A DNA stretch of 41,757 nt from Acaryochloris sp. IP29b_bin.148. GTDB lineage: Bacteria > Cyanobacteriota > Cyanobacteriia > Thermosynechococcales > Thermosynechococcaceae. The stretch spans positions 1 to 41,757 of the forward strand of contig NZ_JANQOY010000153.1 in the NCBI RefSeq assembly GCF_028285565.1, read 5' to 3'. Positions 1 through 41,757 of this stretch are shown in pieces; the first letter of the stretch is position 1, and each line of letters opens with the position of its first letter. Below the pieces are notes generated by a model, which did not search any database, had not been told where the DNA came from, and saw only the letters and a program-made list of their open reading frames with translations. Made by a program: the position numbers and the translations under genes.

Positions 1-84
1 ATTGCCTATTCGTATCACCCGATGAAGCCTGCTCTGGATCTGACGCCTGAGGAGCTAAAGGCCCTCCCTGCCGCGATTGTTTAG
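1..84 (+). CDS. C-terminal tail of a protein cut by the window edge
   Basis: Frame 1 is open from the first base to a TAG stop at 82-84 and gives 27 residues ending in LDLTPEELKALPAAIV. It has the helix-cap look (LTPEEL) of a real C-terminus. The start lies outside the window and the family cannot be recognised. It could also be a chance open frame. Confidence 0.4.
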   Translation: MAYSYHPMKPALDLTPEELKALPAAIV

Positions 85-102
85 CGTCGAACTCACGTAG
101 AT

Positions 103-246
103 ATAGTATTCCAGGTACTCCTACTTCGAGTACGCGACAAACTTAACTACCGAGATATGGCCGAGTACTTCTTGCTCCGAGGCTTTGTTTTCACTCATAA
201 AACAGTGCGGGATTGGTAAGAAAGATTTCTGCCTCTACCTGCAGTG
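103..246 (+). pseudogene. IS6-family-like transposase remnant
   Basis: Frame 1 from about 103 reads LLLRVRDKLNYRDMAEYF, then LLRGFVFTHKTVRDW, a stop TAA (217-219), then ERFLPLPAV. This matches the N-terminal helix-turn-helix stretch of IS6/IS240-type transposases, which typically read like YRDLAEMMLERG-x-x-V-x-H-x-T-I-x-x-W. No start codon, no DDE catalytic domain and one internal stop are seen, so it is a dead fragment. The family call rests on this short motif only. Confidence 0.6.
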
Positions 247-347
247 ATACCAATTACCCAACTAAATGACCTGTATAGATCGCCAAATGCATTGAAATTT
301 GGTCAATCATTTGGGGCAAACAGTTCATCTCCATACGAAATTGGTAT
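247..347. repeat. Small inverted-repeat element, possible MITE
   Basis: ATACCAATT (247-255) is repeated inverted as AATTGGTAT (339-347), giving an element of about 101 bp. A second perfect inverted repeat, CCAAAT (283-288) and ATTTGG (297-302), lies inside it. The nested palindromes directly after a transposase fragment suggest a non-autonomous element or a repetitive extragenic palindrome. Whether further genomic copies exist cannot be seen here. The rest of 348-450 shows nothing clear. Confidence 0.4.
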
Positions 348-450
348 GAGAATTATCCTGTCTAGGTCGTTAACTATCCTTCGACCTGTCCCCAAATAAC
401 TAATGCATTAGTATTAGTATGGTGAAAATCCTCCCTCACACTGCTGACCA

Positions 451-1755
451 ATGGCAGTCAAAACTAAAACTGGCATCACTCTTACTACCCATCAGCAAGC
501 CGCCCTGGAACAGCTCCATGATTTTTTGGACAGTCCAGAAAGACTGTTTGTCTTAGAAGGCTATGCAGGCACAGGTAAAACCACCCTGTTACAAGCCTTT
601 GTTTCCCAGTTACAAGATCGGGGCGACCGACGTGCCATCGTCTTTAGCGCCTTTACCAACAAAGCCACCAAAGTCCTCAACCAAATGGTGTCCTCCTGGG
701 GACTGAGCATAGAATGCCTCACCTGCTGTCAACTTCTGGGGCTGCGTCCACAGATCGATCCAGAGACAGGAGAGCAGGACTTTGTGCCTGAACACAATGA
801 GGAAAGCTCCTTTGGCAAATTTGCCCTTGTAGTGGTGGATGAATGTTCAATGGTCAACCGCAACCTTTGGGAGCTATTGCAAACCGAGCTGTCTGCCTTT
901 CACCTCACCACCCAGCTCTTGTTTGTGGGCGATGTGGCTCAGCTTCCCCCCATTAATGAACCCGCCTCCCCCACCTTTCTGGAGATTTCCAATAAGGCTC
1001 AACTGACCGAAGTAGTGCGTTATGGCAGCTCGATTGGGGTATTAGCAGAATCCGTCCGTTGTCATTTAGACATCCATCAGCTGCCCACCTTCCATACCGA
1101 TCTCAACGACGATAAAACCGAAGGCACCGTCGTCCTCCGACAGACAGACTGGACGAAACAGCTCCTGCGGGCCTTTACCAGCGAAAAAGGCCAGGACGAT
1201 TCCGACTATGTCCGGGCCTTGGCCTATACCAACCGACGCGTTGCCCATCTTAACCAACAAATTCGCAATGCCATTTTTGGTGCGGATGCCTATCGGTTTG
1301 TCCCTGGTGAACGCCTGATCGCCATGAGTCCCGTCTTTCGGCGTAAGGATGAAATTCTGATGCCCACCTCCTCTGAATGTTGGGTAGAAGATGCCGAAGA
1401 AGATGACTCCTCTGGTTGGCGGGTGTGGCGACTATTTGTGGTCACTGATGCCAACTTCGAAGCAGAAGTTACGGTTTTACATGAGTCTGAGCAACAGCGG
1501 TTTCAACAAGAACTCAGACGTCTAGCAGAAGGCAAACAATGGCAGGATTTTTGGCTGCTTAAACAGCAGCGATTTGCCAACTTAAACTACAGCTACGCCT
1601 TAACGGTGCATAAGTCCCAAGGATCTACCTTTCAGAATGTGTTCGTCGATCTGCCCAATCTGATGCGAAACCGCAATATCAGAGAGCGCAACCAGCTGCT
1701 TTATGTTGCGGTGACCCGTGCGGCCAAGCGGCTGTTTATCTGCCAAGCGCGCTAA
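451..1755 (+). CDS. RecD/Dda-like superfamily 1 DNA helicase
   Basis: This 434-residue protein is an ATP-dependent SF1 helicase of the RecD/Dda type. Walker A is at residues 37-45 (GYAGTGKTT). Walker B is near 127-132 (VVVDEC). Motif III follows as GDVAQLPP near 160. The C-terminal UvrD_C_2-like part carries ALTVHKSQGSTF and LLYVAVTRA, which correspond to motifs V and VI. It is a stand-alone protein without RecB or RecC partners nearby, so a role in DNA repair or recombination, or as a phage-type helicase, is inferred. The ATG at 451 begins shortly before the conserved THQQAALEQL segment. It does not obviously form an operon with its neighbours. The helicase family is certain; the exact role is not. 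Confidence 0.88.
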   Translation: MAVKTKTGITLTTHQQAALEQLHDFLDSPERLFVLEGYAGTGKTTLLQAFVSQLQDRGDRRAIVFSAFTNKATKVLNQMVSSWGLSIECLTCCQLLGLRPQIDPETGEQDFVPEHNEESSFGKFALVVVDECSMVNRNLWELLQTELSAFHLTTQLLFVGDVAQLPPINEPASPTFLEISNKAQLTEVVRYGSSIGVLAESVRCHLDIHQLPTFHTDLNDDKTEGTVVLRQTDWTKQLLRAFTSEKGQDDSDYVRALAYTNRRVAHLNQQIRNAIFGADAYRFVPGERLIAMSPVFRRKDEILMPTSSECWVEDAEEDDSSGWRVWRLFVVTDANFEAEVTVLHESEQQRFQQELRRLAEGKQWQDFWLLKQQRFANLNYSYALTVHKSQGSTFQNVFVDLPNLMRNRNIRERNQLLYVAVTRAAKRLFICQAR

Positions 1756-1839
1756 TGGGCTGACCGGCAATGTCGAATCCAAAATTCAATAGCTGCTAGG
1801 CTATGCTGATGAACCGGGCTGCACGCGTCAGGAAAGGGT

Positions 1840-2661
1840 ATGGATCGAAAGAATCAACGTAGAACTTCATTCCGGCAACGGGTATTTGAAATTTTAGAAG
1901 TGGCTGATGTTGGCGATCGCGCTAGCCAACTCTTTGATATCAGCCTCCTCGTACTGATTCTAGCCAACCTGGCTGTCATTACCCTAGAAACGGTTGATGG
2001 GCTGACCGCACAGTATCAGGTTTACTTTGAAGTATGTGAAACCGTCAGTATCACGATTTTTACGATTGAATACCTATTGCGAATCTGGTCTTGTACCGCA
2101 GCCCCAGAGTTTCGCCACCCTCTACTAGGACGGCTCAAATTTCTGTTTACCCCCTTAGCCTTAATTGATTTGACGGCCCTGGCTCCGTTTTATCTGCCCT
2201 TATTGATTCCTATCGATATTCGCTTTATTCGCGTTGTTCGACTACTGAGAGTGCTGCGGTTGTTTAAGCTTAGCCGATACTTTCAGTCCTTTCAGGTGTT
2301 AGGTAATATTCTCAAATCCAAACGAGATGAGTTGCTGGTCACCTTGGTCGGTGTTTTGGGACTGTTGTGGCTGGCCTCAACCTTAATGTATTTCATTGAA
2401 CATGATGCCCAGCCAGAAGCCTTCGCCAGTATCCCCGCCACGATGTGGTGGGGAGTTGCAACCCTAACCACCGTAGGCTATGGGGATATCTATCCAGTTA
2501 CCACCGCAGGCCGAATTCTCGGGAGTTTTATTTCTATTCTGGGAATTGGGTTATTCGCCTTGCCCACAGGGATTTTAGCCTCTGGATTTACGGAAGAATT
2601 AGAACGGCGCAAGTCCAAACTGCCCCAAAATACCTGTCCACATTGCGGAAAAAGTTTGTAA
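1840..2661 (+). CDS. Voltage-gated potassium channel, six transmembrane helices
   Basis: This 273-residue membrane protein is an ion_trans family K+ channel subunit, expected to act as a tetramer in the inner membrane. An S1 helix lies around residues 34-52. An arginine-rich S4 (RFIRVVRLLRVLRLFK, about 128-143) forms the voltage sensor. The selectivity filter TTVGYGD is at 210-216, between S5 and S6. The C-terminus after S6 is short and ends in a single CPHCGKSL knuckle with only two cysteines, so metal binding would need a partner subunit. No RCK/TrkA-N domain is present. GGAAAGG just upstream of the ATG at 1840 is the likely ribosome binding site. The gene converges on the NRPS gene with a 27-bp gap. 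Confidence 0.92.
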   Translation: MDRKNQRRTSFRQRVFEILEVADVGDRASQLFDISLLVLILANLAVITLETVDGLTAQYQVYFEVCETVSITIFTIEYLLRIWSCTAAPEFRHPLLGRLKFLFTPLALIDLTALAPFYLPLLIPIDIRFIRVVRLLRVLRLFKLSRYFQSFQVLGNILKSKRDELLVTLVGVLGLLWLASTLMYFIEHDAQPEAFASIPATMWWGVATLTTVGYGDIYPVTTAGRILGSFISILGIGLFALPTGILASGFTEELERRKSKLPQNTCPHCGKSL

Positions 2662-2688
2662 TCGTCCTTCTACTTCCAGTAGCCCAGT

Positions 2689-5600
2689 TTAACTCGCATG
2701 AGTATGATTGATGGCCTTGTTGATACAGGCTTGCATACCTTCTGCAAGCATAGGTGATTTTACGAGATCGGCGTGATAGCCTGGCACTGAATAAATCTCT
2801 ACCCCATCCTGAGCAATGCTACCCCAACCCATCTGAGGATCAACATAAAAACCAGGAAGTTGTTCATGGGCTTTGAAGATCGTAATAGTACCAGGGTAAG
2901 GTTTACATTCGTAATCTATCCAAGCCTTGTAGTGGGAAGCTTTCAGCTTCTCGGCAACCTCTGAAAAAGAACCGCCTCGTCCCAATACTTCAACTTCTGG
3001 CGCAGCATAAGCTAATTGAGAGCGCCTTAACACCCATAAATGAAAATGATGGACCCAGCCTTCCAGCTTATTCATTTCGCGGGGAAGCACTTTGATGGAA
3101 TTACTAATATCCTCTTCAAAGGGGAGATTCACCACTTCTTCACTCGCTTGCTCAGAGCTTTTTTTCTTAAGAAGCTTTTGGAATTCTTGGATGGCATCAC
3201 GTACTAAGGCTGTTGGCCCAACCTGCATTCGTTTATTGATAAATCGGGGGAGGGTATAGTTCAGTACGTACTTCAGGACAGAAAAGAATCTAGGAATGGG
3301 GTCAAGCACTTTACCCTCATTATCAGGGCCAGAAGTGTCAAACATCGCGACCAGTGCAACTTTATGACCCTGGGCATGGAGTTGTTGAGCCATTTCTAAA
3401 GCAATCACGCCACCAGATGAGACCCCTGATAGAAAATAAGGACCTTCAGGCTGAACAGTTTGGAGATGCCGAATATAGTCTGCAGCCATCTCCTCATAAC
3501 TGCCATGAAGAACGGTGGATCCATCTAACCCCTGGGCTTGAATGCCATACACAGGATAATCTGATCCTAGATGCTTTGCTAAGTCATGGTAAATCAACAC
3601 ATTAAAGCCTCCACCATGAATGCAAAACAAAGGAGGCTTAGTCCCGTTTGTATGAATAGGTACTAAAGAAGACCAAATTGTAGAATCTTCATCTTGACAA
3701 ATCGTATGGGCAAGTTGTTCTATCGTTGGATTTTGCAAAAGAGAAGAGAGAGGCAAACTTACACTTAACTTCTGCTCTATTTCCTGAAATAGACTCACAG
3801 CTAGGAGTGAATTCCCACCTAAATCGAAAAAATTATCATGAATACCAATCTCTTTTATTCGAAGCACATTACACCAGATTTTAGCTAGCTGTTGCTCCGT
3901 TTCACTACGAGGAGCTACAAAAGTTTCTTCTTGCTCAACACGCGAAAAATCAGGTGCGGGTAAAGAGCGTCGATCTACTTTGCCATTCGGCGTAAGGGGT
4001 AATACCTCAAGCATGACAAAAGCAGAAGGAACCATGTAAATAGGTAATCGTTCCTTGAGGTAACGACGTATATCCTTCGTGCTCAATTGTTTTGGGTCAG
4101 CAGCGAGATAAGCCACTAGGCGCTTGTCACCAGGCTGATCCTCATGAGCTAAAATTACTGCTTCTCTTATATCTGGATGTTGCTCCAACGCTGATTCAAT
4201 TTCCCCAAGTTCAATCCGAAACCCTCGGATTTTTATTTGGTCATCTCCACGACCGAGGAACATGATATTTCCATCGGGTCGATAGTAAACTAGGTCCCCT
4301 GTTTTATACAGCTTTGCCTCCGAGTCATGACTGAAGGGATGAGGGATAAATTTCTCATCTGATAGCGCTGGGCGATTGAGATACCCGCGTGCAACGCCTG
4401 CCCCTCCAATATGGAGTTCTCCTGGAACACCGATGGGAACGGGTTGTAACTGCTGATCCAGAACATAAATCTGAACATTATCAATGGGACGACCGATAGG
4501 AATTTCGGTCATACGACTATCGCTCTCTAGCTCAATACCTGGCTCATAGGCTGTAGCCGTTACAGAGGTTTCAGTGGGGCCATAGGTGTTCAACCAACGA
4601 CAGCGATCTCCAACCCGTTTTACCCATGTTTGGTAGATAGCTCTTGAAGCTTTTTCCCCTCCAACAACCACTAGGCGAACGGTTTGAGGTAGATCAAGTT
4701 GTAACTGTTGCATCCCATTCACTAACTCATGCCAAAAGGCTGTTGGAAAGTTAAGGATGGTGATCTGTTCTTGGAGAACAAACTTTAAGAACTCTGGGAT
4801 AGACGATAAAATCTCTTCTGGACGCAAAATAATCGTTGCACCCCTTAGCCAGGTGGGAAAGAGCTCCTCAACAGCAATATCGAAGCTAATAGATGCAAAT
4901 TGAAGAACGCGGTCATTTTCCGTTAGTCCAAATTGCTTAGCCATTGCCAAGTTATGATTCACTAACCCCTTATGAGGAATCATGACTCCTTTTGGTTTTC
5001 CTGTAGAACCAGAAGTATAAATAATATAGGCAAGATTTTCCGATGATACGGTGTGAGAGAGTGGTGAGATACTTTGCTCCGAAATTAAAGGCCAATCTTC
5101 GTCAAGGCAAATAACTTGAGCATTATGAGAAGGTAAAGTCTCCAGGAGATGTTTTTGCGTGAGGATAATAGGGGCTTGAGAATCCTCGATCATAAATGCT
5201 AGACGTTCACTAGGATATTTGGGGTCTAAAGGTAAATAAGCACCTCCAGCCTTAAAAATACCTAAAAACCCTATGGCCATCTCTAAAGAGCGCTCAACAC
5301 AAATACCAACGATTTGATCAGTATCAATGCCGCGATGTCGGAGATAATGCGCCAGTTGGTTGGCTCTACTATTCAGTTCTTGATAGGTTAACTGCCGATC
5401 TCGATGAATAACAGCAATTGCATCGGGGGTTTGCAGTGCCTGGCGCTCGAACAGCTGATGATAGCATTCCTGTTGAGCATCAGCTGTTTGAGTTTGGTTC
5501 CACTCTACTAAAAGCTTATCTTTTTGCTGTTGGGGCAAGAGAGATAGATTCGCAATATTCTCGCAAGGATCAGCAATAATACCCGTTAGCAAAGTCTGAA

Positions 5601-6975
5601 AATTCTCTGACAGTCGAGTGATTGTAGAATGAACAAACAAGTCTGTTTTATAGTTAAAAACAGAAATCAATTCATCCTCAGTTTCAAAAATCTCTAAATC
5701 TAAGTCGAATTGGCCTACTTGTTGTTCGATATGAAAAGACTCTAGTTTAAGTCCAGCCCATTCAATCTGGGTGATCTTATCATTCGGAATAAGCAGTGAA
5801 GTGACTTCCCCAATGTTTTGAGGTTTTAAATAATTAAACAGTACTTGGAAAATAGGTGAACTACTCAGATCCCGATCAGGGCGTAACCGTTCAACTAAAA
5901 ATGGGAAGGGACAATCTTGATGATCTAACGAATTCAGGACGTTCGTGCGAACATTAGCTAGAAAATCCGTAAACCTAGGATTATTGCCAAGGAATCCACG
6001 TATAACGATAGGATTAACAAAGTCTCCAACCGTTTTTGAAAACTCGATCTGATTTCGCCCTAATGTTGGTGTTCCAATCAAGATGTCTTCTTGACCTGTA
6101 TAACGGTATAGAAGAACCTGGAAAGCCGCAACAAGTAGTGTATAGAGCGTTACCCCTTCACTCTGTGCTAACTCTTTGAGTTTTGAAGTTAGTTCTTTAT
6201 TGATTTTAAATAGATGTGATGATCCTTCATAGGTCAGTAAAGTAGGGCGTGGATAGTCCGTTGGCAGATTTAAGATGGGCAAGTTGCCAGCGAGTTGTTG
6301 TTGCCAATACTGCCAAAGTTCCTCTCCTTCAGGCCCTGACAACATGTTACTTTGCCAACCTGCATAATCACTGTATTGCTGGCTCAGCTCAGGTAGTGTC
6401 GAAGGTGTATTGTTAACTTCGGCAAGATAAAAAGCTTTTAATTCATTCAGGATCAGCCAGTGAGACCATCCATCATAAGCAATATGGTGAATTGTAACTA
6501 AAAGAATATGGTCTTGTGCTGAACTCGAAAATAGATTAACGCGAATAACTGGCCCGTTCTTCAAATCAAAAGGCTGGCGGTAAGATTCAATTACCTGCTG
6601 ATTTAATTGATCAAAGGTCCAGCTAGAGCTATCGATTTTCTCAAAGCTAACTTGCTGTTTTTTATGGACAATCTGAATGGCTTCACCATTCTCGGTCGCA
6701 TAAGTTGTTCGTAAAATGGCATGACGATCGATCAGACACTGAAATGCTCGTTCTAACGCAAAAGTATCCACATCAGAGCAAATGCGAGCAGAAAAAGCGA
6801 GATTATAAGCTGCGCTTGAAGTATCACTTTGGTATAAATACCAAAGTGATTTTTGATTGTAAGATAATGGGTAAGTTTGATTCTCTTGGTTGACTTTGTC
6901 CCGAAGCAGTTTGGCTAATAGTGCGCGTTTTTCTGCAGTCGAAAGGCTCGCTTTTGATTCAGACAGATGAGTCAT
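2689..6975 (-). CDS. Nonribosomal peptide synthetase, C-A-PCP-TE
   Basis: A terminal NRPS module of 1428 residues. The condensation domain (about 35-480) has the active motif HHIAYDG at 163-169. The adenylation domain (about 510-1010) shows YTSGSTGKPKG (653-663), NTYGPTET (796-803), YKTGDL (890-895) and NGKVDRRSLP (997-1006). The carrier protein phosphopantetheine serine is S1056 in DLGGNSLL. The thioesterase (about 1110-1428) has GVSSG with nucleophile S1186. By hand alignment to GrsA the specificity positions 235/236/239/278/299/301/322/330/331 read D-I-E-N-V-V-T-V-T; I cannot assign a substrate. The N-terminus (AEKRALLAKLL) looks like a docking helix. It follows the PKS gene by 26 bp and is last in the operon, so it should add one amino acid and release the chain. 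Confidence 0.95.
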   Translation of the reverse strand: MTHLSESKASLSTAEKRALLAKLLRDKVNQENQTYPLSYNQKSLWYLYQSDTSSAAYNLAFSARICSDVDTFALERAFQCLIDRHAILRTTYATENGEAIQIVHKKQQVSFEKIDSSSWTFDQLNQQVIESYRQPFDLKNGPVIRVNLFSSSAQDHILLVTIHHIAYDGWSHWLILNELKAFYLAEVNNTPSTLPELSQQYSDYAGWQSNMLSGPEGEELWQYWQQQLAGNLPILNLPTDYPRPTLLTYEGSSHLFKINKELTSKLKELAQSEGVTLYTLLVAAFQVLLYRYTGQEDILIGTPTLGRNQIEFSKTVGDFVNPIVIRGFLGNNPRFTDFLANVRTNVLNSLDHQDCPFPFLVERLRPDRDLSSSPIFQVLFNYLKPQNIGEVTSLLIPNDKITQIEWAGLKLESFHIEQQVGQFDLDLEIFETEDELISVFNYKTDLFVHSTITRLSENFQTLLTGIIADPCENIANLSLLPQQQKDKLLVEWNQTQTADAQQECYHQLFERQALQTPDAIAVIHRDRQLTYQELNSRANQLAHYLRHRGIDTDQIVGICVERSLEMAIGFLGIFKAGGAYLPLDPKYPSERLAFMIEDSQAPIILTQKHLLETLPSHNAQVICLDEDWPLISEQSISPLSHTVSSENLAYIIYTSGSTGKPKGVMIPHKGLVNHNLAMAKQFGLTENDRVLQFASISFDIAVEELFPTWLRGATIILRPEEILSSIPEFLKFVLQEQITILNFPTAFWHELVNGMQQLQLDLPQTVRLVVVGGEKASRAIYQTWVKRVGDRCRWLNTYGPTETSVTATAYEPGIELESDSRMTEIPIGRPIDNVQIYVLDQQLQPVPIGVPGELHIGGAGVARGYLNRPALSDEKFIPHPFSHDSEAKLYKTGDLVYYRPDGNIMFLGRGDDQIKIRGFRIELGEIESALEQHPDIREAVILAHEDQPGDKRLVAYLAADPKQLSTKDIRRYLKERLPIYMVPSAFVMLEVLPLTPNGKVDRRSLPAPDFSRVEQEETFVAPRSETEQQLAKIWCNVLRIKEIGIHDNFFDLGGNSLLAVSLFQEIEQKLSVSLPLSSLLQNPTIEQLAHTICQDEDSTIWSSLVPIHTNGTKPPLFCIHGGGFNVLIYHDLAKHLGSDYPVYGIQAQGLDGSTVLHGSYEEMAADYIRHLQTVQPEGPYFLSGVSSGGVIALEMAQQLHAQGHKVALVAMFDTSGPDNEGKVLDPIPRFFSVLKYVLNYTLPRFINKRMQVGPTALVRDAIQEFQKLLKKKSSEQASEEVVNLPFEEDISNSIKVLPREMNKLEGWVHHFHLWVLRRSQLAYAAPEVEVLGRGGSFSEVAEKLKASHYKAWIDYECKPYPGTITIFKAHEQLPGFYVDPQMGWGSIAQDGVEIYSVPGYHADLVKSPMLAEGMQACINKAINHTHAS

Positions 6976-7001
6976 GGCTTAAGGATATAAATTGAGTTCT
7001 T

Positions 7002-10000
7002 CTACAAATGATTATCTTGAGAAAGCATAGAGTTAAGTAAAGAATCAACTTCATCATCTGCAAGTTGCTCTAGGTTCTCCAATGCTTGTTCTGCCTCAGA
7101 TTTATGGCTCGTCTGATTCTGGTGGTCAAGTTTATCTCTGGACTGATCTGGCTCAGATAGACTTTCTGCTGGAGCAGATACCTCTCGCAATTGCATTTCT
7201 GCCTGTGCTGTCAGACCATTAACCGTCAGTCCTTCCATAAATTGGACCATGGGTATATTGACCCCCATATTCCCTTTTAAGGTATTTCTTAATTGAATTG
7301 CCATCATTGAATCAAGGCCAAGATTTATCAATGATGATTCTTTATCTAGTTTGGAAGATTCAATCCCTAATAGTTTCGCAACTTCAGTGTGAATGTAGAT
7401 TCCTAGCATTCGAGGAAGCTCTGTAGGGGAAGCGGACATTACATCCTGAACTGAAAGTGTTTCTGCGTGCTCCTGCATATTTTGCTGGGTTAGCTCAGAA
7501 AGAAAACCAGGAATTTTGCCGCTAGAAAAGTGTTGTTGGATAAATTTGGGCCAATCTAAGGAGCAGAACCCCATCTGGCAAGTAGACGTCTGACTTAATA
7601 GATCTGCTAACGCTTGCACTCCAATGTCTGGAGGAATTGTGTTGAACCCTAGTTTGTCTAGAAGGTCTTGGTCATGAGACTTGAGTGCTGTTGCCATACC
7701 AACATCTGCCCAAGGTCCCCAGTTAATACTCAAACTCGGCAACTCCAGCCCCTGTCGATAATGAGCTAAAGCGTCTAAGAAAGTATTGGCCGCACCATAA
7801 CTTCCTTTGCCGACGGCCCCAAGTACCGAAGCAATTGAAGAAAAACACACAAAGAAATCTAAAGGTATATCTTTCGATAGGGTATGAAGTGCCCAAGCCC
7901 CTCTTACTTTGGGCGCTGTGACTTGGGTGAATCGTTCCCAATCTTGCTGGAGTAATACTCCATCATCCTGAATCCCTGCAGTATGAACAATGCCTCGCAA
8001 AGCTGGCATAGATGTCTTCATCGTTGTGAAGACCTGAGCTAGCTCCGTTTCTTGCGTAACATCTGCTTGAATCACCTTCACTGTAGTTCCTAATTCTTCG
8101 AGAGCTGCAACACTTTCCTTTGCTTTGTCCGAAGGACCTTTTCGTCCAAGAAGCACTAAATGTCGGGCACCTTGATCAACCATCCAGCGGGCAACCTTAA
8201 GCCCTAAAGCCCCTAAACCACCTGTAATCAAATAAGTACTGTTGCCATCCAAGGGGCTAGTATTTTGCTCAGGCTGGTGATGGCGAACCAGTCGAGGCAC
8301 ATAACGCTGGCCATTTCGATGGGCCACATATTCCTCTTCATCTGGATGCAAAATCTCTGCTAATACAGCTTCAATTTCTGCTGTTGCCACGTTCTGTGAT
8401 GGGGGGGATGAGTCTGAGGACACATCAAATATGCCCCCCCAGATTTCTGGATGCTCTAAAGCAATGGTTTTGCACAGTCCCCACACAGGGGCTTGTGCAA
8501 CAGCTATTTGCTGATTACCTACGACGGGCACCGCATTCTGGGTCATCAGCCAAAGCTTAGGTGTTGCTTTACTATTCTGTTGGTTAAGGGCTTGAACCAA
8601 ATGCAGTATGCTGCCACAACTGTGGGATTGAGCTTGATCCAAGGCAGCACTATCTAGAACCTCATTTGTGGCAGCATCAATACTCCACAAATGAATAATG
8701 CCTTGTAGTGGTTTTCCGTGGTGCGTTCTAGCAACTTCTTGCAGTAGCTGCCCAAAATGGGTAGGTCGAGTGGGATTAATCCCCCATGTATTTTGATCGA
8801 TACTTTGATAAGTATCTGTAGGAACGACAAAAATACACTGTTGTCCGAAGCTATCTAAACGACTGGCTAAAGCGGAACTGATGCCACCCTGGTCAGAAAA
8901 AATAAGCCAACTCCCTGGTGACTGTTGGTGAGTCGTGGACTTAGGTAACTGAAGTTGGCGTGGCTTGGGTTGCCACTGGACCTGATAGAACCAATCTTGC
9001 GTTGAGGGGGACTGTTGATGCTGTGCAGCTAGTACTTCTAGCACTTTGGGCAATAAGGTCATTTCCTCAGTCGAGAATTGACCGGCTTGGGCTAATAACC
9101 GTGTCAATTGCTCAGAAAATTTCTCTGCTTGGGTGAGGGGTTGGTCCGTAGTTTGTATTTCCCCTACATCCAATAACTTGGATATCAAAGCCTGGACATT
9201 ACTTTCTGAAAGTGAAGCGGATTGAGAGGTGGGTTCAACCCAGTGTCTTTGTTGGTCGAAGGGATAGGTGGGGAGGGGGATACGATATCGTTTTTCCTCG
9301 CGGTAAAAGCTAGACCAGTCAACGTCAACTCCTGCTAACCAAAGTTCTCCTAAGGTCTTAAGCTGAAACGCCACATCTGACATTTCTTCCTTCGGATGAC
9401 GAACAGAAGACAGAATAAATCGTCCTGCAGCATCAGGTTGCTGCTTGGCTAAAGACTTTAATGTTTGTCCTGGACCAACTTCTAATAAGATTCGATCTGG
9501 ATCTTGGAGTAATTCTTGAACCCCTCCAGAAAACCGCACCGCTTGTCGTAGATGTTGAGCCCAATAGGACGGATCGGTTGCCTCTGCTGCTGAAATCCAT
9601 GTTCCCGTCACATTGGAAATATAGGGAATCTGGGGGGGATTTAAGGCAACTTTACCCACCTGCGCAGTAAACCCATCTAGGATAGGATCCATCATCTGGG
9701 AGTGGAATGCATGGGAGGTATGGAGGCGTCGGCAATCGATTTCCTGTTGGTGTAATCTTTGCTCTAAGGCATCAATGGCTTCGTTGGGACCGGACACTGC
9801 AGAAATGGATGGCGCGTTGTTAGCAGCCAAGGACAGTTCAGACGTTAGTAGAGAACGAACCTCTTGCTCAGGCAGAAATACTGCTAGAAGTGACCCTGAT
9901 GGCAAAGCTTGCATCATTTTGCCTCTAGCCGCCACCAAGGCTAAGGCATCTTCTAGAGTAAAGACACCGGCAATACAAGCGGCTACGTATTCACCAATAC

Positions 10001-11894
10001 TATGTCCAATCATCGCCTGAGGTTGAATTCCCCAAGCCATCCATAACTGTGCCAAGGCATATTCAATGACAAAGAGAGCGGGTTGAGTGATCCCCGTCTG
10101 TTTTAACTGGGCAGTTGCGGCATCGATTTGAGAGGGAGCTGGATAAAGAAGTTGGCGAAGATCTAGATCCAGAAGCGGTTTTAGAATCTCGGCACACTGA
10201 TCGACTTGCGAACGAAAGATGGACTCAGTTTGGTAAAGCTGCTGAGCCATGTTGACGTACTGTGCCCCTTGCCCAGAAAACATAAAGACAATAGGACGAT
10301 GCTTAGGGGGTTTTGAGGAGGTACTGCCCCATTGTGGATTGAGTGTGTCCAGCGATTCGATCGCCTGGGAAGCAGTCTCAACCACCAGCATTCGTCGGTG
10401 GGTAAAGGCTTGCCGCCCAACCTGCAGGGTAAATGCGGTATCTGCCAGATTAATATCAGGATTTTGCTGAAAATGGAGGGCTAAATTTTGGGTTGCCGCA
10501 TTCAGGGCAGTTTTAGTTTTGGCAGATAAAACGAGGAGTTGCCAAGGTCTGAGAGAGGGCTGGGAGGGCGATAATGTGGGTGCTTCTTCTAGAACTGCAT
10601 GAGCATTGGTACCACCAATCCCAAAGGAGCTGACACCTGCACGTCTTGGACTTCCTTCTACTTGCCAGTCTTGAAGTTGGGTATTGACATAAAACGGGCT
10701 TTGGCCAAAGTTGATTTGAGGATTGGATTGCTCGAAATGCAGACTTGGGGGAATCTGCTGATGCTTTAGAGCTAAAGTCGTTTTAATCAGGCCGATAATA
10801 CCTGCAGCGCGGTTGAGGTGACCAATATTACCTTTAACGGACCCGATGGCACAAAACTCTGTTTTGTCGGTTTGAGCTTGAAAAACTTGGTTAAGAGCAG
10901 CCACTTCAATGGGATCTCCCATTCCTGTCGCTGTTCCATGAGCCTCAATATAGGAAACGGTTTCTGGTTCGATATCTGCGATCGCATAAGCTTCTGCAAT
11001 TGCTTCTGCCTGGCCATCAACACTGGGAGCAGTGTACCCCACCTTAAGAGAGCCATCATTATTGATCGCTGAACCTTTGATCACAGCATAAATGTGATCC
11101 TGATCCGCCAAGGCATCCTCTAAGCGTTTTAAGACAACAATTCCCAGACCACTACCGAAGATCGTTCCTTGGGCTTTGGCATCAAAAGGGCGACAATGTC
11201 CGTCTGGAGATGCAATTCCATCTTCTTGATACCAATATCCTTGAGTTTGGGGGATCTGAATCGTAACGCCACCCGCCAAAGCCATATCACACTCTTCATC
11301 CAACAACCCTTGGCAAGCAATGTGTACAGCAACTAACGAAGATGAACAAGCCGTATTAATACAAACGCTTGGCCCCTTCAAATTCATTTTGTATGAGATC
11401 CGAGTGGGGACAAAATCCTTGTCATTACCAATCTCGATCTGTAACTCGCCTGTGCGGTTGAGAAAGTCTTGATTTGGCAGCAGATTATGTCGTAGGTATG
11501 TACTCAGGCTAGACCCTGTATAGACGCCAACTCTACCGTCATAAGTCTCACTATTGTAGCCGGCATTTTCAAGCGCCCCCCAAGCACATTGCAGTAATAG
11601 TCGATGTTGAGGGTCCATCGACTGCGCTTCTCTCGGAGAAAAACCGAAGAAGGACGCATCAAATAGATCCACATCTGATAGAACCGATCCTGCTTTGATG
11701 TAATTCGGATGATTGAGTGTCTCTGGCGGAACTCCTGCGGCTGTGAGTTCTTCATCTGAGAAGAACGCAATGGATTCAGTACCATCACATAAATTTTGCC
11801 AAAATTTTTCGACTGTTGCAGCACCTGGGAAGCGGCCGTCTACACCGATAATAGCGATTCCCTCCATGGAGTCGTACTTTACCCCATCATCCAT
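7002..11894 (-). CDS. Type I polyketide synthase, KS-AT-KR-ACP
   Basis: One complete extension module of 1630 residues. The ketosynthase (about 10-440) has C183 in TACSSS, H319 in EAHGTATG and H359 in GNIGHL. The acyltransferase (about 530-830) has S632 in GHSIGE and HAFH at 728-731, the signature for malonyl-CoA. A structural KR half (about 970-1180) precedes the catalytic KR (about 1218-1400) with GGLGALG, S1353 and Y1366. The QDDG near 1309 matches the LDD motif of B-type reductases, which predicts a D-configured hydroxyl. The ACP serine is S1529 in LGLDSMM. The acidic tail (about 1600-1630) looks like a docking segment for the next enzyme. There is no DH or ER in this protein, but a DH opens the upstream gene product. 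The ATG at 11894 follows GGAGAGGG. Confidence 0.96.
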   Translation of the reverse strand: MDDGVKYDSMEGIAIIGVDGRFPGAATVEKFWQNLCDGTESIAFFSDEELTAAGVPPETLNHPNYIKAGSVLSDVDLFDASFFGFSPREAQSMDPQHRLLLQCAWGALENAGYNSETYDGRVGVYTGSSLSTYLRHNLLPNQDFLNRTGELQIEIGNDKDFVPTRISYKMNLKGPSVCINTACSSSLVAVHIACQGLLDEECDMALAGGVTIQIPQTQGYWYQEDGIASPDGHCRPFDAKAQGTIFGSGLGIVVLKRLEDALADQDHIYAVIKGSAINNDGSLKVGYTAPSVDGQAEAIAEAYAIADIEPETVSYIEAHGTATGMGDPIEVAALNQVFQAQTDKTEFCAIGSVKGNIGHLNRAAGIIGLIKTTLALKHQQIPPSLHFEQSNPQINFGQSPFYVNTQLQDWQVEGSPRRAGVSSFGIGGTNAHAVLEEAPTLSPSQPSLRPWQLLVLSAKTKTALNAATQNLALHFQQNPDINLADTAFTLQVGRQAFTHRRMLVVETASQAIESLDTLNPQWGSTSSKPPKHRPIVFMFSGQGAQYVNMAQQLYQTESIFRSQVDQCAEILKPLLDLDLRQLLYPAPSQIDAATAQLKQTGITQPALFVIEYALAQLWMAWGIQPQAMIGHSIGEYVAACIAGVFTLEDALALVAARGKMMQALPSGSLLAVFLPEQEVRSLLTSELSLAANNAPSISAVSGPNEAIDALEQRLHQQEIDCRRLHTSHAFHSQMMDPILDGFTAQVGKVALNPPQIPYISNVTGTWISAAEATDPSYWAQHLRQAVRFSGGVQELLQDPDRILLEVGPGQTLKSLAKQQPDAAGRFILSSVRHPKEEMSDVAFQLKTLGELWLAGVDVDWSSFYREEKRYRIPLPTYPFDQQRHWVEPTSQSASLSESNVQALISKLLDVGEIQTTDQPLTQAEKFSEQLTRLLAQAGQFSTEEMTLLPKVLEVLAAQHQQSPSTQDWFYQVQWQPKPRQLQLPKSTTHQQSPGSWLIFSDQGGISSALASRLDSFGQQCIFVVPTDTYQSIDQNTWGINPTRPTHFGQLLQEVARTHHGKPLQGIIHLWSIDAATNEVLDSAALDQAQSHSCGSILHLVQALNQQNSKATPKLWLMTQNAVPVVGNQQIAVAQAPVWGLCKTIALEHPEIWGGIFDVSSDSSPPSQNVATAEIEAVLAEILHPDEEEYVAHRNGQRYVPRLVRHHQPEQNTSPLDGNSTYLITGGLGALGLKVARWMVDQGARHLVLLGRKGPSDKAKESVAALEELGTTVKVIQADVTQETELAQVFTTMKTSMPALRGIVHTAGIQDDGVLLQQDWERFTQVTAPKVRGAWALHTLSKDIPLDFFVCFSSIASVLGAVGKGSYGAANTFLDALAHYRQGLELPSLSINWGPWADVGMATALKSHDQDLLDKLGFNTIPPDIGVQALADLLSQTSTCQMGFCSLDWPKFIQQHFSSGKIPGFLSELTQQNMQEHAETLSVQDVMSASPTELPRMLGIYIHTEVAKLLGIESSKLDKESSLINLGLDSMMAIQLRNTLKGNMGVNIPMVQFMEGLTVNGLTAQAEMQLREVSAPAESLSEPDQSRDKLDHQNQTSHKSEAEQALENLEQLADDEVDSLLNSMLSQDNHL

Positions 11895-12020
11895 TATTCA
11901 CCCTCTCCGTACTATTCTAGGAAGCCTTATTCCAGCAAAATTTGGATTAATTGTCGTCTGATTTGCAGATATATTCGACGATAGTCACATGATAACGTCT
12001 CCCTTCATTCGTCAAAGCGT

Positions 12021-15000
12021 TTAGCGTCGACGTGATTGTCTTTGCTGTTGTCGCCTATTGCGAGCCTCTCGCTTGCGTTGGGCTCGTTGATCAGCTGTTT
12101 GAGTCGGCAGATTCATGGACGGTTGCTCGCCTTGCCCTTCTCTTAATTGGTTGGCCAGAGCATGAATCGTTGGATATTTAAATAAATCGACCGGTGAAAT
12201 ATTGCTGGCAAATTTCTCTTGCAATTTAGTATGCACTTGCACCATCAGCAATGATCGTCCCCCTAATTCAAAGAAATTATCATGAACCCCCACTTGATCC
12301 AGACCTAAAACTTCAGACCAAATTTTGGCAAGTTCAGCTTCAAAGTCATTACTGGGGGGCACAAATGGCTCGTTCAGATCAGGCCGATCTCGGTGTCTTT
12401 GGGCTTCGACGACCTGAAGGATTTCTTCTGGGTTGTTGAATTGTGTTGCAATACGATGAATGGTGTTGGAATCAACCTGAGTCACTGTTGATGTCAGCAC
12501 CGATCGCTTAGGAGCTGAGGAGGAAGACGCCTCTTGTTCTGGCGCGCGTTCAGTCGGTGTAAAGGCCAGTTGTGCTGCGATCGCAGAATCAAAGGTAAAT
12601 TGCCAGTCATTGCCCACTGGGTGTTTAACCTCAGTCCCCACTCTATTGAGGAAATCCATAGCGGGTTGGTTTTTGGGCGTAGGTTTATAGAGGACTTCAA
12701 CAGAAGCTAAACCTCTCGATTGGGCAATCGCACCTAATTGAGCAAGCATTTGGTACTCAACCCCTCTGCCCAACGTACGGCAGCTCAACAAGAAGGTGTC
12801 GACCTGCAGTTTGGTTCCATCGGTGCTGAACAGGACAGCCCCGACCAGTCCATATTCACCAAACCGATCGCTCACCTGCACCGTTAGACACTCATATTGA
12901 TTGGAGGCCAGTAACTGCTGAATCTCCGTTTCAGAGCGTCGAATCGTCGTGAAATTGAACTGATTGGTTCGATGGGTCAGCTGAGAAACCCGAGACAGCT
13001 GTTGAGCCGTCATGGGTCCAATATCAACCTTCAACTCTAAACCAGCCAGAAAATCACTAAAGGTCAACGTTCCTTGGCGAAAGTGCTCTCGCTGCACTTC
13101 CTGCTGATAGAGAACGGTACGCTGCTGGTCCTCTTTTGTAGTCTGCAGATGGTCAAAGGCCCAAACATGTTTAAGGAAATGGGGAATGTCATCCGCATTA
13201 GTGGGAAGCTGTAACGTTAGTACCTGTGGGCAGTTTGTCTGTACTTCCGCACATTCAATAGGATTATCATCAATAAAAATAAAGCTATCCAGCCCCAGAT
13301 TCAGCTCAGCAGCCAACGCTTTAATATTGTCAGACTTAGACGACCAGTTCACTTTGGATTGAACCAGATGATCCCGTTTGAGAGGCATATCTGAACGAGC
13401 ATCAAAGACGGCCCAGACATCCGCTTCAGAATTCTTGCTACACAGGCATAGCAACATTCCTGCTTCCTGTTGAGCCACCATAAACGCTTGCAGAAATTGG
13501 TAAGACGGTGATATTTCGATGCCTTGTGCTCCATCTTCACCACAAACCCCTTGCCAAAGGGTGCCATCACAATCTAAGGCAATCACTTTATAGGAGGGAT
13601 GCTGAATGGCGTAAACCTTGCGGGCCAGGGCAGTACCTAAAGCGGCAAAGAATGCTGAAGTATAAGGAACATGACCAAACTGATGTCCATGCGGATCATA
13701 GTAAGAAGAGACTGGGTAGAGCGTACTCAGCATGGAACTGGTTAAGCTATAGATACCTTCTATCTGCTCAACTTCGCTAACTAGCTTTGTCTCCATCTGC
13801 TGATAAATAGAATGAACGGTTGGATCTGCGATCGCATCGGGTGAGTTAGGACAAATACAAACGATATGAGGCGTTGAAGATCGTCCTGCTGCGCTTCTAA
13901 GAGAATCACAGAGATCCTGGATATTTTTCTCGATTTTTCCAGTATTAACTTCATTCTTTACAGCTACTGGCGTTCTTCTGGCTTCAGGACGGATGGCATA
14001 AATATTATAGAGTCCAGAACTTTGGAGCATATCCTCTTCATCGATAATTAGCTCAAAGCCTTTGGTCCGTAATAGTGTTTTAACGGCCTCAATAATGCTG
14101 CCCTCTTGATCGTGGACCTCCACCACCATTTGTTGAATAATCGGCCAATGCTCCTCTTTGATCCCTTGCAAAACTGGCAACTCGCTTTTCTCTGCATCTA
14201 GCTTTAGGAGATCAATTTTCCCAATCTGATGTTCTTCAATAATGCTAGATAGGGTCCGCAACTGAGCCTGATACGTTTCTTTATTGAGCCGATCCTTTAA
14301 AAACTCATCCGCCAAAGCATCAATTTCGCTCTCGGTCATAGCCTGATCCCGCTGCAGCATATTGAGAATCACAGCGCGAATCGCTTGCTCATCCTCCAGG
14401 GAATCAGCAGCAAAGCTAGAAAACACCGAGGAATTGGGGTAGAAGGTAAAGGTCTCAACGCTATCGCTTCCTCCTAAACCACAATTAAACAGGTGCGTAT
14501 TTTGGCCGTATAGTGTTGCATTACACTGAAGCTTATCGAAGGCATGAGGCGCAGGTTCAAAAGCATACACAGTGCCGTTGGGACATTGTTGTTGGACAAA
14601 TAATGTAAATAGGCCAATATTCGCCCCAATATCCACAACACAGTCTCCATCTTGCAAGACTACGCCATGCTTTTGATAAACTTGATCGATGAAAATTTCT
14701 TTGTACAAATATTCCGTTTCATAGGGATTGAGATGGGCAACCTCAACTCGATTTGGCAACTGAAAATGAGCACGTTCAGCGAGATAACGCTCTTTTTCAG
14801 CAGGACTTACTTTTAGTTGTAGCGACGATTCCCCCTGATTCCAATCTTCTAAGCGCACTAATACAGCATTGACACCCTCGTGATTACTGGACAGTAAGCT
14901 AGAGGGATTCAACAACTCTTGAAATACTTGATTGTAAGGGGCAAATTGGATCTGGAAAGGCAGATCTAATTCTTGCATCCAAAAGGCCAAAGCATCCTCA

Positions 15001-15983
15001 ACAGGCTCAGCCGTGTAGGTCGAAGAAATGGCAAGCGTTTGTCTTTGGCGCAGACTCCCCAGCAAAGCCTCATGGTGGGCATGCTCAATCACAACCCCCT
15101 TGGCTTCGACTACAACAGTTCCCTGCGGATCGCATAGGTATAGATCAGCCGTCATCGTTTGTGGACGAGACTCTTGTGACGCATGGAGTTGAGCATAACT
15201 CCATAGAGAACCCGCTACCTCGGGAAAATCGCCAATCACATTCAGCTGCTCAATTCCTACCGGCAAATAAGTTTCCCCTTTAACTGCCTCGGGTAAAGCA
15301 GCCCAGAGTACTTGAAAGCAACTATCCAACAGCACAGGATGAACGATATAGTCCGACGCGTTCGCTAGCAAGTCAGCGGGGAGTTTAATCTGACCTAAAG
15401 CTTTGCCATCCCGTCGCCAAAGCTGCTCAACCACCTGAAAACAAGGACCATACATAATCCCTCGATCTTCACAGTCCTGGTAAAAAGCATCTACGGCGCT
15501 GATCTGCAGCGAAGACGTCAGTTCTACTACAGGAATATTATGACTAGAGTCTGAGGGTTGATGGAGAGCCACCAAGGAGCCAGATGAATGAAAAATGGGG
15601 GACGATTCTCCAGGCTGCCCACCCGTTACCTCACTCAAAATCTGAAAGGTAGAGCGATTGTCTTCACCAGATGTCAGGGTGAGCTGAACATCGTGCTGAG
15701 TGTTCTCTCGTAGAATTAAAGCCTGTTGGATACTAATGTTCTCAATCGTCCAGTTCTTGATCCCGAACTCAGTGTGTCCTAGCGCTAACACCATCTCCAC
15801 ATAAGCAGTTGCGGGTAAGATCGCAACATCATAAACACAATGATGTGCTAAAAAACCTGGCTTATTAACGCTAACTTGAGCCTTAAACTCTAGGGTTTGA
15901 GGGGGAGGAGACTGCTGTTTTTGGCCTAAAAGAGGATGAAAAAGTTTGCTAGTTGCATGGTCAGATTCTGAAGTGTAGCTCAT
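12021..15983 (-). CDS. DH - FkbH-like glyceryl loading domain with nested FkbM methyltransferase - ACP
   Basis: Multidomain protein of 1320 residues. A PKS dehydratase-type double hotdog (about 16-300) has H48-x3-D52-x4-P57 instead of the usual H-x3-G-x4-P, and D220-x3-Q224. The FkbH N-terminal region starts at about 330-385 (FAPYNQVFQELL, GVNAVLVRLEDW). An FkbM SAM methyltransferase follows at about 415-665 (VVDIGANIGLF at 449-459, AFEPAP, LLKLDAE). The FkbH part then resumes at about 685-1135 with the HAD motif ALDCDGTLW (D804, D806), IFIDDNP and a GNAT-like end. The ACP (about 1210-1280) has S1244, and a very basic tail follows. FkbH proteins load a glycerate unit from 1,3-bisphosphoglycerate onto an ACP, so this is the probable starter enzyme. 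GGGGAAG lies 5 nt before the ATG. It is the first gene of the assembly-line run. Confidence 0.93.
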   Translation of the reverse strand: MSYTSESDHATSKLFHPLLGQKQQSPPPQTLEFKAQVSVNKPGFLAHHCVYDVAILPATAYVEMVLALGHTEFGIKNWTIENISIQQALILRENTQHDVQLTLTSGEDNRSTFQILSEVTGGQPGESSPIFHSSGSLVALHQPSDSSHNIPVVELTSSLQISAVDAFYQDCEDRGIMYGPCFQVVEQLWRRDGKALGQIKLPADLLANASDYIVHPVLLDSCFQVLWAALPEAVKGETYLPVGIEQLNVIGDFPEVAGSLWSYAQLHASQESRPQTMTADLYLCDPQGTVVVEAKGVVIEHAHHEALLGSLRQRQTLAISSTYTAEPVEDALAFWMQELDLPFQIQFAPYNQVFQELLNPSSLLSSNHEGVNAVLVRLEDWNQGESSLQLKVSPAEKERYLAERAHFQLPNRVEVAHLNPYETEYLYKEIFIDQVYQKHGVVLQDGDCVVDIGANIGLFTLFVQQQCPNGTVYAFEPAPHAFDKLQCNATLYGQNTHLFNCGLGGSDSVETFTFYPNSSVFSSFAADSLEDEQAIRAVILNMLQRDQAMTESEIDALADEFLKDRLNKETYQAQLRTLSSIIEEHQIGKIDLLKLDAEKSELPVLQGIKEEHWPIIQQMVVEVHDQEGSIIEAVKTLLRTKGFELIIDEEDMLQSSGLYNIYAIRPEARRTPVAVKNEVNTGKIEKNIQDLCDSLRSAAGRSSTPHIVCICPNSPDAIADPTVHSIYQQMETKLVSEVEQIEGIYSLTSSMLSTLYPVSSYYDPHGHQFGHVPYTSAFFAALGTALARKVYAIQHPSYKVIALDCDGTLWQGVCGEDGAQGIEISPSYQFLQAFMVAQQEAGMLLCLCSKNSEADVWAVFDARSDMPLKRDHLVQSKVNWSSKSDNIKALAAELNLGLDSFIFIDDNPIECAEVQTNCPQVLTLQLPTNADDIPHFLKHVWAFDHLQTTKEDQQRTVLYQQEVQREHFRQGTLTFSDFLAGLELKVDIGPMTAQQLSRVSQLTHRTNQFNFTTIRRSETEIQQLLASNQYECLTVQVSDRFGEYGLVGAVLFSTDGTKLQVDTFLLSCRTLGRGVEYQMLAQLGAIAQSRGLASVEVLYKPTPKNQPAMDFLNRVGTEVKHPVGNDWQFTFDSAIAAQLAFTPTERAPEQEASSSSAPKRSVLTSTVTQVDSNTIHRIATQFNNPEEILQVVEAQRHRDRPDLNEPFVPPSNDFEAELAKIWSEVLGLDQVGVHDNFFELGGRSLLMVQVHTKLQEKFASNISPVDLFKYPTIHALANQLREGQGEQPSMNLPTQTADQRAQRKREARNRRQQQRQSRRR

Positions 15984-16718
15984 GTTAACTTCCCCAACTT
16001 ATATAGATGCATTTAAGACTTGATAATGTCCTTGTGATGGCCAAGAGACCATCTTCTATAGAGAGAGTTTTTACTCTACAAAGCTTAGAACAAAACATCT
16101 GGTTCCGTCAGCCTTAAACCTCTATAGTATTCAACCCAATTAGTTTGCCTAAATAATTGATCTTTTTATATTCTTATCAAGAGAATAAAAGCCAGCTTTT
16201 GAAGAACCTATGTTGTACAGATATTTAGTGGTTAGACAAGATCGAGCGAAAACCACCTTAAACAACCACTATATAACGAAATAGGATAAAATTACGAGCT
16301 TTTAATCTAAAATCAGTTCTATCATTCTTAAATATGTTGATTTTGGGATTATTCAGCTTCCATACGTGATTATTTATAAATATTATAAGGTCAAATCTGT
16401 CAGCCTCCGTCCTAGAGGCATTAAACTTCATTGTTCCATAGAGCAAATTTGCCAAGGGTGATCTCAGTCACTTCAGTTGTAGTAAAATCCCCAATTAAGC
16501 TGTTTGTTTAGCTAGCAAAAATCTTAAACTGCAAAACATGGAGGCATGCACCAATTTTCAAGCCTCAACTCAACGATACGATCAGACTAGAATACAAATA
16601 GAATCTCAGTTTGCAGCACTACTTTTGATCATCTAACGGTGAATTCCTAGCGCACTACCAGGCAGGCAAGGAAGTGAGACACTACGCGATTCAAACCAAT
16701 GGCCAAGCTAGGACAAAT
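15984..16718. other. AT-rich intergenic region upstream of the PKS/NRPS run
   Basis: This stretch of about 735 bp separates the glycosyltransferase stop from the start of the DH-FkbH gene on the same strand. The side next to 15983 should hold the promoter of the assembly-line genes. A TATATA (minus strand, near 15999-16005) lies about 16 nt before the ATG, close enough to the ribosome binding site to make it doubtful as a -10. A 65-codon open frame here (16258-16455) has low-complexity composition and no convincing start context. No clear terminator or repeat is seen. Confidence 0.5.
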
Positions 16719-17885
16719 CTATGATTCAAGTTGATTACCCGTCATTTGAATCAGTTGCTCATAGAACTTGGGCCAGTAAGCCTCAAAGGAAGCTTTGGTC
16801 TGACAAAAGTTCAGGCATCGCTCTCGATACTCCGACTGCTTACCCATTAGTGTATGGATTGCTGACGGAATCTCAGAGCCCCCCTCTATTAAAATACCCA
16901 AATTTTCTTTTTCTATAAAGCTAAAAGAGGAGAGTTGAGATGCAATAACTGGAGAGCCACAGGCCAGACTACGCATCAGTTTGCCAGAGGAGAAACCCAC
17001 ATATTCAATATGTGGGCCAGAATTATGATAAAGTGCAAAGCTCCCTTCACAATAGGCGACCAGTGAATTCAATTCATCTTGGGACAAAACCTGATCACTC
17101 CAATAAATCCGGTGATTTTCCAGATGAGAATATCTTTGTCGGAAAGCGTCAACTTCCCCCTTAGAGCGGCTATGGACAATAAGTACTGCAGGTTCAGGCC
17201 AGTCAGCCACAGACGAAAGAATCTCTGGCACACGAGCCCATGTATCGACAGTGCCTGCATAAAGAAATGGAATAGAATCCTTAGGAAGCTTGAATCTGAG
17301 ATGCCAATCAATATCGTGAGCACAAGGCTGAATAGCAGCTATGTTGGGAAGCGTTGCATAAGGCGTCGTTTGAGACAGGCCTAGTTCTTCAGAAATTAAT
17401 GGGTATTGCTGAGGATCAGGCACTACAATCATGGCTGCCTTTTGGGCAGCTTCTTGTTCTAAAGTGGTCCACATGGTCTGTGGCCAATTGCTGGGAAACT
17501 CATCAACCACCTGGATCAACGGACATTCATTCGCTTTAGCCAGCACGTTGCCAATGAATGCACCTTTTTGCCCCAAACCCAATACACAATGATAGTCTTT
17601 CCTTTGCTTAAATCGAGATCTTAACCAGCGCTCCAAATAGCGTCCAGTCAGGCCAAATCGCGATTCAGTAAAGAATTGGATAGAGACGTTTTGAGGCAGT
17701 AAATCTCTATAGTCTGCAATAGGTCTTCCCCATAAAGGTTTTTCCCAAAGGTATAAATCAACGGCCCAACCCATTTTGGCTAAAGACATAACCGTATTCA
17801 GGGCAAATGGCATCGTTTCAAGCCGTGCATTTTTAGGCCCATGAGGATAGTGAATAAAAGCAAGTTTCCCAAGCATTGGTCCCAT
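16719..17885 (-). CDS. Glycosyltransferase, GT4-like GT-B fold
   Basis: A 388-residue protein with two Rossmann-like halves. The N-terminus (KLAFIHYPHGPKNARLETMP, then MSLAKMGWAVDLY) resembles the acceptor half of GT-B enzymes. The C-terminal half contains PFLYAGTVDTWARVP and a donor-site stretch EYVGFSSGKLMRSLACGSPV near 300-325, the position of the sugar-nucleotide loop and E-x7-E region in GT4 enzymes. No transmembrane segment is evident, so it is probably cytoplasmic or peripheral. It lies 84 bp downstream of the aminotransferase gene on the same strand and 735 bp upstream of the PKS genes, so attachment of a sugar to the product is inferred. An alternative ATG lies three codons in. An exopolysaccharide role cannot be excluded. 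Confidence 0.78.
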   Translation of the reverse strand: MGPMLGKLAFIHYPHGPKNARLETMPFALNTVMSLAKMGWAVDLYLWEKPLWGRPIADYRDLLPQNVSIQFFTESRFGLTGRYLERWLRSRFKQRKDYHCVLGLGQKGAFIGNVLAKANECPLIQVVDEFPSNWPQTMWTTLEQEAAQKAAMIVVPDPQQYPLISEELGLSQTTPYATLPNIAAIQPCAHDIDWHLRFKLPKDSIPFLYAGTVDTWARVPEILSSVADWPEPAVLIVHSRSKGEVDAFRQRYSHLENHRIYWSDQVLSQDELNSLVAYCEGSFALYHNSGPHIEYVGFSSGKLMRSLACGSPVIASQLSSFSFIEKENLGILIEGGSEIPSAIHTLMGKQSEYRERCLNFCQTKASFEAYWPKFYEQLIQMTGNQLES

Positions 17886-17969
17886 TCAATAGAGTTGCTT
17901 CAATTAGAGTAGCCGAGCACCCATGATAATTTGTTGGGTGCTGGGATAAAAAGGGTTCAAGATAGATGA

Positions 17970-19085
17970 CTATCGCATAACGTCTTGCAAAGCATGAGCG
18001 ACTTGTTGCATCTGTAGGTCAGTTAATGCGAGTCCGCTGGGAATATAGAAACCACGGCGGGCAATCTTTTCTGAGATGGGACAGGACACCTGATCGAATA
18101 GTCCCATCTCTTGGAAGACAGGTTGAAGATGCATCGGCCAGAAGAAGGGTCTCGTCCCAATTTCATGAGCTGCTAGACGTTTCATCGCTTCCTGGGCATC
18201 AAAGGGAACATTGTCCTCTAAAACAATGCCATAGACCCAATATATATTGGTTGCATAATCAGTTTTAGGGACAGGTAGCTGAAGTCCAGGAATCTCTGCC
18301 AATAGGCGATTATAGACTTCCCCCATATGGCGTTTGCGAGCGATAAACGTATCTATTTGTTCTAGTTGTGCCAATCCCAACGCAGCTTGCATATTGGTCA
18401 TCCGATAATTCCACCCTAACTCCAGGTGAACAAATCGTTTCTGCGGTTGGAAGCATAAATTTCTCAGAGATCTAGAACGATCAGCCAATGTCTCATCATT
18501 GGTCAGTACCATTCCACCTTCCCCTGTGGTGAGGTGTTTATTGGGATAAAAGCTAAATGTACTAATCGCACCGAAACTACCACAAGGGGCTCCATTATAA
18601 GTCTGGCCATGCATTTCAGCGGCATCTTCAATAATATATAGCCCATATTTATTCGCTAATTCCATCAGTGGTTGCATATCCACAGGTAATCCATAAATAT
18701 GAACAACCATGATGGCCTTTGTGTTGTCGGTAATCTTGGCTTCAATTTGGCTGACATCCATATTCCAAGTTGCAGGGCAGCAGTCTACAACTACGGGTGT
18801 CGCACCTGCCCGCACAATCGCAGCGGCACAGGAAATGATGGTGAATGAGGGAAGTATCACTTCATCCCCATGACCGATTTTGAGCGCAGCAAGGGCAACG
18901 TCTATGGCAACAGAACCGTTGCAAACAGCAATGCCATGCTTCCTCCCCATTTGCTCAGCAAATTGCTGTTCAAATTGTTTAACGAAAGGACCTTCTGAAG
19001 AAATCCACTTAGTATCGATACACTCATTTAGATACTTTTTCTCATTGCCATTGAGAAGAGGTTCATTAACTGGAACAAACGCCAT
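17970..19085 (-). CDS. DegT/DnrJ/EryC1-family PLP aminotransferase (perosamine-synthase-like)
   Basis: This 371-residue fold-type I PLP enzyme belongs to the family that transaminates nucleotide-linked keto sugars. K183 in FYPNKHLTTGEGGM is the expected Schiff-base lysine. EDAAEMHG (153-160) carries the aspartate that contacts the pyridine nitrogen. The N-terminus FVPVNEPLLNGNEKKYL and the WNYRMTNMQAALGLAQLEQ stretch are typical of perosamine or DesI-like enzymes. Its ATG overlaps the TGA of the cupin gene by one base, so the two are translationally coupled. No NDP-sugar dehydratase lies in the window, so the sugar precursor would come from elsewhere. The family is certain; the exact sugar is unknown. 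Confidence 0.92.
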   Translation of the reverse strand: MAFVPVNEPLLNGNEKKYLNECIDTKWISSEGPFVKQFEQQFAEQMGRKHGIAVCNGSVAIDVALAALKIGHGDEVILPSFTIISCAAAIVRAGATPVVVDCCPATWNMDVSQIEAKITDNTKAIMVVHIYGLPVDMQPLMELANKYGLYIIEDAAEMHGQTYNGAPCGSFGAISTFSFYPNKHLTTGEGGMVLTNDETLADRSRSLRNLCFQPQKRFVHLELGWNYRMTNMQAALGLAQLEQIDTFIARKRHMGEVYNRLLAEIPGLQLPVPKTDYATNIYWVYGIVLEDNVPFDAQEAMKRLAAHEIGTRPFFWPMHLQPVFQEMGLFDQVSCPISEKIARRGFYIPSGLALTDLQMQQVAHALQDVMR

Positions 19086-19528
19086 CAGCTATCCCCTAAA
19101 TCCATCATAGTAACTTGTTCAGCAGCAATGCCAGTAAATCGTGTTTTATCTTCCTCGCCCACGTAAGGACCTTGCTTGACTTCGAACATCTCAACTTCTT
19201 CGAGCACTTCAAATCCATGCCCACCGGTCACTAGAAGAATGACATCTCCTGCTTCTAGGATGTAACTATTAAGATACTGTTGCTGGTCGTTATAGAAGTC
19301 CACTCGTAACTTCCCTTTACGAATAAATAGGACTTCTTGGGTATATTCCACTTGACGAGGAACTGGATTATGGACATGTGGCTTAATATGCTTTCCGGTG
19401 GGATGATGCATATAGGCTAGTTGCTGAGAAAGTTGATCAGGGGTAAAAAAATGAATCCCTGATTCATGAAAATGATGGGATACGATTAGAGCAAGAAGTC
19501 GATCGCCATCTGTAACTTTTTTAATCAT
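19085..19528 (-). CDS. Small cupin protein, metal-binding type
   Basis: A 147-residue single-cupin protein. Motif 1 contains HIKPHVHNP (H-x-H ligands) and a downstream glutamate in QEVLFIRKGKLRVDF. Motif 2 is EAGDVILLVTGGHGFEV with the final histidine. Cupins of this size beside DegT aminotransferases are often sugar isomerases or epimerases of the FdtA/WxcM kind, but the sequence does not allow a firm reaction. It is the first gene of the minus-strand run and overlaps the aminotransferase gene by one base (TGATG). The promoter should lie in the region from 19529 on. Confidence 0.75.
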   Translation of the reverse strand: MIKKVTDGDRLLALIVSHHFHESGIHFFTPDQLSQQLAYMHHPTGKHIKPHVHNPVPRQVEYTQEVLFIRKGKLRVDFYNDQQQYLNSYILEAGDVILLVTGGHGFEVLEEVEMFEVKQGPYVGEEDKTRFTGIAAEQVTMMDLGDS

Positions 19529-20029
19529 TATTTAGTATGAGGATATTTGTTATTCGAGGCTGAGTTGAAAGACTCATTCTTTGGAGAAGGCTCATAGGAC
19601 AATACTGTCAGAACAAAGTGTCAGTAATGCATCCATTTAATTAGTATTTTGCTTGCTCACTTATGCCAGCTGCTCTCTGTCTCTATTACATGATGCTGAG
19701 GCATTCTAAGTGTGGATACAAGATAGCGTTAAACAAGCCATCAAAAAGACACCTAAATCTTTCTTGAAACAAGGATAGGTATCATCTAATGATTGATATC
19801 CATCAGCACATTTACATCTAAGTCCTTATCCCTCTTGAGCTGCATTCAGCATGCTATTGCTGTCAATACTAGCTTATGTTGATAGACTTGGCCTACATCC
19901 TTGAGGGGGTAGACTTCTTGCATAAGAGTTCAAGATGATCCCCGCAATCCCCCTGTCGACGTAGGGGCACAAGTAACCCATCCTCCGATGGCACGACGTT
20001 TTTTGCGGGTAGTCAAAGGTAACGCTATC
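19529..20029. other. Intergenic region, promoter side of the biosynthetic cluster
   Basis: About 500 bp between two minus-strand genes, the larE stop and the cupin start. The end next to 19528 should carry the promoter of the cupin-aminotransferase-glycosyltransferase run. A short palindrome, CCCCT-8-AGGGG, lies near 19950-19970 just beyond the larE 3' end, but no T-run follows it, so it is not called a terminator. No tRNA, coding frame or insertion sequence could be recognised. Confidence 0.4.
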
Positions 20030-20854
20030 TCAGGGCAATGATGACAGTAAGGAGAGGTCCTGATTGAGCTTGCCACTCACAAATCCCTCAAGGTCGAGGG
20101 TGATATAGGTGAAGCCATAGTTCTTAAATGCTGTTACTAGTTGGGCGAGATTGGTCTTTTGGACAAAGGCCGTGATCTCAGCAGCAGGAAGTTCAATCCG
20201 CGCTGTATCGGCTTGCGATCGCACCCTCAATGTCGACCAGCCCAAATCACGAAGATACCGTTCTGCTTGTCCAACTCGCCGTAGCTTCTCCACCGTAATT
20301 GCTTCCCCATAGGGAAAACGAGAACTGAGACAAGGTTGTGCAGGCTTGTCCCACCAGGGCAAACACAATAGCCTAGAAATTTCTCGCACTTCTAGCTTAG
20401 TAATACCGATCTCTGCCAAAGGCGATCGCGTGCCCCGCTCCTTCGCCGCTTGAATCCCCGGACGATAATCGTGCAGATCATCCGCATTTACCCCATCCAC
20501 CACATAGGCATATCCCCATTCTGCGGCTAAGGGTTTTAGGGTGTCATAGAGTTCACTTTTACAGAAATAACACCGATTAACAGGATTAGCTGTGTAATGG
20601 GGATTATCCATTTCGTGAGTGGCGACAACGCGATGGGGAATCCCAATGTCGGCGGCCTGCACCTGAGCATCTTCCAAATCTTCAGGCAGAAGGGAGGGGG
20701 AATTGGCGGTCGTGGCAAGCGCTTGATCTCCCAACACATCAAAAGCAACTTTTGCCACTAAGGTACTGTCGATGCCCCCTGAATAGGCAATCAGAGCACG
20801 TTCCATTTGAGCGAAGAGGGTTTGCAGTTTTTGCAGCTTGTCCTGAACCGTCAT
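20030..20854 (-). CDS. larE: LarE-type ATP-dependent sulfur transferase
   Basis: A 274-residue PP-loop enzyme. In lactate racemase maturation LarE adenylates the pyridinium carboxylate and transfers sulfur for the nickel-pincer cofactor. SGGIDS (25-30) is the PP-loop. C175 in [10 protein letters not shown] matches the sacrificial cysteine position of the Lactobacillus enzyme. C95 and C98 in NRCYFCKSE are additional. A C-x2-C plus this third cysteine is the arrangement reported for [4Fe-4S] LarE proteins that act catalytically, as in Thermotoga, so a cluster-bearing enzyme is inferred. Neither larB, larC nor larA is nearby. It is divergent from rpsO. Confidence 0.88.
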
Positions 20855-20984
20855 TAGCCCCTTAAGAATTCTTTATCCTTCTAGTCTAAACGGTTCTAAA
20901 GGAGAACGTACGTTTAGCAACAAAGAACAGGGAATGAGATGTCATTATGATAGAATTAGCGTTTTGAGAAAACACGGATCACGT

Positions 20985-21254
20985 ATGGCTTTGTTACAAG
21001 AAAAAAAACAGGAACTTATTGAAGCCTATCAAGTGCACGAGACTGATACAGGCTCTGCAGATGTTCAAGTTGCCATGCTGACTGAGCGGATCAGTAAGCT
21101 GAGTGAACACCTCAAGACCAACAAAAAAGACCATTCTTCTCGTCGGGGTCTTCTGAAAATGATTGGTCAGCGTAAGCGCCTGTTGACCTATATCATGAAA
21201 AAAGATCCAGCCCATTACCGTGAGCTGATTCAACGCTTAGGTATTCGGGGTTAA
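20985..21254 (+). CDS. rpsO: 30S ribosomal protein S15
   Basis: Ribosomal protein S15, 89 residues, binds 16S rRNA in the central domain of the small subunit. Family signatures are [36 protein letters not shown] and the ending [12 protein letters not shown]. The frame is open 17 codons further upstream, but the family begins at MALLQEKKQ, so the ATG at 20985 is chosen. TATGAT at 20946-20951 could be a -10 element for this gene. A PAM68-like gene follows after 15 bp and a DAHP synthase gene 12 bp after that, so the three probably form an operon. Confidence 0.97.
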
Positions 21255-21269
21255 CGGTACTTTACTCCC

Positions 21270-21914
21270 ATGGCTTCTAAACCTGACGGTAATAACACAA
21301 ACAGCAAATCAGGCTTTGGCTTAGACTTAGCTGATGCTTCGGCGTCTGAGAATAAGAAGAAAGCAAAGTCTGCCCCCAAACTATCTGCAAAAGCTCCTAA
21401 GTCGAAGAAAAAGCAGAAAAAGGCCAAAGGGAAGAAGCGAGCTGATCCCTCCGCTGTTATTCCTAAAGTTGTCAGCAACCGCATGATTCGACGAGTGGGA
21501 ATTTTTTCGGGTATTCCCACCCTGTTGGCTTTTCTGACCATCCCTGCCAGTTATTTTGTCACTGAGCAAGGATGGGCGGAGTTTCCCGGCACGCTAGTGT
21601 TGTTTGCCAGTATTACCTTTTTAATCTTAGGTCTGGTTGGGGTGAGTTATGGGATTATTTCCGCCTCTTGGGATGAGGAAATTAAGGGATCACCGCTTGG
21701 CATTAGCGAGTTTAGATTGAACCTAGGCCGCATCCAAGACCGTCGTCGCGTGCAGAAGGCAGAGCGGCAACGCCTCAAGGAAGAACAAGCTAAAACGGAA
21801 GGCAAGGCCAAAACAGAAGGCAAGGCCAAGGCAAAACAGGCGTCTGCTAAAGCAGAGACACCCCCATCGACAACGGAAGCTACTGAGTCTCAAGAGGAGT
21901 CAGCTAATTCGTAA
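21270..21914 (+). CDS. PAM68-like photosystem II assembly protein (DUF3464)
   Basis: A 214-residue protein with a lysine-rich, alanine-rich N-terminus (about 25-60), two hydrophobic helices (about 76-96 and 104-132) and a conserved segment GSPLGISEFRLNLGRIQDRR after the second helix. That segment and the two-helix layout are the mark of the PAM68 family, thylakoid proteins that help photosystem II assembly in plants and cyanobacteria. The C-terminus is a charged repeat-like tail (KTEGKAKTEGKAKAK). The gene sits between rpsO and DAHP synthase with short gaps, suggesting co-transcription. It supports a photosynthetic host. Confidence 0.9.
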   Translation: MASKPDGNNTNSKSGFGLDLADASASENKKKAKSAPKLSAKAPKSKKKQKKAKGKKRADPSAVIPKVVSNRMIRRVGIFSGIPTLLAFLTIPASYFVTEQGWAEFPGTLVLFASITFLILGLVGVSYGIISASWDEEIKGSPLGISEFRLNLGRIQDRRRVQKAERQRLKEEQAKTEGKAKTEGKAKAKQASAKAETPPSTTEATESQEESANS

Positions 21915-21926
21915 GGAGTAAACCTT

Positions 21927-22985
21927 ATGATCATCGTTTTCAAAAATGGCACCCCCGAGCCGGAGATCCAGTCCTTGGACCAAGAAATGCGAGATTGGGG
22001 GTTAACGCCAGAGAAAATTGTCGGTCAACACAATGTCGTTATTGGGTTGGTGGGCGAAACGGCAGCGTTAGATCCCGATCGGATTCGGGACTTGAGCCCC
22101 TGGATTGAATCAGTCTTGCGAGTGGGTAAGCCCTATAAACGGGTTAGTCGAGAATTTCGACATGGCGCATCCAGCCGTGTTGCAGTGTCAACCCCCAAGG
22201 GACCCGTGTTTTTTGGAGAAAGCGATCCGATTGTTTTAGTGGCAGGCCCCTGTTCTGTTGAAAATGAAGCCATGATTGTGGAGACGGCCCAGCGGGTTGC
22301 TGCTGCTGGGGCCTCTTTTTTGCGTGGCGGAGCCTATAAGCCCCGTACTTCTCCCTATGCCTTCCAAGGACATGGAGAGAGTGCTCTGGGCCTATTGGCT
22401 GCGGCTCGTGATGCCTCTGGCTTGGGCATTATTACCGAGGTGATGGATACGGCAGATTTGGAGAAGGTGGCTGAGGTTGCCGATGTGGTTCAGATCGGGG
22501 CTCGGAATATGCAGAACTTTCCTTTGCTGAAGGCCGCTGGGGCTCAATCTAAGCCGGTGTTATTAAAGCGAGGACTATCTGCCACGATTGAGGAATGGCT
22601 GATGGCTGCAGAATATATCCTGGCTGCCGGGAATTCTCAGGTCATTTTGTGTGAACGAGGCATTCGCACCTTTGATCGGCAGCATTTACGCAATACGCTG
22701 GATCTGGCAGCGGTAGCGGTGCTGAGATCGCTGACACATTTACCTATTATGGTTGATCCCAGTCATGGAACGGGCTGGGCTGAATATGTTCCGGCATTAG
22801 CAAAAGCTGCGATCGCAGTAGGAACCGATTCTTTGATGATTGAGGTTCACCCTAACCCTGCTAAGGCATTATCGGATGGTCCTCAGTCACTCACCCCTGA
22901 TCAGTTTGCAGTTTTAACTCAGGAATTAGCTACGATTGGCAATGCTGTAGGTCGCTGGCCTCAATCTGCTGCGATTGCTGCCTAA
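21927..22985 (+). CDS. aroF: 3-deoxy-7-phosphoheptulonate (DAHP) synthase
   Basis: The first enzyme of the shikimate pathway, condensing phosphoenolpyruvate and erythrose 4-phosphate. The 352 residues comprise an N-terminal ferredoxin-like regulatory domain (about 1-70, [14 protein letters not shown]) and a TIM barrel. Family signatures are [58 protein letters not shown] and MVDPSHGTG. The N-terminal domain makes this the type I-beta form, in which that domain usually mediates feedback inhibition. GTAAGGAG about 12 nt before the ATG is a good ribosome binding site, and the gene follows the PAM68 gene by 12 bp. Confidence 0.96.
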
Positions 22986-23012
22986 TTTCTAACCAACTTA
23001 GGCAAAGCCGGA

Positions 23013-23384
23013 TCAAGGCATGGCAAAAAACGTTAAGCAGCCGCCAACTGGGTCATAGACAACAAATTCTTTGGGTCCCCAGCGTTTTTGTTCTAGATGC
23101 TCTTGGACAATACTCTTATCCCTCGCTTGGTATTCAGCATAGAGTTGCTCGATATTATTGACCTGAATCCTGAGGCTGGTAGGACTGCCCAAATTTTGGT
23201 AGCTGTTTTTGCACAGATAGAGAACAGCCGTATCCCGTTGCACAATCGCCAGTCGAAGCGGATCACCTTCGCGGTGGATGACGTTGAAACCGAGTTTCTG
23301 TTCGTAGAATGCGATCGCAGGTTCTAGATCCTCTCCAGCGGGTACGAGGGGATGGATGGGACCTAAAGTTGGGGACGAACTCAT
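23013..23384 (-). CDS. VOC (glyoxalase/bleomycin-resistance fold) protein
   Basis: A 123-residue protein with the paired beta-alpha-beta3 pattern of the VOC superfamily: LEPAIAFYEQKLGFNVIHREGDP in the first half and SLRIQVNNIEQLYAEYQARD then FVVYDPVGGCLTFF in the second. Members include glyoxalase I, dioxygenases and bleomycin-binding proteins. The expected metal ligands cannot all be assigned, so the reaction is unknown. It converges on the DAHP synthase gene with a 27-bp gap and stands alone. Confidence 0.85.
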   Translation of the reverse strand: MSSSPTLGPIHPLVPAGEDLEPAIAFYEQKLGFNVIHREGDPLRLAIVQRDTAVLYLCKNSYQNLGSPTSLRIQVNNIEQLYAEYQARDKSIVQEHLEQKRWGPKEFVVYDPVGGCLTFFAMP

Positions 23385-23498
23385 CAGAGTTTACCTCGCC
23401 GAAATTGATAAATACAGGGATTAGAGCAGCATTAAGTATTATTGCCTAGCTTTCTAAATTAGCAACATCTACCCTCTAAACATGATAGAACGGGGAAC

Positions 23499-23975
23499 AT
23501 GCTTAGTCTTAACGCTCTCCTTGACTTCTCCCGATGCCACTGTGTTGGAATTTGTGCATCCTTAGTTCCCATCAATATCTTCGCCACGGCCTTCACCGTT
23601 GTTCAGGTCAGTCGGAACCATTCTCCGCGCTCCGTCCACTTTAATATTGGCGTCGCCAGTCTAGCTGCGGTACTGCTGGCGCTGCATGATCTGTCCTGGT
23701 TGATGATCGGTGTGGTTATGGCTCCCACCTATATTCTGTTCACTATTGCTCTGGTTTGTCTGAGTTTTAATGCTTGGGCTGGATGGCATTCTCAAAGCTT
23801 ACGATATATCGTTCGAACTGTTGTTGGTTATTGTCTAACAATAGGTCGGAATATCATGGCTCAGGTCCATAACCATTCCCCGATTGAGCCTCAACAAGTG
23901 CGCGTCGCCCAGTCTATTTGCGCAATGGATTCACGACCTCAAATTGGGCCATTACATTCACCACTTCCGAGATGA
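23499..23975 (+). CDS. Small membrane protein of unknown function, probably frameshifted near its end
   Basis: A 158-residue protein with four hydrophobic stretches (about 14-38, 51-66, 68-95 and 103-118) and a conserved-looking start MLSLNALLDFSRCHCVGICA. GGGGAAC stands just before the ATG. After residue 140 the composition turns odd (SRPQIGPLHSPLPR). In the +1 frame an open stretch from about 23917 to a TAA at 24046-24048 encodes WIHDLKLGHYIHHFRDEF and EFHRLSENDLMLALIPTL, which looks more like genuine protein. A one-base insertion near 23915-23925 would explain this, and the intact gene would then run to 24048. No function is assigned. Confidence 0.6.
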   Translation: MLSLNALLDFSRCHCVGICASLVPINIFATAFTVVQVSRNHSPRSVHFNIGVASLAAVLLALHDLSWLMIGVVMAPTYILFTIALVCLSFNAWAGWHSQSLRYIVRTVVGYCLTIGRNIMAQVHNHSPIEPQQVRVAQSICAMDSRPQIGPLHSPLPR

Positions 23976-24127
23976 ATTTCACCGCTTATCAGAAAACGAT
24001 CTTATGCTTGCACTGATCCCTACTTTAATCTGGCTAGATAAAATCTAAAATGACGATTTTTCGTGATAATCGAAAACTATTCTTTAGCTTAAAAATATGA
24101 GAATAGGCGAGAAAGAATCATAATTCC

Positions 24128-25501
24128 TCAACTGATCTGCAGCGCCAACCAAATGACTGGACCGATGGCAATAACAACGGCTAATAAGACAAGTAGCTGT
24201 TTCTCCTGCTTCTGAGATTGTTGCCAAATTTTAGAATAAGGGACATTAGCATCTCCTAGTTGAAGGAGAGCATATTTGTGAAACCACTTTGGCAAAAGCT
24301 TATGCAGAAGCATAAGTATCAATACTTTAGCGATAAAAAGCGTGCTCGTTGCTCGTTTATTGCCACCAAACCCAATTTCAGAAAGTTGAGCGATCGCATC
24401 CACATCGGGCTTCCGTATCTGACTAAATGTGGGCAAAGCAACAGAGAGGTTCCCATTAGATTGGGCCAAGGTGTTTGCAAAAACTCGACAACTTTCAAGG
24501 GCCGTATTACACCCTTGTCCTAAGGATGGCCACACTGAATGGGCGGCATCTCCCAGCAGAACAATACAGTCACTGCCGACGAGCTGATTGCAGACAGTCG
24601 TTATCCCACCATTGGCAGCTTTTTGCGATAGTAAATCTTGGGCGAAGTGAGAGGGTAAACCTGCTTGATCAAGATTAGGGAAGATATTTGGGAATTTCTC
24701 TTTAAATAAGGTGCATATGTCTTCTTCAGTTTGCAGTTTATCGAAGGTTATCTCTCCCTCTTGGGGCAAAATCAAAACCCCATTGAGTGTTCCATCAATC
24801 TTGGGGGGTGCAAGCAGGGTAACAGGCTGAGTACCAGGCCAGGTATGAAAGCGGTTTTCCCACTCTTTTGTCGCTCCGGAGAAATTTTCGACTAATCCTA
24901 AATCACAGATTTTGTACAACATATTGTCTGTGTTCTGCCGAACTGTAAATTCCTCAATCTGAGATTCCATTGCAGCTCTAACCGTACTAAAGACGCCACC
25001 TGCGCCCACTAGTAGATCAAATGTCTCCTCATGTTGTTTGGATTCTGCTTGAAAAACCGCAGTTTTTTCTTGGATATTGATCTGCAATAGTTTTTGATTA
25101 AAATAATAATTAATTTTGTCAGGATAACGATTTTTCCCGTCTGAAATTAAAGATTGAGCTAGCGTAAAACGATCGATTGAAATCGAGTCTCGAAATCCCT
25201 GGCTTAACTTTGCTTGTTTAACAGTGTGTCGAATACCACCTTGAATAGATACGACTTTTTCTGGTGATAGCTGAACCCCCACTTCTTCCAATCCATTGAG
25301 TGCTCGCCTGTTGAGCACAATATTGAACGAGCGACGAGTACTTGAAGTTTCGGCAATAACACTGCGCCGCTCATAAACAGATACATGCCAACCCATCTGA
25401 GCTAAATATAAGGCGGTTAGTGAGCCTGTTGGTCCACCACCGACTATTATTGCTGTGCTTTTCTGATCAGAGGGTGAAGAATATGCAGACGGATTTACCA
25501 T
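24128..25501 (-). CDS. FAD-dependent monooxygenase, kynurenine 3-monooxygenase-like
   Basis: A 457-residue class A flavoprotein hydroxylase. The N-terminal FAD-binding motif is IIVGGGPTGSLTALYLAQMG. The second FAD motif is IVLLGDAAHSVWPSLGQGC near residue 320. The C-terminus has a hydrophobic stretch LMLLHKLL and a final helix LLVLLAVVIAIGPVIWLAL that should anchor it to the membrane, as in eukaryotic KMO. An ATG further upstream exists, but the start at 25501 is preceded by GGAGAA at proper spacing and is chosen. No other tryptophan-catabolism genes are near, so the aromatic substrate is unknown. A repeated 12-bp motif lies 49-93 bp upstream. Confidence 0.88.
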   Translation of the reverse strand: MVNPSAYSSPSDQKSTAIIVGGGPTGSLTALYLAQMGWHVSVYERRSVIAETSSTRRSFNIVLNRRALNGLEEVGVQLSPEKVVSIQGGIRHTVKQAKLSQGFRDSISIDRFTLAQSLISDGKNRYPDKINYYFNQKLLQINIQEKTAVFQAESKQHEETFDLLVGAGGVFSTVRAAMESQIEEFTVRQNTDNMLYKICDLGLVENFSGATKEWENRFHTWPGTQPVTLLAPPKIDGTLNGVLILPQEGEITFDKLQTEEDICTLFKEKFPNIFPNLDQAGLPSHFAQDLLSQKAANGGITTVCNQLVGSDCIVLLGDAAHSVWPSLGQGCNTALESCRVFANTLAQSNGNLSVALPTFSQIRKPDVDAIAQLSEIGFGGNKRATSTLFIAKVLILMLLHKLLPKWFHKYALLQLGDANVPYSKIWQQSQKQEKQLLVLLAVVIAIGPVIWLALQIS

Positions 25502-25549
25502 GCTTGATTCTCCATTCTTATGTCTCAATAGTACCGCTTAATGAGTGTT

Positions 25550-25594
25550 TTTATGATTCAATCTATGACTCAAGGAAATAGTTTGAATCATAAA
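25550..25594. promoter_or_regulatory. Inverted-repeat operator candidate, TTTATGATTCAA / TTGAATCATAAA
   Basis: TTTATGATTCAA (25550-25561) and its perfect reverse complement TTGAATCATAAA (25583-25594) flank a 21-bp spacer that itself holds the related ATGACTCAA (25565-25573). The pair lies 49-93 bp upstream of the flavin monooxygenase start. This is where a regulator of that gene would bind. The protein that binds is unknown. Confidence 0.5.
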
Positions 25595-26094
25595 TATGAT
25601 ATAAAACAAAACCTTAGTCACTATCAGTTTGTTTATGGATGTATTCGTAACTGAATCTCAAATGTTAATTATAAAAATCACCACCTTAAAATAAAATTTA
25701 ATGATGGTGAACGAACTAGCATCTTGAATCATAAACAACGACCTCTTAAATCGCCGACTTATGGTTGATTACAGCTAGCCAGATAGTGGACTCTCCGTAA
25801 AAGACTGGAATGTCATCCAGTAGCGGATTTACCTATCCCTTCAGGCCTGAATGCACATCAATGAATTTTCTATATAGTAAGAAATGAACTCAATTAAGCT
25901 GTATGGTCAATATTTTATATAGAATGACGATTCTCTAATAAATCCGAAAAATGCATCTAATTCTAGATGGTTGCAGCTATAAAAAATATTTTAAAAAAAG
26001 CTCTAAAAATAGTGAAAATGTAGCTCTATATATTAATTATGAGATACTGTGCATTTAGTTCGAGAATGTGAATCTTTAAGACGACTTATCGCAT
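25595..26094. other. AT-rich intergenic region with a third TTGAATCATAAA copy
   Basis: About 500 bp of AT-rich sequence between the GAF-LuxR gene stop and the monooxygenase operator. A third exact copy of TTGAATCATAAA is at 25724-25735, 223 bp from the monooxygenase start. No coding frame, RNA gene or terminator was recognised. The block near 25880-26040 is particularly A/T rich. Confidence 0.45.
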
Positions 26095-27504
26095 CTAGAT
26101 CCACTCTCGACTGGTGGCTTCATAAACGGCTTGATACCGATTTTTGGCCTTTAACTTGGTCAATGTATTGTTGACGTGAAACCGAACCGTACTGGCGCTG
26201 ATATGCAATCGGTTGGCAATATCGCGATCTCTCAGCCCTTGAGACAACAACCGCATAATTTCCTGCTCTCGGTCGGATAACACCGGAGCGATCAGCTCCG
26301 GCAAAGCAGCTTGGCCTTGAGAGACTTGAGCCACGACCGTATAGAGTTGTTGGGGAATGATATCCAGTGTCACCACTGCTTGAGCTGCAGCAGGAATCTG
26401 CCCCCGAGGAGAATGCTGAATCCAAATGATGGGCGAGTTTGATGGGGGAACATCTAGACGATCCGTTAGCAGGACTTCTGGGGTATCTGATGCTGCCGTT
26501 TTAGAGGGTGCATGCTTCAGATTTAAGCCTGCTTGCAAGCATAGATGGGTAAATGCCAGTTGTAAGACAGATTGCTGACATTGAACCGACACGGATAAAT
26601 GCTCAGATGCAGCCGCCCTATAGGGCAGCGTTAAGGTCAGCTCAAATACCCGATCTTGAGGGTCGGGTTGGGTGGTCAACGTCCCTCCCAGCCATAGAGT
26701 CATCCGTTGTAGCTCTGCCAAGGGTGAGGCAGCTCGCTTTAGTCGATCTTCACGGATGTTAGGGGGGAAGATTGCGATTGCATCCAACAATATGGCTTGT
26801 TCACCATAGGTCAAGCGGCAATAGCTGCAATTCAGTTGGGTTAACAGCTCCACCCCCCGCAGCAGGGCATAAGCCATAGAAGCCGGGAGATCCCGTTCCG
26901 TGCCCACCAACATTAACTGAGTTGAGGTGAGCACCTGTGCCAGTTGATCGGACAAGGCCATCGCTCTACTTTGAGACATAGATTTGGGTATCGTTCTCTG
27001 AGACTGAAGTGCGGCATCCAAGGCGATAGTGGTCGTCAGACACAGCATTTGCAGAACTTCCAGAAATTCTGGGGCAAGGGGAGTATGACTAAAGGTAGCC
27101 AGGACTCCTAACACGCGATCACCCGCCATTAGCGGATACCCGGCAAATCCTTGAATTTGATTGGCAATTGCCCAGTCTCGATCCTTGACCCAGGGTTCAT
27201 CCGGTAAATAATTACTTAAAAACGGCACCCGGTTTTGAGCAATCTTGCCCACCTTATAGGCCCCCATCGGCACATGGGCAAAGGAACCATTGGTATGGGT
27301 ATACAGCCCGGAAGAAGCAACTAAGGTCAGGGTTTGCTGTTCCGTGTCCGTTAACCAGATGCGAGCAAAGGCACATTGAAAACGCTGGACTAACGCTTCA
27401 GTGACACGATGGGCAATTGCTGCTGGATCTAAGCACCCAGAAATACTTTGACCAATCGCATTGACATCCTGAAGATGGGAGCGTAACTGAACTGAATTTA
27501 GCAA
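26095..27504 (-). CDS. GAF-domain LuxR-family transcriptional regulator
   Basis: A 469-residue regulator. A GAF domain lies at about 15-165 (FQCAFARIWLTDTEQQTL, GFAGYPLMAGDRVLGVLATF). A middle region of about 200 residues is of unknown fold. A LuxR/FixJ helix-turn-helix lies at about 405-465: LSDREQEIMRLLSQGL, RDIANRLHISASTVRFHVNN, LKAKNRYQAVYEA. There is no response-regulator receiver domain, so the signal probably enters through GAF. The gene is divergent from the MSMEG_0570-family gene with a 166-bp shared upstream region containing an NtcA-like box. This makes it a candidate local regulator of the nitrogen-starvation cluster, though nothing in the sequence proves it. Confidence 0.9.
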   Translation of the reverse strand: MLNSVQLRSHLQDVNAIGQSISGCLDPAAIAHRVTEALVQRFQCAFARIWLTDTEQQTLTLVASSGLYTHTNGSFAHVPMGAYKVGKIAQNRVPFLSNYLPDEPWVKDRDWAIANQIQGFAGYPLMAGDRVLGVLATFSHTPLAPEFLEVLQMLCLTTTIALDAALQSQRTIPKSMSQSRAMALSDQLAQVLTSTQLMLVGTERDLPASMAYALLRGVELLTQLNCSYCRLTYGEQAILLDAIAIFPPNIREDRLKRAASPLAELQRMTLWLGGTLTTQPDPQDRVFELTLTLPYRAAASEHLSVSVQCQQSVLQLAFTHLCLQAGLNLKHAPSKTAASDTPEVLLTDRLDVPPSNSPIIWIQHSPRGQIPAAAQAVVTLDIIPQQLYTVVAQVSQGQAALPELIAPVLSDREQEIMRLLSQGLRDRDIANRLHISASTVRFHVNNTLTKLKAKNRYQAVYEATSREWI

Positions 27505-27579
27505 GGTGCGGCTGGAGGATGAAATGGCCTGGGAAAACGGATCACTTCTTTATTGAATAAAAAAGACTCTCCTCGCTTT

Positions 27580-27623
27580 GTATCAACCAGTACAACTGGC
27601 GACTCCCCCTGCACCGTTAAAGT
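27580..27623 (+). promoter_or_regulatory. NtcA-type promoter in front of the MSMEG_0570-family gene
   Basis: GTA-TCAACCAG-TAC (27580-27593) is a perfect GTAN8TAC NtcA box. A -10-like TAAAGT (TAN3T) at 27618-27623 follows after 24 bp, within the range known for NtcA-activated promoters. The ATG of the plus-strand gene is 47 bp further on. The box is palindromic and could also affect the divergent LuxR gene, but no TAN3T at the right distance is seen on that side. Confidence 0.6.
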
Positions 27624-27670
27624 AAAGGGCAGGAAATCTGTTCCACCCACCTCTTTTCGTACATGGATCC

Positions 27671-27964
27671 ATGCCAGAAATTCGCTTTCAAATTCAATGG
27701 CCTGACGGTACCCAGGAAACTTGCTATTCCCCTTCCTTGGTTGTCAAAGACTATCTAGAGCCAGGAAGTACCTACGATTTGAGTGACTTTATTGCGCGAT
27801 CGCAAACCGCTCTGACCATTGCCAGTGATCGGGTCAAGGCTAAATATGGTATGCCTTGCAGTCTCGCCCTAGGACAACTGCAATCTCTGGAAACTCGGGC
27901 TCAGACCTATCAAGATCTCGCCGACCCCAAGGTGCAAATGATTCAGTTTATTCCTGCTGGTTAG
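27671..27964 (+). CDS. MSMEG_0570-family nitrogen starvation response protein
   Basis: A 97-residue protein of the small family found with Nit1-type nitrilase clusters. Recognisable parts are the N-terminus MPEIRFQIQWPDGTQE, CYSPSLVVKDYL, and the middle YDLSDFIARSQTALTIASDR followed by VKAKYGMPCSLALGQL. Biochemical function is unknown. In the Nit1C cluster of other bacteria a homologue accompanies nitrilase, radical SAM, GNAT, AIR-synthase-like and flavoprotein genes. Here it is on the opposite strand to the main operon, converges on the glycosyltransferase gene with a 17-bp overlap, and has its own NtcA-like promoter. Confidence 0.88.
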   Translation: MPEIRFQIQWPDGTQETCYSPSLVVKDYLEPGSTYDLSDFIARSQTALTIASDRVKAKYGMPCSLALGQLQSLETRAQTYQDLADPKVQMIQFIPAG

Positions 27965-29105
27965 CCCGTAAGCGGTAATACTGTTCCACATGACAAAGCG
28001 CTGACTGATGCCAGGAATATTGGTCCAAAATTGGGGTAGCAGAGGAGAGAGACGCTGAACTGTGAGTTGGATCCAGGCTCAACATCCCCTTAGCCATCTG
28101 GTCAGGGTCTTGGGGGTTGACCCACACGGCTTGCTCCCTACCTAAAAATTCTGTAAACGGCGGTTGGTCTGATAGAAGTAGCGGTAACCCAGATGCGATC
28201 GCTTCTAGCACGACCAGTCCCCATCCTTCTTTCAAAGACGGAAAACAAAAGGCATCCGCACAACGATACAGAACCGGAAGATCAGTATCAGGCACAACCC
28301 CTGGCAAAATCAGCGACCGCCCAATGTCAATTTGTAATGCCTGGACTTGCTGGAAAAACTGGTCTCGATACGCTTGGTAGTCAAACAATGTCGCTCCGCC
28401 TGCAATCACCAGCTGAGCTTGGGGCCTATGCTGCAATACTTGGGCAAAGGCAGTGAGTAACCGGAGGGAGTTTTTGCGGGGTTCAATCCCGCCCACCGTC
28501 AAATAAATAGGCGATCCATGCAAGCCCAAGGTTTCTTTAAGGGCAGATTCATGTCCAGTAGGTGTGGAAGAAAACCGCTCTAAGTTAACGCCATTCGTTA
28601 CACGGGGAGCCGTGATCTGGTACTCGGCGGCGAGTCTCTCTTGCCAGTAATCACTGACACATAAACATAAGTCGGGGTCTCGAATTGAGCGGTCTTGGCA
28701 CTGCTGTAAATAGGGACTCTGAAAGTCTTCAATATGGTGGACGGTGCGGACGACGGAGAGGAGATACTGTTTCTGGCGAAGCTGCATTAAAGCGTTGGCA
28801 CTAATGCAATCTTGGGCATGATAGATATCGTGTTGAGGGGGATGTTCCCCGAAGAATTTTACAAATTCCTGAATCCGCTGCTGGATCAGAGCATCGATAT
28901 TAATAGGTGCGGCTTGAGCAGGAATAAGCTGCGCAGGATGAGGTAAGGCCCGCTCAAAGCCTTGACCATCTTTATCGAGGGCATACACACAAACTTGATG
29001 ACCCAAAGCGGTAAGCGCTGCTGCCAGTTCTAGGGTATGGATAACGCTGCCCCGTGGCTTGGTGGCATAGGTCAACAGTGCGATTGATAGTGTCGACTCT
29101 GGCAT
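27948..29105 (-). CDS. MSMEG_0565-family glycosyltransferase
   Basis: A GT4-type glycosyltransferase of 385 residues associated with nitrilase clusters. The N-terminus LSIALLTYATKPRGSVIHTL is typical of the family. The C-terminal donor half has YLTVGGIEPRKNSLRLL, LPGVVPDTDLPVLYRCADAF and the E-x7-E stretch PSLKEGWGLVVLEAIASGLP. A GTG start ten codons upstream is possible, but ATG 29105 directly precedes the conserved strand and is preferred. In conserved clusters this gene runs with the other nit genes. Here a YhcG nuclease gene on the opposite strand separates it from them, so it needs its own promoter or read-through. Acceptor and product are unknown. Confidence 0.9.
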   Translation of the reverse strand: MPESTLSIALLTYATKPRGSVIHTLELAAALTALGHQVCVYALDKDGQGFERALPHPAQLIPAQAAPINIDALIQQRIQEFVKFFGEHPPQHDIYHAQDCISANALMQLRQKQYLLSVVRTVHHIEDFQSPYLQQCQDRSIRDPDLCLCVSDYWQERLAAEYQITAPRVTNGVNLERFSSTPTGHESALKETLGLHGSPIYLTVGGIEPRKNSLRLLTAFAQVLQHRPQAQLVIAGGATLFDYQAYRDQFFQQVQALQIDIGRSLILPGVVPDTDLPVLYRCADAFCFPSLKEGWGLVVLEAIASGLPLLLSDQPPFTEFLGREQAVWVNPQDPDQMAKGMLSLDPTHSSASLSSATPILDQYSWHQSALCHVEQYYRLRANQQE

Positions 29106-29164
29106 GTAATGTCTCTGGTCATTGCTTACTGACACAGTGCAATTAGTCTAAAGTGAAAGTCTAA

Positions 29165-30319
29165 ATGTTTCCCCTGAAAACCCTTTTCCCCTTGAGCGAT
29201 AATCACTCCAACTTACTGTATCAACGTATTCTCGACATTCTCAATGCCGCCAAAATTGGCGTTTCCCGAACTGTCAACACGACACAAGTCGTCTCCTACT
29301 GGCTGATCGGGCGCGAAATTGTTGAACAAGAACAACAGGGGCAACAACGGGCCGAATATGGCGAAAACCTACTCAAAGATCTTTCCCGTAGACTGACCAA
29401 AGATGTTGGTAAAGGCTTTTCCTATGCCAATCTAAAACTTATTCGCCAATTTTATTTTGCTTATCCGCAACTGCTGGGTGAACAGGACAAAGGCTACGCG
29501 GTGAGTAGCCTTTCTGATGCCCCGCTCGACCTCGCGAAAACTCTTCAACCCAACCCCAACTGGCAACCCGGTCAACTTCATCCCAATCTTTCTTGGACCC
29601 ATTACCGAAGACTGATGCGAGTGGATAATCTAGATGCTCGCGCCTTCTATGAAATCGAAGCGCTTCAAAATAACTGGTCCGCCCGCGAACTTGAACGCCA
29701 AATCAGCAGCCTTCTATTTGAACGCCTCGCCAAAAGCACCGACAAAGCCGGACTGATACAGCTCGCCACCGAAGGCCAAATGATTCAAACTCCCAGCGAT
29801 ATCTTCAAAGATCCCGTGGTGATCGAATTCCTCGGCCTCCCCGAATCCCCTCGCCTCGTCGAATCCGATCTCGAAACCGCTCTGATTAGCAACCTGCAAA
29901 CCTTTCTGCTCGAACTGGGCAAAGGATTTGCCTTTGTCTCACGCCAAGAACGGATCAGCCTGGATGGCGATCACTTCTATATCGATCTTGTTTTCTACCA
30001 CACCATCCTGAAGTGCTACATTCTGATCGATCTGAAAGTCGGAAAACTCAACCACGGCGACCTTGGCCAGCTCCAGCTCTACGTTAACTACTACGATCTC
30101 GAACGCTGTGCCCCAGACGACAACCCCACCCTGGGTCTGATCCTCTGCTCCGATAAAAATGATGCCGTGGTCAAATACACCCTTGGCCCCAACCAACAAT
30201 CCAAAATCTTCGCCAGCCGCTATCAGCTCCACCTGCCCACCGAAGCTGAACTCCAAGCCGAACTCCATCGAGAAATGGCCCAATTGCAAGATCGACGACC
30301 GCCCGATTCAGAGGTTTGA
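29165..30319 (+). CDS. YhcG/DUF1016 family PDDEXK nuclease
   Basis: A 384-residue protein with the two parts of the YhcG family. An N-terminal DUF1016-N DNA-binding region (about 15-190) shows VVSYWLIGREIVEQEQQG, LLKDLSRRLTKDVGKGFS and LKLIRQFYFAYP. The C-terminal PDDEXK nuclease domain (about 215-360) carries YIDLVFYH (D274), LIDLKVGK (D289, K291) and GQLQLYVNYYD. The family occurs widely in mobile and defence contexts; its precise role is unsettled. The gene lies in opposite orientation inside the nitrogen-starvation cluster and overlaps the end of the AIR-synthase-like gene by 12 bp. Its C-rich codon choice differs from the neighbours. Both points suggest a later insertion. Confidence 0.9.
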   Translation: MFPLKTLFPLSDNHSNLLYQRILDILNAAKIGVSRTVNTTQVVSYWLIGREIVEQEQQGQQRAEYGENLLKDLSRRLTKDVGKGFSYANLKLIRQFYFAYPQLLGEQDKGYAVSSLSDAPLDLAKTLQPNPNWQPGQLHPNLSWTHYRRLMRVDNLDARAFYEIEALQNNWSARELERQISSLLFERLAKSTDKAGLIQLATEGQMIQTPSDIFKDPVVIEFLGLPESPRLVESDLETALISNLQTFLLELGKGFAFVSRQERISLDGDHFYIDLVFYHTILKCYILIDLKVGKLNHGDLGQLQLYVNYYDLERCAPDDNPTLGLILCSDKNDAVVKYTLGPNQQSKIFASRYQLHLPTEAELQAELHREMAQLQDRRPPDSEV

Positions 30320-31309
30320 TGGGCTGTGATTCCGGTCTGCATGGGACGGAGAAAAACCCGTGAGGGATTCTTGACTCAAGTCCCAGAAGGCAGTTGACTC
30401 AGCGCCAAGTTTTAGAGTTAAGGTATGCCCCGGCGTGATCTGGCCAATAGCTGCACAGACCAAATCATGGGGGGCAAATAATTGCTGGATTGGCTCCACA
30501 CAATCGGGTCTAACACTGAGCAAAAAACCATAACCGGGGAAACTCACCAGCCACTGTTTAAAGTCCAGATCAGCAGGACTGGGAATTGCTTCTAGGTCTA
30601 GCACAGCCCCGCAACCGGAAGTCTCCAGCAACATCAATAAGGTGCCCACTAAGCCCCCCATGCTAATGTCTTTCCCGGCATCGCATAGTCCTGACTCAGC
30701 CAGGATGGGCAATAGATTCAGATTGGCCTGCAATATCTGGGGTTCTGCCATCGTTGCTGCATCCCAAAACGGATATTTCGGATGGGGCTTACCTTTTAGG
30801 TCGGTAACCAGCAGTAGGGTATCGCCCGGTTGGGCATTAAAACTGGTTATCAATCGTTGGGCGCGTCCCAAAATTGACACCGATAGAACTTCATAAGGGC
30901 TATGACAGTGAGTATGACCCCCAACAATCGGCACATTAAAGGCCTTAGATGCTGCTTTCATCCCTTGCCAGAGTTGCTCCGCCTGATCTGTGGACTGACT
31001 CCAAAGGGCATCCACTACGGCAATGGGTTGCCCCCCCATGGCATAGATATCGCTGACGTTGACGAGCACCCCACACCAACCTGCGAACCAAGGTTCTGTT
31101 TCCACTAACACGGACCACATGCCCTCCGCTGCCAGCAGCAGATACCCCTCGCCATCGGGAATAGCGGCACAGTCATCCCCCAACCAAATGGGTTTTTGAG
31201 TGGTATTGTCCGAAACCCAAGCACCTAGATGGCGGGCAACAGGTTGAATATCCCGTTTATGCAGCAGGCCCAAAGTTTGTCGTAATTCGGCGGCTAGATC
31301 CGACAGCAT
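30308..31309 (-). CDS. Sll0787-family AIR-synthase-like protein
   Basis: A 333-residue member of the PurM/AIR synthase-like superfamily, in the subfamily named after Synechocystis Sll0787. The N-terminal ATP-binding half shows WLGDDCAAIPDGEGYLLLA, GVLVNVSDIYAMGGQPIAVV and IVGGHTHCHSPYEVLSVSIL. The C-terminal half shows CDAGKDISMGGLVGTLLML. The family is thought to use ATP on an unknown small substrate in the Nit1C pathway. Its ATG overlaps the stop of the GNAT gene (TAATG), so translation is coupled. At its 3' end it collides with the YhcG gene. Confidence 0.92.
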   Translation of the reverse strand: MLSDLAAELRQTLGLLHKRDIQPVARHLGAWVSDNTTQKPIWLGDDCAAIPDGEGYLLLAAEGMWSVLVETEPWFAGWCGVLVNVSDIYAMGGQPIAVVDALWSQSTDQAEQLWQGMKAASKAFNVPIVGGHTHCHSPYEVLSVSILGRAQRLITSFNAQPGDTLLLVTDLKGKPHPKYPFWDAATMAEPQILQANLNLLPILAESGLCDAGKDISMGGLVGTLLMLLETSGCGAVLDLEAIPSPADLDFKQWLVSFPGYGFLLSVRPDCVEPIQQLFAPHDLVCAAIGQITPGHTLTLKLGAESTAFWDLSQESLTGFSPSHADRNHSPSNL

Positions 31310-31824
31310 TAAGAGGCTTGCAGCAGGGGCTTGGTTTGGGGACGGGGTTCATGGCCGGGAGGATAAAAGGCCAGGTCTGCTTCCATTAGGTGATGGGGGA
31401 GATCGCAAATCTGTATCTCTTCTAAGGAGTCCCAGTGCTGGCGTTGAAAGAACCGGACGTTCTGGAGTTGGACCGTAGCCAAGAAGCGATCGCATCCCCA
31501 GGTATTGGCCGTGGTCACGGCTTTATAGATCAATCCTTTACCGATGCGACCCACCCGCCGATAGTCAGCATGAACCCCTAAGCGACCACCGTACCAGAGC
31601 CGATCTTGCTCTTCGTAGATGCGGACTACGCCGACCACCTGTTGGTCTGGAGGTGCTTCTTTATCAATAGCCACGATCGGATAGGCGGTGGTATCAATAT
31701 CGTCCTCATCGTTCCCTTCAAATAGACCTTGTTCCTGGCAAAAAATAGACTGACGCAAGTCAAAATATCCCCGTAGATCCTGGGGAGATTGCGCCAACTT
31801 AAAGCAATATCGACTAGATGCCAT
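31309..31824 (-). CDS. MSMEG_0567/Sll0786-family GNAT N-acetyltransferase
   Basis: A 171-residue GNAT protein. The typical start FKLAQSPQDLRGYFDLRQSIFCQEQ is followed by QVVGVVRIYEEQ and the acetyl-CoA loop RLGVHADYRRVGRIGKGLIY (R-x-x-x-x-G-x-G/A region). It belongs to the nitrogen-starvation family seen next to Nit1 nitrilases. The acyl acceptor is unknown. It is separated by a 75-bp gap with a perfect hairpin from the radical SAM gene and overlaps the AIR-synthase-like gene by one base, within the main operon. Confidence 0.9.
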   Translation of the reverse strand: MASSRYCFKLAQSPQDLRGYFDLRQSIFCQEQGLFEGNDEDDIDTTAYPIVAIDKEAPPDQQVVGVVRIYEEQDRLWYGGRLGVHADYRRVGRIGKGLIYKAVTTANTWGCDRFLATVQLQNVRFFQRQHWDSLEEIQICDLPHHLMEADLAFYPPGHEPRPQTKPLLQAS

Positions 31825-31858
31825 CAGATACCTCTGTGCTGCTAAATAGTGCTGCTCA

Positions 31859-31874
31859 GCAATCGGGGGATTGC
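31859..31874. other. Perfect hairpin between the radical SAM and GNAT genes
   Basis: GCAATC-GGGG-GATTGC forms a six-base-pair stem with a four-base loop in the only sizeable gap of the operon. No T-run follows on either strand, so it does not look like an intrinsic terminator. A direct repeat GTGCTGCT (31840-31847 and 31853-31860) lies just beside it. It may set the ratio of upstream to downstream message by RNA processing. Confidence 0.4.
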
Positions 31875-31899
31875 AGGCTTCTATAAACCCTCAAAAAAA

Positions 31900-32985
31900 T
31901 TAAGCTTCAAACGTAGACAAAGCGGAACAAGCCCCACATTTGGCACATCCCGCATTGATATCTGCCGAGGACATGCCCGCCTGTTTGAGCATTGCCCCCA
32001 CCTGCTGATAGAGGGCAAACATAAACTCACTGCTGGGGGCGGGATGGTTGGCTAAGGGGGTGTCAGAAATGGGAACGAAGGGAACAACAAAGGGATATAC
32101 CCCCAAATCAATCAGTCGTTGCGAAGTCTCCACCAAAGTGTCTAAGCTATCCCCTAGTCCAGCTAATAAATAGGTGGAAACTTGGCCCCAGCCAAATACC
32201 TGCACTGCTGCCTCAAAAGCTTCAAAATAATGGGATAGAGGGACTTCGGCTTTGCCGGGCATAATGTGCGATCGCACCTGCGCATCCACCGCTTCTAGGT
32301 GCATTCCCAAACTATCTACCCCTGCCGCTTTCATCTGGGCAAACCAGCCAAAATCATCTGGGGGTTCGCATTGGGCCTGAATCGGTAGGTTGACCCGCGC
32401 TTTAATGGCTTGGGCACATTCAGCTAAGTAGGCAGCCCCGCGATCGCGGGTATTGGGTGTGCCGGTGGTCATAATCATATGTTTGACCCCATCTAGACGC
32501 ACCGCCGCCTCTGCCACTTCTGCCAGTTGTTCTGGCGTTTTGCGGGCAATGGTCCGATCCGCCTCTAGGGACTTTTCAATGGCACAAAACTGACAGGCCG
32601 TATCGGGATTTCGATACCGCATACAGGTTTGCAATACCGTAGTGGCCAACACGTCATGGCTATGGAGGAGGGCAATCTTCCAGTAGGGGATACCCTCTGC
32701 CGTTTGCAGTTGATAAAACTGGGGCTGCTGCGGAAATTCCACCGTGGCTACAGCCTGGTCGGCTTTCTCTAGCATCGCCTGCCGACCTTGATTCACCTGG
32801 GCAGTATAAGGGGACTGGCTAGCGGTGCCCGTATAGATGGGAACCATCACCGTCGTTCCATCCACGGTTACCGCTTTATGATCCGAGGGGCCTGCCCCAC
32901 CCCGACGACCCGCCACGCCAATACTGGGGTCAATTACCTGCAGTCCATTTGATTGCAGTTCAGTAATTAGATGTTGTTTGTCCAT
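31900..32985 (-). CDS. MSMEG_0568-family radical SAM protein
   Basis: A 361-residue radical SAM enzyme of the nitrilase-cluster family. The cluster-binding cysteines are C121, C131 and C134 (QTCMRYRNPDTACQFCAIE), a C-x9-C-x2-C spacing instead of the usual C-x3-C-x2-C. The barrel follows with HMIMTTGTPNTRDRGA, QCEPPDD and GWGQVSTYLLAGLGDS. Near the C-terminus C347-x2-C350-x2-C353 could bind an auxiliary iron-sulfur cluster. The chemistry is not established. It sits 9 bp downstream of the nitrilase gene, with which it is almost certainly co-transcribed. Confidence 0.92.
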   Translation of the reverse strand: MDKQHLITELQSNGLQVIDPSIGVAGRRGGAGPSDHKAVTVDGTTVMVPIYTGTASQSPYTAQVNQGRQAMLEKADQAVATVEFPQQPQFYQLQTAEGIPYWKIALLHSHDVLATTVLQTCMRYRNPDTACQFCAIEKSLEADRTIARKTPEQLAEVAEAAVRLDGVKHMIMTTGTPNTRDRGAAYLAECAQAIKARVNLPIQAQCEPPDDFGWFAQMKAAGVDSLGMHLEAVDAQVRSHIMPGKAEVPLSHYFEAFEAAVQVFGWGQVSTYLLAGLGDSLDTLVETSQRLIDLGVYPFVVPFVPISDTPLANHPAPSSEFMFALYQQVGAMLKQAGMSSADINAGCAKCGACSALSTFEA

Positions 32986-32994
32986 AATCTTGGG

Positions 32995-33993
32995 TTAATC
33001 GACGGGGTGAGGGATGGGCTCACTGGATAAGGGAGAATCCTGCTCTGGGAGCGGTACGGTGGGAGCGGATTGCATGACGGCCCACGCTTGTTGGTTCACC
33101 TGGAGCTGGAGTAGATCGGGCCGGGAATAATGGCCCACGGAGTCCATCATTCGCTTGCGTTTGGTAATTAGGGAGAAATCGAGATCGGCGATGGCCATCC
33201 CTTCGCCCTCAGTCACAGGGTCACAGAGGGGCACCCCCTCGGGGCTAATAATGGCGGTATAGCAGCCCCCACTTAGGACTTTTTGCAGTTTTTCATCGGC
33301 GGTAATTTGCTGCTTTTGCTCTGGGGTAAGCCAGCCCGTGGCATTGACCACAAAACAGCCCGACTCCAGAGCATGGTGGCGCATCGTTACCTCCATTTGG
33401 TCGGCAAAGATTTGTCCCACCATTGATCCGGGAAACTGCCCACAGTGAATTTCTTCCTGTTGAGCCATCAGGGCATAGCGAGCTAGGGGATTGTAATGCT
33501 CCCAGCAGGCTAAGGCCCCTAGCCGACCCACTGCCGTCTCTAGGACGACTAGTCCCGCCCCATCTCCCTGTCCCCAGACCATCCGCTCATGGTAGGTGGG
33601 AGTAATTTTACGTCGCTTTAGTCCCAAGGTGCCATCGGCATCAAAGATCAGCTGGGTGTTATAGAGGGAACCGCCTTCTCGCTCATTGACCCCCAGAACT
33701 ACCACCATTTCGTAGGATCGAGCTGCTCGACTGATGGCATCCACCACCGCCCCCGGTACGGTCACCGCTTCTTCGTATAGCTGCAGATGAGCCTTCCCCA
33801 TCACCACCGGGGGTTGGATAAAGGAGAAGTAAGGGTAGTAGGGAACGAAGGTTTCTGGGAAGACAATCAGTTGTACGCCCTCTTGGGCTGCAGATGCGAT
33901 CGCATCCAAAACTTTCTCCGTGGTCCCTTCTCGACTAAACAAGACTGGACTGATCTGTACCGCAGCGGCGCGTACCGTTTTTGCCTGTTCCAT
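32995..33993 (-). CDS. nit1: Nit1-type nitrilase (Nit6803 family)
   Basis: A 332-residue nitrilase-superfamily hydrolase that converts nitriles to carboxylic acid and ammonia. The catalytic triad is visible: E47 in [14 protein letters not shown]129 in [17 protein letters not shown] and C163 in [10 protein letters not shown]. It resembles the Synechocystis nitrilase Sll0784 in length and motifs. In Pseudomonas the Nit1C cluster is required for growth on cyanide as nitrogen source, while in cyanobacteria its physiological substrate is unsettled. A GAGG sequence lies 8 nt before the ATG. It is the second gene of the operon behind an NtcA-type promoter. Confidence 0.95.
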
Positions 33994-34019
33994 AACTAAT
34001 GACCTCAGGGGGCTGGCGG

Positions 34020-34502
34020 CTAGGTGGTCCAGGTATCGAGAATAAAAGCCCCTGACTTACGGTGCATCAAAACAATATCTAAGACATCTAAGGGGTTAAT
34101 GGGCCGAATCCCCGGAATCAAAGAGGGTTCACCGTGACCATAGAGAGCTTGCAAGGCAAATCGACAGGCATAGACCTTGCCCCCTTCTTCCATGATTTTG
34201 ACGAGCTGGTTGTTCATGGCCTGATGACCGGGAAAGGCTTCATCGCCAATCTTGGGAAAGCCGCGCTGCACACCCAGGGTGACGCCTGGCCCATAAAGCA
34301 AAACGGAGGTCTCAAATCCTTTGCGAATCAAACGGGTGGCCTGCAATAGATTCACCAAGCCAATCGATCCTTCAAAGGCAACGGTGTGAAAGGTAACTAG
34401 TGCTTTTTCGCCGGAATCGGCCTGCACATCGGGGAAGACTTTTTCCTCATAATCCACAAAAAAGTCGCCAGTCTGGTGGATGGGGGTGGTTACTTCTGGC
34501 AT
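34020..34502 (-). CDS. MSMEG_0572/Sll0783-family nitrogen starvation response protein
   Basis: A 160-residue protein of the family of Synechocystis Sll0783, which is strongly induced by nitrogen starvation and needed there for polyhydroxybutyrate accumulation. Recognisable parts are [56 protein letters not shown] and the ending [20 protein letters not shown] DsrE-like fold is suggested by the pattern of strands and by LYGPGV. AAGGA lies about 10 nt before the ATG. It is the first gene of the minus-strand operon and stands about 70 bp behind a perfect NtcA-type promoter. Confidence 0.93.
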
Positions 34503-34539
34503 CGGTTAAGCATCCTTCTTGAAGAGTTTTGGAAGTGCC

Positions 34540-34559
34540 TGATGCGTCAATCAGCATCA
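34540..34559 (-). other. Stem-loop in the leader of the nit operon
   Basis: TGATGC (34540-34545) and GCATCA (34554-34559) can pair as a six-base stem with an eight-base loop in the predicted 5' untranslated leader between the NtcA promoter and the first gene. It may only affect message stability. Confidence 0.3.
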
Positions 34560-34569
34560 TTAACTCTGC

Positions 34570-34611
34570 ACAGTAAGTGGGTTGAAATCCTTCCCCTGTA
34601 TCAATAACTAC
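34570..34611 (-). promoter_or_regulatory. NtcA-activated promoter of the nit operon
   Basis: On the minus strand the order is GTA-GTTATTGA-TAC (34611-34598), exactly 22 bp of spacer, then TACTGT (34575-34570). This is the full consensus GTAN8TAC-N22-TAN3T of class II NtcA-dependent promoters in cyanobacteria. The start point should be near 34563, about 60 bases before the MSMEG_0572-family ATG. It predicts induction of the whole minus-strand operon under nitrogen limitation. Confidence 0.82.
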
Positions 34612-34804
34612 AAACCTACAATGTCTAATTGAAGTGATAGGGGAGTGCAACTATTGCATGGTCTCTAGGTGAAAAATTTAGAGATTTCCTATCACTTTTA
34701 ATAGGTTTATTACAGGTCATAGCGTTCACTTGAGAACATTCATCATGATTGAATTAAATTAGTAATGCGCTACATTTTTGGGAAAATAATGCTGTGAGAC
34801 AGTG

Positions 34805-34821
34805 ATATTGGTACCCAATAT
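34805..34821. promoter_or_regulatory. Perfect palindrome ATATTGG-TAC-CCAATAT
   Basis: Two perfect 7-bp arms around a 3-bp centre lie 121 bp upstream of the plus-strand three-gene module. It is a candidate operator for that module or the end of a small palindromic repeat. The rest of 34612-34941 shows no coding frame. Confidence 0.4.
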
Positions 34822-34941
34822 AAGAATTAGCCTTTATACAGGGGAATCCTAGAGAAGAAGGATCTTTGTAGGTGACGTTATAGATGATGACTCACTTCAA
34901 CTGTTGAGATCATTCATAACATCTGTTTTCAAGCTGTAACC

Positions 34942-35619
34942 ATGCCCAGTCCGTATTATTCCAAAGAGCAGATTAAATCAATGGTCGAACTTAAGCGACC
35001 TGATTTGCTGTATCAAATTAAGGATGAATATGGTGATGTCCTCGATTTCTCTTCTGCTTCAGGGCGGGAGCTACTCAATCACTTGCGCCATAATGTGACC
35101 AATTACGACGATGTTCTGCAAGAAATTGAGCATAATCAAGGGAGCATGTCGGGTCGTCAGCTTAAACATGCCACCAATGCTGCAACAGAGTTAGTATTGG
35201 CGCTCTACCGCGATGAACATGTGCGGGTTATCCAAGTTGCGCAAGATCGCGGCAATGTTCTGCGAAATCTTATGAAAAAGGTGGGGGTTAGTTCTGCTAG
35301 TGCCCTCTCCAACCTCCTCGATAGCTGGTCTGAAAAGCTTAAAACGGTTGCAAAATTAGAAAATAGCCAGCGATCGCTTCAACAATGGAATGATACCTAC
35401 CGGGTGCAGCGCACTTTAGTCAAAAAAGTCCTGGAACACGAAGGTGTAGATCCCTCAATTCGGACAAAAGTGGATCAGATTTACAGTACTCGATCCGTGA
35501 ATAAAGCGATCGCGATCGGGGAGTCACTGTTGGATTGGGAACAGTCAGAAATCTTAAAGCTGGTGAAAAAAGCAATTCGCTATAAACATCTTTCTGGATC
35601 TGAGAACGAGAAATCGTGA
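34942..35619 (+). CDS. Hypothetical helical protein, first gene of a three-gene module
   Basis: A 225-residue protein that I do not recognise. It starts MPSPYYSKEQIKSMVELK and is rich in predicted helix and charged residues with no hydrophobic segment, so it is soluble. A central stretch LRNLMKKVGVSSASALSNLL resembles helix-hairpin-helix or DNA-binding composition, but this is weak. Its TGA overlaps the ATG of the next gene by 4 bases (ATCGTGAAACTT region), so the two are coupled. The third gene is a GIY-YIG nuclease. The unit lies in an island that splits the nitrogen-starvation cluster, so a mobile or defence-related role is possible but unproven. Confidence 0.72.
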   Translation: MPSPYYSKEQIKSMVELKRPDLLYQIKDEYGDVLDFSSASGRELLNHLRHNVTNYDDVLQEIEHNQGSMSGRQLKHATNAATELVLALYRDEHVRVIQVAQDRGNVLRNLMKKVGVSSASALSNLLDSWSEKLKTVAKLENSQRSLQQWNDTYRVQRTLVKKVLEHEGVDPSIRTKVDQIYSTRSVNKAIAIGESLLDWEQSEILKLVKKAIRYKHLSGSENEKS

Positions 35620-35957
35620 AACTTCAAGGAATTAAGGTTGAGGTATTTAAATTAACTGGTGTCCCTCGAACACCAGAACTCAAGCGTCAGCGCCCAGATC
35701 TTACCCATGGCCGTGACTTACGCTATAAAGCTGAATGGCTGGCGATACTTGACCTACTGAAGCATCAGCAAACCATCCAACCAGATATAACCCTCGATCA
35801 ACTGGATCAACAAGAGATAGAACTTCAGCAATCCTTACATCGAGTAGGTAGAGTGACGGGATTATCAGCCAAAGCGGTAGACAAAATATGGGACAGGATT
35901 CAACACAATGCCCAGGCCAACTCAATCGATGTCACCCTTGAGGAGCTAGAGGTTTAG
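35616..35957 (+). CDS. Hypothetical protein, second gene of the three-gene module
   Basis: A 113-residue protein of no recognised family. The N-terminus (GIKVEVFKLTGVPRTPELKR, then RQRPDLTHGRDLRYKAEWLA) is basic and the C-terminal half is helical and acidic. Its start (GTG/ATG-type at 35616) overlaps the previous gene by 4 bases, and its TAG overlaps by one base the GTG of the GIY-YIG frame. Such tight packing means the three products are made together and probably act together. Function is unknown. Confidence 0.68.
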   Translation: MKLQGIKVEVFKLTGVPRTPELKRQRPDLTHGRDLRYKAEWLAILDLLKHQQTIQPDITLDQLDQQEIELQQSLHRVGRVTGLSAKAVDKIWDRIQHNAQANSIDVTLEELEV

Positions 35958-36235
35958 TGTTACCGATTACCCAGCTAGACAATTTACCGACTTATGGTGG
36001 AATCTATTGAGTTCTGGATGGCGCTGGGACAGTTATTTACGTTGGGCAAGCGAAGAATATCCATCAACGCTGGCAGAAGGGACATCACAAAATCAGCGAT
36101 ATCCTATCTCGTTGTGGAACGAATGCTTTTATCGACTGGGTTCAATTACCAGAATGGCTGCTTAACCGAGCTGAAAATTTGGCTGTGAGGTACTATAAAC
36201 CCGTTCTTAACAAGAAAATGCCGCCGATTGTCTGA
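35957..36235 (+). pseudogene. GIY-YIG endonuclease gene with an in-frame stop
   Basis: The frame from GTG 35957 reads LPITQLDNLPTYGGIY, a TGA at 36008-36010, then VLDGAGTVIYVGQAKNIHQR and W, ending VRYYKPVLNKKMPPIV at TGA 36233-36235. GGIY, the IYVGQ strand, the arginine after it (R in QRW) and the late glutamate (NRAENLAV) with the asparagine of KPVLNKK are the core of a GIY-YIG nuclease of about 92 codons. The stop falls directly after GIY, where the family usually has a tyrosine or tryptophan followed by V. A point mutation (TAT, TAC or TGG to TGA) would explain it. It is the third gene of the coupled module and looks recently inactivated. Confidence 0.75.
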
Positions 36236-36307
36236 ACGCTAAAACGCTATCAAGTGCAAGCCGTTCGAAACTTCTTAACCAAGGCAGGTATCAACGATGA
36301 AGTATAA
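36236..36307 (+). pseudogene. hicA: Remnant of hicA toxin gene (3' end only)
   Basis: The frame ends LKRYQVQAVRNFLTKAGI followed by NDEV and TAA at 36305-36307. HicA toxins end in this way (R-Y-x-V-x-x-V-R-x-F-L-x-x-A-G-I). The dsRBD-like body with the catalytic histidine is missing; the GIY-YIG frame occupies its place. The stop overlaps the start of the hicB remnant by 11 bases, the usual hicAB arrangement. Confidence 0.7.
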
Positions 36308-36419
36308 GGGGTATGAAGCCATCATTGAGTTTGACTCGGAAGATCAGATTTTCTTTGGTAGGGTCTTAGGTACTCATGCTGTCGAGGTCTTTTTGTGTAG
36401 GTCTGTCATTAAGACATAA
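36297..36419 (+). pseudogene. hicB: Truncated hicB antitoxin gene (5' end only)
   Basis: The open frame gives 40 residues. MKYKGYEAIIEFDSEDQIFF followed by GRVLGT is the standard start of HicB antitoxins. After about residue 26 the sequence no longer fits the family and soon stops. The rest of the RNase-H-like fold and the DNA-binding C-terminus are lost. The break near 36372 coincides with the stop region of a minus-strand gene. With hicA also reduced to its tail, this toxin-antitoxin pair is dead. Confidence 0.75.
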
Positions 36420-36548
36420 ACGAACGAAGACTTCTTCGGCAATCACTTCGCAAGCATCTTCAAATTGATCTTTCTGGATAATATTTGCATCTAATAGAGC
36501 ATCAGCAGTCAGACCTCCAATCATATCTGACCAATCTTTATCATTCAT
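36366..36548 (-). CDS. Small hypothetical acidic protein
   Basis: A 60-residue acidic protein (MNDKDWSDMIGGLTADALLD then ANIIQKDQFEDACEVIAEEV). GGAGG at 36555-36559 lies 6 nt before the ATG at 36548, so it is probably translated; a TTG two codons upstream would be too close to that site. The last residues and the stop (36366-36368) are read from the antisense of the hicB remnant, so the native C-terminus may have been replaced. No family is recognised. A regulatory or antitoxin-like role would be only a guess. Confidence 0.6.
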   Translation of the reverse strand: MNDKDWSDMIGGLTADALLDANIIQKDQFEDACEVIAEEVFVRLCLNDRPTQKDLDSMST

Positions 36549-36690
36549 GCTCAACCTCCAAAGCGCTTAGATTAATCCATTTATAACTATCGAAAATCAT
36601 AGGATGTGCAATATTGCTGAGCCTAAGCACAAGCCCGAAACATCAGCGAACCTTTTCTAACCTACTGATAGTACTAAACATTTCAATTTC

Positions 36691-36732
36691 GTAGCCTCTG
36701 TAACAGGATCACGTCTGTATGCCTTCTATGGT
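36691..36732 (+). promoter_or_regulatory. Probable NtcA-type promoter of the MSMEG_0569-family gene
   Basis: GTA-GCCTCTGT-AAC (36691-36704) differs from GTAN8TAC by one base. Exactly 22 bp further comes TATGGT (36727-36732), which fits TAN3T. The ATG follows at 36760. The mismatch lowers confidence, but the spacing equals that of the nit operon promoter. Confidence 0.5.
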
Positions 36733-36759
36733 GCAAACAATCGCAGATTGGAGGCAAAT

Positions 36760-38022
36760 ATGGGGAGTCACTATTCCGTCGTCATTGTCGGTGGAGGACA
36801 GGCTGGTTTATCGGTTAGTTACTGTTTGGGCGAACGCCAGATCGATCACATTATCTTTGAGCAGCATCAGATTGCCCATTCTTGGCGAAATAAGCGTTGG
36901 GACTCTTTTTGTCTCGTTACCCCGAACTGGCAATGTCAGCTACCGGGCTTTTCCTATCCAGGGGATGACCCCAACGGGTTTATGCAGAAAGAACAAATCG
37001 TGGATTATATCGAAGCTTACGCCCAGTCCTTTAACCCTCCGGTTCGAGAAGGTGTCAGCGTCCAGCGAGTGCGTAAAAATCCGATTAGCGATGTGTTTGA
37101 AGTGTCCACCTCCATCGGTGAATTTTCCGCCGATCAAATTGTGGTGGCCACTGGTGGGTATCATCGACCTCGCATCCCTGGTATGGCCCAGCGTTTACCT
37201 AACGAGATTCGCCAACTCCATTCTTCTGAGTATAAAAATCCTGAGAGTTTAGCTGATGGAGCCGTGCTCGTAGTAGGCACCGGACAATCAGGATGCCAGA
37301 TTGCTGAAGACCTCCATCTTGCAGGGAAACAGGTGCATTTATGTGTGGGTAGTGCGCCGCGATCGCCCCGGCAATACCGAGGCAAAGATGTGGTGGATTG
37401 GCTCGATCAACTGGGTTACTACGATCTGACCATTGAAGATCATCCCCAAAAAGAACAGGTGAGAACCAAAACCAACCACTATGTAACGGGCCGTGGTAGA
37501 GGGCGGGAAATTGATTTACGTCATTTTGCCCTAGAAGGAATGCAGCTCTACGGCAGACTGACGGATATTCGCGATGCTCAGTTAACCTTTCAGGCCAATT
37601 TGCGAGAGAACTTGGATCAGGCCGATGCGGTAGCTGAAAGTATCAAAGGAACGATTGATGCCTATATTAATAAGCATCAAATTGATGCCCCCATGGAGGC
37701 CTCCTATTGTCCGGTTTGGGAACCTGCTACTGAACCCACTTCTCTTAACCTAGAGGCTGCCAATATTACCACTGTGATTTGGTCCATTGGCTATGACATG
37801 GACTATTCCTGGGTGGAAATTCCTGTGTTTGATGGCAAGGGTTACCCTGGTCATGATCGGGGTGTCACTGGGGTGAAAGGACTCTATTTTGTCGGCTTGC
37901 CTTGGCTCTATACCTGGGGGTCGGGACGCTTTTCAGGGATTGCTCGGGATGTTCGGTATCTTGCGGACTATGTGCAGGCCAATCATCGGGTGAATGTGCA
38001 ATGGCCGAAGGCCGCTCTTTGA
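36760..38022 (+). CDS. MSMEG_0569-family flavin-dependent oxidoreductase
   Basis: A 420-residue flavoprotein monooxygenase-like enzyme of the family that accompanies Nit1 nitrilases. FAD binding: VVIVGGGQAGLSVSYCL at the N-terminus. Substrate and flavin region: WDSFCLVTPNWQCQLPGF. NAD(P)H-binding: GAVLVVGTGQSGCQIAEDL near 168-186. The C-terminal half contains TTVIWSIGYDMDYSW and YFVGLPWLYTWGSGRFSGI. GGAGG lies 5 nt before ATG 36760, so the TTG at 36748 is rejected. In conserved clusters it lies beside the other genes; here an island of 2.2 kb separates it and it is transcribed away from them under its own promoter. Its substrate is unknown. Confidence 0.92.
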   Translation: MGSHYSVVIVGGGQAGLSVSYCLGERQIDHIIFEQHQIAHSWRNKRWDSFCLVTPNWQCQLPGFSYPGDDPNGFMQKEQIVDYIEAYAQSFNPPVREGVSVQRVRKNPISDVFEVSTSIGEFSADQIVVATGGYHRPRIPGMAQRLPNEIRQLHSSEYKNPESLADGAVLVVGTGQSGCQIAEDLHLAGKQVHLCVGSAPRSPRQYRGKDVVDWLDQLGYYDLTIEDHPQKEQVRTKTNHYVTGRGRGREIDLRHFALEGMQLYGRLTDIRDAQLTFQANLRENLDQADAVAESIKGTIDAYINKHQIDAPMEASYCPVWEPATEPTSLNLEAANITTVIWSIGYDMDYSWVEIPVFDGKGYPGHDRGVTGVKGLYFVGLPWLYTWGSGRFSGIARDVRYLADYVQANHRVNVQWPKAAL

Positions 38023-38117
38023 GCATCGCAACTTCGCTTCAACGAAATGGCGATTGGATCGTAGCGATGTCATCAGTGATGCCGACAAACATAGCGTCTA
38101 AGCCGTTTAATCACCCA

Positions 38118-38324
38118 TCAAGAACAAGGTTCTGGAGTTAGATACGGCAATGAGTTTGAACGATGACCCGATAGATCTAAACCAAAATTTTTAGTCGTCT
38201 TAAAAGGTTTTGAGCCCGCCTGTTGAGTGTAGGCAACCATTTGCTCAACTGGAGAATATGCTTCAGTTCTAAGAACTGAACCTAGTACTTTACCTGCGAT
38301 CGCAAATGAAATAAGGACAAGCAT
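38118..38324 (-). CDS. Possible small exported or membrane protein
   Basis: A 68-codon frame starting MLVLISFAIAGKVLGSVLRT, which looks like a signal or membrane segment, followed by a polar part. A HIP1 octamer lies inside it. The ribosome binding site is weak and no family is recognised. It may be real or a chance frame in a gene-poor stretch of about 580 bp. Confidence 0.3.
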   Translation of the reverse strand: MLVLISFAIAGKVLGSVLRTEAYSPVEQMVAYTQQAGSKPFKTTKNFGLDLSGHRSNSLPYLTPEPCS

Positions 38325-38600
38325 GGTCTAACTTTCAACTCGCTGTAGAAACCGATTACAAAAATAAGATGACAAACAAAATGTATCTTTATGTAAATCA
38401 AAGTAACATCTATGTAAACAAAATGCAACATAAGTTGACATATTTATTTTTTATTGGTAAGCCCATATCGATGTGGGACTAGTTCAACCTTGTGTTGCGA
38501 AGGCAGACCATCTCCCTCTTGATTGAAGTTATTCTACGGAATAAGGCAGGTTTCAGCCCATGCAAGACATAAAGGTTTAGCCGCTCCTGCTCTCAGGATA
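38325..38600. other. Gene-poor AT-rich stretch
   Basis: Contains a partial direct repeat ATGTAAATCAAA / ATGTAAACAAAA near 38390-38425, a TTGACA near 38436, and a short stem CCCATA-TCGA-TGTGGG near 38462-38477 (with one G-T pair). No convincing -10 follows the TTGACA at 17 bp. No gene is recognised. Confidence 0.35.
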
Positions 38601-38903
38601 TTAGCGTTGAATTGCCAATAGTCCTTGGACTTTCCTAATGAAATCCTCAGTATACCCACGTTTCGCTGAGGTAGGGCTTAGTTTCAAAGCTGGATGGGCG
38701 AAATTAATGGCTTTTGGCATATCCTCATAGATATTTCTGTAGATAACACATAGCCATAAGTATCCTGGGACTTGAGGCCATAATTCTAGAGATTTAAGCA
38801 CCATTTCCTTAGATGCTGCACCTAGCTCGTGCGCTTTAATTTCATTGCACTGATAGTCCTGATAAAGCGCTACGCTGGATCGAGAGCCAATCATTGCCAG
38901 CAA
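38601..38903 (-). CDS. Hypothetical protein, TPR-like fragment
   Basis: A 100-residue frame. The middle (ASKEMVLKSLELWPQVPGYL then WLCVIYRNIYEDMPKAINFA and HPALKLSP) has the spacing of a tetratricopeptide pair: small residues at helix contacts and LELWP/LKLSP at the repeat ends. The N-terminus is poor and no good ribosome binding site is seen, so it may be the remnant of a larger TPR protein. It is divergent from the aminopeptidase gene. Confidence 0.45.
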   Translation of the reverse strand: MLAMIGSRSSVALYQDYQCNEIKAHELGAASKEMVLKSLELWPQVPGYLWLCVIYRNIYEDMPKAINFAHPALKLSPTSAKRGYTEDFIRKVQGLLAIQR

Positions 38904-38941
38904 TTCTCTTCAGCTAGCACCATCCTCAGCAAGGTAACAAG

Positions 38942-41548
38942 ATGTCCCATCTTTTCTTCGATTCTGAAACCAAAAAGCACAAGTCCTTTGAAATGGCAGG
39001 GGCACGACCGCACTACAACCCAGATCGCCCCGGTCAAGTCGAACATATTTTTCTGGATTTAACCCTGGATATTCCGGGTCAATCCTTTAATGGTACCTGC
39101 CAGATCCGGTTAAACCCGGTGCGCAGTGGGATTGAGACCTTAATATTGGATGCTGTCGATTTACAAATCGACGGGGTGAAAGTGGGCCGTACCAAACAGC
39201 CCTTTGACTATGATGGCGAGCAGTTACAGATTCAGTTGAAGCAGCCGACGACGGCAGGAAAAGTATTTACGGTTGCGATCGCATATTCCGTCCACCAACC
39301 CCAACGCGGCCTTTACTTTGTCCAACCGGACGAGCATTATCCTGATAAACCCACCCAGGTGTGGACCCAAGGGGAAGATGAAGACTCCCGGTTTTGGTTT
39401 CCCTGCTTTGACTATCCCGGCCAACTCGCCACTTCAGAGATTCGGGTGCGGGTACCCAAAGCCTATATGGCCATCTCCAATGGAGAGCTGATTGAAACGG
39501 AAGTGGACGGCAAGCAAAAAATCTACCACTGGCTGCAGCGAGAAGTCCATCCGACTTACTTAATGACCCTGGCAGTGGGGCAGTTTGCGGAAATTATCGA
39601 TGAGTGGCAGGGCAAACCCGTTACCTACTATGTCGAAAAAGGGCGAGAAGATCAGGCCAAGCTGACCATGGGCAAAACGCCCCGGATGATCGAATTTTTT
39701 AGCGAATACTACGGCTACCCCTACGCCTATCCCAAGTATGCCCAGGTCTGTGTGGATGACTTTATCTTTGGGGGCATGGAAAATACCTCCACCACCCTAC
39801 TGACCGATCGCTGCTTGTTGGATGAGCGGGCAGCCATCGATAATCGGGCGGCGGAAAGTCTAGTGGCCCATGAATTGGCCCACCAGTGGTTTGGCGATTT
39901 AGTCGTGATTAAGCATTGGTCCCATGCCTGGATTAAGGAAGGGATGGCCTCTTACTCCGAGGTAATGTGGACCAACCATGAGTATGGGGCTGAGGATGCC
40001 GCCTATTATCGGCTGCGGGAAGCACGGAATTATTTCAATGAGGACAGTACTCGCTATCGTCGCCCCGTAGTCACCCATGTTTATCGAGAAGCGATTGAGC
40101 TGTATGACCGCCATCTCTATGAAAAAGGGGCCTGTATCTACCATATGATTCGGGCCGAATTGGGGGATGAACTGTTTTGGCGGGCCATCCATACCTTTGT
40201 CCAGGACAACGCCCACCAAACCGTAGAGACTATCGACTTACTGCGGGCGATCGAAAAAGCCACGGGTCGCAATCTGCTCTTCTTATTTGATCAGTATGTC
40301 TATCGGGGCGGTCACCCCGAATATAAGTTGGGCTATAGCTGGGATGCCGATCACCAAATGGCCAAAGTAACGGTCACTCAAACCCAGGTCAATCCCAAGG
40401 ATAAAAATAGCGCCAAAGAGCTGTTTGACTTGAGTCTGCCCATTGCCTTTGGCTATGACCGAGGCAAACAACCCGTGGAGTTCCAAACCTTTACAGTCCG
40501 CGTCCATGAGCAGGAGCAGAGCTTTTACTTTGGTCTATCCGAAAAGCCCTTATTGATTAGCTTTGATCAAGGCAATCACTATCTCAAGCAGGTTGCCCTC
40601 GAATATCCGATGCCGGAGCTGAAAGCTCAGCTAAAGCAAGACCCCGATCCCCTCTCTCGCATTTATGCTGCTCAGTCCTTAGCGAAAAAAGGCGGCTTAG
40701 AAGTCGTCAAGAGTTTAGGAGAAGCCCTAACTACCGATGGGTTCTGGGGCGTCCGGGTCGAAGTGGCCAAGCAGCTCGCCCAGATCAAGCTCGATCAGGT
40801 GTTGCCTGCCCTTAAGCCCGGACTAAAAGATCAGGATGCTAGAGTCCGACGGGCAGTCGTGGAAGCCATGGCGACCTTTAAGACCGATGAAAGTTACAAA
40901 GCCATTAAACCCTTCGCCGAAAAGGGCGACCCCAGTTACTACGTGGAAGCGAGTGCGTTACGAGCCGTGGGTGCGATCGCAGCCTCCACCCTGACCACCA
41001 AACCTAAGGAAACGAAGGTAATCAAGCTCTTCAAATCAGTCCTTAAGGATCGGGGCGGCTGGAATGAAGTAGTGCGTTCTGGTGCCATTGGTGCTCTCAG
41101 CCAAATGAAAACCTCCACTGCAGCACTGGATTTGATTTTGGCCTATACCGAGGCAGGCACCCCACAGCCGCTGCGCCTCGCTGCCATTCGAGCCTTAGGC
41201 AGTATTTCCACTGGCCAATCCCCAGAACAACTGCAACGCATTTTGGACCGATTATCGGTGCTGGTGGGTGAAAGCTTCTTTTTAACGCAGGTATCTGTGT
41301 CTGCTTCTCTGGGACAAATGGAAACACCGAAAGCGATCGCACTGCTCAAAACCTTAGCCAACCAAACCCCCGATGGCCGGGTCCGACGGATGGCGGAAGA
41401 ATCGATCAAAAAAGTGCAGGCCCAGGTGAAATCGAATCAAGCGCTGACCGCCCTCCAAGAGGAGGTACAGCAGTTGCAAAAAGCCAATCAAGATCTAAAA
41501 AGTCGGTTAGCGGATCTTGAGGCTAAAGCCAAATCAGCGACAACTTAG
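38942..41548 (+). CDS. M1-family metallo-aminopeptidase with C-terminal HEAT repeats
   Basis: An 868-residue zinc peptidase of the aminopeptidase N / leukotriene A4 hydrolase family. The exopeptidase motif is GGMEN (277-281). The zinc site is HELAH (310-314) with E333 in WIKEGMASYSE. The N-terminal beta domain occupies about 1-215 and the catalytic domain continues to about 460. From about 570 to 830 there are HEAT-like repeats (for example IYAAQSLAKKGGLEVVKSL, DARVRRAVVEAMATF, PLRLAAIRALGSI). The final 40 residues form a coiled coil (ALQEEVQQLQKANQDLKSRL). No signal peptide is seen, so it is cytoplasmic. AAGG lies before ATG 38942. It stands alone. Confidence 0.94.
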   Translation: MSHLFFDSETKKHKSFEMAGARPHYNPDRPGQVEHIFLDLTLDIPGQSFNGTCQIRLNPVRSGIETLILDAVDLQIDGVKVGRTKQPFDYDGEQLQIQLKQPTTAGKVFTVAIAYSVHQPQRGLYFVQPDEHYPDKPTQVWTQGEDEDSRFWFPCFDYPGQLATSEIRVRVPKAYMAISNGELIETEVDGKQKIYHWLQREVHPTYLMTLAVGQFAEIIDEWQGKPVTYYVEKGREDQAKLTMGKTPRMIEFFSEYYGYPYAYPKYAQVCVDDFIFGGMENTSTTLLTDRCLLDERAAIDNRAAESLVAHELAHQWFGDLVVIKHWSHAWIKEGMASYSEVMWTNHEYGAEDAAYYRLREARNYFNEDSTRYRRPVVTHVYREAIELYDRHLYEKGACIYHMIRAELGDELFWRAIHTFVQDNAHQTVETIDLLRAIEKATGRNLLFLFDQYVYRGGHPEYKLGYSWDADHQMAKVTVTQTQVNPKDKNSAKELFDLSLPIAFGYDRGKQPVEFQTFTVRVHEQEQSFYFGLSEKPLLISFDQGNHYLKQVALEYPMPELKAQLKQDPDPLSRIYAAQSLAKKGGLEVVKSLGEALTTDGFWGVRVEVAKQLAQIKLDQVLPALKPGLKDQDARVRRAVVEAMATFKTDESYKAIKPFAEKGDPSYYVEASALRAVGAIAASTLTTKPKETKVIKLFKSVLKDRGGWNEVVRSGAIGALSQMKTSTAALDLILAYTEAGTPQPLRLAAIRALGSISTGQSPEQLQRILDRLSVLVGESFFLTQVSVSASLGQMETPKAIALLKTLANQTPDGRVRRMAEESIKKVQAQVKSNQALTALQEEVQQLQKANQDLKSRLADLEAKAKSATT

Positions 41549-41757
41549 ATCTGACGTCCCCTCCACCCAATTCGCAACGGCTGGCACCCGGAAGAGGAGA
41601 CAGGTAAAAAAATACAAACCTTTACAAACATCAGCCCCAAAGCAGGGCTTTACAGGTTATTCGCTTTACAAAGGCCCCTCAAAATTCGACAATAAATCTT
41701 GGCAAACCCATTTCTGATGCGCAGAGGACTGTGAATCAATGATCTTAAATTTTAAAC
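41549..41757. other. Window end, no gene recognised
   Basis: This 209-bp stretch behind the aminopeptidase gene has no convincing coding frame. It contains short A/T-rich blocks that may be the start of a promoter region for a gene beyond the window. No terminator hairpin with a T-run was found. Confidence 0.4.

Follow-up and report, generated by a model that had tools for sequence, protein, structure and literature searches.

Does the methyltransferase in this loading protein lie inside the FkbH unit or only beside it, and which step of assembly would it serve? The question comes from the window (the whole stretch of DNA analysed, 41,757 nucleotides of Acaryochloris sp. IP29b_bin.148, contig NZ_JANQOY010000153.1), in which an open ORF at 12021-15983 (-) encodes a protein of 1320 amino acids. 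Judged from its sequence, this protein is a starter-loading module with the order DH-FkbH(FkbM)-ACP. It begins with a PKS dehydratase (DH) domain (residues 16-303; 15075..15938, -), identified by PF21089/PF14765 and by alignment to the CurF/CurK DH structures. The first part of the FkbH N-terminal domain follows (residues ~314-391, FAPYNQVFQELL ... VLVRLEDW; 14811..15041, -), then an inserted FkbM methyltransferase unit (residues ~392-680; 13944..14810, -) and the second part of the N-terminal domain (residues ~681-796; 13596..13943, -). Both parts were assigned by homology, by a profile HMM and by a model compared with 3slr. The FkbH catalytic domain (residues 797-1119; 12627..13595, -) consists of a HAD part and then a GNAT-like part, as indicated by TIGR01686 and fold matches, and the protein carries near its end a carrier protein (ACP/PCP, PF00550; residues 1217-1278; 12150..12335, -) with the motif FFELGGRSLL.

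The catalytic motifs of both enzymes are kept. TIGR01686 matched residues 797-1119 with 308 bits, above the curated cut-off of 146.65, and the HAD motif DxDxT is present (DCDGTLW at 804), with the PP-binding domain in the same module. The FkbM domain was bordered by PF05050 at 451-644 and by TIGR01444 at 449-624, with scores of 70 bits (cut-off 22.7) and 96 bits (cut-off 37.7), respectively. Its SAM motif VVDIGANIGLF begins at residue 449, and the SAM motif is kept in 17 of 17 nested FkbM copies, the window included.

Residues ~314-391 and ~681-1120 were confirmed by sequence homology as two parts of one FkbH unit. Among eight loci from the homologue search, seven carried an uninterrupted FkbH in one open frame that lacks the FkbM unit, and the eighth (L007, Symploca) was interrupted like the window. 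In the seven, the first stretch begins at window residue 313-322 and ends at 381-391 (421 in L003), and after a short join the match resumes at window residues 673-684 onward. Window residues 313-391 are 45-67% identical to uninterrupted FkbHs, where this stretch is joined directly to the rest. A profile HMM of 524 positions built from the seven matched the window protein in two collinear segments (hmm 2-84, then hmm 79-524) with a gap of ~277 amino acids between them, an insert that breaks the continuity of the N-terminal domain with the HAD part. FkbHs outside the model (e.g. L066, L069, L072, L075) matched it as a single piece. Chance or assembly error is ruled out, because 16 further proteins are split alike near HMM 71-84, making 17 nested copies with the insert at one position.

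The preliminary description had placed the methyltransferase inside the FkbH unit, and this nesting is upheld by homology (pairwise and profile HMM), less firmly by fold. Its borders were revised to a first flank of ~314-391, an insert of ~392-680 and a second flank of ~681-796. The term interrupted FkbH holds for the N-terminal domain, which is split, but not for the curated catalytic domain, which stands unbroken behind it. It could be argued that FkbM merely sits beside FkbH, with residues 315-391 belonging to the DH or FkbM domain, since the TIGR01686 match is complete on its own at 797-1119 and stand-alone FkbHs of ~357 amino acids do not have the N-terminal domain. The direct junction in the uninterrupted homologues makes this extremely improbable, and the predicted structure, whose alignment to 3slr starts at the first residue, points the same way. 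An FkbH complete after residue 680, which the preliminary description had named as the contrary outcome, is excluded by homology and the HMM split, in agreement with the model. Tools that know the FkbH HAD part alone would draw a methyltransferase followed by FkbH and overlook the nesting.

The structure prediction proposed earlier as a check gave a modest model (mean pLDDT 66, pTM 0.38; first half of FkbM mostly <50), in which both flanks match BF1531 of Bacteroides fragilis (PDB 3slr). With low-confidence stretches excluded, the VIA alignment covered 337 of the 376 chain residues of 3slr over model residues 1..638 (rmsd 8.5 A). The same chain was the top Foldseek match of the model (E 4.7e-16; TM 0.42 by target, rmsd 16.7), and the profile of uninterrupted FkbHs aligned continuously to 3slr 55-371. 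Like the window FkbH, BF1531 has the N-terminal domain and then a HAD-IIIC phosphatase domain, as indicated by profile and fold, but its solved piece is without the insert, the GNAT-like part and the ACP. The 50 VIA rows listed included 3slr, HAD and GNAT-bearing chains and no methyltransferase, for which poor modelling of the FkbM part may be the explanation. A sequence search with FkbM found no solved structure at E 0.01.

The nesting recurs. The homologue search for the same order, also suggested in the preliminary description, found it in Symploca, in a congener and, within a single family (group f7, possibly Nostocaceae), in 15 of the 217 genomes. There are 17 full nested copies, including the window. 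In the congener (G566, L122) the contig ends within FkbM, after the DH and the first FkbH flank; identities to the window are 85% (flank), 92% (FkbM) and 66% (DH). The FkbH survey found 42 genomes with FkbH, and 30 loci were examined among the matches listed.

In the FkbM tree, the nested inserts form one clade; second loci per genome, the remnant L034/L097, L061, which bears a stop, and hits covering <200 query positions were left out. For the FkbHs that host the 17 inserts, a single clade was rejected (AU p 6.7e-6, 17 versus 9 rows) in a test without seven long or distant rows of an earlier tree (L006, L008, L070, L074, L076, L082, L090), and the host tree of 33 rows showed three changes between the interrupted and uninterrupted states. 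The inserts form one clade and the hosts do not, and therefore the insert moved or was lost; a single insertion with vertical descent is contradicted. Candidate excision scars in L066/L069 consist of few shared residues, and these also resemble L072. In 10 loci an FkbM sits inside an A domain, and these copies lie near the FkbH-nested ones. The FkbM flanks of four actinomycete plasmid proteins showed just a weak likeness to the split domain, with hhalign E values of 0.011 and 0.009 (probability about 4%), against 0.18 and 0.53 for mismatched controls. Burkholderia FkbM flanks gave no significant hhalign match to the split FkbH domain, and a viral-contig scan gave no match to its patterns.

The close relatives suggest what the nested enzyme does. 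All ten nested loci read as 20-kb stretches (of 15 in one family) have the order FkbH(FkbM)-ACP-ST-C-A-PCP-C/E, where the last C-type domain is just 22-23% alike and was read as E, and the window insert is in one clade with the inserts of these sulfotransferase-bearing loci. One of the ten (L103) has genes for a prephenate-dehydratase-like protein (below the Pfam cut-off), a cupin, an SDR and a Rieske protein, neighbours that by sequence are in line with aeruginosin-type clusters. Published loading modules of suomilide, varlaxin and dysinosin have the domain content of these ten. The starter of suomilides and varlaxins is 2-O-methylglyceric acid 3-O-sulfate, for which FkbH, MT/OMT, PCP and ST domains are named (PMC10143770, PMC13122637). 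In SuoB, the FkbH-loaded glycerate is described as subsequently methylated and sulfonated (PMC8609519), and the dysinosin protein DysB combines FkbH with a methyltransferase and ST (PMC6520454). A Planktothrix cyanopeptolin starts with HO3SO-CH2-CH(OMe)-CO- and has GA and sulfotransferase domains (PMC2533009). FkbM is absent from another cyanobacterial locus, L116, which reads FkbH-ACP-ST. By this comparison, the close relatives of the window unit look like loaders for protease inhibitors that start with methylated glycerate. Their domain content matches published Mgs-type loaders, and therefore FkbM most likely methylates the loaded glycerate at O-2.

So our main reading, which we hold at a probability of about 80%, is that FkbM, inserted in a loop of the BF1531-like FkbH N-terminal domain, methylates loaded glycerate at the C2 hydroxyl. 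FkbH domains take glycerate from 1,3-bisphosphoglycerate, dephosphorylate it and load it on a carrier protein (PMC8949500, PMC13122637). The insertion point would be the loop immediately behind the strand VLVRLEDW. The window FkbH would transfer the dephosphorylated glyceryl unit to the C-terminal carrier protein, and the FkbM nested beside the loader would methylate its C2 hydroxyl there (or on FkbH); substrate, position and order of steps are what we infer. The 2-O-methylglyceryl unit would then pass to the downstream PKS module KS-AT-KR-ACP (7002..11894, -), probably the first extension, and to the NRPS module C-A-PCP-TE (2689..6975, -), probably the last step and release; both modules were assigned from Pfam matches and sequence. 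The methoxylated glyceryl starter proposed in the preliminary description thus gains support, since the relatives' domain content fits O-methylglycerate loaders. Upstream on the same strand, cluster membership is uncertain both for a 388-aa protein (16719..17885, -) with no Pfam match and only a weak glycosyltransferase-like one (NF007326, E 7e-4, far below cut-off) and for a DegT/DnrJ-type aminotransferase (17970..19085, -; PF01041).

FkbM might instead act on an intermediate further along the line or on a different hydroxyl, such as one made by a KR, its place in FkbH being merely structural. Relatives of FkbM are found within A domains and at the ends of PKSs, so the family probably takes various carrier-bound hydroxyls. 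But the nested clade is common to likely loaders for O-2-methylated glycerate products, in proteins without any PKS domain, and we regard such a later role as improbable. The DH is harder to place. Its His48 and Asp220, which we take to be the catalytic dehydratase dyad, are kept in the window, the congener and Symploca, in all of which the DH is fused to FkbH(FkbM); dN/dS against the congener was 0.17 (own script; dS 1.47, near saturation). It is quite possible, though not what we would expect, that the DH acts on the beta-hydroxyacyl chain from the downstream KR while FkbM only methylates glycerate, giving an enoyl product with a methoxyglyceryl end. The window PKS has no DH of its own, so a separate DH would supply the module's missing part; however, the DH is part of the loading protein, upstream of that module, and Symploca retains it with no KR module visible.

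Somewhat unlikely, in our judgement, is that the DH dehydrates the loaded 2-O-methylglyceryl-ACP, a beta-hydroxyacyl thioester, to 2-methoxyacryloyl-ACP, CH2=C(OMe)-CO-S, a vinyl-ether starter rather than a methoxyglyceryl one. Methylation before dehydration would prevent collapse of the product to pyruvyl, and the conserved fusion and dyad are consistent with this. In Symploca (L007) the loader is followed by a C-A-PCP-TE gene, and the 10.9-kb contig shows no PKS/KR gene that could supply another beta-hydroxyl, but the contig is short and other genes may lie beyond it. Also, the DH diverges faster than the adjoining domains (identity to the congener 66%, against 85-92% for them), and the 3-hydroxyl of glyceryl is a primary one, which is not usual for a DH substrate. 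Phormidolide terminates in a bromomethoxydiene, with 4-bromo-3-methoxybut-3-en-2-one given as the key fragment of the compound in the title of a reference (PMC8880653). FkbH, O-methyltransferase and DH domains occur in the phormidolide cluster (PMC7600079), but an FkbH origin of the methoxydiene is our own link, not assigned in the available parts of these two papers. If the DH does act on the starter, vinyl-ether starters would become accessible from glycerate. We consider it speculative and unlikely that DH-FkbH(FkbM)-ACP is a self-contained 2-methoxyacryloyl factory whose FkbM cassette is a portable plug-in among FkbH and adenylation domains, moved or excised, that sets starter methylation.

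Compared with known systems, the window shares FkbH, O-methyltransferase and DH with the phormidolide assembly line, both being cyanobacterial, but phormidolide is made by a trans-AT PKS (PMC7600079, PMC8880653). SuoB, BslA (banyaside/suomilide-like), AerB (varlaxin) and DysB start their lines with FkbH, O-methyltransferase and carrier protein, and the first module of the window holds the same three. The published Mgs modules have a sulfotransferase and the NRPS module directly next. The loader of the window instead begins with a DH, carries no sulfotransferase after the carrier protein and is followed by a PKS module. Pfam detected no sulfotransferase in the window protein, and the genome's 14 sulfotransferase matches are on other contigs. 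SuoB, AerB, BslA and DysB were equated with nested loci by domain content; in the available text their methyltransferase and FkbH are published as separate domains. The cyanopeptolin-1138 cluster has a GA domain, ST and a methyltransferase, and the available part of the paper does not state which unit the latter serves (PMC2533009).

No methyltransferase-interrupted FkbH was found in literature titles and abstracts, among the matches listed, and the available parts of PMC10157211, PMC10143770, PMC13122637, PMC8609519, PMC6520454, PMC8949500, PMC11298585, PMC2533009, PMC2739229, PMC7600079 and PMC8880653 do not name one. The nearest likeness is to interrupted A domains of NRPSs (e.g. thiocoraline TioS; PMC8949500), in which, as in the window, a methyltransferase sits in a loop of a unit-loading domain and couples loading with methylation. 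The host there is an A domain, with no FkbH host named in the available text, whereas the host in the window is the FkbH N-terminal domain, and the window protein (P0001) has no AMP-binding match. By analogy, the window unit would work like an interrupted A domain but is not a member of that group. Pairs of interrupted and uninterrupted FkbHs could give a natural design rule for adding or removing a methyltransferase, and could also predict which glycerate starters carry a methyl group. Interrupted adenylation domains are a familiar engineering idea, and the same trick is now seen in an unrelated loading enzyme.

The loading protein is encoded by an ORF of 1320 aa at 12021-15983 on the minus strand of the window. 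Profile searches placed a DH at residues 16-303, FkbM (PF05050) at residues 451-644, the curated FkbH domain (TIGR01686) at residues 797-1119 and a carrier protein at residues 1217-1278, and the naive order read from these matches alone is DH-FkbM-FkbH-ACP. The nesting was visible because the protein was compared with its relatives and not from profile matches alone. By sequence comparison, seven of eight relatives' loci from named genomes carried an uninterrupted FkbH, whose first matching stretch starts at residue 313-322 and ends at 381-391 (421 in locus L003), and which resumes from residue 673-684 onwards in a single open frame with a short join. An FkbH HMM of 524 positions, built from these seven proteins, matched the window protein in two collinear pieces (hmm 2-84 and hmm 79-524) about 277 residues apart, and matched uninterrupted FkbHs not used for the model in one piece. 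The claim of the preliminary description that FkbM interrupts the FkbH unit is borne out by both the alignments and the two-piece match. A homologue with the same order, which it proposed to look for, was found in one of the eight relatives, Symploca sp. SIO2E6 (L007).

In the phylum-wide sample, the nested unit was identified in four of 386 genomes, the window's own counted. TIGR01686 matched 42 of the 386 at E 1e-40, and since only those four of the 42 had the nested unit, nesting is the minority state. The unit was found in 15 of 217 genomes in the family of genome G042, in two of 29 genomes of the window's order (the second is the congener, where it is cut by the contig end), and additionally in Symploca. 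Genome G352 has a decayed remnant of 385 aa (L097:8620-9774, the same as L034), which lacks the catalytic FkbH domain and most of FkbM and keeps the FkbH front half and part of the second flank.

In an FkbM tree of 48 rows, the 17 FkbMs nested in FkbH formed a single clade (support 100/100); its sister group (93/87) consisted of FkbMs from five loci that lie at the C-terminal end of PKS proteins. Also adjoining were FkbMs nested in adenylation domains, between the A core and the A-C part (10 loci). These ten, from cyanobacteria (L014-L016, L053, L056, L057, L059, L060, L062 and L063), group together in one clade that is closely related to the FkbMs nested in FkbH. Monophyly of the 17 interrupted host FkbHs was rejected (p 6.7e-6), and the uninterrupted L072, L075, L066 and L069 were placed between or among them. 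A single history shared by insert and host is ruled out, as the inserts are one clade and the hosts are not. Because the two trees disagree, the insert was lost from FkbHs or moved between them. L116 and L117 are the informative cases for this history, with an FkbH that falls into the same clade as interrupted hosts and no FkbM. L116 (8495-14902) encodes FkbH-ACP-sulfotransferase-C-A-PCP, its sulfotransferase is 80% identical to that of L094, and it is predicted to be an unmethylated sulfoglycerate loader; L117 has neither FkbM nor sulfotransferase.

In actinomycete plasmid NRPS clusters (L123:10924-15873, L124:4936-9843, L125:11056-15858, L126:10855-15858), one protein has an FkbM, which may be nested as well, followed about 70 aa on by the HAD-GNAT part of FkbH, then by a carrier and a C domain. 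A Burkholderia ubonensis plasmid ORF (L127:7647-9884) has an FkbM of 43% identity between stretches resembling the split front domain of FkbH, followed by a part overlapping an annotated isochorismatase gene; this ORF had no HAD match, and the likeness of its flanks to the front domain was not significant.

In the window, a DH stands ahead of the loader, no sulfotransferase follows it, and the next genes encode KS-AT-KR-ACP and then C-A-PCP-TE. In Symploca (contig of 10.9 kb), C-A-PCP-TE comes directly after the loader, whose carrier protein is 44% identical over 57 residues to the window's PKS carrier and 27% over 86 to its loading carrier, as if the two forms differed by the gain or loss of a PKS module. 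Directly upstream of the loading gene lies a 388-aa protein without Pfam match (16719-17885). Four sulfotransferase-like matches occur on another contig of the window's genome (G000:C141:12071-21185), unlinked to the loading cluster in the assembly.

The most likely reading (probability about 0.8) is that the nested FkbM would 2-O-methylate the loaded glycerate. Alignment to CurF/CurK shows the His and Asp conserved in the DH, and the DHs of the congener and Symploca conserve them too; dN/dS of the window's DH against the congener is 0.17 (dS 1.47; custom script), and it evolves faster than the neighbouring domains. Tentatively, it may act on the KR product. Only slightly less likely is action on the loaded starter, because glycerate, once loaded, already forms a beta-hydroxyacyl thioester. 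According to the available parts of the reports, phormidolide has a methoxydiene end (PMC8880653) and its cluster contains FkbH, OMT and DH (PMC7600079), which by analogy makes such action on the starter thinkable and no more. It is also possible that the DH is idle.

Ten of the 15 nested loci in the family of G042 were read as 20-kb stretches, and all ten had FkbH(FkbM)-ACP-ST-C-A-PCP and, after it, a C-type domain with a weak match; we read this last domain as the epimerisation domain. In L103 this chain is split over two ORFs, with one more C-A gene and with neighbouring cupin, SDR, Rieske and prephenate-dehydratase-like (below the Pfam cut-off) genes. As far as the accessible text of four papers goes (PMC10143770, PMC13122637, PMC6520454, PMC10157211), the first modules of suomilide, varlaxin and dysinosin have FkbH, methyltransferase, PCP and ST, and suomilides and varlaxins start with 2-O-methylglyceric acid 3-O-sulfate. 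For suomilide, the part available of PMC8609519 puts FkbH loading first and methylation and sulfonation after. The available portions of the literature on these three loading modules do not mention FkbM nested in FkbH. The nested loci are like these first modules, matched by domain content and not by sequence. Earlier work already describes loading modules that combine these enzymes, as well as the products made by their probable relatives; within the literature searched, as far as its texts were accessible, the nesting itself, its position in a domain like BF1531 of Bacteroides fragilis (PDB 3slr), the separate histories of insert and host and the DH-FkbH(FkbM)-ACP form are new.
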